Shown here one piece after another: positions 1 to 64,000 of a DNA stretch of 64,000 nucleotides (position 1 is its first letter; each line of letters begins with the position of its first letter). The stretch is taken from the NCBI RefSeq assembly GCF_013031405.1, contig NZ_WPZY01000005.1:124001-188000 (forward strand). Direction: 5' to 3'. A program made the translations under genes and the position numbers. Source of the DNA: Ruegeria sp. HKCCD8929 (GTDB lineage Bacteria > Pseudomonadota > Alphaproteobacteria > Rhodobacterales > Rhodobacteraceae). Below the pieces are notes generated by a model. That model saw nothing but the letters and a program-made list of their open reading frames with translations, made no database searches and was not told the DNA's origin.

Positions 1-657
1 GCCCGCGTTCACGAAGAACGAGATACGGCCCACCAGCGCCGGGAAATCTTCGGTCGGGACGCGGGGGCGCAATTCGTCCAACACCGCCTGCGCGGTTGCG
101 AGCGCAAAGGCCAGCTCCTGCTCGGGTGTCGCGCCGGCCTCTTGCAGGTGATAGGAACACACGTTCATCGGGTTCCATTTCGGCACATTGGTGTAACAGT
201 ATTCAGCCACATCCGCGATCATCTTGAGCGACGGTTTCGGCGGGCAGATATAGGTGCCGCGACTCAGATATTCCTTGATCAGGTCGTTCTGCACCGTGCC
301 CTGCAGCTTGCTGACATCCGCCCCCTGTTCCTCGGCCACCGCGATATAAAGCGCCAGAAGCCAGGGCGCGGTCGCGTTAATGGTCATCGAGGTGTTCATC
401 TGCTCCAGCGGGATCTGGTCGAACAGCACCCGCATGTCGCCCAGATGGCAGACCGGCACGCCCACCTTGCCCACTTCGCCGCGCGCCAGCGTATGGTCGC
501 TGTCATAGCCGGTCTGGGTCGGCAGATCGAAGGCCACCGACAACCCGGTCTGCCCTTTGGCCAGGTTGCTGCGATAAAGCTCGTTCGAGGCTTTGGCTGT
601 CGAGTGACCGGCATAAGTGCGGATGAGCCAGGGGCGATCTTTCTGCGTTTGCGTCAT
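1..657 (-). CDS. ecm: ethylmalonyl-CoA mutase, N-terminal part (runs off window)
   Basis: The 219 visible N-terminal residues belong to the coenzyme-B12-dependent acyl-CoA mutase family. Near the start are RTYAGHSTAKASNELYR and GLSVAFDLPTQTGYDSDH, followed by MNTSMTINATAPWLLALY, all typical of the substrate-binding TIM barrel. Ethylmalonyl-CoA mutase converts ethylmalonyl-CoA to methylsuccinyl-CoA in the ethylmalonyl-CoA pathway of acetyl-CoA assimilation. I prefer this over methylmalonyl-CoA mutase because the N-terminus is short and the crotonyl-CoA carboxylase/reductase gene lies 1.7 kb away; that preference is inference. The ATG at 657 is preceded by a purine-rich AGAGG. The C-terminal B12 domain lies outside the window. 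The gene is divergent from the acyltransferase gene. Confidence 0.88.
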   Translation of the reverse strand, partial: MTQTQKDRPWLIRTYAGHSTAKASNELYRSNLAKGQTGLSVAFDLPTQTGYDSDHTLARGEVGKVGVPVCHLGDMRVLFDQIPLEQMNTSMTINATAPWLLALYIAVAEEQGADVSKLQGTVQNDLIKEYLSRGTYICPPKPSLKMIADVAEYCYTNVPKWNPMNVCSYHLQEAGATPEQELAFALATAQAVLDELRPRVPTEDFPALVGRISFFVNAG

Positions 658-735
658 AGGAGCCTCTCGAGTCTGGTGGGCAATAAAATTACGCTCAAGC
701 GTTCTAAATCGCAATTTTCGGGACATGTCAATTCG

Positions 736-749
736 CTGCGTTGCGGCGA
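736..749. promoter_or_regulatory. shared 14-nt motif, copy 1 (ecm/acyltransferase divergent region)
   Basis: CTGCGTTGCGGCGA occurs here between the divergent ecm and acyltransferase genes. It recurs exactly at 2278-2291 upstream of ccr, and ATTC lies just before both copies. A perfect 10-nt palindrome, CAATCGATTG, follows at 763-772. The sequence identity is direct observation; an operator role for a regulator of the ethylmalonyl-CoA pathway is inference. Confidence 0.35.
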
Positions 750-804
750 AGTGAGTAAGTATCAATCGATTGTGACGCCGTCCTTTTGGTGGCAGGTTGC
801 GGTC

Positions 805-2202
805 ATGACGCAGACGGTGGAACTCCCCCTTTGGTTTTTCGTTTTGATCGTGCTTTTTGCAGCGGTCACCTTTGCGTCGCATTTTCTATTTCCGTCCGTG
901 CGCTGGTTCTTTCGCCGCAGGCTGGAGAAGGCGGTGGCGCAGCTCAATCAGCGGCTGCAACGCCCGATCCAGCCGTTCAAGCTGGCCCGCCGTCACGATA
1001 TGATCCAGCGCCTGATCTATGACCCGCAGGTTGGACGGGCAGTGCAGGAACATGCCCGCGAAACCGGCATGCCTGAGGCCGTCGCCTTTGAGCAGGCCCG
1101 CCGCTATGCGCGCGAGATCGTGCCTTCGTTCTCCGCCTTCGCGTATTTCAGCTTTGCCATTCGCGCCGCACGTCTGCTGAGCAATGCCTTCTACAATGTC
1201 CGGCTGAGCTATGAGGACCGGCAGGCGTTGTTGGAAATCGACCCGGACTCGACGGTCATCTTCGTGATGAATCACCGCAGCAATATGGACTATGTGCTGG
1301 TGACCTATCTGGCCGCCGAGCAATCCGCGCTGTCCTATGCGGTGGGCGAATGGGCGCGGGTCTGGCCGCTCAGCCGGTTGATCCGGGCGATGGGGGCCTA
1401 TTTCATCCGGCGGAAATCGGGCAGCGATCTCTATCGGCAGGTGCTGTCCTGCTATGTGCGCCACGCGACCGAGGCCGGGGTGACGCAGGCCATGTTCCCC
1501 GAGGGCGGGTTGAGTCTTAACGGAGCCCTGTCGCGTCCCAAGCTGGGGTTGTTGAAGTACATCATCGACGGTGTGAGCCTGGATGGCCGCGACGTCGTCT
1601 TCATCCCCGTGGCGATCAACTATGACCGCGTGCTTGAGGATACGATCCTGACCGCCGCCGCCTCGCGCAATGAGCGGCGGTTCCGTGCGAGAATCGGGGT
1701 TGTGACGGCGTGGTTGGCCAAACAGGTCTGGCGGCGGCTGCTGCGCCGGTATCGCCGGTTCGGGATGGCCGCGGTCCGCTATGGCCGCCCGATCTCGCTG
1801 CATGATTTCAGCGCGGGGCGGGACGGCGATCTGATGATGCCACTGGCGCGGGAGTTGATGTCCCGCATCGGGGAGGTCGTACCAGTTCTTCCCACGCCGC
1901 TAGCCTGCTGGCTGATCCGTGAGAACGGCACGATGAGCGAGCGTGACCTGACCGAGCAGGTCACCGCCGTCATGGAGAAGGCTGGAACCGGGGCCGAGCC
2001 GGGTTCCGACGCCGTGCCCTTTGCCATCAACCAGCTTGTGGAGCGCCGCATCCTTCTGCGTACTGGCGAGGACCTGTCGGCGTCCGGCGAGCGGCGCGAC
2101 CTGATGGAGTTCTACGCGCGCTCGGTTGGTCACCTGATCGGAGATGCTGAACCGGAGCATGCTGCAGATGCAAAAGATCCTTCTGCGACTGCTGGGTCAT
2201 AA
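805..2202 (+). CDS. glycerol-3-phosphate/lysophosphatidate acyltransferase family protein
   Basis: This 465-residue protein transfers fatty acyl groups to glycerol-phosphate lipids at the inner membrane. A hydrophobic segment spans residues 10-30. The PlsB/PlsC acyltransferase signature H(X)4D is NHRSNMD with H157 and D162, followed by GAYFIRR near 197 and FPEG at 231-234. The length and extended C-terminal region resemble PlsB-like rather than the short PlsC enzymes, so the exact acceptor is uncertain. The open frame continues about 660 nt upstream into the antisense of ecm; I chose the ATG at 805 because the membrane segment follows it directly. It is placed between ecm and ccr, facing the same way as ccr. 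Confidence 0.8.
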   Translation: MTQTVELPLWFFVLIVLFAAVTFASHFLFPSVRWFFRRRLEKAVAQLNQRLQRPIQPFKLARRHDMIQRLIYDPQVGRAVQEHARETGMPEAVAFEQARRYAREIVPSFSAFAYFSFAIRAARLLSNAFYNVRLSYEDRQALLEIDPDSTVIFVMNHRSNMDYVLVTYLAAEQSALSYAVGEWARVWPLSRLIRAMGAYFIRRKSGSDLYRQVLSCYVRHATEAGVTQAMFPEGGLSLNGALSRPKLGLLKYIIDGVSLDGRDVVFIPVAINYDRVLEDTILTAAASRNERRFRARIGVVTAWLAKQVWRRLLRRYRRFGMAAVRYGRPISLHDFSAGRDGDLMMPLARELMSRIGEVVPVLPTPLACWLIRENGTMSERDLTEQVTAVMEKAGTGAEPGSDAVPFAINQLVERRILLRTGEDLSASGERRDLMEFYARSVGHLIGDAEPEHAADAKDPSATAGS

Positions 2203-2277
2203 AATTTCAAAACACTACCGAATATCTATTGCATTATTGCTTAGTCGTTAATATCCCATCCTTTGAGAGCCGCGATT

Positions 2278-2291
2278 CTGCGTTGCGGCGA
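2278..2291. promoter_or_regulatory. shared 14-nt motif, copy 2 (ccr upstream region)
   Basis: This is an exact second copy of CTGCGTTGCGGCGA, 25 nt upstream of the ccr start codon. See the copy at 736-749. Two exact 14-mers within two promoter regions of about 150 and 115 bases are unlikely by chance. A regulatory role is not proven. Confidence 0.35.
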
Positions 2292-2316
2292 GAAGCATGG
2301 ACAAAAGGAGGCCGAC

Positions 2317-3603
2317 ATGGCTTTGGACACTGACGGCGGCATTGCGTCGTATGAGGCGCCTGAAAAAGACCTCTATGAACTGGGTGAAATTCCTCCGATG
2401 GGGTACGTGCCCAAACAGATGTATGCCTGGGCCATCCGCAAGGAACGTCATGGCGAGCCCAACACGGCCATGCAGCTTGAGGTCGTCGATGTGCCGAAGC
2501 TGGACAGCCACGAGGTGCTGGTCCTGGTGATGGCGGCAGGGGTGAACTATAACGGCGTCTGGGCATCGCTGGGCAAGCCGATCAGCCCGTTCGACGGGCA
2601 CAAGGCGCCCTACCACATCGCCGGTTCGGATGCGTCGGGCATTGTCTGGGCCGTGGGCGACAAGGTCACGCGCTGGAAGGTCGGCGATGAGGTGGTGATT
2701 CACTGCAACCAGGACGATGGCGACGACGAGGAATGCAACGGCGGCGACCCGATGTATTCGCCCAGCCAGCGGATCTGGGGATACGAGACGCCGGACGGCT
2801 CGTTTGCCCAGTTCACCAACGTGCAGTCGCAGCAGTTGATGCCGCGTCCCAAGCACCTGACTTGGGAAGAAAGCGCGTGCTACACCCTGACGCTGGCCAC
2901 CGCCTACCGCATGCTGTTCGGCCACGAGCCGCATGACCTGAAGCCCGGCCAGAACGTTCTGGTCTGGGGCGCGTCTGGCGGTCTGGGCTCCTACGCGATC
3001 CAGCTGATCAACACCGCAGGCGCCAATGCTATCGGCGTGATCTCGGATGAAAGCAAGCGCGACTTCGTCATGGGGCTGGGCGCCAAGGGCGTCATCAACC
3101 GCAAGGATTTCAATTGCTGGGGCCAGTTGCCGACGGTCAACACCCCGGAATATGCCGAGTGGTTCAAAGAGGCCCGCAAGTTCGGCAAGGCCATCTGGGA
3201 CGTTACCGGCAAGGGCGTGAATGTCGACATGGTTTTCGAGCACCCGGGCGAGAGCACTTTCCCTGTGTCGACTTTCGTGGTGAAAAAGGGCGGCATGGTG
3301 GTGATCTGTGCGGGCACCACCGGCTATAACCTGACCTTTGACGTGCGCTACATGTGGATGCACCAGAAGCGCCTGCAGGGCTCGCATTTCGCCCACCTGA
3401 AACAGGCGGCTTCGGCCAACAAGCTGATGCTGGAACGCCGTCTTGATCCCTGCATGTCCGAAGTCTTTACCTGGGCTGACCTGCCCGAGGCGCACATGAA
3501 AATGATGCGTAACGAGCACAAGCCGGGCAACATGTCGGTGCTGGTCCAATCGCCAAAAACCGGCCTGCGTACGCTGGAAGAGGTTCTCGAAGCCAAGGGC
3601 TAA
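2317..3603 (+). CDS. ccr: crotonyl-CoA carboxylase/reductase
   Basis: This 428-residue medium-chain dehydrogenase/reductase family enzyme reductively carboxylates crotonyl-CoA to ethylmalonyl-CoA with NADPH and CO2. It is the signature step of the ethylmalonyl-CoA pathway. The N-terminal MALDTDGG followed by YELGEIPPMGYVP and MYAWAIRKERHG is characteristic of Ccr. The nucleotide-binding loop VWGASGGLG lies at about 217-225, and NYNGVWASLGKP near 77 belongs to the substrate region. A strong AGGAGG at 2306-2311 sits 5 nt before the ATG at 2317, which fixes the start. The C-terminus matches the family, with no truncation. A perfect-stem terminator follows. Confidence 0.96.
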   Translation: MALDTDGGIASYEAPEKDLYELGEIPPMGYVPKQMYAWAIRKERHGEPNTAMQLEVVDVPKLDSHEVLVLVMAAGVNYNGVWASLGKPISPFDGHKAPYHIAGSDASGIVWAVGDKVTRWKVGDEVVIHCNQDDGDDEECNGGDPMYSPSQRIWGYETPDGSFAQFTNVQSQQLMPRPKHLTWEESACYTLTLATAYRMLFGHEPHDLKPGQNVLVWGASGGLGSYAIQLINTAGANAIGVISDESKRDFVMGLGAKGVINRKDFNCWGQLPTVNTPEYAEWFKEARKFGKAIWDVTGKGVNVDMVFEHPGESTFPVSTFVVKKGGMVVICAGTTGYNLTFDVRYMWMHQKRLQGSHFAHLKQAASANKLMLERRLDPCMSEVFTWADLPEAHMKMMRNEHKPGNMSVLVQSPKTGLRTLEEVLEAKG

Positions 3604-3629
3604 TCCGGGGACATAAATTCTGCCTGAAT

Positions 3630-3665
3630 CGCCCGCGAATCACGGATTTGGTTCGCGGGCGTTTT
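3630..3665 (+). terminator. rho-independent terminator after ccr
   Basis: The arms CGCCCGCGAA (3630-3639) and TTCGCGGGCG (3652-3661) form a perfect 10-bp stem with a 12-nt loop. TTTT follows at 3662-3665. It lies 27 nt after the ccr stop codon. Confidence 0.85.
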
Positions 3666-3778
3666 GCTGCCGAAAACACGCTTCAGAGGTTTCAGGTGGT
3701 TAACAAATCCGGCCTCGCTGTTTTTGGGGAGTAGAAACCGGTGAATTTCCTAACAAGCTTACCACATGCTATGGTTGT

Positions 3779-3799
3779 GTTAACCGTTCGTTAACCGTT
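3779..3799. promoter_or_regulatory. tandem repeat upstream of the lux cluster
   Basis: Two exact copies of GTTAACCGTT lie at 3779-3788 and 3790-3799. They are offset by 11 nt, about one helical turn, and end just before the ribosome-binding site at 3802. The core TTAACCGT recurs at 4687-4694, upstream of luxI. This is a candidate operator; the binding protein is unknown. Confidence 0.35.
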
Positions 3800-3813
3800 T
3801 CGGGGAGACTCTG

Positions 3814-4032
3814 ATGCCACAAAATGAGTGGATACTGGACGTTCTGTCAGACCTCAAATCCTTCGCCTCTGCGAATGGTATGAGCGCCCTCGCCGAGCAG
3901 CTTGACGACACCAAGTTGATCGCCGCGGCCGAGATAGCGTCCAAGAGCGATGAGGCACGGGCGCCCGCGAATGGGAACGAAGGTCGATTTGAACCAGATC
4001 CTCGAGGAGTTGGACGGCACCAGCGGGCTTGA
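3814..4032 (+). CDS. small unknown protein overlapping the luxR start
   Basis: This is a 72-residue open frame beginning MPQNEWILDVLSDLKSFA. A strong GGGGAG at 3802-3807 lies 6 nt before the ATG, a better ribosome-binding site than luxR has. Residues 1-45 look like a compact amphipathic helical protein (SALAEQLDDTKLIAAAEIAS); the last 20 or so residues are rich in R, G and P. Its 3' end overlaps the luxR coding region by 62-83 nt in another frame, depending on the luxR start, so the two genes are probably translationally coupled. I recognise no named domain. A role tied to the LuxR/LuxI system is inferred from position only. Confidence 0.65.
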   Translation: MPQNEWILDVLSDLKSFASANGMSALAEQLDDTKLIAAAEIASKSDEARAPANGNEGRFEPDPRGVGRHQRA

Positions 4033-4690
4033 GGGGCTTGAAAATACTGCGGTCAAGTTGCGGGACACGCTGGGTATTGACCACATCATCTATCATTGGG
4101 TCGACAGCGCTGGCGACCAATACGGGTGCACCACTTATCCCGATGCCTGGGCCGAACGTTATCAGGACCGAAACTATCATCGCATAGATCCGGTCATTCT
4201 TGGGTGTTTTCAAAGATTTCACCCGGTTGATTGGAAAAAGCTCGACTGGTCGGGCAAGATCTCCAAAGCGTTTTTGCAGGATGCCATGAAGCATGGCGTC
4301 GGCAATCAGGGATATTCCATCCCGATCCGGGGACCCGCCGGTCAGCTTGCGCTGTTTACTGTCAATCACACCTGTGACGACGCGTTTTGGGCCAATTTCA
4401 CAGAGACTTACGGGCGCGACCTGATCCTGATCGCCCATTTCTTCAACAGAAAGGCGCTTGAGTTCGAAAGCGACCGCCAGCCGGAAGCGTCGCGGGCCCT
4501 GTCCCCGCGCGAAGTCGATGCGATGACCCTGTTGGCGCTGGGCTACAGCCGCGCCCAGGTGGCCCATTCGCTGTCGATCTCGGAACACACGCTGAGGGTC
4601 TACATCGAAAGCGCCCGATTCAAGCTCGGAGCGCTTAACACAACCCATGCGATAGCAACCGCCATGAGCCGGGGATTAATCGTCGTTTAA
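3950..4690 (+). CDS. LuxR-family quorum-sensing transcriptional regulator
   Basis: This is an acyl-homoserine-lactone-binding regulator with an N-terminal autoinducer domain and a C-terminal LuxR helix-turn-helix (SPREVDAMTLLALGYSRAQ and on). Counted from the internal ATG at 3971 (MGTKVDLNQI), residues W60, Y64, D73 and W88 have the same spacing as the ligand-contacting W57, Y61, D70 and W85 of TraR. The ligand pocket is therefore probably functional. The start is uncertain: the ATG at 3950 gives 246 residues and that at 3971 gives 239, and neither has a strong ribosome-binding site. That fits coupling to the overlapping small gene upstream. luxI follows 82 nt downstream. Confidence 0.9.
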   Translation: MRHGRPRMGTKVDLNQILEELDGTSGLEGLENTAVKLRDTLGIDHIIYHWVDSAGDQYGCTTYPDAWAERYQDRNYHRIDPVILGCFQRFHPVDWKKLDWSGKISKAFLQDAMKHGVGNQGYSIPIRGPAGQLALFTVNHTCDDAFWANFTETYGRDLILIAHFFNRKALEFESDRQPEASRALSPREVDAMTLLALGYSRAQVAHSLSISEHTLRVYIESARFKLGALNTTHAIATAMSRGLIVV

Positions 4691-4702
4691 CCGTCGTACG
4701 GT
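4690..4702. promoter_or_regulatory. palindrome between luxR and luxI
   Basis: ACCGTCGTACGGT is a perfect 13-nt palindrome that begins on the last base of the luxR stop codon. It lies 70 nt before luxI and overlaps a third TTAACCGT (4687-4694). It does not match the classical 20-bp lux box. It is a candidate LuxR operator or promoter element for luxI. Confidence 0.3.
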
Positions 4703-4772
4703 GCGCTGACCGGATATTAACTTTGAATTTGTACCCCCTTTGTTCCGAAACGGACAATGAGGGGATCAAGTC

Positions 4773-5411
4773 ATGCTCCGGTACATTTATGCAGATGAAC
4801 TGCACAAATACCCGAAACTGCGGGAGGGAATGTTTCGCGACCGCGCCGATCAGTTCAAAACCCGGCTTGGGTGGGATGTGCATATCAACGAACAGGGGGA
4901 AGAGCGGGATCAATACGACGATCTCAACCCGCTCTATGTGATCTGGGAGGAACCGGATGGCAGCCACGGGGGCTCGATGCGCATCCTGCCGACCACCGGC
5001 CCGGTTATGGTAAACGATGTCTTTGGCCATCTGACCGGCGGGGCGCCGATCTGCAGCCCGCTGATCTGGGAAGTTACACGGTTCTGCCTTTCACGAGACG
5101 CCAGCCCGCGCATCGCCGGAGCGATCATGCTCAGCGGCGGTGAAGTAATGGGGGGGTTTGGCCTGACCCATATCGCTGGTGTGTTCGATGCCCGCATGAT
5201 CCGGATCTATCGCCTGATCGGGTCGTCGCCAGAGGTTCTGGGCTCGGAAGGCATCGGCCGGGATCAGATCTCGGTTGGGCTGTGGCCATATTCCGAAGCG
5301 GATTGTGAGCGGGTGGCAGCGCGTGCGGGCATTCCGCGTGAGCTGTCGCGCCTGTGGTTCAACACCGCGTTTGGCAAGTCGGCCCGGCCGCGATTTGCGT
5401 TGACTGCGTGA
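4773..5411 (+). CDS. acyl-homoserine-lactone synthase (LuxI family)
   Basis: This 212-residue enzyme makes N-acyl-homoserine lactone from S-adenosylmethionine and acyl-ACP. All the family's key residues are present at their usual numbers: R24, F28, W34, D46, D49, R70, F84, E100 and R103 (WEVTRF). It should be active. GAGGGG lies 8 nt before the ATG. It is paired with the LuxR regulator upstream in the same direction, as in a typical autoinduction circuit. The acyl chain length cannot be read from the sequence. Confidence 0.95.
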   Translation: MLRYIYADELHKYPKLREGMFRDRADQFKTRLGWDVHINEQGEERDQYDDLNPLYVIWEEPDGSHGGSMRILPTTGPVMVNDVFGHLTGGAPICSPLIWEVTRFCLSRDASPRIAGAIMLSGGEVMGGFGLTHIAGVFDARMIRIYRLIGSSPEVLGSEGIGRDQISVGLWPYSEADCERVAARAGIPRELSRLWFNTAFGKSARPRFALTA

Positions 5412-5473
5412 ACCATCTGAAAAGGTGACTGCAGCATCTGGCGGCGGCTGGCGCGCCCCTGTAGGGTCGCGCC

Positions 5474-7003
5474 ATGTCCTTGCCAAGCGTGACCTTTTCC
5501 GACGACCAGGCGACCGCCTTCGACAGTGTAGCCGAGATGCTAAGTGCTGCCGGGGTGAACCTGGATGACGAGGCTTTGCTGACGCCCCCGGGCGGTGGCA
5601 AATCCGGCGTGATGGCGGTGATCGGCAAGGCGGGTTCGGGCAAGACGCTGTTGCTGGCTGAGCTTTACAAGGCGCTGGCTGACGCAGGCGTGCATGTGGT
5701 GTCTGGCGATTACGAAAGCCGCAAGGCGCGTGAAAAGCGGACGCTGGCAATTCTGGCGCCGACCAACAAGGCGGCCAGCGTCTTGCGGTTGCGCGGTGTT
5801 CCGGCCACGACGATTCACCGCATTCTCTACACCCCCGTCTATGATCCGGAATACGAACGTATCGCCGAATGGCTGGCCGGCAACGGTGAGCGCCCCGAAA
5901 TCGAAGGGCTGACGGATGAGGCGCTGGACCGTGCTGCGGGTTTCTATGAACGGAACAAGTCGATCCCCGGTGCGCTGGCTGCTGCGGGCCTGCGCGGATC
6001 GGATTTCATCACCGGTTGGAAACGCCGGGACGAGCCGCTGGATATCGGCTTTGTCGACGAGGCGTCGATGCTGGATGACCGGCAGTTCGAGGACCTCAAG
6101 GAGATCTTTCCGACCCTGCTGTTGTTCGGCGATCCCGCACAGCTGGCTCCGGTGAACCAGTCGGGCTCGATGGTCTTCGATGGGCTGCCCGAGCCTCGCA
6201 AGCTGAGCCTCAGCCGCGTTCACCGGCAGGATGCCGACAACCCCATCCTTGACCTGGCCCATGCGCTGGCCGATCCCCAGCTTGGGTTCGAGGATTTCGA
6301 ACGCATGGTGGAACAGACCGCCCGCCGCGATGACCGGGTGGTCTGGGGGCAACGGGTCGAGGTCGATCTGATGGCCCGCAGCCCGGTTCTGGTCTGGCGC
6401 AACGCCACGCGGATACGCCTGATCAACGCCTTTCGCCAAGTCCATGGCGCGCCCGAGACCGAGTTGCTTGAGGGCGAGCCGCTGATCTGCGACGGCATTG
6501 AACTGCCGCTGAAGCACCGCAAAAAGCGGCTGGATCTTGAGGCGCGCGGGCTGATCAAGGGCGCACAGGTGATCTATCTTGGCCCCGGACGCAAGCCCGG
6601 CTTTTCGCGGCTGCACGTAATGGGGGCCGAAGACCCGCAGGTCAGCGCCGCCTCGATCGTCAAGATCGAGAAGCCGGATGAGGAAGAGCCCTTTATTCCC
6701 TATGCCGCCCGCATGGGCGCGACCTTCCTGCATGGCGCGGCGGTGACCATTCACAAGGCGCAGGGCTCCCAATGGGACACGGTGCAGGTTTTTGCCCCCG
6801 ACATCTACACAGCCGCGCGGATGGGTCGGACCGAGGCCGGGCAGCCCTTGTGGAAACGGCTGGCCTATGTCGCCATCACCCGCGCGCAGGAGCGTCTGAT
6901 CTGGGTGGTCCGCAACCGTCTGTCGAAACCCACCCACGCGCTGCGGGTCAACGACCTGCGGCAGGCGCCGACGGCCCTGACACTGGAGGCGGAGGAGACA
7001 TGA
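5474..7003 (+). CDS. RecD-like superfamily 1 DNA helicase
   Basis: This 509-residue ATP-dependent helicase resembles the alpha (RecD) subunit of exonuclease V and other SF1B helicases. It has Walker A GKAGSGKT at 51-58, APTNKAA near 95-101, Walker B with D195 and E196 (FVDEASM), GDPAQLAPV, SRVHRQ, and the C-terminal motifs HGAAVTIHKAQGSQWD and YVAITRAQERL. No recB or recC partner is adjacent, so it probably acts as a stand-alone helicase in repair or plasmid/phage replication; that role is inference. Its stop codon overlaps the next gene's ATG in an ATGA junction, suggesting co-translation. Confidence 0.85.
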   Translation: MSLPSVTFSDDQATAFDSVAEMLSAAGVNLDDEALLTPPGGGKSGVMAVIGKAGSGKTLLLAELYKALADAGVHVVSGDYESRKAREKRTLAILAPTNKAASVLRLRGVPATTIHRILYTPVYDPEYERIAEWLAGNGERPEIEGLTDEALDRAAGFYERNKSIPGALAAAGLRGSDFITGWKRRDEPLDIGFVDEASMLDDRQFEDLKEIFPTLLLFGDPAQLAPVNQSGSMVFDGLPEPRKLSLSRVHRQDADNPILDLAHALADPQLGFEDFERMVEQTARRDDRVVWGQRVEVDLMARSPVLVWRNATRIRLINAFRQVHGAPETELLEGEPLICDGIELPLKHRKKRLDLEARGLIKGAQVIYLGPGRKPGFSRLHVMGAEDPQVSAASIVKIEKPDEEEPFIPYAARMGATFLHGAAVTIHKAQGSQWDTVQVFAPDIYTAARMGRTEAGQPLWKRLAYVAITRAQERLIWVVRNRLSKPTHALRVNDLRQAPTALTLEAEET

Positions 7004-7728
7004 AGACGATCATCGTGACAGGCGCCAGTTCCGGCATCGGGCGCGCCACTGCCGGGTTGTTTCTGGCAGAGGGTTGGCAGGTTGGCCTGCTGGCCCGGCG
7101 CGGAGAGATATTGGAGGAGATGGCCGCGGGGCGGGACAACGCCGTACCGCTGGTGGCCGACGTCTCCGATCCGGATGCGGTTCAGGCGGCGTTCCGCGAT
7201 TTTAACGACCGGGCAGGGCGGCTGAATGTACTGTTCAACAATGCCGGCATCTTTGCGCCCGGCGGCACTATCGACGAGATCGCGCTGGAGGACTGGTATC
7301 AGACGGTCAACGTGAACCTGAACGGCATGTTCCTGTGCGCCCGCGCTGCCTTTGCCGCCATGCGCGGTCAGAACCCGCAAGGTGGACGGATCATTAACAA
7401 CGGCTCGATTGCAGCCCATGTCCCCCGCCCGAATTCAGTGCATTACACCTCCACGAAACACGCCATCACCGGCCTGACCCGCAGCCTGTCACTGGACGGG
7501 CGTGGCTTGGGTATTGCCTGCGGGCAGATCGACATTGGCAACGCCCACACATCCATGGTTCAGGGTCTGGTCGATGCCGCAATCGCCGAGGGGCGGGAGC
7601 CTGATCCGACCATGGCCGTCGAGGATGCTGCCCGCTCGGTCCTGCACATGGCGACCCTGCCGCCTGAGGCGAATGTCCAGTTCATGACCGTGATGGCGAC
7701 TAGGATGCCCTATATCGGGCGCGGCTGA
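7000..7728 (+). CDS. short-chain dehydrogenase/reductase (SDR)
   Basis: This 242-residue NAD(P)-dependent oxidoreductase has the classical SDR fold. TGASSGIG at 7-14 binds the cofactor, NNAG follows in the fourth strand, and the catalytic Ser is in NNGSIAAH. The Tyr and Lys are in the YxxxK motif HYTSTKH. The C-terminus MATRMPYIGRG resembles a roseobacter SDR subgroup of unknown substrate. I chose the ATG at 7000 (MKTIIVTGASS) because GGAGGAG lies just upstream and the glycine motif follows. It overlaps the helicase stop by 4 nt, and the pair probably form one operon. Confidence 0.88.
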   Translation: MKTIIVTGASSGIGRATAGLFLAEGWQVGLLARRGEILEEMAAGRDNAVPLVADVSDPDAVQAAFRDFNDRAGRLNVLFNNAGIFAPGGTIDEIALEDWYQTVNVNLNGMFLCARAAFAAMRGQNPQGGRIINNGSIAAHVPRPNSVHYTSTKHAITGLTRSLSLDGRGLGIACGQIDIGNAHTSMVQGLVDAAIAEGREPDPTMAVEDAARSVLHMATLPPEANVQFMTVMATRMPYIGRG

Positions 7729-7742
7729 CGGGCTGAAACGCC

Positions 7743-8507
7743 TTAGTTGTTGCGGATCAGACGAAAGGCCGCAGAGGCGCCCCAACCGGCGGCGATAGCA
7801 ATGGCGAGCGACATCAGGCCATAGAGAATGGGCTGCTGCCGGGACATGGTGTAGAGAATACGCTCAAGCCCCACCTTGCGCACATCGATCGAGGTCGTGA
7901 AGTCGGAAACGACCATACCGCCACGGGTCAGGAAGATGCGCGCGCTGTATTCGCCTTCGGTCAGGTCCGCGGGCATTTCAATCGAGGTCCGGAACAAGGT
8001 CTGCTCGTCCACGGCAACGGTGTTCTCACGAATGGAATAAAGACGCGCGTTCTCGCGAATGCGCACCACCGCGTTGGCAAAGGATTGGGCGCCGCGAATA
8101 TGCATTGCCGCGCCCACCGACCGGATTGCCCGTTCTATGGAAACCCGGTGGCGCAAATCCTCGGTGTCGGTGATCGCCTCTTTGAACGGGGCGCTGGTGG
8201 CCACGGCGTAGAAGCTGGGCGCCGAATCCACCAGCACGCTGTCGGTGTTCACCCAGATGCCAAACTTCTTTTCCTTGCGGCGCACCAATACCGGCTCGGA
8301 CGGGCCGGATACGGCAACGATCACTTCCAGCGGGTCGCCTTCGGGGATCGGAGCCTCACGCTTGACGGCGCCAAAGATTAGGATCTCCGAGCCGTTGAAG
8401 TCGGCGGTGATGGCCACGCGGTCTTGGCTGAGGCCCAGCACGACCTGTTCCTCGACCGCAAAGGCGGGCAGGGCCACGAGGCAGAGAGCTGCAATCAGGC
8501 GCAACAT
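7743..8507 (-). CDS. Alph_Pro_TM (TIGR02186) family membrane-anchored protein
   Basis: This 254-residue protein has a signal peptide at 1-17 (MLRLIAALCLVALPAFA), a periplasmic beta-rich domain and a single C-terminal membrane helix near 228-249 (PILYGLMSLAIAIAAGWGA). I recognise the family as the alphaproteobacterial PF09608/TIGR02186 group, of unknown function. It starts 1 nt after the stop of the TSUP exporter gene, so the two are almost certainly one operon. A role as a periplasmic accessory of that transporter is inference. The convergent SDR gene ends 14 nt away. Confidence 0.8.
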   Translation of the reverse strand: MLRLIAALCLVALPAFAVEEQVVLGLSQDRVAITADFNGSEILIFGAVKREAPIPEGDPLEVIVAVSGPSEPVLVRRKEKKFGIWVNTDSVLVDSAPSFYAVATSAPFKEAITDTEDLRHRVSIERAIRSVGAAMHIRGAQSFANAVVRIRENARLYSIRENTVAVDEQTLFRTSIEMPADLTEGEYSARIFLTRGGMVVSDFTTSIDVRKVGLERILYTMSRQQPILYGLMSLAIAIAAGWGASAAFRLIRNN

Positions 8508-8508
8508 C

Positions 8509-9432
8509 TCAGTGCCCTCCTTCGGTGCCGAGCGAATAGAGCTCTGCCGGTTGCAGCAGCAGATCCAGCGCCAGCTTGCCGCAGACCACCAGAACCATCA
8601 GCGCCAGCAGAATGCGCAACTGTTCGGCCTTCATGCGTGCGCCGATCTGGGTGCCGATCTGCGCGCCGACCACGCCGCCAACCAGCAGCAGCACGGCCAG
8701 CACCACATCCACGGTAAAGTTTGTGGTCGCGTGCAGCATGGTGGTGAATGCGGTAACGAAGATGATCTGGAACAGCGATGTGCCCACCACAACCTTGGTC
8801 GGCATGCCCAGGATGTAGATCATTGCGGGCACCATGATGAAACCGCCACCGACGCCCATGATGGCCGACAGCACGCCCACGAACAGTCCCACGACCAGCG
8901 GAGGCAGCACCGAGATATACAGGCCCGAGGTTCGGAAGCGCATCTTGAACGGCAGTGCATGCACCCAGTTGCGCTGGCGGCGCTTGGGCGGCGGTGCGCC
9001 GTTGGCCTTGCGCGCCTTGCGGATCGCGTTGAGGCTTTCGATGAACATCAGCCCGCCGATGATGCCCAGGAACACCACGTAGCACAGCTTGACCAGCAGA
9101 TCGACCTGGCCGAGGCTCTTGAGATAGTTGAAGACCACGACCCCCAAGGCGGCCCCGGTCAGGCCGCCTACGAGCAGGACGCTCCCCATTCGCAAATCCA
9201 CAGTTCTTCGCCGGAAATGTGCCAGAACCCCGGAAAAGGACGAGGCGACGATCTGGTTCGCTTCGGTCGCCACAGCCACCGCAGGCGGAATTCCGATGAA
9301 AAACAGCAGTGGGGTCATCAGAAACCCACCGCCGACGCCAAACATGCCGGACAGAATCCCAACCATTCCCCCCAGCCCGAGCAGGAGGAAGGCGTTGACG
9401 GAAACTTCGGCGATTGGAAGGTAGATCTGCAT
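8509..9432 (-). CDS. TSUP (TauE/SafE) family sulfite/anion exporter
   Basis: This 307-residue integral membrane protein consists of two repeated TauE/SafE halves. Each has a Gly-rich turn: GMFGVGGGFLMTPLL in the first and AIMGVGGGFIMVPAM in the second. The family exports small organosulfur anions or sulfite across the inner membrane; the substrate here is not determined. I chose the ATG at 9432 (MQIYLPIAEVSVN) because AAGAGGA precedes it closely. An upstream extension in frame is less likely. It is the first gene of a two-gene operon with the Alph_Pro_TM protein. Confidence 0.85.
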   Translation of the reverse strand: MQIYLPIAEVSVNAFLLLGLGGMVGILSGMFGVGGGFLMTPLLFFIGIPPAVAVATEANQIVASSFSGVLAHFRRRTVDLRMGSVLLVGGLTGAALGVVVFNYLKSLGQVDLLVKLCYVVFLGIIGGLMFIESLNAIRKARKANGAPPPKRRQRNWVHALPFKMRFRTSGLYISVLPPLVVGLFVGVLSAIMGVGGGFIMVPAMIYILGMPTKVVVGTSLFQIIFVTAFTTMLHATTNFTVDVVLAVLLLVGGVVGAQIGTQIGARMKAEQLRILLALMVLVVCGKLALDLLLQPAELYSLGTEGGH

Positions 9433-9522
9433 GTTCCTCTTAGACCCGCTGAGAGGAACAAAATCAACTGCAATGCCGCTCTGCAGCGAACAGGACCGAT
9501 CTACCGTTTCCAACTGGCCTTA

Positions 9523-10488
9523 TCAGCGTTCCTTCACATAAGGCTCGCCGCCCGCGCGCGGTGGAATCGCCTTGCCGACAAAGCCTGCCAGAATCACGAC
9601 GGTCAGCACATATGGCAGCGCGTCCATGACCTGCACCGGGATCGTTACACCCCCCAGGTCGATATTCTGGAATCGCAACGCCACCGCCTGCAGCAGACCG
9701 AACAACAGGCATGCGCCCATGGCCTGCCAGGGCCGCCATTTGGCAAAGATCAGCGCCGCCAGCGCGATAAAGCCGCGGCCTGCCGTCATGTCCTTGACGA
9801 AACCCGCCTGCAAGGCCGTCGCCAGATAGGCGCCCGCGATCCCGCACAGCACGCCGCAGATCGCCACGGCGGCATAGCGCAGACCCACAACCGAAACCCC
9901 TGCGGTATCTACAGCGGCCGGGTTCTCACCAACGGCGCGTAGGCGCAGGCCGAACCGGGTGCGGTAGAGAACCCACCAGGTCGCGGGCACCGCAAGCAGG
10001 GCCACATAGACCAGGATCGAATGACCCGACAACAGCTCGGAATAGATGGGCCCAATGACAGGCACGTCACTCAGCGCATCGGCAAACGGCCACTTGATGG
10101 GTGGGAAGCGGCCTCCGCCGAACAGCGAGGGGGTGCGCCCGCCCTGCTGGAACCAGTCCTGCGCCACCAGAACGGTCATGCCCGCCGCCAGAAAGTTGAT
10201 CGCCACGCCCGAGATCAGTTGATTGCCCCGGAAGGTGATCGAGGCCAGCCCGTGCAGCCCGCTCAGCAGCAGCGAGGATGCGATGCCGGCCAGCAGGCCC
10301 AGCCAGACCGAGCCGCTGACGGCAGCGATTGCAGCCGAGAAGAACGCGGCCATCAGCATCTTGCCCTCAAGGCCAATGTCGAAAATGCCCGCCCGCTCGG
10401 AATAGAGGCCCGCCAGACAGGCCAGCAACAGCGGCGTGGCCAAACGGATCGTCGAATCGAATATCTGGATAAGCGTCAGGAAATCCAT
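9523..10488 (-). CDS. ABC transporter permease, BMP/nucleoside type (second permease)
   Basis: This 321-residue permease belongs to the BPD_transp_2 family that partners with BMP substrate-binding proteins (YufQ-like). The N-terminus has the family signature PLLLACLAGLYSERAGIFDIGLEGKML, and later segments carry GENPAAVDTAGVSV, which is the cytoplasmic coupling loop. About eight to nine membrane segments are visible. Its first base overlaps the last base of the upstream permease gene. It is the last gene in the importer operon. The substrate class, probably purine nucleosides or bases, is inferred from family. Confidence 0.9.
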   Translation of the reverse strand: MDFLTLIQIFDSTIRLATPLLLACLAGLYSERAGIFDIGLEGKMLMAAFFSAAIAAVSGSVWLGLLAGIASSLLLSGLHGLASITFRGNQLISGVAINFLAAGMTVLVAQDWFQQGGRTPSLFGGGRFPPIKWPFADALSDVPVIGPIYSELLSGHSILVYVALLAVPATWWVLYRTRFGLRLRAVGENPAAVDTAGVSVVGLRYAAVAICGVLCGIAGAYLATALQAGFVKDMTAGRGFIALAALIFAKWRPWQAMGACLLFGLLQAVALRFQNIDLGGVTIPVQVMDALPYVLTVVILAGFVGKAIPPRAGGEPYVKER

Positions 10489-11582
10489 CAGGCAGACCCT
10501 TTCCGCAGGCTGAGGAACAGTTTCTCAAGCGGTGTCCGCACCATGTTGTCCAGCGCGCCCGTGAACAGGATCACCAGCGCCTGGATCACAACGATCAGTT
10601 CACGCGGGATCGACGTCCAGAGCGCAAGCTCGGCGCCGCCCTGATAGAGGAAGCCAAACAGAATCGCGGCCAGGAACACGCCAAACGGATGGCTGCGTCC
10701 CATCAGCGCCACGGCAATACCGATGAAACCGGCGCCCTCGGTCGAGTTCAGCACCAGCCGCTCGGCCTCGCCCATCACGTTGTTGATGGCCATCAGCCCG
10801 GCCAGCGCGCCCGAGATCAGCATGGCGACGATGGTAATGCGCACGGGCGAGATGCCTGCATAGACCGCACCGGTCTCGGTTTTGCCGTAGGACCGAATCT
10901 CATATCCCAGACGGGTGCGCCAGATCAGCGCCCAGACCACGAAACAGGCGAGTATCGCCACCAGCAACGAAATATTGGCCGGGGCCGCCTTTGAGAAATT
11001 GATGCCGATCGGGGCCAGCAGTTCGTGCAATGTCGGCAGATGCACGGTTTCTGAGAACCGCGCCGTCGCCGGGTCCATCGACCCTTCGGGCCGCATCACG
11101 TTAACCAGCATGTAGTTCAGGAAAGCCGCGGCAATAAAGTTGAACATGATCGTGGTGATCACGATATGACTGCCGCGCTTGGCCTGCAGATAGGCGGGGA
11201 TCGCCGCCCAGGCAGCGCCAAACATCATGGATGCGGCACAGGCGGCCAGCAGGGCGATGCTCCAATGCGGCCAGTCGACATAAAGGCAGACAATCGCAAC
11301 GCCCAAACCGCCCAGCATGGCCTGACCTTCGCCGCCGATGTTGAACATGCGCGCATGAAAGGCCACAGCGACCGCCAGGCCGGTGAACATGAAATTGGTG
11401 GCGTAGTAGAGCGTATAGCCCCAGCCGTATGTTGATCCCAATGCGCCGGTGACCATCAGGTTCACCGCCTCGGCCGGGTTTTCACCGATGGCAAGGATGA
11501 CCAGCGCCGACAAGATCGCGGCCAGCAGCAGGCTGATCAGCGGAATCAGCACCACATCGGCCCATTTGGGCATCTTGTCCAT
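10488..11582 (-). CDS. ABC transporter permease, BMP/nucleoside type (first permease)
   Basis: This 364-residue inner-membrane permease is the YufP-like partner of the permease downstream. It contains FTGLAVAVAFHARMFNIGGEGQAMLGG, the family's conserved first-half motif, and the coupling loop SYGKTETGAVYAGIS. Both gene junctions overlap by one base, showing tight translational coupling with the ATPase gene before it and the second permease after it. Together the two permeases would form the heterodimeric channel of the importer. Confidence 0.9.
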   Translation of the reverse strand: MDKMPKWADVVLIPLISLLLAAILSALVILAIGENPAEAVNLMVTGALGSTYGWGYTLYYATNFMFTGLAVAVAFHARMFNIGGEGQAMLGGLGVAIVCLYVDWPHWSIALLAACAASMMFGAAWAAIPAYLQAKRGSHIVITTIMFNFIAAAFLNYMLVNVMRPEGSMDPATARFSETVHLPTLHELLAPIGINFSKAAPANISLLVAILACFVVWALIWRTRLGYEIRSYGKTETGAVYAGISPVRITIVAMLISGALAGLMAINNVMGEAERLVLNSTEGAGFIGIAVALMGRSHPFGVFLAAILFGFLYQGGAELALWTSIPRELIVVIQALVILFTGALDNMVRTPLEKLFLSLRKGSA

Positions 11583-13111
11583 TATGCGGCCTCCCCGGCT
11601 ACACCGGCCATCAGCAGGCCCAGTTCTTTTTCATCCGTTTCATGGGGCAGACGCTCACCCATGATATGTCCATCAAACATCACCGCGATCCGATCCGACA
11701 GCGAGAAGATTTCCTCAAGTTCCACCGAGACCAGCAGCACAGCCTTGCCCTGATCGCGCAGGGCAACGATTTGCTTGTGAATGAATTCGATCGCACCGAT
11801 ATCCACACCGCGCGTTGGTTGTCCGACCAGCAACAGGTCCGGGTTGCGCTCGATCTCGCGCGCGACGACGATTTTCTGTTGGTTTCCGCCCGAAAAATTC
11901 TTGGCCGACAGCCAGGCATCGGGCGGGCGCACGTCGAACTTTTCGATCTTGCGCTCGGTGTCGGCACGCAAGGCGGCGTTGTCCATAAAGATGCCGCGCT
12001 GATACGCCGGATCGCGGTGGTAGCCGAAGGCAACGTTTTCCCAGGCGTGAAAATCCATCACCAGACCCTCGCGCTGCCGGTCCTCGGGGACATGGGCAAT
12101 GTGCTGAGCACGCCGGGCCTGTCCGTCGGATCCCGCTCCGCTGAGCGCAAGCGGCGCGCCGTTGAGCCTGATCGTGCCAACGCCGGTTCGCATGCCGCCA
12201 AGAACCTCAAGCAGTTCCGACTGGCCATTGCCGGCGACACCGGCGATACCGACGATTTCACCCGCGCGGACGGTCAGGTCGATGCCCTTCACCCGTTCCA
12301 CGCCATTCTCGTCCGTGACCCGCAGGTTCTCGATTTCGAGGATGGGTTTGCCGGGCTGTGCGGGAACCTTGTCAACCTGCAGCAGCACCTTGCGACCCAC
12401 CATCAGCTCGGCCAGATGCTCGGGGTTGGTCTCAGAGGTTTTGACCGTTGCCGTCATCTGGCCGCGCCGCATCACCGATACCGTGTCGGTTGCCTCCATG
12501 ATCTCGCGCAGTTTGTGGGTGATCAGGATGATCGTCTTACCCTCTTCCCGCAGACGGTCGAGGATGCGGAACAACTGATCCGCCTCGGCCGGGGTCAGCA
12601 CGCCGGTGGGTTCGTCCAGAATCAGGATCTCGGCCTGGCGGTAGAGCGCCTTGAGGATTTCCACCCGCTGCTGCATGCCCACGCCAAGCTCTTCGATCAC
12701 CGCGTCGGGATCGACGTTCAGCCCATATTCCTTTTCCAACTCCAGCAGCGTTTTGCGCGCTTTCGAGAGCGAGGGTTTCAGCAGCCCGCCATCCTCGGCG
12801 CCCAGAATGATGTTCTCCAGCACGGTGAAGTTCTCGACCAGCTTGAAATGCTGGAACACCATGCCAATGCCCGCCGCAATTGCGGCCTGACTGTCGGGGA
12901 TCTCGGTCTTGTTGCCGTTGATCCAGATCTCGCCCTTGTCGGCCTTGTAGAAGCCATAGAGGATGCTCATCAGCGTGGATTTGCCCGCGCCGTTCTCACC
13001 GATAATCCCGTGGATCGTGCCGGGGGCGACGCTGATGGAAATGTCCTTGTTGGCCTGAACTGGCCCGAAGGATTTAGAAATGCCTTTCAGCTCGATGGCG
13101 GGGGCTGTCAC
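11582..13111 (-). CDS. ABC transporter ATP-binding protein with two nucleotide-binding domains
   Basis: This 509-residue ATPase is of the sugar/nucleoside (RbsA/YufO) type. The first domain has Walker A GENGAGKST at 38-46, the atypical signature VGMQQRVEI and Walker B ILILDEPTGVL. The second has a degenerate P-loop, GVAGNGQSE without the lysine, and the signature FSGGNQQKIVV, the usual asymmetry in this family. It powers import through the two permeases. Its start overlaps the preceding SnoaL-like gene by 4 nt. Confidence 0.94.
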   Translation of the reverse strand: MTAPAIELKGISKSFGPVQANKDISISVAPGTIHGIIGENGAGKSTLMSILYGFYKADKGEIWINGNKTEIPDSQAAIAAGIGMVFQHFKLVENFTVLENIILGAEDGGLLKPSLSKARKTLLELEKEYGLNVDPDAVIEELGVGMQQRVEILKALYRQAEILILDEPTGVLTPAEADQLFRILDRLREEGKTIILITHKLREIMEATDTVSVMRRGQMTATVKTSETNPEHLAELMVGRKVLLQVDKVPAQPGKPILEIENLRVTDENGVERVKGIDLTVRAGEIVGIAGVAGNGQSELLEVLGGMRTGVGTIRLNGAPLALSGAGSDGQARRAQHIAHVPEDRQREGLVMDFHAWENVAFGYHRDPAYQRGIFMDNAALRADTERKIEKFDVRPPDAWLSAKNFSGGNQQKIVVAREIERNPDLLLVGQPTRGVDIGAIEFIHKQIVALRDQGKAVLLVSVELEEIFSLSDRIAVMFDGHIMGERLPHETDEKELGLLMAGVAGEAA

Positions 13112-13461
13112 TCGGGCTCTCCCATGCCTGGAAAACCGATCAGCCGCACCACCTTGCCGTCTTCGAGATCGGCAAAATACTGGCCGCGCACCATGAGCGC
13201 GCCATCCTTAAGGAAATCCACCGTGGCGCGGGCATGGCCGCGATGTTCCGAGATGTGGACCACCTTGGCGCTGGCACCGGGCATCATCTCGCCGAACATG
13301 GCGATATAGGCCAGGTAGGCGTCACGGCCCTGCACGGGCTCGGGTGCGTTTGGATCGGAATAGTAGAAGTTGGGCCCGATGGCCGCGTCCGTCTTTTCGG
13401 CACGGCCCTCGGGCGACGGATCGCCCCAGGCCGCGAACAGAGTATGAATACAATCCGTCAT
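13108..13461 (-). CDS. SnoaL/NTF2-like domain protein inside the importer operon
   Basis: This 117-residue single-domain protein of the SnoaL/NTF2-like fold has a short N-terminal helix (MTDCIHTLFAAW), FYYSDPNAPEPVQGRDAYLAYI and the closing strand KVVRLIGFPG. Proteins of this fold act as small ligand-binding proteins or isomerases/hydrolases. It starts 17 nt after the substrate-binding protein gene and overlaps the ATPase start by 4 nt, so it is transcribed with the importer. Its function is unknown; processing of the imported compound is one speculative possibility. Confidence 0.75.
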   Translation of the reverse strand: MTDCIHTLFAAWGDPSPEGRAEKTDAAIGPNFYYSDPNAPEPVQGRDAYLAYIAMFGEMMPGASAKVVHISEHRGHARATVDFLKDGALMVRGQYFADLEDGKVVRLIGFPGMGEPE

Positions 13462-13478
13462 GGCCTGAGGCTTTCTGC

Positions 13479-14477
13479 TTAGAAGCTCAGCGCGGGGCAG
13501 CTGTCGTTTTCGTAGTAGCTGACCACGTTGACTTCACCGTCGATGATCTTCTGGCGGGCGTCGTCCACCGCGGCCTTCATCTCATCCGAGATCAGCGGCG
13601 CGTTGTTGTTGTCCAGCGCATAGCCCACACCTTCTTCGGCCAGGCCGAGCGTGAACACACCGGTTTCCAGATTTTCGCCTGCCGTCATGGCATCGTAGAC
13701 GGCCACGTCCACGCGTTTGAGCATCGAGGTCAGGACCTTGCCCGGATGCAGGTGGTTCTGGTTGCTGTCGACGCCGATGGACAGAACGCCCTCATCAGCA
13801 GCGGTTTGGAGCACGCCCACACCGGTACCGCCAGCTGCCGCATAGACCACGTCAGCGCCCTGGCTGATCTGTGCCTTGGTCAGTTCCGATCCCTTCACCG
13901 GGTCGTTCCATGCCGCCGGGGTGGTGCCGGTCATGTTGGCGATGATCTTGACGTCGGGGTTCACGGCCTTGGCGCCCTGCGCGTAGCCGCAGCCAAAGTG
14001 CCGGATCAGCGGAATGTCCATCCCGCCGACAAAGCCCACGGTGCCCGATTTCGAGGCCAGCGCGGCCAGCATGCCGACCAGATACGAGCCTTCATGCTCG
14101 GCAAAGCCGATCTGCCGGATATTCGGCGCGTCCAGCCAGGTCACGTCAACCGCGACGAACTTGGTGTCGGGATAATCGGCGGCAACAGCGCTCAGCGGAT
14201 CGGCCATGGCAAAGCCCATGGTGATCACGGGGTTGGCGCCGGCCTCAGCAAAGCGGCGCAGGGCCTGCTCGCGCTGGGCTTCGGACTGCAGCTCGATCTC
14301 GCGGAAGCTGTTGCCGGTCTCATCGGCCCAACGCTTGGCACCGTTATACGCGGCTTCGTTGAACGATTTGTCGAACTTGCCGCCCAGATCGAAGATCAGC
14401 GCAGGCTCGGCCAGGGCGGCGCCTGCGGTCAGAGCTACTGCAGCGGCGGCCCCCATCAGGGATTTCATTAGAGTCAT
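13479..14477 (-). CDS. BMP-family ABC transporter substrate-binding protein
   Basis: This 332-residue periplasmic protein has a Sec signal peptide at about 1-23 and begins EPALIFDLGGKFDKSFNEAAYNGAKRW, the hallmark of the basic membrane protein (BMP/Med) family that binds nucleosides or related molecules. There is no lipobox cysteine, so it is likely soluble in the periplasm. GGGAG lies 6 nt before the ATG at 14477, favouring that start over the ATG nine bases downstream. It is the first gene of a five-gene importer operon. A weak inverted repeat (GGTCAA/TTGACC, 14587-14605) lies upstream. Confidence 0.93.
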   Translation of the reverse strand: MTLMKSLMGAAAAVALTAGAALAEPALIFDLGGKFDKSFNEAAYNGAKRWADETGNSFREIELQSEAQREQALRRFAEAGANPVITMGFAMADPLSAVAADYPDTKFVAVDVTWLDAPNIRQIGFAEHEGSYLVGMLAALASKSGTVGFVGGMDIPLIRHFGCGYAQGAKAVNPDVKIIANMTGTTPAAWNDPVKGSELTKAQISQGADVVYAAAGGTGVGVLQTAADEGVLSIGVDSNQNHLHPGKVLTSMLKRVDVAVYDAMTAGENLETGVFTLGLAEEGVGYALDNNNAPLISDEMKAAVDDARQKIIDGEVNVVSYYENDSCPALSF

Positions 14478-14633
14478 TTTTCACTCCCGTTGGTTTTATC
14501 GTTTGGTGCAAGAGACAGGGCCAAACCCCGCTCACGCGAGCATTACTGCTGTGATGCTGGCAATTAAGGCCGCTTGCGGCGCGCAGGGTCAACCGCTTTT
14601 TGACCGGATGGTCCGAGATTCAGCGGCTTGCCG

Positions 14634-15047
14634 TCAGGGCAGGCCGCGTTCCATCAGTATCGCGTCCACGTTCTCCCCGCCTGCGCGCCGGTAATAGCTC
14701 GGGCGCCGACCGCAGGGCGCATAGCCGCAGCGTTGGTAGAGGGCAATGCCGGGCGCGTTGTCCGCAGCCACGTCCAGAAAGGCGCGGGTAGCACCTCGTT
14801 CGGCGGCTTCGGCCTGCCACTCGGACATGCAGCGCCGCGCAAGGCCCCGCCGCTGGTGGTCAGGATGGGTGGCGATGGTCAGCAGTTCCGCCTCATCCGC
14901 GATGATCTGGACAAGCGCAAAACAATCCACATTACCAATGGGATAGGTGAATCTGTTTGCCAGAAGATCGGCGAATTCATCCGCCGTCCACGGGCGCGAC
15001 TGGGTAAAGGCCGCCACATGCGTTGCGGCCATCTCCTCGGGTGTCAT
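14634..15047 (-). CDS. rimI: ribosomal-protein alanine N-acetyltransferase RimI-like
   Basis: This 137-residue GNAT-fold acetyltransferase has the acetyl-CoA binding segment LLTIATHPDHQRRGLARRCM and a C-terminal LYQRCGYAPCGRRPSYY, both typical of RimI. RimI acetylates the N-terminus of ribosomal protein S18 in enterobacteria; the target here is inferred. Its start overlaps the tsaB stop by 4 nt, and the tsaB-rimI pairing is common in bacteria, which supports the assignment. The BMP importer operon lies downstream on the same strand after about 155 nt. Confidence 0.88.
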   Translation of the reverse strand: MTPEEMAATHVAAFTQSRPWTADEFADLLANRFTYPIGNVDCFALVQIIADEAELLTIATHPDHQRRGLARRCMSEWQAEAAERGATRAFLDVAADNAPGIALYQRCGYAPCGRRPSYYRRAGGENVDAILMERGLP

Positions 15048-15634
15048 CCGTCCAGCAGCACCGGCGGCACATCGCGCGACGGCGCGGCGTCTGCCGGGCG
15101 GACATAGAGCGGGGCGGGGGGCTGAGTCGTGTCCTGCCAGCGGGTCGCGGCCAGACGGGCAATCGCCTCGACCAACACGCCCGGGTCGTTTTGCGTGTAG
15201 AGATTCCCGAGCGATTCTGCGTCGGCCAGGGGCAAAAGGGCAGGGCTGCCCTCGGCAGGCTGGACATAAACCTGCTCACGCGGGGCCGGGATGATGGGCA
15301 GGTGACCGGCTGGGGCGGTGAAAGCGCGCGCCTCGAATCCGGTGATGCCAACGGCAGGAATGCCGAGACCCAGAGCCAGCCCGCGCGCCGCCGAGACCGA
15401 GATGCGAATCCCGGTGAAATTGCCCGGGCCCTCGCCCACGCCGATGGCCGACAGATCGCGCCAGGTCGTGCCTTGCCCGGCCAGAACCTCTTCGAGCAGT
15501 GGCATCAGCCGCTCGGCCTGTCCGCGCGACATGTCCTCGGTGCGGGAGGCGATAATCTCGCCCCCCCGCAACAAAGCGGCCGCGCAATGCGCGGCCGATG
15601 TGTCGAATCCCAGAATCAGGGTATCAGACGGCAA
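15044..15634 (-). CDS. tsaB: tRNA threonylcarbamoyladenosine biosynthesis protein TsaB
   Basis: This 196-residue ASKHA-fold protein is needed for the universal t6A37 modification of ANN-decoding tRNAs, acting with TsaD, TsaE and TsaC. The phosphate-binding start ILGFDTSAAHCAAAL and the conserved GEGPGNFTGIRISVSAARGLA are clear. It overlaps nfuA by 11 nt at its start and rimI by 4 nt at its end, so the three genes appear translationally coupled. Its length is slightly below the E. coli protein (231), which is normal for alphaproteobacteria. Confidence 0.93.
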   Translation of the reverse strand: MPSDTLILGFDTSAAHCAAALLRGGEIIASRTEDMSRGQAERLMPLLEEVLAGQGTTWRDLSAIGVGEGPGNFTGIRISVSAARGLALGLGIPAVGITGFEARAFTAPAGHLPIIPAPREQVYVQPAEGSPALLPLADAESLGNLYTQNDPGVLVEAIARLAATRWQDTTQPPAPLYVRPADAAPSRDVPPVLLDG

Positions 15635-16187
15635 CGGGGCGCACCTCGGTCACTTCGGGGATGTAGTGACGCAGCAGGTTCTCGATTCCCATCTTCAGCG
15701 TGAGTGTCGAGGACGGGCAGCCCGCGCACGCGCCCTGCATGTGCAGGTAGACCACGCCGCGGTCAAAACCGTGAAAGGTGATGTCGCCGCCATCCTGCGC
15801 CACTGCCGGGCGCACGCGGCTGTCCAGCAAATCTTTGATCTGGTTGACAATTTCGGAATCCTCGCCCGAGTGCTCGGCATGACCGGACGCGGTCTGCGCA
15901 CCGTCGCCCATCACCGGCTGGCCGGACTGGTAATGCTCCATCACAGCGCCGAGAATCGCGGGTTTGATGTGGTCCCACTCCACGGCATCGGCCTTGGTGA
16001 CGGTCACAAAGTCATTGCCGAAGAACACGCCGGTGACACCGTTCACCGCAAAAATGCGCGCTGCCAGCGGCGATTTCGTTGCCGTTTCGGAAGACGGGAA
16101 ATCGGCGGTACCCACCTCCAGAACCGTCTGGCCGGGCAGGAATTTCAGCGTTGCCGGGTTCGGCGTCGATTCGGTCTGGATGAACAT
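15624..16187 (-). CDS. NfuA-like iron-sulfur cluster carrier (NifU domain)
   Basis: This 187-residue protein has an N-terminal Nfu_N domain (FIQTESTPNPATLKFLPG) and a C-terminal NifU domain. The CxxC motif binding a bridging Fe-S cluster is C154 and C157 (GACAGCPSS). It delivers clusters to apo-enzymes in the cytoplasm. The ATG at 16187 is preceded by a GGAGT-like site. Its 3' end overlaps tsaB by 11 nt. Both domains are intact. Confidence 0.93.
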   Translation of the reverse strand: MFIQTESTPNPATLKFLPGQTVLEVGTADFPSSETATKSPLAARIFAVNGVTGVFFGNDFVTVTKADAVEWDHIKPAILGAVMEHYQSGQPVMGDGAQTASGHAEHSGEDSEIVNQIKDLLDSRVRPAVAQDGGDITFHGFDRGVVYLHMQGACAGCPSSTLTLKMGIENLLRHYIPEVTEVRPVAV

Positions 16188-16279
16188 GGCGGGACTCCGT
16201 GGTGATTGACTTGGATATGCGCCGTTCAGCGCCCCAAGTCAAGAGTTTGGAATGATTCTAAAAGTGGTGGAGACCCGGC

Positions 16280-16735
16280 TCAGGTGATCTCTTCCAGCTT
16301 CTCCTTGCTCAGATCGCCCGGCACGATCGTGACCGGAATCGGCAGGCTGCCGGAATTGCGAGAGAGCTGGGTGACGAGCGGCCCCGGGCCCTTCTTGTCG
16401 GTTCCGGCCCCCAGAACCAGAACCCCGATTTCCGGGTCGTCCTGAACATAGTTGATGATTTCCGGCACTGGCTCACCCTCGCGGATGATCAGTTCAGGCT
16501 CAATCTGCTGCTTGTCGCGCATCCATTTGGCGAAGACCTCGAAATGCGCGTGAATGCGCTCGCGCGCCTCTTCGCGCATGACTTCGCCAACGCCGATCCA
16601 GTGGTTGAACTCGTCTGGCGGGATGATCGACAGCACGGCCACGCCACCGCCCGTATGCGATGCGCGCATGGCCGCAAAACGCATGGCGTTCAGGCATTCA
16701 CGGCTGTCATCGAGGACGACAAGAAACTTACGCAT
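16280..16735 (-). CDS. universal stress protein (UspA family)
   Basis: This 151-residue cytoplasmic protein of the UspA fold begins RKFLVVLDDSRECLNAMRFAAMRA and has a nucleotide-loop-like GAGTDKKGPGPLV near the C-terminus, resembling the ATP-binding G-x2-G-x9-S/T type. AAGGA lies 5 nt before the ATG at 16735; an ATG six bases further upstream overlaps this ribosome-binding site and is less likely. The gene stands alone between nfuA and the aminotransferase. Its specific role is not evident. Confidence 0.88.
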   Translation of the reverse strand: MRKFLVVLDDSRECLNAMRFAAMRASHTGGGVAVLSIIPPDEFNHWIGVGEVMREEARERIHAHFEVFAKWMRDKQQIEPELIIREGEPVPEIINYVQDDPEIGVLVLGAGTDKKGPGPLVTQLSRNSGSLPIPVTIVPGDLSKEKLEEIT

Positions 16736-16808
16736 AAGCATCCTTTCTGTTTCGCCGGATCATGCCTGACCATGCGGCGACTGACAATGATGACGTTCGT
16801 CCGCAGGT

Positions 16809-17672
16809 TTATCTGTCTGACGCCGCCCAATCCCAATACAACTCACGCGCACGGCGCGCGATAGGGCCAATCTGGAATTGCGTGTCGTCCAGAGCGGTCA
16901 CCGGAGTGACCTTGTTCATGTTGCCCGACATGAACACCTCATCCGCGTCGTGGAAATCGGCAAAGCCGAGGACGGATTCGTTGACCGTGACCCCATCCGC
17001 CCGAAGGTTCGCAATATGGCGCGCGCGGGTGATCCCGGCCAGAAACGTGCCGTTGGCGATGGGGGTAAAGACCTCGCCGTCCTTGACCATGAAGATGTTG
17101 GCGGTGGCGGTTTCGGCGACGTTGCCCATGGCATCGGCCACCAGCGCGTTGGAGAACCCCTTGGACCGCGCCTCGCGCAGCATTCGGGCGTTGTTGGGAT
17201 AGAGACATCCCGCCTTGGCGTTCACCACAGCATCCTCCAGCACCGGGCGGCGGAACCGCGTGGTGGTCAACGTGACCGAGGCGGTGGGCGCGGCCAGCGG
17301 GATCTCTTCAAGGCAGACAGCAAAACCGGTGCTGTCGGCTTTGGGAACAATGGCCGAGGCATCGCCGTCAATGCCCCAATACATCGGGCGGATGTAAACC
17401 GCCTTGTCCGGCCCATAGGCCTCCAGCCCTTCGCGCACGATATCCACCATCTCCTGGGTCGAGACGGTTGGGGTCAGCATCAGCGCCTCGGCCGAACGGT
17501 TGGTGCGCGCGCAATGGGCCTCAAGATCCGGCGCCATCCCGTCGAAATAGCGCGCGCCGTCGAACACGCTCGACCCCAGCCAGGCGCCATGATCGCCCGC
17601 CCGCATGATCGGCGCATCGCCTTCGTGCCACTGACCCTCGAAATAGGTGCGGATATTCTTGCCGACTGCCAT
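16809..17672 (-). CDS. ilvE: branched-chain-amino-acid aminotransferase
   Basis: This 287-residue class IV PLP-dependent aminotransferase interconverts leucine, isoleucine and valine with their 2-oxo acids. The PLP lysine is in the motif NAKAGCLYPN, followed by ARSKGFSNALVAD and the phosphate-binding TANIFMVKDG. GGAG lies 6 nt before the ATG at 17672; a GTG immediately upstream is an alternative. The neighbours are an Lrp regulator on the same strand and a divergent leucine dehydrogenase, forming a branched-chain amino acid cluster. A short palindrome (AGGTC/GACCT, 17719-17730) lies between ilvE and lrp. Confidence 0.92.
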   Translation of the reverse strand: MAVGKNIRTYFEGQWHEGDAPIMRAGDHGAWLGSSVFDGARYFDGMAPDLEAHCARTNRSAEALMLTPTVSTQEMVDIVREGLEAYGPDKAVYIRPMYWGIDGDASAIVPKADSTGFAVCLEEIPLAAPTASVTLTTTRFRRPVLEDAVVNAKAGCLYPNNARMLREARSKGFSNALVADAMGNVAETATANIFMVKDGEVFTPIANGTFLAGITRARHIANLRADGVTVNESVLGFADFHDADEVFMSGNMNKVTPVTALDDTQFQIGPIARRARELYWDWAASDR

Positions 17673-17746
17673 CACTCTCTCCCTCGCTTGGCGCAGAAAG
17701 TAGGTGCCGTTGGGTCAGAGGTCCAGACCTTTCATCATGGGCCTGC

Positions 17747-18205
17747 TCATTCGGGCATCGGCAGCACCTCGCGTTTGACCATGGCGCGCAGGGCGAAGTT
17801 GGACCGCAGGTTGCGGATGCCAGGGATCTGCATCAGCCGGTGTTCGAGGAAGGCGTCGAAGGCCGACAGGTCCGAGGCCACCACCCGCAGCAGGATGTCG
17901 CGCGACCCGGTCATCAGGTAGCATTCCATCACCTCTTCGCAGGCGCGGATCGCGCGTTCGAACGAATCGATGGCGGCCCGGTCCTGCTTGTCGAGTTCCA
18001 CCGAAACAAAGATCGACACACCCAGCCCCAGCTTGGCGGGATCGACCTGCGCGGCGTATCCGGTGATCACCCCGTCCCGCTGCAACCGGTCCAGCCGCCT
18101 TGCGCAGGGGGTAGGGGACAGGCCCACGGTCTCGGCCAGCTCGGTGACCGTCATGCGCCCGTCGCGCTGCAAGGCGCGCACGATCTTGCGGTCGATCAGG
18201 TCCAT
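17747..18205 (-). CDS. Lrp/AsnC-family transcriptional regulator
   Basis: This 152-residue regulator has an N-terminal winged helix (MDLIDRKIVRALQRDGRM, VGLSPTPCARRLDRLQ) and a C-terminal RAM ligand-sensing domain with LMTGSRDILLRVV. I chose the ATG at 18205 because MDLIDRKI is the usual Lrp start. The ribosome-binding site GGAGGA lies inside the perfect palindrome 18207-18219, so translation may be regulated by a small hairpin. The divergent gene encodes leucine dehydrogenase and the downstream gene ilvE, so leucine or other branched-chain amino acids are the likely effector (inference). Confidence 0.92.
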   Translation of the reverse strand: MDLIDRKIVRALQRDGRMTVTELAETVGLSPTPCARRLDRLQRDGVITGYAAQVDPAKLGLGVSIFVSVELDKQDRAAIDSFERAIRACEEVMECYLMTGSRDILLRVVASDLSAFDAFLEHRLMQIPGIRNLRSNFALRAMVKREVLPMPE

Positions 18206-18206
18206 T

Positions 18207-18219
18207 GGAGGATTCCTCC
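18207..18219. promoter_or_regulatory. palindrome covering the lrp ribosome-binding site
   Basis: GGAGGATTCCTCC is a perfect palindrome. On the minus-strand transcript it places GGAGG and CCTCC three bases apart just before the lrp ATG, so the Shine-Dalgarno could be sequestered. It could equally be a DNA operator in the lrp/ldh intergenic region. Confidence 0.35.
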
Positions 18220-18335
18220 GAAATTGCTGCGAATGATGGAGGATAACTCTAATCCAATGACGGCAGGCAGGCAATCTTGGTGACATTCTCCCCCCGGTCC
18301 GTGCGAAAACCAAAACAGGCAAATTGGAGGGGAAA

Positions 18336-19385
18336 ATGAAGGTCACAGAAGTCGACACGCCCGAGCATGAGGAAGTGGTCCGGTTCGAGGACCCGGCCAC
18401 CGGCCTGAAAGGTTTTATCGCCATCCATTCCACCCGGCTCGGCCCCGCCGCGGGCGGGGTGCGGATGCGCCCCTATGGGCATGAGGTCGAGGCTTTGAAC
18501 GACGCGCTGCGCCTGTCGCGCGGCATGACCTGCAAGAATGCGGCGGCGGACCTGCCTCTGGGCGGCGGCAAGGCAGTGATCATCGGCGATCCTTCGATGG
18601 ACAAGACACCCGAGCTGATGCAGGCCTTTGGCCGTGTCGTGCAAAGCCTCGAAGGCCGCTACTGGACCGCCGAAGACATGGGCATGACACCAGCCGACAT
18701 GGCGCAGATCGGAACCGAGACCCGGTTCGTGGCCGGTCTGGCCGACGGCGCATTTGCCAGTGGCGATCCTTCACCGGTGACCGCACGCGGCATCTTCAAC
18801 GCTATCCGCACCACGGCCCGGCATCGGTTCGGGTCCAGGGATCTGAGGGGTAAGACCGTTTCGGTTCAGGGGCTGGGGAACGTGGGCCACCACCTCTGCC
18901 GTTTCCTGCATCAAGCCGGGGCAGAGCTAATCATTACTGATATCGACGCGGCGCAGGTGACCCGCGTTGCCCAAGAATTCTCGGCGACACTGGTTGCACC
19001 GGATGCGATTTACGAAGCGCAAGCGGACATTTTTGCGCCCTGTGCCATAGGCGCTATCCTGAATGAGGCCAGCATCCCCCTGTTCAAGGTCGGTGCGGTT
19101 GCGGGCGGTGCTAACAACCAGCTTGCCACCGAAGCCGACGGCCAGCGCCTGCATGAACGCGGTATTCTCTACGCGCCCGATTTCGTCGCCAATGGCGGTG
19201 GCATCGTCAATGTGGCGACTGAGATCCTTCAGATCGCCGACCGTGAGGATTGGGTGGCCGCCCGGCTCGAAGCGCTGGACCGGACCATGGACCGCATTCT
19301 GAGCACTGCGGCCCGCCTGTCCGTCTGCCCCAATGACGTGGCCGAGCGGATCGTGCACGACATTCTGCACCAGAAAGCCGCCTGA
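18336..19385 (+). CDS. leucine dehydrogenase (Glu/Leu/Phe/Val dehydrogenase family)
   Basis: This 349-residue enzyme oxidatively deaminates leucine or other branched-chain amino acids with NAD to give 2-oxo acids and ammonia. The catalytic lysine region is LPLGGGKAVIIGD, and the Rossmann motif is VQGLGNVGHHL. APCAIGAILNEASIP and VAGGANNQL are family signatures. The strong GGAGGGG 3 nt before the ATG at 18336 sets the start over an in-frame TTG at 18324. The divergent Lrp regulator probably controls it. A terminator follows at 19405. Confidence 0.92.
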   Translation: MKVTEVDTPEHEEVVRFEDPATGLKGFIAIHSTRLGPAAGGVRMRPYGHEVEALNDALRLSRGMTCKNAAADLPLGGGKAVIIGDPSMDKTPELMQAFGRVVQSLEGRYWTAEDMGMTPADMAQIGTETRFVAGLADGAFASGDPSPVTARGIFNAIRTTARHRFGSRDLRGKTVSVQGLGNVGHHLCRFLHQAGAELIITDIDAAQVTRVAQEFSATLVAPDAIYEAQADIFAPCAIGAILNEASIPLFKVGAVAGGANNQLATEADGQRLHERGILYAPDFVANGGGIVNVATEILQIADREDWVAARLEALDRTMDRILSTAARLSVCPNDVAERIVHDILHQKAA

Positions 19386-19404
19386 GCGGCGTCTGGGCGA
19401 AGAG

Positions 19405-19435
19405 AAGAGCCGCCGGAGAGAGCGGCGGCTCTTTT
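19405..19435 (+). terminator. rho-independent terminator after leucine dehydrogenase
   Basis: AAGAGCCGCC (19405-19414) pairs perfectly with GGCGGCTCTT (19424-19433), with a 9-nt loop and a short T run (CTTTTC). It lies between convergent genes and its A-rich left flank could also terminate trpS transcription from the other strand. Confidence 0.8.
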
Positions 19436-19457
19436 CACTTTCGCACGCGGTATCGGG

Positions 19458-20477
19458 CTACGCCCCGACCATCCCCACGATCTCATAGGTCCGGCGCAGG
19501 ATCGGCGCCGTGATCTCGCGGGCGCGCTTGGCGCCATCGCTCATGATGCGGTCGATCTCCGCCGGATCGGCCAGCAGCCTGTCCATCTCGGTGGTGATGG
19601 GTGAGAGTTTCTCGACCGCCAGATCCGCCAGCATCGGCTTGAACGCGCCGAACTGCTTGCCGCCCACTTCGGCCAGAACCCCATCGACATCCAGCCCGGA
19701 CAGGGCGGAATAGATACGGACCAGATTACGGGCCTCGGGCCGATCCTCAAGCCCCGCCGCTTCCGACGGCAGCGCCTCGGGGTCGGTCTTGGCCTTGCGG
19801 ATCTTCTTGGCGATGGCATCCGCGTCGTCGTTCAGGTTGATCCGGCTCATGTCCGAGGCGTCAGACGACGACATCTTCTTGGACCCGTCACGCAGGCTCA
19901 TCACGCGCGGGGCCGCGCCTCCGATGACCGGTTCGGTGATCGGGAAGAAATCAACGCCGTAATCATGGTTGAACTTGGCCGCGATGTCGCGCGTTAGCTC
20001 TAGATGCTGTTTCTGGTCCTCGCCCACCGGCACATGGGTGGCGTGATAGACCAGAATGTCCGAGGCCATCAGGGACGGATAGGCAAACAGACCCAGGGAG
20101 GCATTCTCGGCGTTTTTGCCCGCCTTGTCCTTGAACTGTGTCATCCGCTGCATCCACCCGATGCGGGCCACGCAGTTGAAGATCCAGGCCAGCTGTGCGT
20201 GTTCGGGCACCTGGCTCTGATTGAACAGGATCGACTTGGCCGGGTCGAGACCGGACGCGATGAAGCCCGCGCAGACCTCACGGGTCTTCTGGCGCAGCTG
20301 TTCGGGGTCTTGCCAGACGGTAATCGCGTGCAGATCGACGATGCAGTAGACGGTCTCGAAATCCTCTTCCTGCATGTCGACGAACCGTTTGAGCGCGCCA
20401 AGATAGTTGCCCAGATGCAAGTTGCCCGAGGGCTGGATGCCGGAAAACACGCGAGGCGTGAATTGGGTCTGGGTCAT
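19458..20477 (-). CDS. trpS: tryptophan--tRNA ligase
   Basis: This 339-residue class I aminoacyl-tRNA synthetase charges tRNA-Trp. It contains the HIGH-like HLGN in [17 protein letters not shown] and the KMSKS-like KKMSSSD. DLHAITV and the internal [19 protein letters not shown] are typical of bacterial TrpRS. The ATG at 20477 is preceded by an in-frame TTG, so I use the ATG. The length is normal. It converges with leucine dehydrogenase and is divergent from the rhomboid-like gene. I see no leader peptide upstream. Confidence 0.96.
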
Positions 20478-20566
20478 CAAAAGGAACTCCGGTCTGGAAA
20501 AAACAGCCCCCGTCGCTTACCCATGGTGCCAGGGGACGTCAACAGGCGCAGGAAAGGCCGGAACCC

Positions 20567-21253
20567 ATGAGCAGCCCGCATTACACACCCGCCGTGAACC
20601 CGTTGCCGCCGGTGGTGGTGGCGCTGGTTCTGTTCATCATGGGGATCGAGGTGGCGTTTTCGCTTGGCGCGCGGGGGATGATCGGTGGCCCGGGCGCTGT
20701 TGGCTGGCGCCTGTCGGCACTGAATTCCTACGCGTTTTCCGCCGATGTCCTAAGCTGGATGTGGGAAACCGGCCGCTGGCCGTTCGAGCAGTTGATCCGC
20801 TTCGTCACCTATCCCTTTGTGCATGGTAGCATGACGCAGGCGATCTTTGTCTGCGTCTTTGTGCTCGCCATGGGCAAGATGGTGGGTGAGGTGTTCGGGG
20901 GCGTTGCAATGCTGATCATCTTCGTGCTGTCCGGTGTCGGTGGGGCGCTGGCTTATGCCCTGCTGCTGGACCCGCGCTATCCGCTGGTCGGGGGCTTTCC
21001 ACCGGTCTATGGTCTGATCGGTGCCTTCACATGGCTGCTCTGGCGTGGATTGTCCCTGGTGGGCGCGAACCAGGCGCGGGCCTTCAACCTGATCGCGGTG
21101 CTGATGGGGATACAGTTGCTGTTCGGGCTGCTCTTCGGCGGTACAAATGACTGGGTGGCCGATCTGGGCGGTTTTGCCACCGGGTTTGGCCTGTCTTTCT
21201 TTCTGGCGCCGGGCGGCTGGGCTCGTATCCGCGATCGGATGCGGCGCGATTAA
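20567..21253 (+). CDS. rhomboid-fold membrane protein lacking catalytic residues (pseudoprotease)
   Basis: This 228-residue integral membrane protein has about six hydrophobic segments and the rhomboid landmarks: an N-terminal helix, a loop with FVTYPFVHGSMTQ and a C-terminal GGFATGFGLSFF. In active rhomboids the fourth helix starts with GxSG and the sixth has HxxG. Here the fourth-helix motif reads GGFPPVYGLIGA at 142-153 (Phe144 where Ser is expected). The sixth-helix motif reads DLGGF with Asp199 in place of His. Both members of the Ser-His dyad are therefore missing, so it is probably a non-proteolytic rhomboid-like protein. Its stop codon overlaps the stop of convergent murJ. Confidence 0.82.
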   Translation: MSSPHYTPAVNPLPPVVVALVLFIMGIEVAFSLGARGMIGGPGAVGWRLSALNSYAFSADVLSWMWETGRWPFEQLIRFVTYPFVHGSMTQAIFVCVFVLAMGKMVGEVFGGVAMLIIFVLSGVGGALAYALLLDPRYPLVGGFPPVYGLIGAFTWLLWRGLSLVGANQARAFNLIAVLMGIQLLFGLLFGGTNDWVADLGGFATGFGLSFFLAPGGWARIRDRMRRD

Positions 21254-22791
21254 CCTCGGCGCAGGGCGCGTTTGAACTCGGCCATGCGGAAGGCACCGAT
21301 GGCTTGCCCAGCGGCGAAATAGACCATGGCTCCCAACACGATCAGGCCGAACAGTGCCAGATAACGCCAGCTTGGCACCGACAGCATCCAGCCACCGAAC
21401 CGCACCGCAACCAGCAGCGCCGCGCCCATGGCGCCGGACGCTACGACGATCCGCCACGCCCGCTCATGAAAGCGGGCGTCGAACCGCGCCACATCGCCCA
21501 TCCGCCGTGCACCAATCGCCAGCAGCCCCACCATCACCCAGCCCGCCGCTGAGGCCGCGATGGCAGGGGCAATCCAGCCGACCAGCGGATACAGGCCAAA
21601 GGCCAGCGCGGCGTTCACCACCATTGCAACGACCGCGTAGCGGAAGGGAGATTTGGTATCCTCACGCGCGAAATAGAGAGGTTGCAGTAGCTTTTGCAGC
21701 ATGAAAGACGGCAAGCCGATCCCGTAGATCGCCACCGCCAGCGCGGTTGCCGCGCTGTCCTCGGGCCCGAACTGCCCACGCTGGAACAGGACCGAGACTA
21801 GCGCCAGCGGCATCACCAGAAAGGCCACAGTCGAGGGGATGGTCAGCAGCAGCGAGAACTCTCCGGCCCTGGAGAACGCATCCCGCGCGCCTGTATCGTC
21901 GCCTGCCCGAAGACGCCGGGACAGATCGGGCAGCAGTACGATGCCCACCGCGATGCCCACAACGCCGAGCGGCAGCTGATAGAGCCGGTCAGCTGCAAAC
22001 AGCCAGCTCACCGCCTTTTCGGTTTTCGAGGCCACGAGTTGCCCTACCACCAGATTGATCTGCGTCACACCCATCGCCAAAGCCGCGGGCACGGCGATGC
22101 GGACCATGTGGCGCATCTCGGGTGTCAGGCGGGGCAGGCCGGGGCGGATACGGATGCCCGCGCGCTCAGCGGCGAACCAGACCAGCGCTAGCTGCGCCAC
22201 CCCGGCCGCCGGGATCACCCGGATCAGCCAGTCGATGACCTCACCGCCCAGAAGGGCACCCGCGATCAGTGCGCTACAGGCAAAGATGTTGAGTAGGACC
22301 GGTGCGGCGGCAGCGGCGGCAAAGCGTCCGGTGGCATTCAGAACGCCGGAAAACAGCGCCGCCAGTGACATGAACAGGATGTAGGGAAACACGATATAGC
22401 CATAGCCGACCGCCAGATCGAACCGCTCGTCTCCATGGAACCCCTCGGCCGTGGCCCAGACCAAAGCAGGCATGAAAACCATCGCCAGCCCGACCAGCGC
22501 CAGCACCGCCGTGCTGAGCAGGTTGAACGCATCCCGGGCGAACCCCACCGCATCCTCGCCGCCCTCCAGCCGTTTCGAGAACATCGGCACGAAGGCGGCG
22601 TTGAACGCGCCCTCGGCAAAGAAGCGGCGGAACATGTTGGGCAGGCGGAAGGCGGCGACAAAAGCGTCCATCACCGGGCCGGGCCCAATGAATGCGGTCA
22701 GCAGGATCTCCCGCAGGAACCCGAGTATCCGGCTGGCCAAGGTCCAGAAGCCCACCGTGAACAGGCCCGAGAGCAATCGGATGGGCTTCAT
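21250..22791 (-). CDS. murJ: lipid II flippase MurJ
   Basis: This 513-residue MATE/MviN-superfamily protein moves the peptidoglycan precursor lipid II across the inner membrane. The N-terminal SRILGFLREILLTAFIG and FRLPNMFRRFFAEGAFNAAFVP are MurJ signatures and hold the conserved Arg residues of the central cavity. The usual 13-14 membrane segments are visible. Its ATG overlaps the glnD stop by 4 nt, the conserved alphaproteobacterial glnD-murJ order. It converges with the rhomboid-like gene, with 4 nt of overlapping stop codons. Confidence 0.95.
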   Translation of the reverse strand: MKPIRLLSGLFTVGFWTLASRILGFLREILLTAFIGPGPVMDAFVAAFRLPNMFRRFFAEGAFNAAFVPMFSKRLEGGEDAVGFARDAFNLLSTAVLALVGLAMVFMPALVWATAEGFHGDERFDLAVGYGYIVFPYILFMSLAALFSGVLNATGRFAAAAAAPVLLNIFACSALIAGALLGGEVIDWLIRVIPAAGVAQLALVWFAAERAGIRIRPGLPRLTPEMRHMVRIAVPAALAMGVTQINLVVGQLVASKTEKAVSWLFAADRLYQLPLGVVGIAVGIVLLPDLSRRLRAGDDTGARDAFSRAGEFSLLLTIPSTVAFLVMPLALVSVLFQRGQFGPEDSAATALAVAIYGIGLPSFMLQKLLQPLYFAREDTKSPFRYAVVAMVVNAALAFGLYPLVGWIAPAIAASAAGWVMVGLLAIGARRMGDVARFDARFHERAWRIVVASGAMGAALLVAVRFGGWMLSVPSWRYLALFGLIVLGAMVYFAAGQAIGAFRMAEFKRALRRG

Positions 22792-25547
22792 GAGGCGGCC
22801 CGTTCCGCGCCTTCGGTAATGGCCTTGCGCAGCTTGGCCTCAAGCCCGCGCTGCTTGCTTTCCGAGTGGTATTTCAGGCCGAACATGTCCTTGACGTAGA
22901 AGGTATCGACAACCTGTTCGCCATAAGTCGCGATCACCGCGTTGGCGATATAGACATTCGCCGCCGCCAGCGTTCGGGTCAGATCATAAAGCAGACCGGG
23001 CCGGTCGCGCGTGTCCACCTCGATGATGGTGTAGATCTCCGAGCCATCGTTATCGAAGGTGATATGCGTCGGCACGTTGAAGGCCTTTTCCCGCTTCTTG
23101 ATCTTGTCGCGGGATTTCAGCGCCTCGCGGGCCACGACCTCGCCCTTGAGCGTCTTATGGATCATCTTGGTCAGGCGTGGCAGGCGAGAGGCCTCGAAGG
23201 GGTGGCCTTCGGCATCCTGTATCCAGAAGGCATCGGTCACGTAGCCGTCCTTGGTCGTATAGCTGCGCGCATCGACCACATTTGCCCCGACCAGCGCCAG
23301 CGCGCCCGCGATCCGCGCGAAGATGCCCGGGTGATCGGCCATCGCAAAACAGGCCCGGGTGGCGTCGCGGTCCACGTCAGGATGCAGGCGGATCTCCATC
23401 GCGCCGGGATCGCCGCTGTGTTCCAGCGCCTGCAGCATCTCGGCAAACTCGATATGGGTCGACAGGTTCAGACCCTGCCAGTAGGGGTCGTAATGCCGCC
23501 CCGTCTCGGTCTTGAGGTCCGCCTTCGACCAGTTCTCCATCGCCTCGCGCAGCGCCTTCTTGGCCTCGGCGCCGCGATTGGCGCGGTTGAGGTCCTCCAT
23601 CCCGGTTTCCAGCGCGCGCTTGGTCTCGGCATGCAGCGCGCGCAGCAGGGTGGCCTTCCAGTTGTTCCAGGTGTTGGGGCCGACGCCGCGGATGTCACAC
23701 ACGGTCAGTACCGTCAGCAGGTCCAGCTGCTTGACTGTCGTCACCGCCTTGGCGAAATCGCGCACCGTGCGCGGGTCAGAGATGTCGCGTTTCTGCGCCA
23801 TGTCCGACATCAGCAGGTGATACCGGACCAGCCATTCCACCGTCTCGGCGTCGGATTTGTTCAGCCCCAGCCTTGGCGCCACCTTGCGCGCGATCTTGGC
23901 GCCGAGGATCGAGTGATCCTCGGGCCGTCCCTTGGCGATGTCATGCAGGAGCAGCGCCACATAGAGCACCTTGCGGTTCACCCCGCGGTCCAGGATCGAC
24001 GAGGCCAGCGGCAGTTCTTCAATCAGTTCGCCGCGCTCGATCTGGGCCAGGTTCACGATGCACTGGATGGTGTGCTCGTCCACCGTATAGCTGTGATACA
24101 TGTTGAACTGCATCATCGCCACGATGTGTTCGAATTCGGGCAGAAAGGCCGACAGCACGCCTAGCTCGTTCATCCGTCGCAGGGCGCGTTCCGGGTTGCC
24201 GTGTTTGAGCATCAGGTCGAGGAAGATGCGCTGCGCCTCTTTGTCGGCACGCATGTCGTCGTCGATAAGGTCCAGATTTGCCGTCACCAGCCGCATCGCG
24301 TCGGGATGGATCAGCATGCCTGTCCGCAACCCTTCTTCGAAGAGGCGCAGCAGGTTGACCTTGTCGGCGAGGAACTTCGCCGGGTCGGCCACGTCCAGAC
24401 GGCCATGCACCACGCGGTAGCCGGGTTTGACCCGGGGACGGCGGCGAAAAATGCGCTCTAGCAGAGGAGCGCCCTTCATGTGTGCCGCTTCCAGTTTGGT
24501 CAGAAAGATCCGGGTCAGCTCACCCACGCGGGTGGCCTCGCGGAAATACTTCTGCATGAAGACCTCGACGGCTCGGCGCCCGGCGCGATCCTCGTACCCC
24601 ATGCGGTCGGCCACCTCGACCTGCAGGTCAAAAGACAATTGCTCGCTCGCCCGCCCGGTCACCAGATGCAGATGCGAGCGGACCGCCCACAGGAAATCCT
24701 CGGCCTGAACGAAAGTGTCGAACTCCTCACGGGTGAACAGGCCCAGCGGCACCAGTTCGGCCACATCCTGCACGCCATAAAGGTACTTGGCGATCCAGTA
24801 GAGGGATTGCAGGTCGCGCAGTCCGCCCTTGCCTTCTTTGACATTGGGCTCGACCATGTAACGCTCGCCCTGCTTGCGGTGGCGCGTCTCACGCTCTTGC
24901 AGCTTGGCTTCGATAAACTCCTGGCCGGAGCCCTTGAAGAGCTCGGATTTGAGGCGCTCGTCCAGTTCTTCGGCCAGCGGTTCATGCCCGGCGAGGAACC
25001 GGTGTTCCAGCATGGCGGTGCGGATGGTGAAATCGTCGCCGCCCAGCCGCAGGCAATCCTTGATGGTGCGCGAGGAATGACCGACCTTCAGTCGCAAATC
25101 CCAGAGCATGTAGAGCATCGATTCGATGACGCTCTCGGCCCAGGCGGTGATCTTGTAAGGGGTCAGGAACAGCAGATCGACATCTGAGGCCGGCGCCATC
25201 TCGCCCCGGCCGTATCCGCCCACCGCAATAACAGCGATGCGCTCCCCCTGAGTCGGGTTGGCCAGAGGGTGCAAAATCTCACTGGCCACATACAGCACGG
25301 TGCGCACCAACCCGTCGGTTAGATAGGTGTAGGCCCGGGTCAGGGGACGGGCCGCAAAAGGCTGTGCGGCAAAGGCCTCGGCAATTGCAGCGCGGCCCGA
25401 TTTCTGCACATCGCGCAGAATCGCAACAACCTGCCCGCGCAGGGCGGCGCTATCGGCGCAGGTCTGCGCCGCGGACGCAATCCGGGCGTGAACGGCAGCG
25501 GCGTCAAAAATCTGTTCCGGCGGGCAGATCAGCTCGCCGGTCAGCAT
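22788..25547 (-). CDS. glnD: bifunctional [protein-PII] uridylyltransferase/uridylyl-removing enzyme
   Basis: This large nitrogen-status sensor, 919 residues from the ATG at 25547, uridylylates PII proteins when glutamine is low and removes the group when it is high. The nucleotidyltransferase motif GGYGRGEMAP with DVD lies at about 110-124. An HD domain follows with YTVDEHT and LLHDIAKGRPEDHS, and two ACT domains at the C-terminus begin near DHPGIFARIAGAL and DRPGLLYDLTRTL. Alternative starts are a TTG at 25616 or GTG at 25589, which would overlap the upstream lipoprotein gene; the ATG avoids the overlap but lacks a clear ribosome-binding site. murJ follows with a 4-nt overlap. Confidence 0.94.
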   Translation of the reverse strand: MLTGELICPPEQIFDAAAVHARIASAAQTCADSAALRGQVVAILRDVQKSGRAAIAEAFAAQPFAARPLTRAYTYLTDGLVRTVLYVASEILHPLANPTQGERIAVIAVGGYGRGEMAPASDVDLLFLTPYKITAWAESVIESMLYMLWDLRLKVGHSSRTIKDCLRLGGDDFTIRTAMLEHRFLAGHEPLAEELDERLKSELFKGSGQEFIEAKLQERETRHRKQGERYMVEPNVKEGKGGLRDLQSLYWIAKYLYGVQDVAELVPLGLFTREEFDTFVQAEDFLWAVRSHLHLVTGRASEQLSFDLQVEVADRMGYEDRAGRRAVEVFMQKYFREATRVGELTRIFLTKLEAAHMKGAPLLERIFRRRPRVKPGYRVVHGRLDVADPAKFLADKVNLLRLFEEGLRTGMLIHPDAMRLVTANLDLIDDDMRADKEAQRIFLDLMLKHGNPERALRRMNELGVLSAFLPEFEHIVAMMQFNMYHSYTVDEHTIQCIVNLAQIERGELIEELPLASSILDRGVNRKVLYVALLLHDIAKGRPEDHSILGAKIARKVAPRLGLNKSDAETVEWLVRYHLLMSDMAQKRDISDPRTVRDFAKAVTTVKQLDLLTVLTVCDIRGVGPNTWNNWKATLLRALHAETKRALETGMEDLNRANRGAEAKKALREAMENWSKADLKTETGRHYDPYWQGLNLSTHIEFAEMLQALEHSGDPGAMEIRLHPDVDRDATRACFAMADHPGIFARIAGALALVGANVVDARSYTTKDGYVTDAFWIQDAEGHPFEASRLPRLTKMIHKTLKGEVVAREALKSRDKIKKREKAFNVPTHITFDNDGSEIYTIIEVDTRDRPGLLYDLTRTLAAANVYIANAVIATYGEQVVDTFYVKDMFGLKYHSESKQRGLEAKLRKAITEGAERAAS

Positions 25548-25575
25548 TGGTTCGGTCAGGACAGCAGGTGCCGGG

Positions 25576-26751
25576 TCAGAAACCGGCACCGGAGAAGCTT
25601 TGTGGGGCAGGGTCAATCACAACCACCTGTTTGTTCTGGATCGTGGCCACGGCCAGCCCCCTTTCATTAGTCCCGTCGGGCCGCAAACGGAAGATGCCAC
25701 CGACACCCTGGAACCCGGCATTCTGGGTCAGCGCCGTTCCGGTCAGGGCGTCGGACTTACCGGCACCCACCAATGCGCCGATAGCCGCGATGCCGTCATA
25801 GGCCAGCCCGCCGATCGGGTGCGGTGCGCCGCCATAGCTGGCCTGATACCGCGAGCGGAAAGCCTGCGCCTTACCCGGATCGGGCAGCGCGAACCAACCG
25901 CCCTGTACTCCGGGCAGTTCCAGTGTCTGCGACGGGATATCCCAGCGGGTCAGGCCGATGAACTGCGTGGCGGCGGGCGAGACGCCCGCTTCGGGCAGCA
26001 ACTGGCTGTAAAGCGGTAGCGCGCCGGCTGTGGTCGAGGTCAGGAACAGCGAATCCGCGCCGCTGCTGCTGACCGTCGACCTGATGGTCTGCACGCTGTT
26101 GATCACGCCCTGCTGCGAGCGTTCGTAGCCGACGGTGCCGACCACCCGTGCGCTGCTGCGTCCGACAGCCTGCGTGATGGCTGCGCGGCCCAGTTGCCCA
26201 CCGTCATCATTGCTGTGCACCACCACGACGCTGCTCTTGCCCTGCGATGCGGCAAAGCTGGCCAACCGGTTCGCCGTATTGCTGAAGGTCGGTCCCAGGA
26301 CAAAAACATTGCCGCCGGCGATGTTGGTGTTGTTCGAGAAGGACAGGACATTGACCTGCTTGTTCAGCACCGCAAGACCTGCGGCATTGGCGGCCTGGGC
26401 ATAGACCGGTCCGAGAATGATCTTGGCGCCATCATTGACGGCCTGCTGAGCGACGGCGGCAGCGGTGTTCGGATTGCCCGCCGTGTCATAGACGCGCAGG
26501 TCGATCTGCACATTGCCCAGATCGGCAATGGCCAAGCGGGCCGAGTTCTCAAGGCTCTGGGCAAGAACCGCGTCACCCGACTGTCCCGATCCGCGCGGCA
26601 CCAGCAGGGCCACCGGAACCGGTTTTGACGTGTTGATCGAGGGGCCGCCGCCGCCCACCGCAATGGTGTCGCAAGCCGCCAGAAACGCGGCCGTCGCCAG
26701 GGCACAGGCCGACAAGGCCAGTTTTCGGGCAGGCTTGAAAACGCTAAACAT
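25576..26751 (-). CDS. LpoA-like penicillin-binding protein activator lipoprotein
   Basis: This 391-residue lipoprotein has a signal peptide ending in the lipobox LAAC with C27. The mature part is a type I periplasmic binding-protein fold (VALLVPRGSGQSGDAVLAQSLENSARLA) similar to LpoA and branched-chain amino acid binding proteins. LpoA-type proteins stimulate class A penicillin-binding proteins at the outer membrane; an activator role here is by family resemblance. It is divergent from rsmI, matching the common lpoA-rsmI-yraN arrangement, which strengthens the call. Confidence 0.85.
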   Translation of the reverse strand: MFSVFKPARKLALSACALATAAFLAACDTIAVGGGGPSINTSKPVPVALLVPRGSGQSGDAVLAQSLENSARLAIADLGNVQIDLRVYDTAGNPNTAAAVAQQAVNDGAKIILGPVYAQAANAAGLAVLNKQVNVLSFSNNTNIAGGNVFVLGPTFSNTANRLASFAASQGKSSVVVVHSNDDGGQLGRAAITQAVGRSSARVVGTVGYERSQQGVINSVQTIRSTVSSSGADSLFLTSTTAGALPLYSQLLPEAGVSPAATQFIGLTRWDIPSQTLELPGVQGGWFALPDPGKAQAFRSRYQASYGGAPHPIGGLAYDGIAAIGALVGAGKSDALTGTALTQNAGFQGVGGIFRLRPDGTNERGLAVATIQNKQVVVIDPAPQSFSGAGF

Positions 26752-26823
26752 CTAAATCACAACTCCCTGATCCGGCGGTCTGAAGTGCCGCGTTATGTCG
26801 GGCTGCGATAATAAACGTCATGC

Positions 26824-27696
26824 ATGGGGGGTCCAGTATTGAATTTCCATAAGGTCTCACTGCCCGCGGGGCTTTACTTTGTGGCGACACCGATCGGCAC
26901 GGCCCGCGACATCACGTTGCGGGCGCTGGATATCCTTGCCTCGGCGGATGTGATCGCAGCCGAGGACACCCGCAGCCTGCGGCGTCTGATGGATATCCAC
27001 GGCGTTCCGCTTGATGGGCGGCGAATGCTCGCCTATCACGACCACAGCGGCGCAGGCGCGCGCGCGCGGATTCTGGGCGCACTTTCGCAAGGTCAGTCCG
27101 TTGCTTATGCCTCCGAAGCCGGGATGCCTCTGATCGCGGATCCCGGATATGATCTTGGCCGACAGGCCTCGGAGGCGGGATTTGTGGTGACCTGCGCACC
27201 GGGACCGTCCGCCGTCTTGACAGCCCTGACGCTGGCCGGGCTGCCCACGGATGCGTTCTTTTTCGCGGGTTTCCTGCCCAACGCCACCAATGCCCGCCGC
27301 ACCCGACTTGAGGCACTCAGCAGCGTGCCGGGGACGTTGGTATTTTATGAATCCCCCAAGCGGATTTCTGCCTGCCTGACCGACATGGCCGCCACGCTGG
27401 GCGGTGAGCGGCAGGCCGCGCTCTGCCGGGAGCTGACCAAGAAATTCGAGGAAATCCGGCGCGGATCGCTGCAGGAACTGGCCGAAGAGATGCGGAGCGC
27501 AACCGTGAAAGGAGAGATCGTCGTTTTGGTGGATCGCGCCCGTTCACAAGGCGTTAGTGATTCTGACATAGAAGAAGCTTTGGAGACGGCGCTGAAAACC
27601 CATTCGGTCCGGGATGCAGCGGATCTGGTGTCGAAAATGTACGGGATGCCCCGCCGTCCTATCTATCAGCGGGCCTTGAAACTGGGAAAGGGCTGA
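26824..27696 (+). CDS. rsmI: 16S rRNA 2'-O-ribose C1402 methyltransferase
   Basis: This 290-residue SAM-dependent tetrapyrrole-methylase-fold enzyme methylates the ribose of C1402 in the ribosomal P site region. It has FVATPIGTARDITLRAL, AAEDTRSLRRLM, YASEAGMPLIADPGYDL and APGPSAVLTAL, the family's ordered motifs. The ATG at 26824 is used; an in-frame TTG further in is unlikely. It is divergent from the LpoA-like gene and 1 nt before yraN, the widely conserved rsmI neighbourhood. Confidence 0.93.
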   Translation: MGGPVLNFHKVSLPAGLYFVATPIGTARDITLRALDILASADVIAAEDTRSLRRLMDIHGVPLDGRRMLAYHDHSGAGARARILGALSQGQSVAYASEAGMPLIADPGYDLGRQASEAGFVVTCAPGPSAVLTALTLAGLPTDAFFFAGFLPNATNARRTRLEALSSVPGTLVFYESPKRISACLTDMAATLGGERQAALCRELTKKFEEIRRGSLQELAEEMRSATVKGEIVVLVDRARSQGVSDSDIEEALETALKTHSVRDAADLVSKMYGMPRRPIYQRALKLGKG

Positions 27697-27697
27697 C

Positions 27698-28069
27698 ATG
27701 AATACGCGATCCACCAAGGGTTCAGTGGCTTACCATTCCGGTGCGGCGGCGGAACACCGCATCGCGCAGGACTATGAACGGCGCGGTTTTACAATTGCAC
27801 GCCGCCGCTGGCGTGGCGTGGGCGGTGAAATCGACCTGATCACCCGCGACGCGCAGGGTGTGGTGTTTGTCGAGGTCAAGAAAAGCCGGAATTTCGCACA
27901 GGCGGCAGAGCGCCTGAGTACCCAGCAGATGAACCGCATCTACGCATCAGCCGAACAATTTCTTTCCGAAGAACCTGACGGATCGCTAACCAATGCGCGG
28001 TTCGATGTGGCTTTGGTAGACGCCTCGGGCGCGATTCAAATTGTCGAGAATGCCTTTGGCCACGGCTGA
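27698..28069 (+). CDS. YraN family protein (UPF0102, predicted endonuclease fold)
   Basis: This 123-residue protein of the UPF0102/YraN family has the restriction-endonuclease-like core: E in HRIAQDYERRGF, then GGEIDLITRD and VFVEVKKS, the D/E-X-K pattern. Its function is not established; a role in DNA processing is suggested by the fold. It begins 1 nt after rsmI and is in the usual rsmI-yraN pair. gshB follows 61 nt later. Confidence 0.88.
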   Translation: MNTRSTKGSVAYHSGAAAEHRIAQDYERRGFTIARRRWRGVGGEIDLITRDAQGVVFVEVKKSRNFAQAAERLSTQQMNRIYASAEQFLSEEPDGSLTNARFDVALVDASGAIQIVENAFGHG

Positions 28070-28130
28070 TCGCCATTGAACCCTCGGTCTGCCTGCGCCA
28101 TGTATCGGGCAATCGACAGAGGGACGCACC

Positions 28131-29063
28131 ATGAAGATCGCCTTTCAGATGGACCCGATCGGGGCCGTGGACATCAATGCCGACAGCTCGTTTCGTCTTG
28201 CGGAGGAGGCGCAGGCGCGCGGGCATGAGCTGTTCTTTTACGGACCCGATCACTTGGCATATCAGGAGGGGCGGATCACGGCAAGCGGGCGGGACATGAC
28301 CGTGCAGCGTGTGACCGGCAATCCGGCGGTACTGGGACAGGTGCGTGAAGTGGATCTGGCTGAATTTGACGTGGTCTGGTTGCGGCAGGACCCGCCCTTT
28401 GACATGCATTACATCACCTCGACCCATCTGCTGGACCGGCTGCAGGGCCAGACGCTGGTGGTGAACGACCCCTTCTGGGTGCGAAACTATCCCGAAAAGC
28501 TGCTGGTTCTGGACTTCCCGGACCTGACCCCGCCCACCACGGTTGCCCGCGATCTCGAGACCATCAAGGCGTTCAAGGCCAAGCATGGCGACGTCATTTT
28601 AAAACCGCTCTACGGCAATGGCGGCGCGGGTGTGTTCCGACTGGATGCCAACGACCGCAACCTGACCTCGCTGCATGAGCTGTTCACCGGGTTTTCGCGT
28701 GAGCCGCTGATCGTGCAGAAATTCCTGCCCGACGTGCGCAATGGCGACAAGCGGATCATTCTGGTGGATGGTGAGCCGGTGGGGGCGATCAACCGGATAC
28801 CGGCAGAGGGTGAGACACGCTCGAACATGCATGTGGGCGGGCGGCCGGAAAAGATCGGGCTGAGCGCACGCGATCTGGAGATTTGTGCCGCTATCGGGCC
28901 ACTGCTCAAGGAGAAGGGGCAGGTTTTCGTTGGTATCGACGTGATCGGTGACTACCTGACCGAGATCAACGTGACCTCGCCCACCGGCATTCAGGAGTTG
29001 GAGCGCTTCAACGGCGTCAATGTCGCCGAGAAGATCTGGCAGGCCATAGAGGCCAAGCTCTAA
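28131..29063 (+). CDS. gshB: glutathione synthase
   Basis: This 310-residue ATP-grasp enzyme joins gamma-glutamylcysteine and glycine to make glutathione. The start MKIAFQMDPIGAVDINADSS, then WLRQDPPFDMHY, LKPLYGNGGAGVF and EINVTSPTGIQEL are all characteristic. Its length is typical. The stop codon overlaps the stop of convergent comM by 3 nt. A gamma-glutamylcyclotransferase and a GST are also in the window but not in the same operon. Confidence 0.96.
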   Translation: MKIAFQMDPIGAVDINADSSFRLAEEAQARGHELFFYGPDHLAYQEGRITASGRDMTVQRVTGNPAVLGQVREVDLAEFDVVWLRQDPPFDMHYITSTHLLDRLQGQTLVVNDPFWVRNYPEKLLVLDFPDLTPPTTVARDLETIKAFKAKHGDVILKPLYGNGGAGVFRLDANDRNLTSLHELFTGFSREPLIVQKFLPDVRNGDKRIILVDGEPVGAINRIPAEGETRSNMHVGGRPEKIGLSARDLEICAAIGPLLKEKGQVFVGIDVIGDYLTEINVTSPTGIQELERFNGVNVAEKIWQAIEAKL

Positions 29064-30574
29064 GCCATGACCCGGGCGCTGATGCGAAAGCTTAGGGCTT
29101 CGGCCACATGCGGCCGGCAGACATGTGCTGAGCCTTCAAGGTCGGCGATGGTGCGGGCCACCCGCAGGATACGGTGATAGGCGCGGGCCGACAGGCCGAA
29201 CCGGTCGGCGGCCTTGAGCAGCAACTCTTTGCCTTCCGCGTCGGGCGAGGCGATTTCCTCGAGCACTTTGCCTTCGGCATCGGCATTCTGGGAGATGCCG
29301 ATATGCTCTCGAAACCTTTCCATCTGAACATTGCGAGCAGCCGCAACCCGGGCCGCCACGGTTTCTGAGCTGTCCCCGGATGACGGTAAATCCAGATCCG
29401 TGAATTCGACCGGCGGCACCTCCAGCCGGAGGTCGAACCGGTCCATCAGGGGGCCGGAGATGCGACCCAGATAGTCCTCGCCACAATTGGGCGCGCGGGA
29501 GCAGGCTCGGGCCGGATTGGTCAGGTAGCCGCATTTGCAAGGGTTGGCGGCGGCAACCAGCATGAAGCGGCAGGGGTAGTTTACGTGGGCATTGGCGCGC
29601 GACACCATGATTTCCCCGGTCTCGATGGGTTGGCGCAAGGTTTCCAGAACAGTGCGTGGGAATTCCGGGAACTCGTCCATGAACAGGACGCCATTATGGG
29701 CCAGTGAGATTTCGCCCGGTTTGGCCCCCTTCCCACCTCCGACAATGGAGGCCATCGATGCCGTGTGATGCGGGTCCCGAAACGGGCGGGTCCGGCTGAT
29801 GCCACCTTCGTCCAGCAGCCCGCACAGAGAGTGGATCATCGAGGTATCGAGCGCCTCGGCGGCGGTGAGCGGCGGCAGGATGCCGGGGATGCGGGCGGCG
29901 AGCATGGACTTGCCCGAGCCCGGCGTGCCGATCATGATCAGGTGGTGGCGGCCGGCGGCGGCAATCTCGAGCGCACGTTTTGCTCGCTCCTGTCCCTTCA
30001 CATCCCGCAGGTCCTTTTCGAAAGGGTCGGTGTGAATTTCGCCCGCTTGTGCTGCCGCCAGAGGAGCTTGGCCGGAATAGTGGCGGACGACTGCGCCGAG
30101 CGTGTCGGCGCCGATCACGGTCGTGGCCTCGACCCAGGCGGCCTCGGCGCTGGAGGCTTTGGGACAGAGCAGAACCCGGTCTTCGGCAGCGGCGGTCATG
30201 GCCGAGGGCAGGGCGCCGATCACCGGGATCAGCGAGCCGTCGAGGGAAAGCTCGCCCAGAGCCAGCGTTTTTTCGGCGGCCTCGGCGGGCACGATTTCGA
30301 GCGCGGCGAGCAGGGCCAGCGCGATGGGCAGGTCAAAATGACTACCCTCCTTCGGCAAGTCGGCGGGTGAGAGATTGATGGTGATCCGCTTGGAGGGCAG
30401 GGCGATCGCCATGGCGCTCAGCGCGCTGCGCACCCGGTCGCGGGCTTCGGACACAGCCTTGTCCGGTAGGCCCACGATGGAAAAGGCGGGCAGGCCGGGG
30501 GTGACGGCGCACTGCACCTCGACCGGGCGGGCCTCGACCCCTTGGAATGCGACGGTGTAGGCGCGGGCGACCAT
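29060..30574 (-). CDS. comM: YifB/ComM family Mg-chelatase-like AAA+ ATPase
   Basis: This 504-residue protein has an N-terminal Lon-like (ChlI) domain (GLPAFSIVGLPDKAVSEARDR), a AAA+ core with Walker A MIGTPGSGKSM and Walker B VLFMDEFPEF, and a Mg_chelatase C-terminal domain containing a Cys-rich insert (ANPCKCGYLTNPARACSRAPNC). In naturally transformable bacteria ComM is a helicase that helps integrate incoming DNA. The family is widespread beyond competent species, so its role here is uncertain. A short inverted repeat (CCTGTT/AACAGG, 30581-30600) lies directly upstream. Confidence 0.92.
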   Translation of the reverse strand: MVARAYTVAFQGVEARPVEVQCAVTPGLPAFSIVGLPDKAVSEARDRVRSALSAMAIALPSKRITINLSPADLPKEGSHFDLPIALALLAALEIVPAEAAEKTLALGELSLDGSLIPVIGALPSAMTAAAEDRVLLCPKASSAEAAWVEATTVIGADTLGAVVRHYSGQAPLAAAQAGEIHTDPFEKDLRDVKGQERAKRALEIAAAGRHHLIMIGTPGSGKSMLAARIPGILPPLTAAEALDTSMIHSLCGLLDEGGISRTRPFRDPHHTASMASIVGGGKGAKPGEISLAHNGVLFMDEFPEFPRTVLETLRQPIETGEIMVSRANAHVNYPCRFMLVAAANPCKCGYLTNPARACSRAPNCGEDYLGRISGPLMDRFDLRLEVPPVEFTDLDLPSSGDSSETVAARVAAARNVQMERFREHIGISQNADAEGKVLEEIASPDAEGKELLLKAADRFGLSARAYHRILRVARTIADLEGSAHVCRPHVAEALSFRISARVMA

Positions 30575-30634
30575 GGCTGTCCTGTTTTTTGGTTAACAGG
30601 GGATTGCTAGCGTGGCCGTGGTTTAGGAAGGGTT

Positions 30635-30657
30635 AACGCCGCGCGGGCGGCGGCGTT
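30635..30657. terminator. 8-bp hairpin between comM and the GST gene
   Basis: AACGCCGC (30635-30642) and GCGGCGTT (30650-30657) form a perfect stem with a 7-nt loop. It sits downstream of the GST gene (minus strand), next to a copy of the intergenic AAGAAGAAG repeat. There is no T run, so termination is only probable. Confidence 0.45.
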
Positions 30658-30688
30658 GGGATTTACGTATTTTCAGCAAGAAGAAGCA
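30650..30688 (+). repeat. roseobacter-type intergenic repeat, copy A
   Basis: This copy contains ATTTACGTATTTTCAGC followed by AAGAAGAAGC. It matches copy B at 35590-35636 and copy C' at 40631-40678. It overlaps the last codons of the GST gene and the right arm of the adjacent hairpin. Confidence 0.6.
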
Positions 30689-31371
30689 ACCGGGCTGGGC
30701 CAGTGATCGAAGGGTAGGTTCAATTCGTAGGGGAACGGATCGTAGGTGACCTTCAGTGCCTCCCGACGCCATGCCTCGACGGCAGAGTCGCCCAGAAGCA
30801 TCTCGCAATAGGCGCGGTTTTCATTCGAGACCGGCAATCCGTATCCGACAATCCGTGCGGCAACAGGCGTGTAGAACACATCCGCCAGAGAGTACGCACC
30901 GAAGAGCGGGCCAGATAATGCGCCTGACAGGTGTCGTGCATGGGCCCAGAGGATTTCGATGCGGGCGAGATCGATGCGGGTATCGGGTGCCGGGCTGAAA
31001 TCCCGGTAGCGGCGCGCGAGTTGCATCGGGCATTCGCTGCGCAGGGCGGTGAATCCGGCGACCATCTCGGCGCAGAGCCAGCGGGCAGTGGCGCGGGCTG
31101 CGGGGGCTGTGGGCCAGAGCCCAGCCTCTGGATGGCGCTCGGCCAGCGTTTCGGCCATGGCGAGACTTTCGCCGACGACGGTGCCGTCGGGCAGTCGCAG
31201 CGTGGGTACCAGCCGGGCGGGCGCGAGTGCCGCCATGTCCTGCGCCATGGTTCCGGAATAGAGGCCGATCATGTGGGTGCGGTAGGGGATGCCGAATTTC
31301 TCGAGCATCAGCCAGCCGCGGAGCGACCAACTCGAGAACAGGCGGTCACCGATATAGAGGTCGTAGGTCAT
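30673..31371 (-). CDS. glutathione S-transferase family protein
   Basis: This 232-residue protein has a thioredoxin-like N-terminal domain (YDLYIGDRLFSSWSLRGWLML, then VPTLRLPDGTVVGESLAMAETLAE) and an all-helical C-terminal domain. The SSWS segment supplies the probable catalytic serine. It would conjugate or reduce substrates with glutathione in the cytosol; the substrate is unknown. Its 3' end overlaps a copy of the intergenic repeat, so the last residues (SPVASSC) may have been recruited from the repeat. It stands alone between comM and the cobalamin pair. Confidence 0.85.
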   Translation of the reverse strand: MTYDLYIGDRLFSSWSLRGWLMLEKFGIPYRTHMIGLYSGTMAQDMAALAPARLVPTLRLPDGTVVGESLAMAETLAERHPEAGLWPTAPAARATARWLCAEMVAGFTALRSECPMQLARRYRDFSPAPDTRIDLARIEILWAHARHLSGALSGPLFGAYSLADVFYTPVAARIVGYGLPVSNENRAYCEMLLGDSAVEAWRREALKVTYDPFPYELNLPFDHWPSPVASSC

Positions 31372-31430
31372 GCACAGACGCTAGGCGGGGATGCGCGCCT
31401 TGGTAAAACGGTCTTTTGTGCGGGTGCCGA

Positions 31431-32009
31431 TCACGGGCAGTGATTGATCCGACCCACGGTCCAAGTGTCCTCAAGCCGGGTGATCTCGGTTACAGAGAGG
31501 TTGTCGATGCGATGCGAGAATGCTTCTTCCGCCGTCAAGCGCAGCGCGCGTTGGACCTGAGACAGTATGACGCCGAAATGGGCGATGACGATCACGTCAT
31601 GTCCGGCGTGGTCGCGGATCAACGCGTCGATGGCGGCATCGACGCGGGCACAGACCTCGTTCCAGCTTTCGCCGTTTGGCGGGCGGACCTCGCCCGGATA
31701 GCCCCAGTAGGCGCGGGCCAGTACGGGGTCTTCGGCCTCGATCTCGGCATAGCGACGCAGTTCCCACGTGCCAAAGTTGATCTCGCGCAGGTCGGGTCGG
31801 TGCGGCAGGCGGGTGCGGGTGCCCTGAACGGCCGTCGCAGTGTCAGCGGCGCGGCACAGATCGGACGAGATGACCAGCGCAGGGTCGGGTAGGTGCGCAG
31901 ACAGGCGCGCAATTGCCGCATGGTCGCTCAGGTCGGCGGGCAGGTCGGACCAGCCCACCATGGATTTTGCGTGGGTCGGGCCATGGCGGACCAGATGCAG
32001 GCGGGTCAC
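31431..32009 (-). CDS. histidine phosphatase, probable alpha-ribazole phosphatase
   Basis: This 192-residue phosphoglycerate-mutase-like phosphatase has the catalytic LVRHGPT at the N-terminus and VIAHFGVI at the C-terminus. Its start overlaps the cobU-type gene by 4 nt, so by context it is likely CobC, which dephosphorylates alpha-ribazole phosphate in the nucleotide-loop part of B12 synthesis. The sequence itself supports only the broader family, so the substrate is inferred. Confidence 0.75.
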   Translation of the reverse strand: MTRLHLVRHGPTHAKSMVGWSDLPADLSDHAAIARLSAHLPDPALVISSDLCRAADTATAVQGTRTRLPHRPDLREINFGTWELRRYAEIEAEDPVLARAYWGYPGEVRPPNGESWNEVCARVDAAIDALIRDHAGHDVIVIAHFGVILSQVQRALRLTAEEAFSHRIDNLSVTEITRLEDTWTVGRINHCP

Positions 32010-32527
32010 GGTAGTTCCCCTTTCAGCACCAGTGGCAGGCCGGCGGTGACCTGCACCACCAGATCGGCCTCAGCCGCCAGGGCAATGTTCAGCCGCCCCT
32101 GCGCCTCGCGAAACCGCCGCGCCAGTGCGTTTTCGGGGACGATACCGTGGCCAACCTCGTTCGAGACCACCACCAACTGCGCCGCGCAGGTGCGCAGGGC
32201 GCGCTGCAACCCGGCGCGCGCCGTGTCCAGATCGCTGTCGGCGAGCAGATGATTGCTGAGCCACATGGTGACGCAGTCGATCAGGCAGATGTGATCCGAC
32301 TCCAGTCCCGAAAGGGCCGGGCCCAGATCCAGAGGCGCCTCGATCGTCGTCCAATCGGCGCCTCTTTGTGCAATATGTTGCTCAATCTTTTGGCGCATCT
32401 CGTCATCAAACACTTGTGATGTGGCGACATAAACTCGGGATTTTCCAGTTGATACAACCAGTTGTTCGGCAAATGCGGATTTTCCGGATGCTGCGCCGCC
32501 AAGAATTAAGGTTAAATTGGGATGCAC
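32006..32527 (-). CDS. cobU: bifunctional adenosylcobinamide kinase/guanylyltransferase
   Basis: This 173-residue enzyme activates adenosylcobinamide during cobalamin synthesis or salvage. The P-loop is GGAASGKS at 10-17, followed by RVYVATSQVFDDEM, LIDCVTMWLSN and VVSNEVGHGIVPEN, the family's signature order. It starts the two-gene cobalamin unit with the phosphatase, and is divergent from rpoH. B12 made or salvaged here would serve ethylmalonyl-CoA mutase, among others. I do not see a cobalamin riboswitch in the 101-bp region upstream. The name cobP is used in some alphaproteobacteria. Confidence 0.93.
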   Translation of the reverse strand: MHPNLTLILGGAASGKSAFAEQLVVSTGKSRVYVATSQVFDDEMRQKIEQHIAQRGADWTTIEAPLDLGPALSGLESDHICLIDCVTMWLSNHLLADSDLDTARAGLQRALRTCAAQLVVVSNEVGHGIVPENALARRFREAQGRLNIALAAEADLVVQVTAGLPLVLKGELP

Positions 32528-32628
32528 TTTTATTACCTTTCTGGTGATCCACCCGGTTATTGTTCTGCGTATCGGCAGTAATTGCGCATGACAAGGCCGG
32601 CAAATGCCTGGCTTTTGGGGAGCATTTT

Positions 32629-33507
32629 ATGGCACTGGACCATCCACGAGACCTGTCCATGTCGCGACAGGCGATGAAGGCGGAACTGCTGGATGCCGAG
32701 ACCGAGTTGCGGCTGGCCTATGCCTGGCGCGATGAGCGGGATGAACAGGCGTTGCACCGGCTGATCACCGCTTACATGCGGTTGGCGATTTCCATGGCGG
32801 CAAAGTTCAAGCGCTACGGCGCGCCGATGAACGATCTGATTCAGGAGGCCGGTCTGGGCCTTATGAAGGCTGCTGACAAGTTCGATCCAGATCGCGGGGT
32901 GCGCTTCTCGACCTATGCGGTCTGGTGGATCAAGGCCAGCATTCAGGACTATGTGATGCGCAACTGGTCAATGGTGCGCACAGGATCCACGTCATCGCAG
33001 AAATCGCTGTTTTTCAACATGCGCCGGGTGCAGGCTCGGCTGGAGCGTGAGGCCGCTGCCGATGGGTTGGAGTTGGACCGACACCAGCTGCACCAGATGA
33101 TTGCCTCTGAGATCGGTGTGCCCCTGCGCGATGTCGAGATGATGGAAGGGCGGCTTTCGGGCTCGGATTTCTCGCTGAACGCCGTGCAGGCGGCGGATGA
33201 GGATGGCCGTGAATGGATTGACGCGCTTGAAGATGAAAGCGTGCAGGCCGCGGAAAAGGTCGAGAACCGGCACGACAGGGCGCAGTTGCGGGAATGGCTG
33301 TTGATCGCGATGCGGGCCCTTAACGACCGCGAGCGGTTCATCGTGCGTGAGAGGAAACTGCGTGACAAGCCGCGTACACTGGAAAGTCTGGGTCAGGAAC
33401 TTGGCCTCTCCAAGGAACGGGTGCGTCAACTTGAGGCCGCTGCGTTTGCCAAGATGCGCAAGAACCTTGAAGCGCAATCGCGCGAGGTGCAACAGTTCCT
33501 CGTATGA
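32629..33507 (+). CDS. rpoH: RNA polymerase sigma-32-type factor (RpoH family)
   Basis: This 292-residue alternative sigma factor has region 2 (YMRLAISMAAKFKRYGAPMNDLIQEAGLGLM, RFSTYAVWWIKASIQDYVM), an RpoH-box-like QKSLFFNMRR and region 4 ending TLESLGQELGLSKERVRQLE. It directs heat-shock or oxidative-stress transcription. Alphaproteobacteria often have two RpoH proteins; this one resembles RpoHII, but I cannot settle that by reading alone. GGGGAG lies 6 nt before the ATG at 32629. The stop overlaps the chaN start by 4 nt. Confidence 0.9.
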   Translation: MALDHPRDLSMSRQAMKAELLDAETELRLAYAWRDERDEQALHRLITAYMRLAISMAAKFKRYGAPMNDLIQEAGLGLMKAADKFDPDRGVRFSTYAVWWIKASIQDYVMRNWSMVRTGSTSSQKSLFFNMRRVQARLEREAAADGLELDRHQLHQMIASEIGVPLRDVEMMEGRLSGSDFSLNAVQAADEDGREWIDALEDESVQAAEKVENRHDRAQLREWLLIAMRALNDRERFIVRERKLRDKPRTLESLGQELGLSKERVRQLEAAAFAKMRKNLEAQSREVQQFLV

Positions 33508-34334
33508 GAAACATGACCATTCTGGTATGCGCCGCGATGGCGCTTTGGGCCGCCTCGCTCCGGGCGGCCTTTGCGGATGAGAATGTACCGGCGGACGTGG
33601 CCGAGCAGGCGTTGGCGGCGGATGTGGTGATCCTGGGCGAAGTGCATGACAACCCGCACCATCACCAGGTTCAGGCCGCGATGGTGGCCGAAATGCAGCC
33701 CAAGGCCATCGTCTGGGAGATGCTGACCGAGGAAGGCGCGGGACGGGTGAATGCCACCCTGATCTCCGAGCCCGACAAGTTGGCGGCCGCCGTGCGCTGG
33801 GCCGAGTTGGGCTGGCCGCCGCTTGCCATGTATCTGCCGATCTTCCGGGCAGCTCCCGATGCGCCGCTTTATGGCGCATTGGTGCCCCGCGCTGCGGCAC
33901 GCGCAGCGATGGAGACCGGCGCCGCCACGGCGCTTGGCGCGGATGCGGCGCGCTACGGGCTTACGGTCCCCCTTGTGCCCGAGGAGCAGGCCGCGCGCGA
34001 GGCGGATCAGCAGATCGCCCATTGCAATGCGCTGCCCGAAGAGATGCTGCCTCAGATGGTGGCAATCCAGCGTCTACGCGATGCGGTGCTGGCGCGAGCG
34101 GTGCTGCGGGCAATGCGGGAAACCGGCGGTCCTGTCGCCGTGATCACCGGAAACGGTCATGCCCGTAAGGACCGTGGTGTCCCGGTCTATCTGGCGCGGT
34201 TGGAGCCCGGCCTGAGGGTTTTCGTTCTGGGCCAGTCCGAGGATGGTCGGGTCGATGGTGACTATGACGCGGTTGTCGACAGCCCCGCCGCCGAGCGTGA
34301 AGACCCCTGCGCGGCCTTTGCACCGCAGGACTGA
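33504..34334 (+). CDS. ChaN-family haem/iron-binding-like protein
   Basis: This 276-residue exported protein has a signal peptide at about 1-24 and the ChaN/Tiki-fold motif VVILGEVHDNPHHH, with GNGHARKD near the C-terminus. ChaN-type proteins bind haem at the outer membrane; no lipobox cysteine is evident here, so it may be soluble in the periplasm. It overlaps rpoH by 4 nt, which suggests co-expression of iron/haem handling with stress transcription. The functional link is inference. Confidence 0.82.
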   Translation: MRNMTILVCAAMALWAASLRAAFADENVPADVAEQALAADVVILGEVHDNPHHHQVQAAMVAEMQPKAIVWEMLTEEGAGRVNATLISEPDKLAAAVRWAELGWPPLAMYLPIFRAAPDAPLYGALVPRAAARAAMETGAATALGADAARYGLTVPLVPEEQAAREADQQIAHCNALPEEMLPQMVAIQRLRDAVLARAVLRAMRETGGPVAVITGNGHARKDRGVPVYLARLEPGLRVFVLGQSEDGRVDGDYDAVVDSPAAEREDPCAAFAPQD

Positions 34335-34411
34335 TTGCCGGGGATTATGCGCTGGCGCAACGGGCGCCGCTTGCCTAATGTCGGGGCGATCCGGAACGGG
34401 AAAGGGCGGGC

Positions 34412-35608
34412 ATGCTGGCGTCGAAACGTATCTTGCTGATCATCGGTGGCGGGATCGCGGCTTACAAGTCGCTGGACCTGATCCGACGCCTGCGCGAGCG
34501 GGGCGCTGCGGTGACACCTGTGCTGACCCGGGCCGCCGAGGAATTCGTGACACCCCTGTCGGTGGCGGCGCTGGCCGGCGAAAAAGCGTATCGCGATCTT
34601 TTCGATCTGACGGACGAGGCCGAGATGGGCCATATCCAGCTCTCTCGGTCTGCTGATCTGGTGGTGGTGGCGCCAGCCACGGCTGACCTGATGGGCAAGA
34701 TGGTGGCGGGTTTGGCAGGTGATCTCGCCTCGACCCTGCTGATGGCGACCGACACGCCGGTTCTGATCGCGCCTGCCATGAATGTGCGCATGTGGGAGCA
34801 CCCCGCGACGCAGCGCAACCGGACACAACTGGCCGCCGATGGCGTGCGTTTCGTCGGCCCCAACGAGGGCGACATGGCCTGCGGCGAATACGGCCCGGGA
34901 CGCATGTCCGAACCGCTCGAGATCGTCGCGGCTATCGAAACCGAACTCGGCGATGGCCTTCTGAAGGGCAAGCGTATTCTGGTGACCTCGGGCCCGACGC
35001 ATGAGCCCATCGATCCGGTGCGCTACATCGCCAACCGCTCGTCAGGCGCACAGGGCACCGCAGTGGCGCGGGCGCTGGCTGCGCTTGGGGCCGAAGTGGT
35101 GTTTGTCACCGGCCCTGCCGAGGTGCCGCCACCTGACGGCGTGCGAGTGGTGCGGGTGGAAAGCGCGCGTGAGATGTCCGAAGCGGTCGACGCCGCGTTG
35201 CCCGTGGATGCTGGCGTCTTTGCGGCGGCGGTGGCGGATTGGCGCGTGGCCAGCGCCTCGGACCGCAAGCTGAAGAAAAGCGCGGATGGGCTGCCGGTGC
35301 TGGAATTTGCCGAGAACCCGGACATCCTCAAGCGTGTCGCGCAGATGGATGAGGGGCGGCCCGGCCTGGTGATGGGCTTTGCTGCCGAGACCAATGATGT
35401 GATCGAGCACGCCACGGCAAAGAGGGCGCGCAAGGGCTGCGACTGGATCGTGGCCAACGATGTCAGCCCGGCGACGGGCATCATGGGCGGGTCCGAGAAT
35501 GCGGTGATCCTGATCTCGGATGATGGTGCCGAGGAATGGCCGCGCATGGGCAAGGATGCGGTTGCCGCGCGTCTGGCCCAGAGGATCGCGGCGGCGTTGA
35601 CGGCGTGA
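34412..35608 (+). CDS. coaBC: bifunctional phosphopantothenoylcysteine decarboxylase/synthase
   Basis: This 398-residue enzyme carries out two steps of coenzyme A synthesis. The N-terminal flavoprotein CoaC domain has GGGIAAYKSLDLIRRL, ATADLMGKM, the PAMN motif and ACGEYGPGRM with the catalytic Cys. The C-terminal CoaB domain starts VTSGPTHEPIDPVRYIAN and has RKLKKS and WIVANDV. The start has AAGGGCGG upstream. Its last codons overlap intergenic repeat copy B; dut follows 38 nt later. Confidence 0.96.
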   Translation: MLASKRILLIIGGGIAAYKSLDLIRRLRERGAAVTPVLTRAAEEFVTPLSVAALAGEKAYRDLFDLTDEAEMGHIQLSRSADLVVVAPATADLMGKMVAGLAGDLASTLLMATDTPVLIAPAMNVRMWEHPATQRNRTQLAADGVRFVGPNEGDMACGEYGPGRMSEPLEIVAAIETELGDGLLKGKRILVTSGPTHEPIDPVRYIANRSSGAQGTAVARALAALGAEVVFVTGPAEVPPPDGVRVVRVESAREMSEAVDAALPVDAGVFAAAVADWRVASASDRKLKKSADGLPVLEFAENPDILKRVAQMDEGRPGLVMGFAAETNDVIEHATAKRARKGCDWIVANDVSPATGIMGGSENAVILISDDGAEEWPRMGKDAVAARLAQRIAAALTA

Positions 35609-35636
35609 TTTGCGTATTTTGAGCAAGAAGAAGCGG
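35590..35636 (+). repeat. roseobacter-type intergenic repeat, copy B
   Basis: ATTTGCGTATTTTGAGC followed by AAGAAGAAGC lies right after the coaBC stop. It resembles copies A and C'. In copies A and B the repeat is preceded by GCGGCGTT, so the repeat may extend into the 3' end of the neighbouring gene. Confidence 0.6.
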
Positions 35637-35646
35637 GGGCGTGCAG

Positions 35647-36102
35647 ATGGTGGCAATCCGTGTGATCCGTGATGAGGGGGCCGATCCCGGTGTGGCGTTG
35701 CCGTCGTATGAATCGGCGGGCGCAGCAGGCGCTGATGTGCGGGCGAACTTTCCGGATCGTGGAGCGATGGTGCTGGAACCCGGCGCGCGGGCGCTGATCC
35801 CCACAGGGTTGCGGATCGAGATTCCCGCAGGGTTCGAGGTGCAGGTGCGACCCCGTTCTGGTTTGGCGCTGAAGCACGGGATCACCCTGCCCAACACGCC
35901 TGGCACCATCGACAGCGACTATCGCGGCCCGTTGGGGGTGATCGTGCTGAATGCGGGGCAGGAGCCGTTCGAGATTTCCCATGGCGACAGGATCGCGCAG
36001 ATAGTGGTCGCCCCGGTGCTGCAGGCGCGCTTCGAATTGGCCGAGGGGCTGAGTGAGACAGCGCGCGGCGTAGGCGGTTTTGGCTCAACCGGGCAGGGTT
36101 GA
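35647..36102 (+). CDS. dut: dUTP diphosphatase
   Basis: This 151-residue trimeric dUTPase hydrolyses dUTP to dUMP and keeps uracil out of DNA. All five motifs are in order: [40 protein letters not shown] and [12 protein letters not shown] chose the ATG at 35647; a GTG at 35641 is an alternative. The stop codon overlaps the moeB-like gene by one base (TGATG), and coaBC-dut is a common pairing. Confidence 0.95.
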
Positions 36103-37145
36103 TGCTGCTGGTTCTGGTCATAGCGGGCGCCCTTTGGGGGCTTGGCCTGATGATGGGTGTCTCGCGTCAGGCGCGGTTGATGCTTGTCGGCTCTATTTTT
36201 CTGGTGGTGCTGGCGCTGCAACTGGTGCTGCCGGATGGTCATCCGATACGCGAGGCGACCGGCCAGTCTCCGGCGCCGTGGCTGATTCTGGCCGGGTTCG
36301 TCGGGCTGGGGGCAATGTATGGGCGCGGTCTGGCGTGGCTGAAATCGCGTGCCCGGCCTGAGCTGGCCGCGACTTCAGCGAAGAACCCCGGCACGTTCTC
36401 GGACACCGAACTAGAGCGTTATGCTCGGCACATCGTGCTGCGTGAGCTAGGCGGGCCGGGGCAGAAGCGGCTGAAACAGGCGAAAGTGCTGGTGATTGGC
36501 GCGGGCGGCCTTGGCGCGCCAGCGCTGCAATATCTCGCAGCAGCCGGGGTGGGTACCATCGGTGTGATCGACGATGACGTGGTCGAGAATGCCAATCTGC
36601 AGCGGCAGGTGATCCACCGCGATGCGGATATCGGTTTGCCCAAGGTATTTTCGGCGCAGGCCGCGATGGAAGCGCAGAACCCCAATGTGGTGGTCCGCCC
36701 CTATCACCGGCGTCTGACCGAGGAGATCGCCGCGGACCTGTTCGCCGATTACGATCTGATCCTCGACGGCACCGATAATTTCGACAGCCGCTATCTGGCC
36801 AACCGCGTGGCTGTCGCGCAGGGCAAGCCGCTGATCTCGGGCGCGCTGGCACAGTGGGAGGGGCAACTGAGCGTCTTTCACCCCGCCGATACCGGCCCCT
36901 GCTATCAGTGCATCTTTCCCGAAGCCCCCGCGCCGGGGCTGGCGCCATCCTGCTCCGAGGCCGGGGTGATCGGGCCGTTGCCGGGCGTGGTTGGTTCGAT
37001 GATGGCGGTTGAAGCGGTGAAGCTGATCACCGGTGCGGGCGCGGTGCTGAAAGGAGAGATGCTGATCTACGACGCGCTTTACGGGGAGAGCCGGAAGATC
37101 ACCCTGTCGAGGCGTGTGGACTGTCCGGTGTGTAGTGGGGAGTGA
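36102..37145 (+). CDS. MoeB/ThiF-family adenylyltransferase with N-terminal membrane anchor
   Basis: This 347-residue protein combines two N-terminal hydrophobic segments (about 1-20 and 30-46) with an E1-like ThiF/MoeB domain starting FSDTELERYARHIVLRELGG. The nucleotide loop is VIGAGGLGAPALQYLAAAG, and the zinc-binding cysteines are CYQC and CPVC. MoeB adenylates the MoaD C-terminus for molybdenum cofactor synthesis; HesA/ThiF relatives act on other carriers. The membrane extension is unusual for E. coli MoeB but appears intact. It overlaps dut by one base. Confidence 0.88.
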   Translation: MLLVLVIAGALWGLGLMMGVSRQARLMLVGSIFLVVLALQLVLPDGHPIREATGQSPAPWLILAGFVGLGAMYGRGLAWLKSRARPELAATSAKNPGTFSDTELERYARHIVLRELGGPGQKRLKQAKVLVIGAGGLGAPALQYLAAAGVGTIGVIDDDVVENANLQRQVIHRDADIGLPKVFSAQAAMEAQNPNVVVRPYHRRLTEEIAADLFADYDLILDGTDNFDSRYLANRVAVAQGKPLISGALAQWEGQLSVFHPADTGPCYQCIFPEAPAPGLAPSCSEAGVIGPLPGVVGSMMAVEAVKLITGAGAVLKGEMLIYDALYGESRKITLSRRVDCPVCSGE

Positions 37146-37193
37146 GCAGGTTTACATGCCCGGCCTTCCTGTTCGGAACTTGGCGTAGCAATA

Positions 37194-38414
37194 TCAACGA
37201 TCACCCAACGTCCGGTCCAGATCGGCGATCAGGTCCTCGGCATCCTCGAGCCCCACCGACAATCGGAAAATCCCGTCGCCCGCATAGGCGCGGTAATCCT
37301 CCAACTGCGCGCCCTCCAGTCGGAACGAGGTTTCCATCAGCGCCTCAGTCCCCATCCAGAAGACCAGGCTGCGGTGATGGCCCAGCGACACGGCATAGTG
37401 GATCACCTCCAACCGGTCGATCATCTGCTGCGCCACGCGCTCGCCCGCCGCCGCATCGCCCACTTGAAACGAGATCATGCCCGATCTGTTCTTCATCTGC
37501 CGCGCCGCCAGTTCCGCCTGCGGATGCGAGGCGAGCCCGGGATAGATCACCCGCGTCACCCTTGGATCGGCTTCCAGCCACTCGGCCACCTCCTGTGCGC
37601 CCGCCTCATGTGCCTTCATCCGTAAGGGCAGGGTCGAGGCCCCGCGCGCGATCAGCCAGGCGTTGAAGGGCGACAGGATGCCGCCGTGATGGATCGCTGC
37701 TTCGGCACGCATCCGCGCGATCAGATCGGCCCGCCCCGCCACGGCGCCGCCCAAGGCATCGCCATGCCCGCCGATATATTTGGTGATCGAATGCATCGTC
37801 AGGTCGGCCCCCAGCCCCACAGCGTCCATGCCTAGAGGCGAGGCAAAGGTCGCATCGCAGCTCAGCAGCGCCCCGGCCTCGCGCGCCAGTTTCGACACTG
37901 CCGCCAGATCGGTCAGCCGCCCGATCGGGTTCACCGGCGTCTCGGTATGGATCAGCCGCGTGTTGGGCCGGATCGCTGCTGCCACCGCCTCCAGATCGCT
38001 CATATTCACGACGCTCACCTCGATCCCCATCCGGGGCAGGGTGTCCCGTGCCAGCTCGGCCACCCCGGCATAGGAGACGTCAGAAACCACCACATGATCG
38101 CCCGCGGAAAGAAAGGTGAAGAAGATGGCCGAGGCCGCCGCCATCCCCGACGCGGTGCACAAACAGGCCTCGGCCCCCTGCATCGCGGCGATCTTCTTTT
38201 CCAGCATCGCCACGGTCGGATTGTCCCAGCGGGTATAGAGATATCCGTCGGCCCCGTCCTCCAGATCATGGGCCGAGAACCCGGCCACCTGATCGGTGAC
38301 GAAGGTGGAACTCATGTGCAGCGGCGGGGCCGAGGCCTGCGTGGTCGGGTCCGGGGCTTCGCCAGCGTGAATGGCGGTGGTCATCGGTCCGGCGGGGCGG
38401 TTTGTGTGGGTCAT
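37194..38414 (-). CDS. trans-sulfuration enzyme family PLP protein
   Basis: This 406-residue PLP-dependent enzyme is of the Cys/Met metabolism family (cystathionine gamma-lyase/gamma-synthase, methionine gamma-lyase). The cofactor lysine is in HSITKYIGGHGDALGG, with SSTF, LYTRWDNPT and TASGMAA as further motifs. The precise reaction cannot be fixed by reading. GAGGAG lies 7 nt before the ATG at 38414; the frame remains open upstream, but that region overlaps the M3 peptidase promoter. It stands divergent from the M3 peptidase gene. Confidence 0.88.
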   Translation of the reverse strand: MTHTNRPAGPMTTAIHAGEAPDPTTQASAPPLHMSSTFVTDQVAGFSAHDLEDGADGYLYTRWDNPTVAMLEKKIAAMQGAEACLCTASGMAAASAIFFTFLSAGDHVVVSDVSYAGVAELARDTLPRMGIEVSVVNMSDLEAVAAAIRPNTRLIHTETPVNPIGRLTDLAAVSKLAREAGALLSCDATFASPLGMDAVGLGADLTMHSITKYIGGHGDALGGAVAGRADLIARMRAEAAIHHGGILSPFNAWLIARGASTLPLRMKAHEAGAQEVAEWLEADPRVTRVIYPGLASHPQAELAARQMKNRSGMISFQVGDAAAGERVAQQMIDRLEVIHYAVSLGHHRSLVFWMGTEALMETSFRLEGAQLEDYRAYAGDGIFRLSVGLEDAEDLIADLDRTLGDR

Positions 38415-38557
38415 TTCAGGTCTCCTCGTTGCGCCAGAGCCTGCGCGGGACGCGTCTGGCTTGCAAGCGGCATCCCGACAGCGATGGCGCATTTGCGACG
38501 CCTGCCACTGGACCATTCCGGCGGTCGCTCCTAGCTTGTGCGGCAAAGGAGATACGC

Positions 38558-40573
38558 ATGACCAACCCGACCCTCGCCGACTGGCAGACCCCGTTCCAAA
38601 TCGCCCCCTTCCCGCAGATCGACGACGACGATTTCGCCCCCGCGCTGGAACAGGCGCTGGCCGCCCATGCGGCGCAGATCGACGCCATCGCGGGCGATGC
38701 TGAGCCGCCGAGCTTTGCCAACACGGTCGAAGCGCTTGAGGCGGCCGGCGAGGATCTGGACAAGGTGCTGTCGGTCTTTTTCACGGTGGCCGGGGCCGAC
38801 AGCAACCCGAAGCGGGAAGAGTTGCAACGGGAGTTTTCGCCGAGACTCGCGGCGCATTACTCTGAGATTTCCGCCAACAAGGCCATGTTCCGGCGCATCG
38901 CTGCCGTGTGGGATCAGCTCGATAGTCTTGACCTAACCGAGGAACAGCAACGGGTGCTGATGCTGACCCACCGCAACTTTGTCCGCGCGGGTGCGGCGCT
39001 GGAAGGAGTGGATGAGGCGCGGATGAAAGAGATCAAGGCGCGGTTGGCGATACTCGGCACCGAATTCACCCAGAACCTGCTGGCCGATGAGCGTGACTGG
39101 TTTATGAAACTCGACGAAGGTGATCTGGACGGCCTGCCCGATTTCGTCGTCGACGCCGCCCGCGCCGCTGGTGAGGAAAAGGACGCGGGCGGCCCCGTCG
39201 TCACCCTGTCTCGTTCGCTGATCGTGCCGTTCCTGCAATTCTCCCCGCGCCGCGACCTGCGCGAGACGGCCTATCGTGCCTGGACCGCGCGTGGGGCCAA
39301 TGGCGGCGAGACCGACAACCGGGCGATTGCCGCAGAAATCCTGTCGCTGCGCGAGGAACGGGCGAAGCTGCTGGGATATGCAAATTTCGCCGACTACAAG
39401 CTGGAAACTGAGATGGCTGGCACGCCTGACCGTGTGCGCGACCTGCTGATGCAGGTGTGGGAGCCCGCCAAGGCACAGGCGGATGCCGATGCGCAGGTGC
39501 TGACCCAAATGATGCAGGCCGATGGCGTAAACGGCCCGCTCAAGGCTTGGGATTGGCGCCACTATGCCGAGAAACGGCGCAAGGCGGAGCATGACCTCGA
39601 TGAGGCGGCGCTGAAACCGTACCTGCAACTGGACCGGATGATCGAAGCCTCATTTGCCTGCGCGAACCGCCTGTTCGGGCTAGAGTTCAAGCCACTCGAC
39701 GTGCCCCTCTACCACCCCGATTGCCGGGCGTGGGAGGTGACGCGCGAAGGCGAACATGTGGCCGTCTTCATCGGTGACTATTTCGCGCGCGGCTCCAAGC
39801 GCTCGGGCGCGTGGTGTTCAGCCATGCGGCAACAGGCGAAATACCCCAAGGTCCAGGCGCCCATCGTCATCAATGTCTGCAACTTCGCCAAGGGCGATCC
39901 GGCGCTGCTTTCCTATGACGACGCCCGCACGCTGTTCCACGAATTCGGCCATGCGCTGCACCAGATGCTGTCGAACGTGACTTATGAGAGCATCTCGGGC
40001 ACCTCCGTGGCGCGTGATTTCGTGGAATTGCCGAGCCAGCTTTACGAACACTGGCTGGAAGTGCCAGAGGTGCTGGCCGAGTTTGCCACCCATGCGGAGA
40101 CCGGCGCGCCGATGCCCAAGGAAATGCTGGACAAGGTGCTGAAGGCGGCCAATTTCGACATGGGCTTCCAGACGGTGGAATACGTGGCCTCGGCGCTGGT
40201 CGATCTCGCCTTCCATGACGGCGCGGCGCCGGATGATCCGATGGCAAAACAGGCCGAGGTGCTGGCCGAAATCGGTATGCCCCATGCCATCGGCATGCGC
40301 CACGCGACGCCGCATTTCGCGCATGTCTTTGCGGGCGACGGCTACAGCTCGGGCTATTACAGCTACATGTGGTCCGAAGTGATGGACGCCGACGCCTTCG
40401 CCGCTTTCGAAGAGGTGGGCGGCGCATTCGACCCTGAGCGGGCCAAGGCGTTGGAAGAGAACATTCTCTCGACGGGCGGCTCGAAAAAGGCCGAAGAGTT
40501 GTATCTGGCCTTCCGCGGCCGCCTGCCGGGGGTCGAAGCGCTGCTCAAGGGGCGCGGTTTGGTGGCGGCCTGA
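38558..40573 (+). CDS. M3 family metallopeptidase (oligopeptidase A/Dcp-like)
   Basis: This 671-residue zinc peptidase degrades short peptides in the cytoplasm. The catalytic HEFGHALHQ is clear, with the third ligand region DFVELPSQLYEHW. The C-terminal YSYMWSEVMDADAFAAF and GYSSGYYSYMW are typical of Dcp and oligopeptidase A. I chose the ATG at 38558 (MTNPTLADWQTPFQ) because AAAGGAG lies just upstream. The length matches the family. It converges with ghrA, with two inverted copies of the intergenic repeat between them. Confidence 0.92.
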   Translation: MTNPTLADWQTPFQIAPFPQIDDDDFAPALEQALAAHAAQIDAIAGDAEPPSFANTVEALEAAGEDLDKVLSVFFTVAGADSNPKREELQREFSPRLAAHYSEISANKAMFRRIAAVWDQLDSLDLTEEQQRVLMLTHRNFVRAGAALEGVDEARMKEIKARLAILGTEFTQNLLADERDWFMKLDEGDLDGLPDFVVDAARAAGEEKDAGGPVVTLSRSLIVPFLQFSPRRDLRETAYRAWTARGANGGETDNRAIAAEILSLREERAKLLGYANFADYKLETEMAGTPDRVRDLLMQVWEPAKAQADADAQVLTQMMQADGVNGPLKAWDWRHYAEKRRKAEHDLDEAALKPYLQLDRMIEASFACANRLFGLEFKPLDVPLYHPDCRAWEVTREGEHVAVFIGDYFARGSKRSGAWCSAMRQQAKYPKVQAPIVINVCNFAKGDPALLSYDDARTLFHEFGHALHQMLSNVTYESISGTSVARDFVELPSQLYEHWLEVPEVLAEFATHAETGAPMPKEMLDKVLKAANFDMGFQTVEYVASALVDLAFHDGAAPDDPMAKQAEVLAEIGMPHAIGMRHATPHFAHVFAGDGYSSGYYSYMWSEVMDADAFAAFEEVGGAFDPERAKALEENILSTGGSKKAEELYLAFRGRLPGVEALLKGRGLVAA

Positions 40574-40587
40574 ACGCACTTGTTTGC

Positions 40588-40623
40588 GCCTCTGGCGGGG
40601 ATATTTGGAGCAAGAGCAAGAGG
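40588..40623 (+). repeat. roseobacter-type intergenic repeat, copy C
   Basis: GCCTCTGGCGGGGATATTTG followed by GAGCAAGAGCAAGAGG. The GCCTYYGGCG-ATATTT pattern matches copies D and E. With copy C' in inverted orientation it forms an imperfect long stem between the convergent M3 peptidase and ghrA genes, probably a bidirectional terminator. Confidence 0.6.
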
Positions 40624-40630
40624 CGGCTCT

Positions 40631-40678
40631 GCGCTTCTTCTTGCCCCAAATACGCAAATCCGACGGTCCCGCCGGACG
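40631..40678 (-). repeat. roseobacter-type intergenic repeat, copy C' (inverted)
   Basis: On the minus strand this reads GATTTGCGTATTTGGGGC followed by AAGAAGAAGCGC, close to copies A and B. It lies just after the ghrA stop, so each convergent gene has its own copy running in its own direction. Confidence 0.6.
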
Positions 40679-40680
40679 CG

Positions 40681-41613
40681 TCAATAGCCCAGATCGCGAT
40701 CCACCAGATGAAGGAAAGGCTCGCCTGCTTCGCCCCGGCGGATGTTCTCGCAGATCACCTGCGCCGCCGTTGCAGGGCGGGTTTCTGAGGCGATATGCGG
40801 GGTCACCGTGACGTTCGGGTGTGTCCAGTAGGGGTGATCGGCGGGCAGGGGCTCGGTGCGGAACACGTCGAGCGTGGCATGGTCGATCTGGCCTGCGTTC
40901 AGGGCGGTGAGCAGCGCGTCATCGTCGATCAGCGGGCCGCGCCCGGGGTTGATGATCCGGGCGCCCTTGGGCAGCAAAGCCAGGGTTTCGGCATTGAGCG
41001 TGTTCTCGGTGGCGGACGTGTCGGGCAGCAACAGCACGACTATGTCGGCATTCGACAAAGCTCGCACCAGCCCATCCGCACCATGCAGGCAGGTCACGCC
41101 AGTAATGCCCTTCGGTGACCGGCTCCAGCCGGCTACGTTGAAATTCAGCGCCGCCAGCGCGCGGGCAGAGGCTTCGCCCAATGCGCCGAGGCCCAACACG
41201 GTCACACTCCGTTCGGATGCCAGCGGCGGCACGTCCTGACGCCACTCGCCGTTCAGCCCGTGGATATGGGCGTCCATGCCGAGGTGGTAGCGCAGCACAT
41301 GACCCACCACCCATTCGGTCATTCCTTGTGTCAGCCCGTGATCCACCATACGTGCCAGAGGTACGGTCAGGGTTTCGTTGTCCGCAATGCTCTCGATCCC
41401 GGCCCAGAGGCTGAGCACCGCTTTGAGCCGGGTATAGGGGGTGAAATCGCGCAAGCCGCCATTGGGGGCGTAGACAACGTAGTCGACCTCGCCGGGCGCG
41501 AACTCGATGCCGAGCGAAAAGTCCAGCCCGGCCTCGGTCAGATAGCGGGTGAGCAGCGGTTCATAGACTGGCCACAGAGCGGCGCGCGCAGAGAACAGCA
41601 CATTCACGGGCAT
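40681..41613 (-). CDS. ghrA: glyoxylate/hydroxypyruvate reductase (GhrA-like D-2-hydroxyacid dehydrogenase)
   Basis: This 310-residue NAD(P)H-dependent enzyme of the D-2-hydroxyacid dehydrogenase family has the Rossmann motif GLGALGEASARALAAL, INPGRGPLIDDDALL and the catalytic region PYWTHPNVTVTPHIAS. The GhrA subgroup reduces glyoxylate and hydroxypyruvate; the glyoxylate link fits the ethylmalonyl-CoA pathway, which yields glyoxylate, though this connection is inference. It is the last gene downstream of rodA, 19 nt away. Confidence 0.85.
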   Translation of the reverse strand: MPVNVLFSARAALWPVYEPLLTRYLTEAGLDFSLGIEFAPGEVDYVVYAPNGGLRDFTPYTRLKAVLSLWAGIESIADNETLTVPLARMVDHGLTQGMTEWVVGHVLRYHLGMDAHIHGLNGEWRQDVPPLASERSVTVLGLGALGEASARALAALNFNVAGWSRSPKGITGVTCLHGADGLVRALSNADIVVLLLPDTSATENTLNAETLALLPKGARIINPGRGPLIDDDALLTALNAGQIDHATLDVFRTEPLPADHPYWTHPNVTVTPHIASETRPATAAQVICENIRRGEAGEPFLHLVDRDLGY

Positions 41614-41632
41614 TGCGGGACCTCTCGCGGGA

Positions 41633-42772
41633 CTATCGGGGACGGTGGATATGGGCGCTCTGTACGATGCCGAAGGCCGCCATCAGCACCAGCATGGCCG
41701 AGCCGCCATAGCTGACCATCGGCAGCGGCACGCCCACCACCGGAGCAAGCCCCATGACCATGGACATGTTCACGGCAAAGAACAGGAAGAAATTGAGCGA
41801 TATGCCCAGCGTCACCAGCGACGAGAACCGGTCCTTGGTGGCCAGCGCGGTGAAGAGGCAAAAGATCAGGATCAGCGAATAGAGCACCAGCAGGGAAAAG
41901 CCACCGACGAAGCCGAACTCTTCGGCCAGTGTGGTGAAGATGAAATCGGTGTGTTTCTCGGGCAGGAAGTTCAGCCGTGACTGGGTGCCCTGCATGAAGC
42001 CACGCCCGTTCCAGCCGCCCGAGCCCAAAGCGATCTTGGACTGGGTGATGTGATAGCCCGCGCCCAGCGGGTCGGTGGAGGGGTCGAGGAAGGTGTCGAT
42101 GCGCCGGTACTGGTAGTCCTTCAGCAACTGCCAATCGGTGCCCCGGCTTTTGAACACAGCGGTAAGCAGACCCATCCCGGCGGCGATCACGGCGGCGAAA
42201 TAGGCCCAGTGAACACCGGCCAGAAACATCACACCACCACCCGCCATCATGATCAGCAGCGAGGTTCCAAGATCGGGCTGTTTCAGAACCAGCGCCGTGG
42301 GCAGCAGGATCAGGATGACCGGTAGCAGAACCCAAAGCGGGCGTGAGGTGCGGTTTTCAGGCAGCCAGTCGTAATAGGCCGCCAGCATCATCACCACGGA
42401 AATCTTCATCACTTCAGACGGTTGTAACCGCATGAAGCCAAGGTTGATCCAGCGTTGCGCGCCCTTGCCCTCTTCCCCGAACTGGGCGACGACGATCAGC
42501 AGGGCGATGCCCAGCAGATAGGCCAGGGTCGACATGTTGCGCCAGAACCAGATCGGTACCATCGCCACCACGAACATGGCGACCAGCCCCATGCCAAAGC
42601 GCTCGATCTGCGGCTCGGCCCAAGGAGTGAACGAGCCCCCGGCCACCGAATAGAGCATCAGGAACCCGACGCCCGCCACGCTGATCAGCAACAGCGTCAG
42701 CGGCCAGTTCATGTGGAACAGCTTGCGGTATCCCGATGGCGTCGATTTGACCGTGTACTCAAGATAGCTCAT
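41633..42772 (-). CDS. rodA: rod-shape-determining peptidoglycan glycosyltransferase RodA
   Basis: This 379-residue SEDS-family membrane protein polymerises lipid II in the lateral wall together with PBP2. The conserved LPEKHTDFIFTTLAEEFGFVGG and the final PVVGVPLPMVSYGGSAML are SEDS signatures, and about ten membrane segments are visible. Its ATG overlaps the mrdA stop by 4 nt. It belongs to the mreB-mreC-mreD-mrdA-rodA elongasome operon. Confidence 0.95.
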   Translation of the reverse strand: MSYLEYTVKSTPSGYRKLFHMNWPLTLLLISVAGVGFLMLYSVAGGSFTPWAEPQIERFGMGLVAMFVVAMVPIWFWRNMSTLAYLLGIALLIVVAQFGEEGKGAQRWINLGFMRLQPSEVMKISVVMMLAAYYDWLPENRTSRPLWVLLPVILILLPTALVLKQPDLGTSLLIMMAGGGVMFLAGVHWAYFAAVIAAGMGLLTAVFKSRGTDWQLLKDYQYRRIDTFLDPSTDPLGAGYHITQSKIALGSGGWNGRGFMQGTQSRLNFLPEKHTDFIFTTLAEEFGFVGGFSLLVLYSLILIFCLFTALATKDRFSSLVTLGISLNFFLFFAVNMSMVMGLAPVVGVPLPMVSYGGSAMLVLMAAFGIVQSAHIHRPR

Positions 42773-44715
42773 GCCCGGTCCTTCTCTCCGGGGCGCGCCT
42801 TGGGCCGCTGATCGCGTTCCAGCCGTTGCTGCTGCGCCTTGATGCGCTCGCGGTCGCCAGCGGGATAGGCCTCAAGCGGTGGGGTGCCGCCATAGAGCGC
42901 CTGCAACATGACGTCCCGGGCGACCGGCGCGGCAGCCTTGGAGCCGCCGCCACCATGCTCGACCACCACCGAGACCGCGTATTTCGGATTGTCGTAGGGG
43001 GCAAAGCACACGAACAGCGCGTGGTCGCGGCGCTCCCACGGCAGGTCCTCGTTGCGGATCACGCCCGCCGCGCGTTCGGCAGCGGTGATGTTGCGGACCT
43101 GGCTGGTGCCGGTCTTGCCCGCCATACGGTAACCTTCGGCGATGATCCGGCTGCGATAGGCAGTGCCGCGCCGGTCGTTCGAGACCGCATACATCGCCTT
43201 GCGCAACTGCCGCAGGTTGTTCTTGTTGATCGGCAGCTCTTCCCCGGCGCCCGAGGGTTGCTCGATCCCGTTGACCGATTTCACCAGCCGCGGCGAGACC
43301 TCGCGCCCGGTGGCGATCCGCGCCGCCATCACCGCCAGTTGCAACGGCGAGGCCAGCATGAAGCCCTGACCGATCGAGGCATTGGCGGTGTCGCCCACCA
43401 GCCACTCCTCGTCATGTACCCGCAATTTCCAGTCCCGGTTCGGTGCCAGCCCTTCGGCCACGGCGGACATCGGCAGGTCGTGTTTGACCCCCAGCCCGAA
43501 CATCCGCGCCATGTCCGAGATCTTGTCGATCCCCACCTTGAGCGCCTGATCGTAATAGTAGACGTCGCAGCTGCGCTTGAGCGAGTTCAGCAGGTCCACA
43601 TACCCGTGCCCGCCGCGCTTCCAGCAGTGGAAGCGGCGACTGCCCACCTTGAGGAAGCCGGGGCAATAGACGGTTTCTCCGGGTCCGACCGTGCCCGCCT
43701 CAAGCGCGGCCATGGCGGTGATCATCTTGAAGGTCGAGCCAGGTGGATAGGTGCCCTGCACCGTCTTGTTGGCCAGCGGGCGATAATTGTCCTCGGTCAG
43801 CGCGCGGTAGTCGGCGACCGAGATACCGCGCACGAAGAGGTTCGGGTCAAAGCTGGGCGACGAGCAGATCGCCCGCAGATCGCCGGTCTCGCAATCGAGG
43901 ACAACGGCGGCGGCACTTTCTCCGCCAAGGCGGGCCTGTACATATTGTTGCAGGTCTGCGTCCATCGAAAGTTGCAGATCGGCCCCAGCCTGACCTTCCT
44001 GCCGGTCCAACTCGCGCATGATGCGGCCAGTGGCGTTAACCTCGACCCGCTTGGCCCCGGCCTTTCCGCGCAACTCGCCCTCTTGCTTGGCCTCAAGCCC
44101 CACCTTGCCGATCTGGAACCGTGGGATGTGCAGTACAGGTTCGGGGTCGGTCATCTGGCTCAGGTCATAGTCGCTGACCGGGCCGACATAGCCCACCACA
44201 TGGGCAAAATCCTCATACTGGGGATAGACCCGGGTCGAGCCCACCTCGGGCGTGATGCCGGGCAGGGCGGGAGCGTTGACGGCGACCTTCGAGATGTCTT
44301 CCCACGTCACCTGATCGGCCAGCGTCACCGGCAGGAACGGTGCCGAGCGGCGCATCTCGGTTCGGGCGCGCTCCAGTTCTTCCTCGCTGAGCGGGATGAG
44401 CTGCGACAGGTTGGCGATGACCTTCTCCACATCGCCAGCGTCCTCGCGCACGATGACGATACGGTACGAGGGGATGTTGCGCCCGATGATCTGGCCATTG
44501 CGATCGTAGATCTCGCCACGAGTGGGTGGGATCAGGCGAATGTTGATCCGGTTTTCCTCGGCCAGCAGGCGAAACTGATCGGCCTGATCCACCTGCATGT
44601 AACGCATCCGCATCGCCAGCGTGCCGACAAACCCCGCCTGCAACCCGCCCAGCACCAGCGCCCGGCGGCTGAAGCGGCGGTGAATACGCCCGAGTTCCTT
44701 GGGATGGCGTTTCAT
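42769..44715 (-). CDS. mrdA: penicillin-binding protein 2
   Basis: This 648-residue class B transpeptidase cross-links lateral-wall peptidoglycan. After a single membrane anchor near 17-36 comes the dimerisation domain (PPTRGEIYDRNG). The transpeptidase motifs follow: STFK near residue 325 (PPGSTFKM), SCD in LKRSCDVYYYDQ and KTG in AGKTGTSQV. The C-terminus ends in a charged tail rich in K, R and E. It overlaps mreD and rodA by 4 nt on either side. Confidence 0.96.
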   Translation of the reverse strand: MKRHPKELGRIHRRFSRRALVLGGLQAGFVGTLAMRMRYMQVDQADQFRLLAEENRINIRLIPPTRGEIYDRNGQIIGRNIPSYRIVIVREDAGDVEKVIANLSQLIPLSEEELERARTEMRRSAPFLPVTLADQVTWEDISKVAVNAPALPGITPEVGSTRVYPQYEDFAHVVGYVGPVSDYDLSQMTDPEPVLHIPRFQIGKVGLEAKQEGELRGKAGAKRVEVNATGRIMRELDRQEGQAGADLQLSMDADLQQYVQARLGGESAAAVVLDCETGDLRAICSSPSFDPNLFVRGISVADYRALTEDNYRPLANKTVQGTYPPGSTFKMITAMAALEAGTVGPGETVYCPGFLKVGSRRFHCWKRGGHGYVDLLNSLKRSCDVYYYDQALKVGIDKISDMARMFGLGVKHDLPMSAVAEGLAPNRDWKLRVHDEEWLVGDTANASIGQGFMLASPLQLAVMAARIATGREVSPRLVKSVNGIEQPSGAGEELPINKNNLRQLRKAMYAVSNDRRGTAYRSRIIAEGYRMAGKTGTSQVRNITAAERAAGVIRNEDLPWERRDHALFVCFAPYDNPKYAVSVVVEHGGGGSKAAAPVARDVMLQALYGGTPPLEAYPAGDRERIKAQQQRLERDQRPKARPGEKDRA

Positions 44716-45251
44716 GCCCGTCCTCCCAATGCGTCCGCGTCCGAGGGTGCCAGTTTACGCACGCCGCAGATCGTCTGGCTGAGCCACGCCACCAGCGGGT
44801 AGACCGCGATGGTCAGCACCAGCTGGATAACGGCCAGCCAGAGCGGCGCCTGTTCGACGGCGGTGATACCAAGGATCAGCCGGTTCAGCACGGCAATCGC
44901 GACCAGAACGAAACTCACGGTAGCCCATTCGCTCAGAAACCCAACCTCGCGTCCCCCGGCTGAGGTGGGTTTCAGGTAGGCGCGCGCGCCCACGACCAGC
45001 GCCGCCAACAGGCCCGGCGGGCGCTGCAGCAGCAGATCGGCGACCAGCATAACCACTGCCACGCTGAGCGTCGGCACATAGTCCGGGCGCCGCACAACCC
45101 AGGCAAAGGTCAGCGCGATCAGCAGATCCGGCGGGGCCCAGCGGCTGGGCAGGGTGTTCAGCGGCAGCAGGTGGAAGAACAGGATCAGCAACGCCAGCCA
45201 CAGATAGAGCGCCCGCATCATCCATACGCGCGAAAGCGACAGGCTATCCAT
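44712..45251 (-). CDS. mreD: rod shape-determining protein MreD
   Basis: This 179-residue integral membrane protein of the elongasome has about five hydrophobic helices and little sequence conservation. It fits MreD by length, membrane content (LWLALLILFFHLLPLNTLP, PPDLLIALTFAW) and position between mreC and mrdA. It overlaps mreC by 8 nt and mrdA by 4 nt. The identification rests mainly on operon context. Confidence 0.85.
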   Translation of the reverse strand: MDSLSLSRVWMMRALYLWLALLILFFHLLPLNTLPSRWAPPDLLIALTFAWVVRRPDYVPTLSVAVVMLVADLLLQRPPGLLAALVVGARAYLKPTSAGGREVGFLSEWATVSFVLVAIAVLNRLILGITAVEQAPLWLAVIQLVLTIAVYPLVAWLSQTICGVRKLAPSDADALGGRA

Positions 45252-46149
45252 CCGCCGCCTCCTCTTGCCTCTGATTGATCGTCACCGGGCCGTCGGGGGT
45301 GACCAAACTGCCCGGATCGGTGATCGGCGCGGTGCCGTGATGGCGCAGCACGCGCAGGAACTCCAGCCGCTCGTAATCCGCCGACAGCCTGACCCGCAGC
45401 CGCCCGCCCGGGTCCTGTGCCACCTGTCCGATCAGCAGCCCGGCGGGAAACACGCCGCCATCGCCCGAGGTGATCACCCGGTCACCGGGTCGAACCAGTT
45501 CACGGTTTTCCAGAAAATCGATGGCTGGGGCGGCGGTGTTGTCACCAGCCACCAGCGCGGTCTGGCCCGAGGGCTGGATCGTCGCCGGGATGGCGCTGCT
45601 GGCATCGGTCAGCAGGATCACCCGCGAGGTGTTCTGACCCACGCCCGAGATCCGGCCAACGACCCCGATCCCGTCCATCGTTGCCCAGCCATCCACGATC
45701 CCGTCCCGCGCGCCCACGTTCAGCAGCACCGACTGCCGAAAGGGTGAACCACTGTCGGCCATCACCACACCGGTCACATAGGTCAGGCGCGGGTCGAGGC
45801 GCACGTTGTTGAGGTCCAGCAGGCGGGCGTTCTCCTGCTCAAGCTGCAGCGCGGCCTCTTTCCAGGCGCGCATCTGGCGCAGCTCGCTGCGCAGCTCGCG
45901 GTTTTGCTCGCTCAGGCGCTGATAGCTCTGGAAATCGCGGATCAGGTTGACGGTCGCGGTGACCGGAACCATCGCCCAGTCCATCGAGGGCACCACCTTG
46001 TCCACCACCTGCGCGCGGAACCGTTCCACCCTGGGGCTGTCGATCCGCCAGACCAGAAAGATCCCCAGCAGGCACAACAGGACGACCCCCAGAAGCAGAC
46101 GGCGCAGGGGGGCGGTATAATCCTCGCGCTGTGATCGGTCGTTTGCCAC
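45244..46149 (-). CDS. mreC: rod shape-determining protein MreC
   Basis: This 301-residue bitopic protein has one membrane helix near 17-35 (LLLGVVLLCLLGIFLVWRI), a coiled-coil at about 70-105 (QSYQRLSEQNRELRSELRQM) and the beta-rich periplasmic MreC core (VGARDGIVDGWATMDGIGVVGRI, DGGVFPAGLLIGQV). It links the MreB filament to the periplasmic wall synthases. It lies 61 nt after mreB and overlaps mreD by 8 nt. Confidence 0.94.
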   Translation of the reverse strand: MANDRSQREDYTAPLRRLLLGVVLLCLLGIFLVWRIDSPRVERFRAQVVDKVVPSMDWAMVPVTATVNLIRDFQSYQRLSEQNRELRSELRQMRAWKEAALQLEQENARLLDLNNVRLDPRLTYVTGVVMADSGSPFRQSVLLNVGARDGIVDGWATMDGIGVVGRISGVGQNTSRVILLTDASSAIPATIQPSGQTALVAGDNTAAPAIDFLENRELVRPGDRVITSGDGGVFPAGLLIGQVAQDPGGRLRVRLSADYERLEFLRVLRHHGTAPITDPGSLVTPDGPVTINQRQEEAADG

Positions 46150-46210
46150 AGGGCTCCTTCCGGTGCGGTATGCGCCGTTCCTTTGACCCGTGCGCTAAAG
46201 GGTGCGCGCC

Positions 46211-47275
<1,065 letters not shown>

Positions 47276-47415
47276 TCAAGTGTTTTTTCTATTACCCACG
47301 ACTCGACGGGCCTGGGACGGATGACTTATAGGGCGCGAAGCCGTGCGGTTAAAGGCCCGATTCCACGCATGTCAGCGCTAATCCGCCCCATGACGTCAGG
47401 ACAGTAAAAGGCAAC

Positions 47416-48201
47416 ATGCTCTCATATCAACATATTTACCACGCGGGAAATCTGGCGGACGTGCAAAAGCATGCGCTGCTGGCGTGGGTGCTTGCCTATC
47501 TGACGCGCAAGGACAAGCCGCTGAGCTATGTCGAGACCCATGCGGGACGGGGCCTATACCATCTCGACGCCAGCGAGGTGATCAAGACCGGCGAGGCAGC
47601 GGCAGGCATCGGGCGGGCCGAGCGTGAAACATGGTTTGGCTCGGATCACCCGCTGAGCCTCGCCATCGAGCGCACCCGTGCGCAGTATGGCCAGACGGCC
47701 TATCCCGGCTCGCCTCTGATTGCGGCCAACCTGCTGCGCGAGACGGACACGCTGCACTTTGCCGAGTTGCACCCGCAGGAATATGCGGGCCTGACCGACG
47801 CGCTGAAGTCCTACAAGGCCAAGGCGTATCGTAAGGACGGGTTCGAACTGGCGCAGTCACTGCTGCCGCCGAGCCCCCGGCGCGGCATGCTGCTGATCGA
47901 CCCGAGCTATGAGGTAAAAGCCGACTACGACCGCCTGCCGGGGATCGTCGCGCGGCTGCACAGGAAATGGAACGTGGGCGTGATCGCGCTGTGGTATCCG
48001 ATCCTGACCGACGGGCGTCACAAAGGGATGGTCAAGGCGCTGAAACAGCAGCAGCTGTCCAAGGCGCTCTGCCACGAGGTGCAGTTTCCGGCCGCGCGGG
48101 AGGGGCATCGGATGGTGGGCTCGGGCATGTTCATCGTCAACCCGCCTTTTGGCGTCGAGGAGGAAGCCGCCCGGTTGGACGCGTTGTTTGCACGGTTGTA
48201 A
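47416..48201 (+). CDS. rlmJ: 23S rRNA (adenine(2030)-N6)-methyltransferase RlmJ
   Basis: This 261-residue SAM-dependent methyltransferase modifies A2030 of 23S rRNA. It starts MLSYQHIYHAGNLADVQKHALLAWVL, the family hallmark, and continues YVETHAGRGLYHL. The catalytic motif is DPSY here (LLIDPSYEVKADY) where DPPY is common, a mild change. WYPILTDGRHKGM follows. The family also includes the former ComJ annotations. It converges with leuA across an 86-bp region full of hairpins. Confidence 0.92.
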   Translation: MLSYQHIYHAGNLADVQKHALLAWVLAYLTRKDKPLSYVETHAGRGLYHLDASEVIKTGEAAAGIGRAERETWFGSDHPLSLAIERTRAQYGQTAYPGSPLIAANLLRETDTLHFAELHPQEYAGLTDALKSYKAKAYRKDGFELAQSLLPPSPRRGMLLIDPSYEVKADYDRLPGIVARLHRKWNVGVIALWYPILTDGRHKGMVKALKQQQLSKALCHEVQFPAAREGHRMVGSGMFIVNPPFGVEEEAARLDALFARL

Positions 48202-48213
48202 CCGGGCGCGGAA

Positions 48214-48280
48214 GCGGTTTGGAAACCGCCCAAGGCGTTTGCAAAACGCCTTGGGCGCCCCGGTGAGACCGGAGCGCCGG
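48214..48280. terminator. hairpin cluster between convergent rlmJ and leuA
   Basis: There are three structures in a row. GCGGTTT/AAACCGC (48214-48229) is a 7-bp stem. GCCCAAGGCGTTT/AAACGCCTTGGGC (48228-48256) is a perfect 13-bp stem with a 3-nt loop. A third lies near 48256-48280 with GGCGC and GCGCC arms. No T run follows, so a bidirectional terminator or transcript-end stabiliser is likely but not proven. Confidence 0.6.
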
Positions 48281-48287
48281 GGACCTC

Positions 48288-49859
48288 TCAGGTCAGGTCC
48301 TTGTAGCTGATCTCGCGCGCGTCGGCGCCCGGGCCGGCCTTTTCCCGGCGCACGATCAGGCGGTTCAGCGCGTTGATATAGGCCTTGGCTGAGGCGACCA
48401 CGGTGTCGGTGTTGGCTGACTGGCCGGTTGCGATCATGCCGTCCTCTTCCAGCCGTACCGAGACGGTGGCCTGCGCGTCGGTGCCCTCGGTCACCGCGTG
48501 CACCTGATAGAGCTGCAGATGTGCGTCGGTGGGATAGAGCGCGCGGATCGCGCGGAAGGTTGCATCGACCGGCCCGTCTCCGTTCTCGGTGGCGCTGACG
48601 TCCTTGCCGTCGATCTCCATCTCAACCGTCGATTCCGCCGGGCCGCCGGTGCCGCAGACGACCTTCATCGACACCAGTTGCAGATGGTCCTCATCATCGC
48701 CGCCCGAATGCATCAGCGCGATGATGTCGTCGTCGAACACTTCCTTTTTGCGGTCCGCCAACTCCTTGAAGCGGACAAAGATGTCCTTGAGCTGGTTGTC
48801 GCCCACCTCATAGCCGAGATTGTTCAGCTTGTCGCGCAGTGCTGCGCGACCCGAATGCTTACCCAAGGGCAGGGAGGTGCCGGAGAGGCCGATATCCTCG
48901 GGCCGCATGATCTCGAAATTTTCGCGGTTCTTCAGCATCCCGTCCTGGTGGATACCGCTTTCATGGGCAAAGGCGTTCTTGCCGACGATGGCCTTGTTGA
49001 ACTGGACCGGAAAACCCGACACCGTCGCGACCCGTCGCGAGATATGCATGATCCGGGTGGTGTCGACACCAGTGTGCCACGGCATGATGTCGTTGCGGGT
49101 CTTGAGCGCCATCACCACCTCTTCCAGCGCGGTGTTGCCGGCGCGTTCGCCCAGACCGTTGATCGTGCATTCGATCTGGCGCGCACCGCCTGCAACAGCG
49201 GCCAGCGCGTTGGCGGTCGCCATGCCGAGGTCGTTGTGGCAGTGGGTCGCGAAAACCACCTCATCGGCGCCGGGCACGGTTTCGATCAGCCGTTTGATCA
49301 GATCGGCGCTTTCCACCGGAGCGGTGTAGCCCACGGTGTCGGGAATGTTGATCGTGGTCGCCCCCGCCTTGATGGCAATCTCGATCACGCGGCACAGGTA
49401 GTCCCACTCGGTCCGCGTCGCGTCCATCGGCGACCACTGCACGTTTTCGCACAGGTTGCGGGCGTGGCTCACCGTTTCATGGATCTTATCGGCCATCTCG
49501 TCCATGGTCAGGTTCGGAATGGCGCGGTGCAGCGGCGAAGTGCCGATGAAGGTGTGAATGCGGTTCTTCCCCGCGTGCTTCACCGCCTCCCAGCAGCGGT
49601 CGATATCGGCGAGATTGGCGCGCGCCAGACCGCAGATGCGGCTGTTTTTCGAGCGCTGGGCGATCTCGGTTACCGCCTTGAAATCACCCTCGGAGGCGAT
49701 GGGGAACCCGGCCTCGATGATGTCGACGCCCATCTCGTCGAGCAACTCGGCGATCTCGAGCTTTTCGTCATGGGTCATGGTGGCGCCGGGGCTCTGTTCG
49801 CCATCGCGGAGCGTGGTATCGAAGATCAAGACGCGGTCTTGGTCGGTCGCATTGGTCAT
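48288..49859 (-). CDS. leuA: 2-isopropylmalate synthase
   Basis: This 523-residue enzyme catalyses the first committed step of leucine synthesis, joining acetyl-CoA and 2-oxoisovalerate. The N-terminal TIM barrel carries DTTLRDGEQSPGATM, IPDTVGYTAP and THCHNDLGMA, and the C-terminal LeuA regulatory domain (DATFRAIRALYP, VRLEEDGMIATGQ) should give leucine feedback inhibition. A leucine-rich leader peptide and hairpin lie upstream (49910-50022), so expression is probably attenuated by leucine availability. It converges with rlmJ. Confidence 0.96.
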   Translation of the reverse strand: MTNATDQDRVLIFDTTLRDGEQSPGATMTHDEKLEIAELLDEMGVDIIEAGFPIASEGDFKAVTEIAQRSKNSRICGLARANLADIDRCWEAVKHAGKNRIHTFIGTSPLHRAIPNLTMDEMADKIHETVSHARNLCENVQWSPMDATRTEWDYLCRVIEIAIKAGATTINIPDTVGYTAPVESADLIKRLIETVPGADEVVFATHCHNDLGMATANALAAVAGGARQIECTINGLGERAGNTALEEVVMALKTRNDIMPWHTGVDTTRIMHISRRVATVSGFPVQFNKAIVGKNAFAHESGIHQDGMLKNRENFEIMRPEDIGLSGTSLPLGKHSGRAALRDKLNNLGYEVGDNQLKDIFVRFKELADRKKEVFDDDIIALMHSGGDDEDHLQLVSMKVVCGTGGPAESTVEMEIDGKDVSATENGDGPVDATFRAIRALYPTDAHLQLYQVHAVTEGTDAQATVSVRLEEDGMIATGQSANTDTVVASAKAYINALNRLIVRREKAGPGADAREISYKDLT

Positions 49860-49893
49860 GTCGGTGTCTTTCTTGTCTGTCCTAAAGCCATAT

Positions 49894-49945
49894 GGCGCGC
49901 AGGCGTCCTCCTCTGAGCGGGCGCGCCGGATGGCACGCTCAGAGG
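49894..49945 (-). promoter_or_regulatory. candidate leucine attenuator hairpins of leuA
   Basis: In the transcript, CCTCTGAGCG (49945-49936) and CGCTCAGAGG (49919-49910) form a perfect 10-bp stem with a 16-nt loop. The first arm contains the leader peptide stop codon. A competing stem pairs GGCGCGC in the loop (49927-49921) with GCGCGCC downstream (49900-49894), so the two are mutually exclusive or form a pseudoknot. There is no U run after either stem, so the mechanism (transcriptional or translational) is open. Confidence 0.6.
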
Positions 49946-50022
49946 CGGATTAGGATCAGTAGGCCACGCAGCGACGCGCCACGGAGGGCGTCGGCAAAGA
50001 GGATATCTGCGTGGTTGATCAT
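49939..50022 (-). CDS. leuA leader peptide (27 residues, leucine-rich)
   Basis: This short frame opens with ATG at 50022 and stops with TGA at 49939-49941. It encodes 27 residues, of which eight are Leu and four Ile. They are concentrated at the end in GLLILIRL just before the stop, and two of the Leu codons are CTA, rare in such a high-G+C genome. The stop lies in the first arm of a perfect 10-bp hairpin. This is the layout of a classical amino acid leader peptide: ribosome stalling at Leu codons when leucine is scarce would change the RNA fold. A TATAAA (50034-50029) lies 6 nt before the ATG, so the leader mRNA may start very close to the ATG. No Shine-Dalgarno is evident. Confidence 0.72.
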   Translation of the reverse strand: MINHADILFADALRGASLRGLLILIRL

Positions 50023-50165
50023 GGGGATGAGTTTATACAGCCGCGTTCGGGAATGGAAAGAGCGAAATTGCCCGGGATCTAGAACCGGGATTGCGCGCGG
50101 GAATTGCTGTGAAAGAAGAACGGCCTATCATCTGAACGCGGGGCTTGGTCACTGGCTGGATGGGC

Positions 50166-50831
50166 ATGAATAAGGCTTTGGTAATAGGGGCTTCCGGCGG
50201 GATCGGACGGGCCATTGTGGCCGCGCTGCGAGCGCGCGGGGACGCCGTCCGGGAACTGTCGCGCTCGGTCGATGGAATGGACCTGACGGACCCGGCAGCG
50301 GTTGAGCGTGCAATGGAAACAATCGAAGGGCCATTTGATCTGATCGTTGTGGCTACGGGCGCATTGGAGATCAACAGGGCCGAACCGGAAAAGACCATCC
50401 GCGCCGTCGATGCGCGGGCAATGATGGATCAATTTGCGCTGAATGCCGTGGGACCCGCGCTGGTGTTGCGGCGCGTCCATCGGTTGCTGCCGCGCGACCG
50501 GCGGTCCGTGATTGCGGTTCTTTCGGCGCGTGTCGGCTCCATCGGTGACAACCGCCTCGGCGGCTGGGTCAGTTACCGGGCGTCAAAGGCTGCGGTGAAC
50601 CAGATCGTGCGCACCGCATCAATCGAACTGGCGCGCACGCACAGCCAGGCGGTTTGCGTCAGCCTGCACCCCGGGACCGTGGCGACCGAATTCACCCGCA
50701 AATATCTGGGACGGCATCCCGCGGTGACGCCTGAAACCGCCGCGCAAAACCTGCTTGCGGTTATCGACGGGCTAAGCCCCAAGGATAGCGGCGGGTTCTT
50801 CGATTGGGCCGGAAAGTCCGTGCCTTGGTAA
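50166..50831 (+). CDS. short-chain dehydrogenase, CsgA/C-factor-like
   Basis: This 221-residue Rossmann-fold SDR starts MNKALVIGASGGIGRAIVAAL and has the catalytic Tyr and Lys in SYRASKAAVN. The LHPGTVATEFTRKYLG and the final FFDWAGKSVPW resemble the CsgA/C-factor-like SDR subgroup, whose substrates are unknown. I chose the ATG at 50166; an ATG at 50160 and a GTG at 50145 are alternatives, and none has a strong ribosome-binding site. It is divergent from the leuA leader and converges with the MORN gene. Confidence 0.82.
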   Translation: MNKALVIGASGGIGRAIVAALRARGDAVRELSRSVDGMDLTDPAAVERAMETIEGPFDLIVVATGALEINRAEPEKTIRAVDARAMMDQFALNAVGPALVLRRVHRLLPRDRRSVIAVLSARVGSIGDNRLGGWVSYRASKAAVNQIVRTASIELARTHSQAVCVSLHPGTVATEFTRKYLGRHPAVTPETAAQNLLAVIDGLSPKDSGGFFDWAGKSVPW

Positions 50832-50907
50832 ACCGGTGTTTAATGCCGACTGACGAACCTCCGCGCTATGGCGTTGTGATAGACAACCCGGGCTTGACCG
50901 TTCCGCT

Positions 50908-52356
50908 TCAACCGTCCGACGGCACGGGTTCCGGGGGCTCATCCACCGCGGCAGGCGCTGTGTCACCCTTGGTCAGCGCGCCCTTGTCCCAGACGCCTTT
51001 TTCCTCTTGCCCGGTGGCGTAGCGCATGGTGCCTTCACCCTGCCGTTTGCCATCTAGGAAATTGCCCTCATAGACATCGCCATTGGCATAGGTCGCAGTA
51101 CCGTAGCCGCTGATCTTGCCTTCGTTCCATTCACCTGAGTATTTGAACCCGTCGGCCATCACGATCTCGCCCTGACCCTGCCGTTGGCCGCCCACGAATT
51201 GCCCCGTATAGACCGAGCCATCGGGATAGGTCGCCTTGCCCTGTCCCTGCCGCACGCCATCCTGCCACTCCCCATCATAGCGATAGCCGTTGGCATAGGT
51301 CATCACGCCCTTGCCGTGGTTGCGAGCATTCTTGAACTGGCCCTTGTAGACGATGCCGTTGGGATAGGTTGAGGTGCCTTCGCCCTCGATCACGCCGGCC
51401 ACCCAGTCGCCCTCATAGGTCGAGCCGTCGGGATAGGTGATCTTGCCCTTGCCGTCGGCCAGATCGCTGCGCAGGTCGCCCACATAGATCGACCCGTCGG
51501 GATAGGTGACCTCGCCCAGCCCGTCGATCTGGCCCGACACCCAGTCGCCGGTATAGAGGTAACCGTCGGTGCCGATGAAGGTGCCCTTGCCGTGGCGACG
51601 ATCGTCCGAGAACGCGCCTTCGTACACATCGCCATTCGCATAGGTCACCTTGCCCATGCCCTCGCGCCGTCCGGCCACCAGTTCACCCTCGTAGACGTCG
51701 CCGTTGGCCTGGGTCAGCCGTCCGACCCCGTTGATCTGGCCATCGGCCCAGGTGCCCACATAGGCCAGCCCGTCCGGCAGGGTCAACGAGCCCTCGCCGT
51801 GGCGCTGCCCGGCCAGGATCTCGCCTTCGTAGATTGCGCCGTCGGGATAGGTGATCTTGCCCTTGCCCTCTTTCTGACCATCCACCCAGTCGCCGTCGTA
51901 GACGTAGCCGCCGGGGCTCTGCATCACGCCCTTGCCGTGGTGCTGGGCGTTGCTGAAGCCGCCCTCGTACCGCACGCCATTGGCATAGACGGCGATGCCG
52001 GTGCCGTTGATGACCCCGCCGGACCATTCGCCCTCGTAAGTGCCGCCATCGGCAAAGGTGATCTTGCCGACGCCCTCGGGCTTGCCTTTGACAAACTCGC
52101 CCTCATAGACCGAGCCGTTGGGGAAACGGGCCACGCCGCGCCCACGGATCTCTCCTTCGACCCATTCGCCGGTGTACTCGTAGCCATTGGGCAGCCGATA
52201 GGTGCCGGTGCCATGCTGCAACCCGCCGCGAAAGGTACCCTCGTATATGCCGCCAATCTCATCCTCGGTGGTCAGGATCTGCCCTTCTTGCGCAAAGGCG
52301 GGTCCTGCAGTCGTCACCAAGGCTGCAACCGTGATCGTTCTATGGATCGTTTTCAT
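50908..52356 (-). CDS. exported MORN-repeat protein (18 repeats)
   Basis: This 482-residue protein has a signal peptide at about 1-22 (MKTIHRTITVAALVTTAGPAFA) followed by 18 tandem 23-residue MORN repeats (VYEGEFVKGKPEGVGKITF type) and a nineteenth degenerate one (EEKGVWDKG). The C-terminal tail is Pro/Glu-rich. The repeats have a higher-order pattern: those with HGKG or HGTG and a final GY occur at positions 1, 5, 10 and 14. MORN domains form flat beta-sheets and bind lipids or proteins in eukaryotes; the role in the bacterial envelope is unknown. GGGG precedes the ATG at 52356. It is divergent from nadE. Confidence 0.9.
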   Translation of the reverse strand: MKTIHRTITVAALVTTAGPAFAQEGQILTTEDEIGGIYEGTFRGGLQHGTGTYRLPNGYEYTGEWVEGEIRGRGVARFPNGSVYEGEFVKGKPEGVGKITFADGGTYEGEWSGGVINGTGIAVYANGVRYEGGFSNAQHHGKGVMQSPGGYVYDGDWVDGQKEGKGKITYPDGAIYEGEILAGQRHGEGSLTLPDGLAYVGTWADGQINGVGRLTQANGDVYEGELVAGRREGMGKVTYANGDVYEGAFSDDRRHGKGTFIGTDGYLYTGDWVSGQIDGLGEVTYPDGSIYVGDLRSDLADGKGKITYPDGSTYEGDWVAGVIEGEGTSTYPNGIVYKGQFKNARNHGKGVMTYANGYRYDGEWQDGVRQGQGKATYPDGSVYTGQFVGGQRQGQGEIVMADGFKYSGEWNEGKISGYGTATYANGDVYEGNFLDGKRQGEGTMRYATGQEEKGVWDKGALTKGDTAPAAVDEPPEPVPSDG

Positions 52357-52513
52357 GGCTGCCCCTGTCTGCTCTGTTTCAATCACTACTCTGCTCGGCA
52401 GCACAAAATTAGGCCACCGCCGGGGGCGGAGCAACGTCTTTTGCCGCATTTATCTTTTCCTCGGGGCGTGATCTGGTAAATGGCTTGAGGACTGACGAGG
52501 GCAAGAGGGCAAA

Positions 52514-54172
52514 ATGGCCGACCGTTTCCGCATCACGCTGGCGCAGCTGAATCCGATTGTCGGCGATCTGGCCGGCAATGCAGGCAAGGCGCGCAAGGCG
52601 TGGGAAGAAGGCCGCGACGCAGGCGCCGATCTGGTGGCGCTGCCCGAGATGTTCATCACCGGCTACAACACCCAGGATCTGGTGATGAAACCCGTCTTTC
52701 ATTCGGCGGCCATCGCCGCAGTTCAGGCGTTGGCGGAAGATTGCGCAGAGGGTCCCGCGCTGGCCATCGGCGGGCCATGGGTCGAAGACGACAGGCTTTA
52801 CAACGCCTATCTGATTCTCAAGGGCGGCAAGATCGCCAGCAAGGTGCTGAAACATCATCTGCCGAATGAGACCGTGTTCGACGAGGTCCGCATCTTTGAC
52901 GCGGGCCCTCTGGGCGGGCCTTACTCGGTGGGCAACACCCGTGTCGGCAGCCCGATCTGCGAGGACAGCTGGCACGAGGATGTGTCGGAGACGCTGGAAG
53001 AGACCGGGGCCGAGTTCCTGCTCATCCCCAATGGCTCGCCGTATTTCCGCAACAAGTACGATGTGCGGCTGAACCACATGGTGTCGCGCGTGGTCGAGAC
53101 CGGCCTGCCGCTGATCTATCTGAACATGGTGGGCGGGCAGGACGATCAGGTGTTCGACGGCGCCACATTCGGGTTGAACCCGGGTGGAGAACTTGCGTTT
53201 CGGATGCCGGTCTTTGATGAGGCAATCACTCACCTGGATCTCGCCCGCGGCGATGCCGGCTGGCGCATCGTGCCCGCCGAGATCGTGCCGCAGCCCGATG
53301 AGTGGGAGCAGGATTATCGCGCCATGGTCGAGTCGCTGCGCGACTACCTGGCCAAGACCGGGTTCAAAAAGGTGCTGCTGGGCCTGTCGGGGGGCGTCGA
53401 CTCAGCGTTGGTCGCGACGATTGCGGTGGATGCGCTCGGTGCGGACAACGTGCGCTGTGTGATGTTGCCATCGGAATACACCAGCCAGTCCTCGCTGGAC
53501 GATGCCGAGGCTGTCGCCGAGGCGCTTGGCGTTCGCTACGACTATGTGCCGATCAGCGAAAGCCGCGCGGCGGTGACAAACACGCTGGCGCAGTTGTTCG
53601 AGGGGCTGGCCGAGGACATCACCGAGGAAAACATCCAGTCCCGCCTGCGCGGGTTGCTGCTGATGGCGCTGTCGAACAAGTTCGGTGAGATGTTGCTGAC
53701 CACCGGCAACAAATCCGAGATCGCGGTAGGCTACGCCACCATTTATGGCGACATGAACGGTGGGTACAATCCGATCAAGGACCTGTACAAAACCCGCGTT
53801 TTCGAAACCTGCCGCTGGCGCAACGCCAATCACCGCGACTGGATGATGGGCCCGGCGGGCGAGGTGATCCGTCCCTCGATCATCGACAAACCCCCCAGCG
53901 CCGAACTGCGCGAGGACCAGAAAGACAGCGATAGCCTGCCGGACTACCCCGAGTTGGATGCCATTCTGGACATTCTGGTGGATCAGGACGGCTCGATTGC
54001 CGATTGCGTGGCCGCCGGATTCGATGAGAAAACCGCCAAGCGGGTCGAGCATCTTCTCTTTATCAGCGAGTACAAACGCTTCCAGTCCGCGCCCGGCACC
54101 CGCCTGACACCACGTGCCTTCTGGCTGGACCGGCGCTATCCCATCGTCAACTGCTGGCGCGACCCCGGCTGA
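52514..54172 (+). CDS. nadE: glutamine-dependent NAD+ synthase
   Basis: This 552-residue enzyme makes NAD from deamido-NAD, using glutamine as the nitrogen source. The N-terminal carbon-nitrogen hydrolase domain has the Glu-Lys-Cys triad regions LPEMFITGYNTQDL, KVLKHHLPNETVFDE and SPICEDSWHED. The C-terminal synthetase has the PP-loop LLGLSGGVDSALVATIA and TTGNKSEIAVGYATIYGDM. The length is typical of the fused bacterial form. An imperfect 12-bp hairpin follows the stop (54181-54226). Confidence 0.96.
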   Translation: MADRFRITLAQLNPIVGDLAGNAGKARKAWEEGRDAGADLVALPEMFITGYNTQDLVMKPVFHSAAIAAVQALAEDCAEGPALAIGGPWVEDDRLYNAYLILKGGKIASKVLKHHLPNETVFDEVRIFDAGPLGGPYSVGNTRVGSPICEDSWHEDVSETLEETGAEFLLIPNGSPYFRNKYDVRLNHMVSRVVETGLPLIYLNMVGGQDDQVFDGATFGLNPGGELAFRMPVFDEAITHLDLARGDAGWRIVPAEIVPQPDEWEQDYRAMVESLRDYLAKTGFKKVLLGLSGGVDSALVATIAVDALGADNVRCVMLPSEYTSQSSLDDAEAVAEALGVRYDYVPISESRAAVTNTLAQLFEGLAEDITEENIQSRLRGLLLMALSNKFGEMLLTTGNKSEIAVGYATIYGDMNGGYNPIKDLYKTRVFETCRWRNANHRDWMMGPAGEVIRPSIIDKPPSAELREDQKDSDSLPDYPELDAILDILVDQDGSIADCVAAGFDEKTAKRVEHLLFISEYKRFQSAPGTRLTPRAFWLDRRYPIVNCWRDPG

Positions 54173-54180
54173 GGCATGTT

Positions 54181-54226
54181 GGTTGTCGGCAGGGGATGGC
54201 GCAGGTGCCACAATCTGCCGCCAACC
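54181..54226 (+). terminator. hairpin downstream of nadE
   Basis: GGTTGTCGGCAG (54181-54192) pairs with CTGCCGCCAACC (54215-54226), with one mismatch and a 22-nt loop. No T run follows, so termination is only possible, not certain. Confidence 0.35.
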
Positions 54227-54310
54227 GCGCAGCCGCCGTCAAATTCGCTTTCCACTTCCGGCAAAGAGCGACATCAACGCTAGGGAGAGGCAATTGATGG
54301 CGAAACAAAT

Positions 54311-55642
54311 ATGCCGGGTCCGAAACCGAACCCTGTCGAGTCCGATCTGACCCTGCCCAAGCAGGTGGATGTCGTTATCATCGGCGGGGGTATCATCGGT
54401 ACATCTACCGCGCTGGAACTGGCTGACCGGGGCGTATCCGTCCTGCTGTGCGAGAAGGGTGAGATCGGTGGCGAGCAAAGCTCGCGCAACTGGGGCTGGG
54501 TCCGGCTGGGCATGCGCGATCCCCGGGAAATTCCGCTGATGATGGAGGCGATCCGACAGTGGGAGGGGCTGGAGGACCGCATCGGGCGCCAGACCGGCTA
54601 CACGCAGTCCGGCATCCTGTTTGGCGCCTCCGGAAAGCGGTCACATGACAATCTGGAACGTTGGGCGCAGCATGTGGACGGGTTGCAGACCGGCACGCGC
54701 ATGGTATCCGGCGCCGAAATGGACGCGCTACTGCGGGGACACGCCATGTCTCTGCCGGGCGCGCTCTACACCCCCAAGGACGGCCGGGCCGAGCCGCAAT
54801 GGGCCGCGCCCGCCATTGCCGAGGGCGCGCGCGACCGTGGTGCCTTCATCATGACCAATTGCGCCGTACGCAGCGTGGATGTCGAGGCGGGTAGGGTGGC
54901 TGGAGTGGTGACCGAACGCGGGCGTGTGACCTGTGATCAGGTGGTTTTGGCCGGCGGCGCCTGGTCGCGGCTCTTTGCGGGCAATGCGGGCATCTTTCTG
55001 CCGCAGCTCAAGGTTCTGAACACGGTCATGCGCACCTCGCCGGTCGAGGACGGGCCCGAGGCCGCCCTCTGGTCGGAGCGGTTCGCGATCCGGAAACGCG
55101 CCGATGGCGGTTACACTGTCGCCTCGGGAACCGGGAATGTCGTCGATATCGTGCCCGACAGTTTCCGCCTGGCCCGCCGGTTCCTGCCTGCCTTCGCGCA
55201 GGAATGGCGCTCGCTCCGGTTCCGGCTATCTGGCCGCTGGGCCGAGGAAATGCGGCAGGACCGCCAGTGGGTGCCGACCGATGTGACCCCGTTCGAACAT
55301 TGCCGGACACTCGACCCCGAGCCCTCGGCCCGGGTGCTGCGTCAGGCCTGGGCGGATGCGCGCAAGGCCTTTCCGGCGCTGGACAAGGCCGAGATCGTGC
55401 AGAGTTGGGCGGGCATGATCGACGTGACCCCCGATGCCATCCCGGTGATCTCGCCGGTCGAGGACCTGCCGGGCCTGCACATCGCCACCGGCTTCTCGGG
55501 TCACGGTTTCGGCATCGGTCCCGGCGCCGGGCGCCTGATGGCCGATCTGGTGACGGGAACGACGCCCTGCGCCGATCCCACAGACTTCCGCCTGTCGCGT
55601 TTCACCGACGGGACGCGGGTGCGCCCCGATGCGGGCTTTTAG
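54311..55642 (+). CDS. FAD-dependent oxidoreductase (DAO family, amino acid oxidase/dehydrogenase-like)
   Basis: This 443-residue flavoprotein has the N-terminal dinucleotide motif VVIIGGGIIGTSTALELADRG (Gly25-Gly30), the second loop GEQSSRNWGWVR and the C-terminal ATGFSGHGFGIGPGAGRLMADL, typical of the DAO family (glycine oxidase, D-amino acid dehydrogenase, sarcosine oxidase-like). The substrate cannot be read off. The start at 54311 lacks a strong ribosome-binding site. It converges with the metallo-hydrolase gene, 6 nt away. Confidence 0.87.
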   Translation: MPGPKPNPVESDLTLPKQVDVVIIGGGIIGTSTALELADRGVSVLLCEKGEIGGEQSSRNWGWVRLGMRDPREIPLMMEAIRQWEGLEDRIGRQTGYTQSGILFGASGKRSHDNLERWAQHVDGLQTGTRMVSGAEMDALLRGHAMSLPGALYTPKDGRAEPQWAAPAIAEGARDRGAFIMTNCAVRSVDVEAGRVAGVVTERGRVTCDQVVLAGGAWSRLFAGNAGIFLPQLKVLNTVMRTSPVEDGPEAALWSERFAIRKRADGGYTVASGTGNVVDIVPDSFRLARRFLPAFAQEWRSLRFRLSGRWAEEMRQDRQWVPTDVTPFEHCRTLDPEPSARVLRQAWADARKAFPALDKAEIVQSWAGMIDVTPDAIPVISPVEDLPGLHIATGFSGHGFGIGPGAGRLMADLVTGTTPCADPTDFRLSRFTDGTRVRPDAGF

Positions 55643-55648
55643 CCGGTC

Positions 55649-56581
55649 TCACCCCATCAACTGATAGCTCACCGGCACATAGCGGAATCCGTCGCCGCGG
55701 GTTTCGACATATCCGGCGGCCGGGAAGGGCATGTGGTAACCGATCATCGGGATCTTGTCGGCGGCCAGCATCCCCAGCACCTTGCGGCGCGAGGCGGCGG
55801 CATCCTCGGGCGAGGCGTCGAAACTGAACGCCCAGTCGGGGCGCGCAAAGCTCCACACATAGTGGTTCGCCAAATCCGCCGTCAGCAGCAACTGCCGCCC
55901 GCCGCTTTCCAGCATGAAGCACATGTGCCCCGGCGTGTGACCGAAGCTGGCCACCGAAGTCACACCCGGCGCCACGCTGGCGCCGTCGTCGATGAACTTC
56001 ATCTTCTCGGCCAGCGGTGTGACCAGATTGGCGACCATGTCGCCGACGCGGTTGCCGGCCTCCATCTTGGACCAGAAATTGTATTCGGCCGAAGCGGTCA
56101 CGTAGCGGGCATTCGGGAATGTCGGCGCCCCGTCAGTCATCATCCCGCCGATATGGTCGGGATGCATGTGAGTGATCACCACCACGTCTATCGCGTCGGG
56201 GCTAACCCCCGCCGCATCCAGCGCCTTGCCGATGCCGCCCTGGCCCAGACCGGTGTCGAACAGCACCAGCTCGCCGCCGGTGTCGATCACCGTCGGGGTG
56301 AAGTAGAACTGGAGTGTATCGGCAGGAATGAAGTTTTCGGCCGAAACCTGCGCGAATTCCTCGTCCGAGGCGGAGGCCCCGAACATCTCTTTCGGCCCTT
56401 CGCGCATGGCGCTGCCGTCCAGCAAGGTGGTCACGGACATGTCGCCCAGCTTGAAAGTATGGGCAATCGGTGCCTCGGCCTTGCCGCCATGGCCAGCGGC
56501 CAGGATCGGAGTTGCGGCGGCGGCCAGAGGCAGGGCGGCGGCCCCGCCCAATGCGGCGCGGCGGGTCAGGGTGAGGGTCAT
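55649..56581 (-). CDS. metallo-beta-lactamase-fold hydrolase with Tat-type signal
   Basis: This 310-residue exported enzyme has an N-terminal twin-arginine-like signal (TLTRRAALGGAAALPLAAA). Its metal motif is H138-x-H140-x-D142-H143 (VVITHMHPDHIGG), with SFGHTPGHM and the late IGYHMPF histidine. The MBL-fold includes lactonases, phosphonate and thiol-ester hydrolases; the substrate is unknown, and a homoserine-lactone lactonase role is possible but unsupported. AGGAGA lies 6 nt before the ATG at 56581. The frame is open further upstream. Confidence 0.85.
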   Translation of the reverse strand: MTLTLTRRAALGGAAALPLAAAATPILAAGHGGKAEAPIAHTFKLGDMSVTTLLDGSAMREGPKEMFGASASDEEFAQVSAENFIPADTLQFYFTPTVIDTGGELVLFDTGLGQGGIGKALDAAGVSPDAIDVVVITHMHPDHIGGMMTDGAPTFPNARYVTASAEYNFWSKMEAGNRVGDMVANLVTPLAEKMKFIDDGASVAPGVTSVASFGHTPGHMCFMLESGGRQLLLTADLANHYVWSFARPDWAFSFDASPEDAAASRRKVLGMLAADKIPMIGYHMPFPAAGYVETRGDGFRYVPVSYQLMG

Positions 56582-56699
56582 GGCTTCTCTCCTTGTTGGA
56601 CGGCTTTTGAGATGAACTAGGGCGCAGACCGGCACCGACCATGCGCACCAGCGAGCAGCCGCCTGTGCAGCTAGGCGCAGAGCGGGTAGACTGACGGCC

Positions 56700-57128
56700 A
56701 TGAGCAACAACAAGACCGTCCCCACCGGCGCCGATGTGGGTGCCTTCATCGACAGCGTCGAACCGGCCAACAAGGCCGCCGATGCCCGGAAACTCGATGC
56801 GCTGTTCCGCGAGGTAACTGGATTTCAGCCGCTGATGTGGGGTCCTTCGATCATCGGTTACGGCCAATACCGCTACCGCTACAAATCGGGGCGCGAGGGG
56901 GATTTCCTGGCCACCGGCTTCTCACCCCGCAAGTCCGCCCATTCGATCTACATCATGCCCGGTTACGCGGATTTCGGTGATATCCTGGCCCGGCTCGGCA
57001 AACACAAGATCGGCAAATCTTGCCTCTATGTGAACAAGCTGGCCGATATCGACATGGACGCGCTCGCCGACCTAGTCCGCGCGGGTCTGAGGGACCTCAA
57101 AACCTACTGGCGAGTTCAGCCGACCTGA
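56700..57128 (+). CDS. DUF1801 domain protein
   Basis: This 142-residue cytoplasmic protein has the DUF1801 (YdhG-like) fold: FIDSVEPANKAADARKLDALF, LMWGPSIIGYGQYRYRYKSG and YIMPGYADFGDIL with GKHKIGKSCLYVNKL. The function is unknown. It stands alone between the divergent metallo-hydrolase and gltX, and an inverted copy of the intergenic repeat follows its stop. Confidence 0.85.
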   Translation: MSNNKTVPTGADVGAFIDSVEPANKAADARKLDALFREVTGFQPLMWGPSIIGYGQYRYRYKSGREGDFLATGFSPRKSAHSIYIMPGYADFGDILARLGKHKIGKSCLYVNKLADIDMDALADLVRAGLRDLKTYWRVQPT

Positions 57129-57130
57129 CC

Positions 57131-57165
57131 CCCTTCATCTTTTTCCAAATACTCCCGCCGGAGGC
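57131..57165 (-). repeat. roseobacter-type intergenic repeat, copy D (inverted)
   Basis: On the minus strand it reads GCCTCCGGCGGGAGTATTTG followed by GAAAAAGATGAAGGG, close to copies C and E. A separate 8-bp stem ACGCGCCG/CGGCGCGT follows at 57166-57184. Confidence 0.6.
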
Positions 57166-57249
57166 ACGCGCCGTCCCGGCGCGTATCCCCGCCATCCGCT
57201 GGACAAAGCGCGCCCCATGTGACAGAGCACGCGGCAACAGGAGATACCC

Positions 57250-58575
57250 ATGACCACCACCCGTTTTGCCCCGTCGCCCACCGGCTACATTCACGTGGGC
57301 AACCTGCGCACCGCGCTGATGAATTACCTTATTGCCCGCAAGGCCGGCGGCAGTTTCATCTTGCGCATCGACGACACCGACCCCGAGCGCTCGAAAGAGG
57401 AATATGTCGACGCCATCAAGCAGGATCTGGAGTGGCTGGGCCTGCATTGGGACCGTGTGGAACGGCAATCCGAGCGGCTGGACCGCTATGCCGAGGCCGC
57501 CGACAAGTTGCGCGAAATGGGGCGGTTTTATGAGGCGTTCGAGACGCCGACCGAGCTGGACCTCAAGCGCAAGAAACAGCTGAACATGGGCAAGCCGCCG
57601 GTCTATGACCGCGCTGCGCTGAACCTGTCCGAAGCCGAAAAGGACGCCCTGCGCGCCGAACGTGGCGATGGCGTCTGGCGGTTCAAGCTAAACCACGAGC
57701 GGATCGAGTGGACGGACGGTATTCTGGGCGACATTTCGATCGATGCGGCTTCGGTATCCGACCCGGTGCTGATCCGGGGAGACGGACAGGTTCTCTACAC
57801 GATTGCCTCCGTGGTGGACGACACCGAGATGGGCGTGACCGATGTGGTGCGGGGTTCGGACCACGTGACCAACACCGCAACCCAGATCCAGATCATCGAG
57901 GCACTGGGCGGTACCTGCCCGCGCTTTGCGCATCATTCGCTGCTAACAGGCCCACAGGGCGAGGCGCTGTCCAAGCGGTTGGGCACGTTGGCCCTGCGCG
58001 ATCTGCGTGAGCAGGGTGTGCAGCCAATGGCGCTGCTGAGCCTGATGGCGCGGCTGGGCTCGTCCGATCCGGTCGAACTGAGGGCCGAGATGGCCGAGCT
58101 GATCGACGGTTTCGATGTCTCCCGGTTTGGCGCGGCCCCGACCAAGTTTGACGTGCAGGACCTGTTCCCGCTAACCGCTAGGCATCTGCAATCCCTGCCT
58201 TTGGACGCCGTGAGCGGTGCGGTGGCCGAGGCAGGCGTTCCGGCGGAACTGGCTGAACCGTTCTGGCTGATGGCGCGCGAGAACATCACCACGCTGAACG
58301 ACCTTGCCGGCTGGTGGGACCTCTGCCGCGACGGCGCCGAGCCGCTGATCGACGAAGAAGACCGTGACTTCATCGCACAGGCGATGGAACTGCTGCCCGA
58401 GGGCCAGTTCGATGGCGACACCTGGGGTACATGGACCAAGGCTGTGAAAGAGGCCACGGGTCGCAAGGGCAAGGGCCTGTTCATGCCGCTGCGCAAGGCG
58501 CTGACAGGCATGGAGCGGGGGCCGGAGATGGCGGCGCTGATGCCCCTCCTGCAGGTGATCCGGGCGCGGGGGTGA
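57250..58575 (+). CDS. gltX: glutamate--tRNA ligase
   Basis: This 441-residue class I synthetase charges tRNA-Glu. The HIGH-like motif is HVGN in APSPTGYIHVGNLRTALMN; LRIDDTDPERS, LIRGDGQVLYTIASVVDD and the late ALSKRLG follow. In the last motif Ala replaces the common Lys (KLSKR). There is no zinc-binding cysteine set. Alphaproteobacteria often carry two GltX paralogues, and this smaller one could be the second. RNA structures follow the stop: a 9-bp palindrome (58581-58599), repeat copy E and a terminator. Confidence 0.94.
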   Translation: MTTTRFAPSPTGYIHVGNLRTALMNYLIARKAGGSFILRIDDTDPERSKEEYVDAIKQDLEWLGLHWDRVERQSERLDRYAEAADKLREMGRFYEAFETPTELDLKRKKQLNMGKPPVYDRAALNLSEAEKDALRAERGDGVWRFKLNHERIEWTDGILGDISIDAASVSDPVLIRGDGQVLYTIASVVDDTEMGVTDVVRGSDHVTNTATQIQIIEALGGTCPRFAHHSLLTGPQGEALSKRLGTLALRDLREQGVQPMALLSLMARLGSSDPVELRAEMAELIDGFDVSRFGAAPTKFDVQDLFPLTARHLQSLPLDAVSGAVAEAGVPAELAEPFWLMARENITTLNDLAGWWDLCRDGAEPLIDEEDRDFIAQAMELLPEGQFDGDTWGTWTKAVKEATGRKGKGLFMPLRKALTGMERGPEMAALMPLLQVIRARG

Positions 58576-58580
58576 GGGAT

Positions 58581-58599
58581 ACGTGCCCATTGGGCACGT
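58581..58599 (+). other. perfect inverted repeat directly after gltX
   Basis: ACGTGCCCA (58581-58589) and TGGGCACGT (58591-58599) are separated by one base. It lies 5 nt after the gltX stop and 34 nt before the terminator. It could be a transcript-end structure or a protein-binding site; nothing distinguishes these. Confidence 0.4.
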
Positions 58600-58636
58600 G
58601 CCTTCGGCGAGAGTATTTTTTGAAAAGATGAAGAGG
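58600..58636 (+). repeat. roseobacter-type intergenic repeat, copy E
   Basis: GCCTTCGGCGAGAGTATTTT followed by TTGAAAAGATGAAGAGG. It closely matches copy D in inverted orientation and lies directly before a terminator shared by convergent genes. Confidence 0.6.
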
Positions 58637-58664
58637 GCGGGCTGCGCAAGGGCCTGCCCTTTTT
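58634..58664 (+). terminator. rho-independent terminator after gltX
   Basis: AGGGCGGGC (58634-58642) pairs with GCCTGCCCT (58652-58660), a 9-bp stem with one G-U pair, followed by TTTT. On the other strand the T-rich repeat sequence follows, so it may serve the convergent cyclotransferase gene too. Confidence 0.75.
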
Positions 58665-58667
58665 GCG

Positions 58668-59237
58668 TCAGGCGGGTTCGACGATACTTGCCGCGATGGC
58701 GGCGAGGCGATCATCCACCAGCGCGGTTTCTTCCAGCTTGAGTTGCTGATGCCTTGGATAGCGGGGTTCGGCCCGGTCGTTGAGGATGGGCGCGTCCCAT
58801 CCTTCGGTGGTGGCAAAGAAGCGGTCCACCCCGTCTGATCCGAAGGCGCGCAGATAGCCCTGCACCACCACGTCGATATAGCTGAGCAGGATCGGGTGCT
58901 GTCCATTCGGCGCACCGTTGCGATGATCCGGGACGGCGTAGACCGCGATTTCCACCTCATGGGTCAGCGGGTGGGTCACCGCGTCGGTGGCAGGTACCCG
59001 GTCATAGGCCCATTCCCGTTCATCCAGCGCCGCCCAGTCGTTTTTCGGCACATGGGCGATCATGCCCTCGATCTCGCAGGCCTCATCCCGGATCGCGGTC
59101 AAAAACGCGACGGGGCGCAGGTCGGTGTGCCGCCAGGCACGCCGCCATCCTTTCAGAGTGGCCGGGCGCGGGTCGGGAAAATCGTGGGTGGCGAGGTTCA
59201 CCAGGCTGCCGTAGCCAAAGAAATAGGGGTCTGCCAT
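58668..59237 (-). CDS. gamma-glutamylcyclotransferase family protein
   Basis: This 189-residue protein starts ADPYFFGYGSLVN, the hallmark of the cyclotransferase fold, and has DEREWAYDRV, whose Glu is the probable catalytic acid. Such enzymes release 5-oxoproline from gamma-glutamyl compounds, including glutathione or its breakdown products. I chose the ATG at 59237; an ATG at 59249 is an alternative. It is divergent from the Rrf2 regulator, and the FNR-like box lies between them. Confidence 0.8.
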   Translation of the reverse strand: MADPYFFGYGSLVNLATHDFPDPRPATLKGWRRAWRHTDLRPVAFLTAIRDEACEIEGMIAHVPKNDWAALDEREWAYDRVPATDAVTHPLTHEVEIAVYAVPDHRNGAPNGQHPILLSYIDVVVQGYLRAFGSDGVDRFFATTEGWDAPILNDRAEPRYPRHQQLKLEETALVDDRLAAIAASIVEPA

Positions 59238-59260
59238 CCGTGCCGCCATCCTCGTTGCAA

Positions 59261-59274
59261 TTGATGTATGTCAA
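59261..59274. promoter_or_regulatory. FNR/CRP-family-like binding site upstream of the Rrf2 gene
   Basis: TTGATGTATGTCAA matches the FNR half-site pattern TTGAT-N4-ATCAA at nine of ten positions and is symmetric at its ends. It lies between the divergent cyclotransferase and Rrf2 genes, 58 nt before the Rrf2 start. An FnrL- or DNR-type regulator, or Rrf2 autoregulation, are possibilities. Confidence 0.5.
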
Positions 59275-59331
59275 ACCGTTTTTTTCACCGCCATGCAATA
59301 AGGCCCCATCGTGAAAGTGGAGAGAACGCTC

Positions 59332-59778
59332 ATGCGCATCACCAAAAGGACGAATATCGCTGTCCGTCTTCTGATGTATTGCGCCGCGCATCAGGACCGG
59401 TTGGTCACGAAATCCGAGATCGCCGAAGTGTGCAACATTTCGGAAAACCATCTGGCGCAGGTGATCAATCAGTTGAGCCAGCTCAACTACCTCAACACCC
59501 AGCGCGGCCGGAACGGGGGGATGTGTCTGGCAAAATCCGCCGAGCAGATCCGCATCGGCGAGGTGTTTCGCCATGTCGAAGGTGGATTGCCGCTGGCCGA
59601 GTGTTTCGCGGATGCCGACAACACTTGTCCGCTGACCAAGGCCTGCCGCCTGCGGGTGGCATTGCAGGATGCAGCTCAGGCCTTCTATGCATCGCTGGAT
59701 GAGATCACGCTGGATGCACTGGTGTGCGACAATGCCAGCCTGCTCAGGATATTGCAGCCGGTGGCCTGCACCCGCTAG
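59332..59778 (+). CDS. Rrf2-family transcriptional regulator (NsrR-like)
   Basis: This 148-residue winged-helix regulator of the Rrf2 family starts MRITKRTNIAVRLLMY. C91, C99 and C105 (CFADADNTCPLTKAC) are spaced like the Fe-S ligand cysteines of NsrR and related Rrf2 proteins, suggesting it senses nitric oxide, iron or redox state with an Fe-S cluster. The HTH is EIAEVCNISENHLAQVINQL. A GTG at 59311 is an alternative start. An FNR-like box lies upstream. The NsrR assignment is by resemblance, not proven. Confidence 0.82.
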   Translation: MRITKRTNIAVRLLMYCAAHQDRLVTKSEIAEVCNISENHLAQVINQLSQLNYLNTQRGRNGGMCLAKSAEQIRIGEVFRHVEGGLPLAECFADADNTCPLTKACRLRVALQDAAQAFYASLDEITLDALVCDNASLLRILQPVACTR

Positions 59779-59779
59779 G

Positions 59780-62308
59780 TCATTCGCGGGCGCGCAGAAT
59801 GTGGGCCGGGCGCGCCGCAAGCGGACGCCAGGCGAAGAGTAACCCGGCGGCGAGCGTCGTGACGATGCCCGCCGTGACGATGCCTAGCGCCGAGGGCCAG
59901 ATCACCGCAAAGCCGGTTTCCAGCACGTAAGTCGCCACGGCCCAGCCGCCGAGGATGCCTGCGGCCAGCGCCACGATCCCCGCCGCCGCACCCAGAAGTG
60001 CGGCGCGCAGGGCAAAGCTGAGCAGAATGCGGCGGCGCGCGGCGCCAAGCGTTTTCAGGATCGCCGCCTCGTAACTGCGCGCGGCCTCTCCCGCAGCAGC
60101 CGCGCCGATCAGAACCAGAAACCCGGTCAGCAGCGACGCCCCCGCGCCGTAGGAGACGGCGGCGGCCAGCCCGGCCAGCACTCCGGACACCCGGTCGATG
60201 GCGTCACGCACGCGAATCGCGGTGATGTTGGGGAACTGGCTGGCCAGATCGCGCAGGATGACGGCCTCGGCCTGTTCCTCGGCATAAACGGTTGCGATGA
60301 AACTGTGCGGCGCCCCGGCCAGTGCGGAGGGGTTCATCGACAGGATGAAGCCTATTCCGGCGGTCGAGAAATCGACCTCGCGGAAGGAGGCGATCTCGGC
60401 GGTGATGTCGCGGCCCAGGATGTTGACGGTCAAGGTGTCGCCCAGCTTCAGGCCCATTTCCTCGGCCTCTTCGGCGGCAAAGCTGACCAGCGGCGGGCCG
60501 GAATAGTCCTCGGGCCACCATTCGCCTTCGGTCAGGCGAGTGTTGTCGGGCATGGCGGCGGAATAGGTCACGCCCCGGTCACCCTGGATGACCCAGTGAT
60601 CTCCCGCGATCTCGCGTGCGGGTTTGCCGTTGATCTGGGTGATGATGCCACGCAGCATCGGCGCGCTGTCCACGCGGCTGACAGCGGGGTCGGCATCGAG
60701 CCGGGCTGAGAACCCGTCCATCTGGTCTTTCTGGATATCAACGAAGAAATAGGACGGTGCCACATCCGGCAGGTTGCCGGAGATCGCATTGCGCAGGTTA
60801 CCGTCGATCTGTCCGACGGCCGCCAGCACCGACAGGCCGAGGCCCAACGACAGCACGACCGATGCCGCGCCCTCGCGCGGGCCGGAAATCGCGGCCAGCG
60901 CCCAGCGGAACGCAGGTCTGCCGCGTGCTCGGGGCGTGCCCGCACGGGCCAGCGCGCGGATGGCCAAGGCGGAGATGGTGAGCAGGACCAGCGCGCCGGC
61001 CAACCCTCCGGTGGTCCACAGGGTCAGCCGTGCCGAGCCGCTGAAATAGGCGGCCAGACCGACCAGCAGGAACAGGCCGATCCCCACCGCGAGCAGGTAG
61101 CGCGGACGGGGCAGCAGCCTGGCCGAGGTCAGCGCGTCGCGGAACAGAGTGGCCGCGCGCACCTCTTCGGTGCGGGCCAGCGGCCAAAGGGTGAAGAGAA
61201 ACGCGGTGAGCAGGCCATAGACCGCCGCCTCGGCCAGCGGGCCGGGGTAGAGCGAGAACTCCGCAGGCACCGGCAGGCGCGCCTCGATCAGGGGCGCGAG
61301 CAGGACAGGGGCGAAGCCGCCCAGGGCAAGGCCGATCAGGATGCCGAGGCCGGACAGGATGCCGATTTGCAGGAAATAGGTCTGAAAGATCGTGGCCCGG
61401 TCCGCACCCAATGTGCGCAGCGTGGCGATGGTGCCGGTCTTGCCCGCCAGATAGGCCCGCACCGCTGCCGAGACACCGACGCCGCCCACCGCGAGGCCCG
61501 AAAGACCCACGAGGATCAGAAAGGCGCCGAGGCGCTCCACGAATTCCGCGATCCCCGGCGCACCGTTGCGGGCATCGGTCCAGCGCAGGCCGGAATCGCG
61601 AAACTTCTGCCGGGCATCGCGCGCGGTTGTGGCCAGATCGGTGCCCTCGGGCAGATCCAGCCGGTATTTGGTCGAGAAGAGCGTGCCGGGGGCCAGCAGG
61701 CCGGACTCGGACAGATCATCAGTTAGAACCAGCGTGCGGGGGCCGAGGCCGAAGCCATCCGCAGCGCCATCGGGTTCGTGCGTCAGGGCGGCCATCAGCA
61801 CGAAATCCTGCGTGCCCAACCGGAATTGCTCGCCCGGGGCGAGGCCCAGCCGGTCGATCAGAACCCGCTCCATCACCGCGCCGGGCAGCCCGGCACGCCC
61901 GGCCAGCGCCCGGTCCAGCGGCATCTCGGGGCTAAGCGCCACCGCACCGATCAGCGGATAGGCGCTGTCCACCGCCTTGACCTGCGTCAGGCCGCGCTCG
62001 GTCTGGCCATCGCGATCGACCACGGCCATGGAGCGGAAATCTACGATCTCGGAGACCGCCTGCGCAGTATCCTCCATCCACGACTGTTCGGCCTCCGAGG
62101 CGAAGCGGTAGGTGAATTCCATCTCCGCATCCCCGCCCAGCAGGGCCGCGCCCTCCTGCGCCAGACCGGCCTCGATGGCCGAGCGTACCGAGCCCACGGC
62201 GGCGATGGCAGCCACGCCCAGCGCAAGACAGGCAAGGAAGATACGGAAGCCGCCCAAGCCCCCGCGCAGCTCGCGCCGGGCAAAGCGGGCGGCCAGACGC
62301 AAGCTCAT
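59780..62308 (-). CDS. FtsX-like ABC transporter permease (YbbP type)
   Basis: This 842-residue permease has two FtsX-like domains: an N-terminal membrane helix (FRIFLACLALGVAAIAAVG), large periplasmic segments, and groups of membrane helices near the middle and at the C-terminus (GAGASLLTGFLVLIGAAAAGEAARSYE). The arrangement matches E. coli YbbP. The ATG at 62308 overlaps the ATPase stop by 4 nt. The transport role is unknown; it may move lipids or lipoproteins, which is inference. Confidence 0.87.
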   Translation of the reverse strand: MSLRLAARFARRELRGGLGGFRIFLACLALGVAAIAAVGSVRSAIEAGLAQEGAALLGGDAEMEFTYRFASEAEQSWMEDTAQAVSEIVDFRSMAVVDRDGQTERGLTQVKAVDSAYPLIGAVALSPEMPLDRALAGRAGLPGAVMERVLIDRLGLAPGEQFRLGTQDFVLMAALTHEPDGAADGFGLGPRTLVLTDDLSESGLLAPGTLFSTKYRLDLPEGTDLATTARDARQKFRDSGLRWTDARNGAPGIAEFVERLGAFLILVGLSGLAVGGVGVSAAVRAYLAGKTGTIATLRTLGADRATIFQTYFLQIGILSGLGILIGLALGGFAPVLLAPLIEARLPVPAEFSLYPGPLAEAAVYGLLTAFLFTLWPLARTEEVRAATLFRDALTSARLLPRPRYLLAVGIGLFLLVGLAAYFSGSARLTLWTTGGLAGALVLLTISALAIRALARAGTPRARGRPAFRWALAAISGPREGAASVVLSLGLGLSVLAAVGQIDGNLRNAISGNLPDVAPSYFFVDIQKDQMDGFSARLDADPAVSRVDSAPMLRGIITQINGKPAREIAGDHWVIQGDRGVTYSAAMPDNTRLTEGEWWPEDYSGPPLVSFAAEEAEEMGLKLGDTLTVNILGRDITAEIASFREVDFSTAGIGFILSMNPSALAGAPHSFIATVYAEEQAEAVILRDLASQFPNITAIRVRDAIDRVSGVLAGLAAAVSYGAGASLLTGFLVLIGAAAAGEAARSYEAAILKTLGAARRRILLSFALRAALLGAAAGIVALAAGILGGWAVATYVLETGFAVIWPSALGIVTAGIVTTLAAGLLFAWRPLAARPAHILRARE

Positions 62309-63000
62309 TCGGCGGCCTCGCGGCTGGTGTTCTCGGCGATGCGGCCATCGCGCAGCCGGATCACCCGGTCGCATCGGCGGGACAGCTCGTGGCTGTGGGT
62401 TACCAGCACCAGCGTCGCGCCGTGCCGGTCGCGCAGACCGAACAGCAGGTCGATGATCGCCGCGCCATTGGCCTCGTCCAGATTGCCGGTGGGTTCATCC
62501 GCCAGCAGGATCTGCGGGCGCGGAGCCGAGGCGCGGGCCAGCGCCACCCGCTGCTGCTCACCGCCTGACAATTGCGCCGGATAGTGTCCGGCGCGGTGCG
62601 AGAGCCCCACGGCCTCCAGCTCGGCCTCGGCCCGGGCAAAGGCGTCGCGGTGGCCGGCCAGTTCCAGTGGCGTGGCGACATTTTCCAGCGCCGTCATGGT
62701 GGGGATCAGATGAAAACTCTGAAACACCACTCCCATATTGTCGCGCCGGAACCGCGCCAGTGTGTCCTCATCCAGCCGGGTCAGGTCCTGGCCCAGCGCG
62801 GTGATGGTGCCGCCGGTAGCCTGCTCCAGCCCGCCCATCAGCATCAGCAGCGAGGATTTGCCCGATCCCGACGGCCCGATCAGGCCCAGCGTCTCTCCCC
62901 GGTTTACCGTCAGCGAGATGCCGTGCAGGATGTCGACACGCCCGGCATTGCCATCCAGCGACAAAGCGGCATCTTGGAGGGTAAGCACGGGGTCTGACAT
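62305..63000 (-). CDS. ABC transporter ATP-binding protein (YbbA/LolD type)
   Basis: This 231-residue ATPase has Walker A GPSGSGKSS, the signature LSGGEQQRVALARA and Walker B ILLADEPTGNLDE followed by VLVTHSHEL. This is the MacB/LolD/YbbA class that pairs with FtsX-like permeases. I chose the ATG at 63000 (MSDPVLTLQDAALSLDG), because the frame beyond it is antisense to the esterase gene. It is divergent from the esterase gene across 51 nt, as in E. coli tesA/ybbA. Confidence 0.92.
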   Translation of the reverse strand: MSDPVLTLQDAALSLDGNAGRVDILHGISLTVNRGETLGLIGPSGSGKSSLLMLMGGLEQATGGTITALGQDLTRLDEDTLARFRRDNMGVVFQSFHLIPTMTALENVATPLELAGHRDAFARAEAELEAVGLSHRAGHYPAQLSGGEQQRVALARASAPRPQILLADEPTGNLDEANGAAIIDLLFGLRDRHGATLVLVTHSHELSRRCDRVIRLRDGRIAENTSREAAE

Positions 63001-63051
63001 GGCCGGGTCCTTGGGAAGGGTTGTTCGAATGGATATGGAGCCGATCGCGAT

Positions 63052-63687
63052 ATGCGCAAGGTGTTGATCGCGGGCGTTTTCGCCTTGTGCGGCTTTGCGG
63101 CAACGGCCGAGCCGGTGGTGATCGCCGCGCTGGGGGATTCGCTGACCCAAGGGTATGGCCTGATCGAGCAGGAAGGCTTCGTGCCCCAGATGCGCGGCTG
63201 GCTGACGGAAAACGGCGCCGAGGTGCGGCTGATCAATGCCGGCGTTTCCGGCGACACCACGGCAGGCGGCGCGGCGCGCGTCGGCTGGACCCTGACGCCG
63301 GATGTGCAGGGCATGATCGTGGCGCTGGGCGGCAACGACCTGCTGCGCGGGATCGACCCGGCAGTGTCGCGCGCCAATCTGGACCAGATCCTGACCGCTG
63401 CCGACACGACTGGGGTCGAGGTTCTGTTGGTGGGTATGGAGGCACCGGGGAATTACGGCCCCGACTACAAGGAGGCGTTTGACGCCATGTACCCCGAACT
63501 GGCCGAGGCGCATGGGGCGCTTTATGCTGAGAGTTTCTTTGCCGGTCTCGACGTGGACGGCGATCCGCAGGCGGCGCGGGCGCTGATGCAATCCGACGGG
63601 ATACATCCCAATGCCGAGGGCGTGGCGCGGATCGTGGCTGCGCTGGGGCCACATGTTCTGGAACTGGTGGACCGCGCCGCCGAGTGA
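63052..63687 (+). CDS. tesA: SGNH/GDSL arylesterase (TesA-like)
   Basis: This 211-residue periplasmic esterase or lysophospholipase has a signal peptide at about 1-19. The catalytic Ser30 is in GDSLTQGYG, GGND holds the oxyanion-hole Asn, and the Asp and His are in DGIHPN. The divergent ybbA-ybbP pair mirrors the E. coli arrangement, supporting the TesA identity. The next gene starts 14 nt after its stop. Confidence 0.93.
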   Translation: MRKVLIAGVFALCGFAATAEPVVIAALGDSLTQGYGLIEQEGFVPQMRGWLTENGAEVRLINAGVSGDTTAGGAARVGWTLTPDVQGMIVALGGNDLLRGIDPAVSRANLDQILTAADTTGVEVLLVGMEAPGNYGPDYKEAFDAMYPELAEAHGALYAESFFAGLDVDGDPQAARALMQSDGIHPNAEGVARIVAALGPHVLELVDRAAE

Positions 63688-63700
63688 GAGGGATAAGATC

Positions 63701-64000
63701 ATGCCGGGCCGTTTCTTTCTGACCACGCCGATGACGCAGGTGGCGGAGGCGCTTGGCACACCGGTGGGTGATCTGGCCGAAGAACCGCCACGCCAAAACA
63801 TCCAACCAGGGCAGGAAATCGTGACCCTGACCGCCGATGGCCTGACGCGCATGCGCTGGGGCATGATTCCGGTGGGCCGGGTCAATGCGCGCGGGCGCCC
63901 GGTGATGGAGACGATCATCAACGCACGTTCGGAAACCGTGTTCGACAAATCCGCCTTCGAAGGGGTCGGGCGGGCGGTGATCCCGGTCGACGGCTGGTAC
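63701..64000 (+). CDS. SOS response-associated peptidase (SRAP), N-terminal part, lacking Cys2
   Basis: The first 100 residues match the SRAP (YedK/HMCES) fold: GRFFLT, a short helix, QNIQPGQEIV (Asn33 of the conserved N-x-x-P), MRWGMIP, INARSETVFDKSAF and the start of the GWY(E) region. In this family residue 2 is the catalytic Cys that cross-links abasic sites in single-stranded DNA (MCGRF). Here codon 2 is CCG, so it reads MPGRF. The start is secure (GAGGG 9 nt upstream), so the catalytic Cys is really absent. The C-terminal half lies outside the window. Confidence 0.85.
   Translation, partial: MPGRFFLTTPMTQVAEALGTPVGDLAEEPPRQNIQPGQEIVTLTADGLTRMRWGMIPVGRVNARGRPVMETIINARSETVFDKSAFEGVGRAVIPVDGWY

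Follow-up and report, generated by a model that had tools for sequence, protein, structure and literature searches.

This locus raises the question of how a short, leucine-rich reading frame lying upstream of leuA might control that gene. An original prediction, made from the letters of the window (the whole analysed stretch of 64,000 nt from Ruegeria sp. HKCCD8929), had proposed an attenuation-like leucine switch on leuA and had allowed that translation might be the controlled step. Comparison of sequences supports this proposal, and we put the probability that the element is a leucine-responsive translational attenuator of leuA at about 0.6. The genes and signals concerned are the following.

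48288 to 49859, minus strand: leuA, encoding 2-isopropylmalate synthase (open reading frame list; TIGR00973, leuA_bact; HMGL-like and LeuA_dimer domains).
49939 to 50022, minus strand: leader reading frame of 27 codons plus TGA, with seven Leu codons (open reading frame list).
49868 to 49873, minus strand: AGAAAG, probable Shine-Dalgarno (SD) sequence of leuA, 8 nt 5' of the ATG and outside helix H3 (see below); called from complementarity to a 16S 3' end.
50032 to 50037, minus strand: TATAAA, a −10-like box ending 9 nt before the leader ATG.

The 27-codon leucine leader that had been placed upstream of leuA was borne out; it runs from 50022 to 49939 on the minus strand and its peptide is MINHADILFADALRGASLRGLLILIRL. 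Seven Leu codons were counted in it instead of the eight claimed. They are clustered at the end as described, four of them falling within the last nine codons, and both of the rare CTA codons are present. Among the Leu codons of the 36 long ORFs of the window, CTA has a share of 2.3% and CTG of 63%. When the 617 ATG-started ORFs of 12 to 40 codons in the window were examined, this leader was the only one with at least four Leu codons in its last nine. A short leader with clustered Leu codons, as is characteristic of amino-acid leader-attenuators, was found in the window, at 30 of 30 leuA loci of the genus and at 78 of 80 named loci. As to the two remaining named loci, the contig of L103 starts within leuA, and no element can be recognised in L100. 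The latter is an AT-rich Paracoccaceae MAG in which leuA is present and the element absent, possibly through loss.

Statistics were computed on 78 loci, namely L031 to L110 without L099, L100 and L103, plus L001; L099 was dropped as a genus-level relative, and the other 29 genus loci stayed outside the statistics. Across this set the frame and the Leu run are preserved while individual Leu codons change. The last nine codons of the leaders contain CTT 122 times, CTC 121, CTG 79, CTA 61, TTG once and TTA once, a usage compatible both with sensing through rare codons and with complementarity to purine-rich start regions. Another feature of the leaders is a hexamer, [CG]ATATC (GATATC at 50002 to 50007 in the window), mostly at leader nucleotides 16 to 21. 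Of the 56 leaders in which the −10 box is close, 34 contain it, although they differ in the codons that separate it from the Leu run.

A −10-like box lies 4 to 12 nt 5' of the leader ATG in 67 of the 78 loci, against 8.6 expected when the 20 nt upstream are shuffled, and it lies exactly 7 or 8 nt from the ATG in 55 loci, against 2.3 in the shuffles. With the usual promoter spacing, transcription starting from such a box would begin at the leader ATG or adjoining it. The closeness of the box in most loci therefore suggests that the leader mRNA is leaderless or nearly so, as had been supposed, the position of the promoter being a prediction; the distance itself had been given as 6 nt and is 9 nt. 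Leaderless mRNAs are many in Caulobacter crescentus (PMC4117421), and trpL of Sinorhizobium meliloti is leaderless as well (PMC10117765), according to the available portions of these papers.

The leucine leader element is real, widely conserved and far from what chance produces. A covariance model trained on the named loci and the window (R1) matched all of the 196 genomes sampled from the order, which represent 87 genera, and gave one match in the window's own genome. In the class sample it matched 24 of 191 genomes, in 22 of them just upstream of leuA. A broader model, R2, gave 71 matches in 69 of the 191 class genomes; 63 of the 94 class genomes bearing leuA have such a match no more than 600 nt upstream of the gene and in its orientation (63 matches in all), a recovery that is not independent since R2 was built partly from class genomes which it found again. 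In the phylum sample R2, which is tuned to the class, matched 75 of 299 genomes, 73 of them Alphaproteobacteria; the two matches outside the class are weak (E 0.001 and 0.007) and are read as chance. A script search of the class sample found the element at 55 of 89 leuA loci, compared with 3 positives among 267 dinucleotide-shuffled sequences and 8 among the 89 reverse strands (89 of the 96 leuA places were examined, the own genome and six lower-ranked places being excluded). No Rfam family, Leu_leader included, matched the window at its gathering score, and a search of 49800 to 50120 with E up to 5 returned one chance match, on the plus strand. The element would thus give the Alphaproteobacteria a widespread leucine control element that is absent from Rfam.

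The element is not tied to one enzyme family, because in the two loci tested of family group f13 (L258 and L259), which we read as sphingomonad-like, it precedes a LeuA of TIGR00970 and not of TIGR00973. We take TIGR00970 to be the actinobacterial type of LeuA. By eye, the element also precedes a LeuA of this type in L262 and L263 of the same group.

The RNA downstream of the leader start was then considered as three helices, all on the minus strand. Three alignments were made, of 36 sequences (A1), of 75 (A2) and of 47 (A3, comprising the window, 41 of the 49 class-level elements and 5 named loci).

49936 to 49945, minus strand: 5' arm of H1, containing the leader stop codon (minimum free energy fold; swap z 10.6; sister pairs 8:1).
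49910 to 49919, minus strand: 3' arm of H1 (fold and alignment).
49921 to 49927, minus strand: 5' arm of H2, within the loop of H1 (swap z 7.9).
49894 to 49900, minus strand: 3' arm of H2 (swap z 7.9; without class-level support).
49950 to 49959, minus strand: 5' arm of H3, CTG-A-TCCTAA, in the leader Leu codons, with one bulged A (fold; swap z 13; sister pairs 22:2).
49877 to 49885, minus strand: 3' arm of H3, TTAGGACAG, ending 17 nt 5' of the leuA ATG (sequence and fold).

The 174-nt leader folds at −68.2 kcal/mol, whereas its shuffles average −51.5 kcal/mol (sd 4.2, z −3.98), and none of 200 shuffles was as good; the minimum free energy fold includes H1 and H3. Covariation was measured in two ways. 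In the swap test, a leader is paired with the downstream region of its own locus and, for comparison, with the regions of the other loci, without regard to how closely the loci are related; relatedness is taken into account only in the sister-pair test. H1 is a perfect 10-bp hairpin, CCTCTGAGCG with CGCTCAGAGG, and the leader TGA lies inside its first arm, just as the original prediction had it. Its covariation is seen in the swap test (z 10.6, 78 loci) and in 39 sister pairs, where the own partner was better in 8, worse in 1 and tied in 30. Of 47 class-level sequences, 36 have G-C and 7 have A-U at the pair formed by the second base of the stop codon; by this alternation the stop codon and its H1 partner covary. 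In the alignments, the nucleotides of H1 are very strongly conserved.

H2 is the 7-bp pairing of GGCGCGC in the H1 loop with the complementary GCGCGCC downstream (49900 to 49894). It had been described as a stem that competes with the hairpin. The pairing with the loop does exist; competition does not necessarily follow from it, since H2 can be drawn as a pseudoknot together with H1. Compensatory changes had been expected in both stems, along with conserved Leu codons. The Leu-rich frame and H1 agree with this expectation, and so does H2 in the swap test (z 7.9 in the 78 loci, mostly Rhodobacteraceae), but not in the sister pairs, where 17 were better, 13 worse and 9 tied (not significant), or at the class level. 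There a class-wide pseudoknot was unsupported (z 1.5 for 49 class-level elements), and the H1 loop more often holds a small hairpin of its own, which scores at least 12 in 39 of the 49 elements compared with 40% of shuffles. Given the sister pairs and the class-level z, H2 appears to be at best a feature of a subgroup.

H3, which the original prediction overlooked, is the helix with the best evidence and the one that best accounts for the switch. In it, the Leu codons at 49959 to 49950 form nine pairs, with one bulged A, with TTAGGACAG at 49885 to 49877. Over the 78 loci the score of the own pairing was 16.5, against 13.0 for swapped regions (z 13), and in 39 disjoint closest pairs chosen by LeuA identity the own region won in 22 and lost in 2, with 15 ties (p 1.8e-5). 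The 13-nt leader window beside H1 used here was fixed after the alignments had been viewed and is a post hoc choice; as checks, five leader windows shifted to the 5' side gave no signal, and a class-level set with a 25-nt window gave z 6.5 for sites no more than 30 nt from the start codon. An initial search, in which the leader window was wider and the gene starts poorly placed, had given a weaker difference (own 17.2, swapped 15.2). Thus, of the helices that ribosomes on the leader could disrupt, H1 and H3 both carry compensatory change by the swap and the sister-pair tests.

The position of H3 relative to the start of leuA varies. A strong ungapped H3 occurs in 57 of the 78 loci, mostly Rhodobacteraceae, and in the other 21 it is below the score threshold. 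It overlaps the SD by at least 3 nt in 12 of the 57, and in 37 its 3' arm ends 16 to 25 nt 5' of the start codon; at the class level, SD overlap was found in 23 of 44 strong H3. In the window, a base stem between the Leu codons and the leuA SD itself was not found, and H3 stops 5' of the SD. In five loci (L034, L043, L044, L050 and L055) an extra ORF separates the element from leuA, and there the 3' arm of H3 is the SD of the intervening ORF, 5 to 8 nt from its start codon, which is GTG in L055. We regard this as the strongest indication from natural variation that H3 acts on the initiation of whichever gene comes first. As to the intervening ORFs themselves, that of L044 encodes a cupin (Pfam Cupin_2), those of L034, L050 and L055 are cupin-like as judged by eye, and that of L043 has 55 codons.

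From these features the following mechanism may be proposed. When leucine is sufficient, ribosomes would complete the leader and depart, and the last Leu codons thus freed would form H3 with sequence that coincides with the SD of leuA or lies immediately 5' of it. H3 would close a compact domain that encloses H1, and also H2 in the Rhodobacteraceae-type set, and the closed domain would hinder the loading of ribosomes on leuA. When charged Leu-tRNA is scarce, a leader ribosome would stall at the clustered Leu codons and cover their strand of H3, so that the start region of leuA would stay open and leuA be translated. The Leu codons that sense leucine would double as the anti-initiation strand. 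It suggests a minimal form of translational amino-acid control, in which a single sequence serves as codon, sensor and anti-initiation strand.

A fold model was used in which a ribosome-sized block is placed on the Leu codons; H2 is omitted from it, and 74 loci were modelled, 4 of the 78 being skipped. In the window, the block lowers the cost of opening −26 to +3 from 11.8 to 3.8 kcal/mol, and that of opening the core site, −15 to +3, only from 3.5 to 3.0 kcal/mol. Over all 74 loci the core site becomes cheaper to open, at 4.9 instead of 6.3 kcal/mol, and in the 12 loci with SD overlap at 4.7 instead of 10.3 kcal/mol. This last decrease makes direct masking of the SD credible, in the model, for part of the family. 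It is not claimed for the window, because H3 ends 5' of the SD there; in this genus, ribosome loading would be hindered just 5' of the SD, a weaker version of the same control.

The customary reading of Leu-codon leaders, by contrast, places the control in transcription. A classical transcription attenuator of the trp or leu type was rejected, since no hairpin followed by a U-run was seen before the gene in the 78 loci or in the scan of the window. The original prediction had already remarked that no U run follows either stem. None indeed follows the hairpins in the window sequence, and a terminator scan of 49700 to 50200 returned nothing on the minus strand. Transcriptional attenuation might still proceed by other means, translation of the leader altering the fold (H1 against H2, or H3) and, when leucine is plentiful, polymerase pausing or Rho terminating before or early in leuA. 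A Rho-dependent step had been proposed earlier, and H1 and H2, which both use the H1 loop region, could be alternatives. Nevertheless, we consider this course unlikely: no terminator-like site was found by that scan, in none of the 78 loci do five consecutive T occur in the 60 nt that follow H1, TTTT within 45 nt is seen in only 5, and H3, the helix that covaries best, tracks the SD of the first gene.

The nearest described system, which the element appears to resemble, is the actinobacterial LEU element of leuA (Seliverstov et al. 2005, PMC1262725), which, in the available portion of that paper, combines a leader that has a Leu run, a pseudoknot, and a base stem in which Leu codons pair with the SD. 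Both lie upstream of leuA, have a leader ORF with a Leu run and no terminator, and close at the base with a stem that joins Leu codons to the SD region of leuA. A loop segment complementary to downstream sequence, which can be drawn as a pseudoknot, may be a further likeness. They differ in that the hosts here are Alphaproteobacteria, that H3 of the window ends 5' of the SD, and that the pseudoknot lacks class-level support outside the Rhodobacteraceae-type set. We liken the element to the LEU element and do not class it as one, since its stem in the window lies beside the SD and the comparison is with a published description and not with DNA. In the literature searched, a LEU-type element was found described for Actinobacteria only; Lopatovskaya et al. 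2010 and Vitreschak et al. 2004 may mention alphaproteobacterial leuA leaders.

For the LEU element, the authors of PMC1262725 preferred a binding protein, because attenuation did not account for the leader mutations that had been published; as far as the available portion of that source goes, those actinobacterial mutation data also count against translational attenuation in the present case. Here, too, the folded domain might be the binding site of a regulatory protein and the Leu run serve mainly for pairing, a view with which the very strong nucleotide conservation in H1 agrees; but the frame and the Leu run are retained while the Leu codons change, and we regard it as quite improbable. 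Very improbable is a coupling by re-initiation, in which ribosomes that terminate at the leader stop would start again on leuA, folding having brought the two sites close together: the stop codon within H1, the closing of the domain beside the leuA start by H3 and a general proposal of re-initiation after leader genes (PMC4833913, available portion) speak for it, but its sign is wrong for feedback (more leucine, more leuA) and the distance from stop to leuA, 63 nt to several hundred, is far from the 10 to 13 nt peak of that paper.

The proposed leucine-responsive translational attenuator also has partial counterparts elsewhere, compared here with what the available portions of the sources describe. 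LeuL1 of Streptomyces lividans (PMC8079986), which contains LLLLS, is reported as a leaderless leader of leuA with no typical Rho-independent terminator, as is predicted here; its host is an actinobacterium. The trpL/peTrpL attenuator of Sinorhizobium meliloti (PMC10117765) is a leaderless amino-acid leader ORF of an alphaproteobacterium, a tryptophan attenuator that also yields the small RNA rnTrpL; the leuA leader here has no visible terminator. LeuL of the Epsilonproteobacteria (PMC3847290) is a short ORF preceding leuA, in which rare Leu codons are clustered; transcription termination was proposed for it.

The natural variants of the element (SD within H3, SD just 3' of H3, another ORF in first place, another enzyme family) make the proposed mechanism directly testable. 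In translational attenuation of the erm type, too, stalling of a ribosome on the leader makes a ribosome-binding site further downstream accessible; in that type an antibiotic is sensed and not an amino acid, and the stalled codons are not themselves the anti-SD strand. Tentatively, and with some doubt, one ancient leucine switch might be common to Alphaproteobacteria and Actinobacteria, with the Leu codons as its anti-initiation strand, and might have outlived the enzyme that it controls. If so, a starved ribosome would directly uncover the start of the next gene.

Two observations concern the neighbourhood of leuA. A 17.9-kb 'plasmid' record of Phaeobacter inhibens M650 (L226, NZ_CP081282.1) carries leuA and rlmJ adjacent to each other as in the window and is probably a piece of chromosome; the PLSDB table, which is incomplete, lists no leader gene for it. 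In the window, an ORF of 513 aa near leuA (50908 to 52449, minus strand) consists largely of repeats of the YPDGS-YEG-W type, which by eye are MORN-like.
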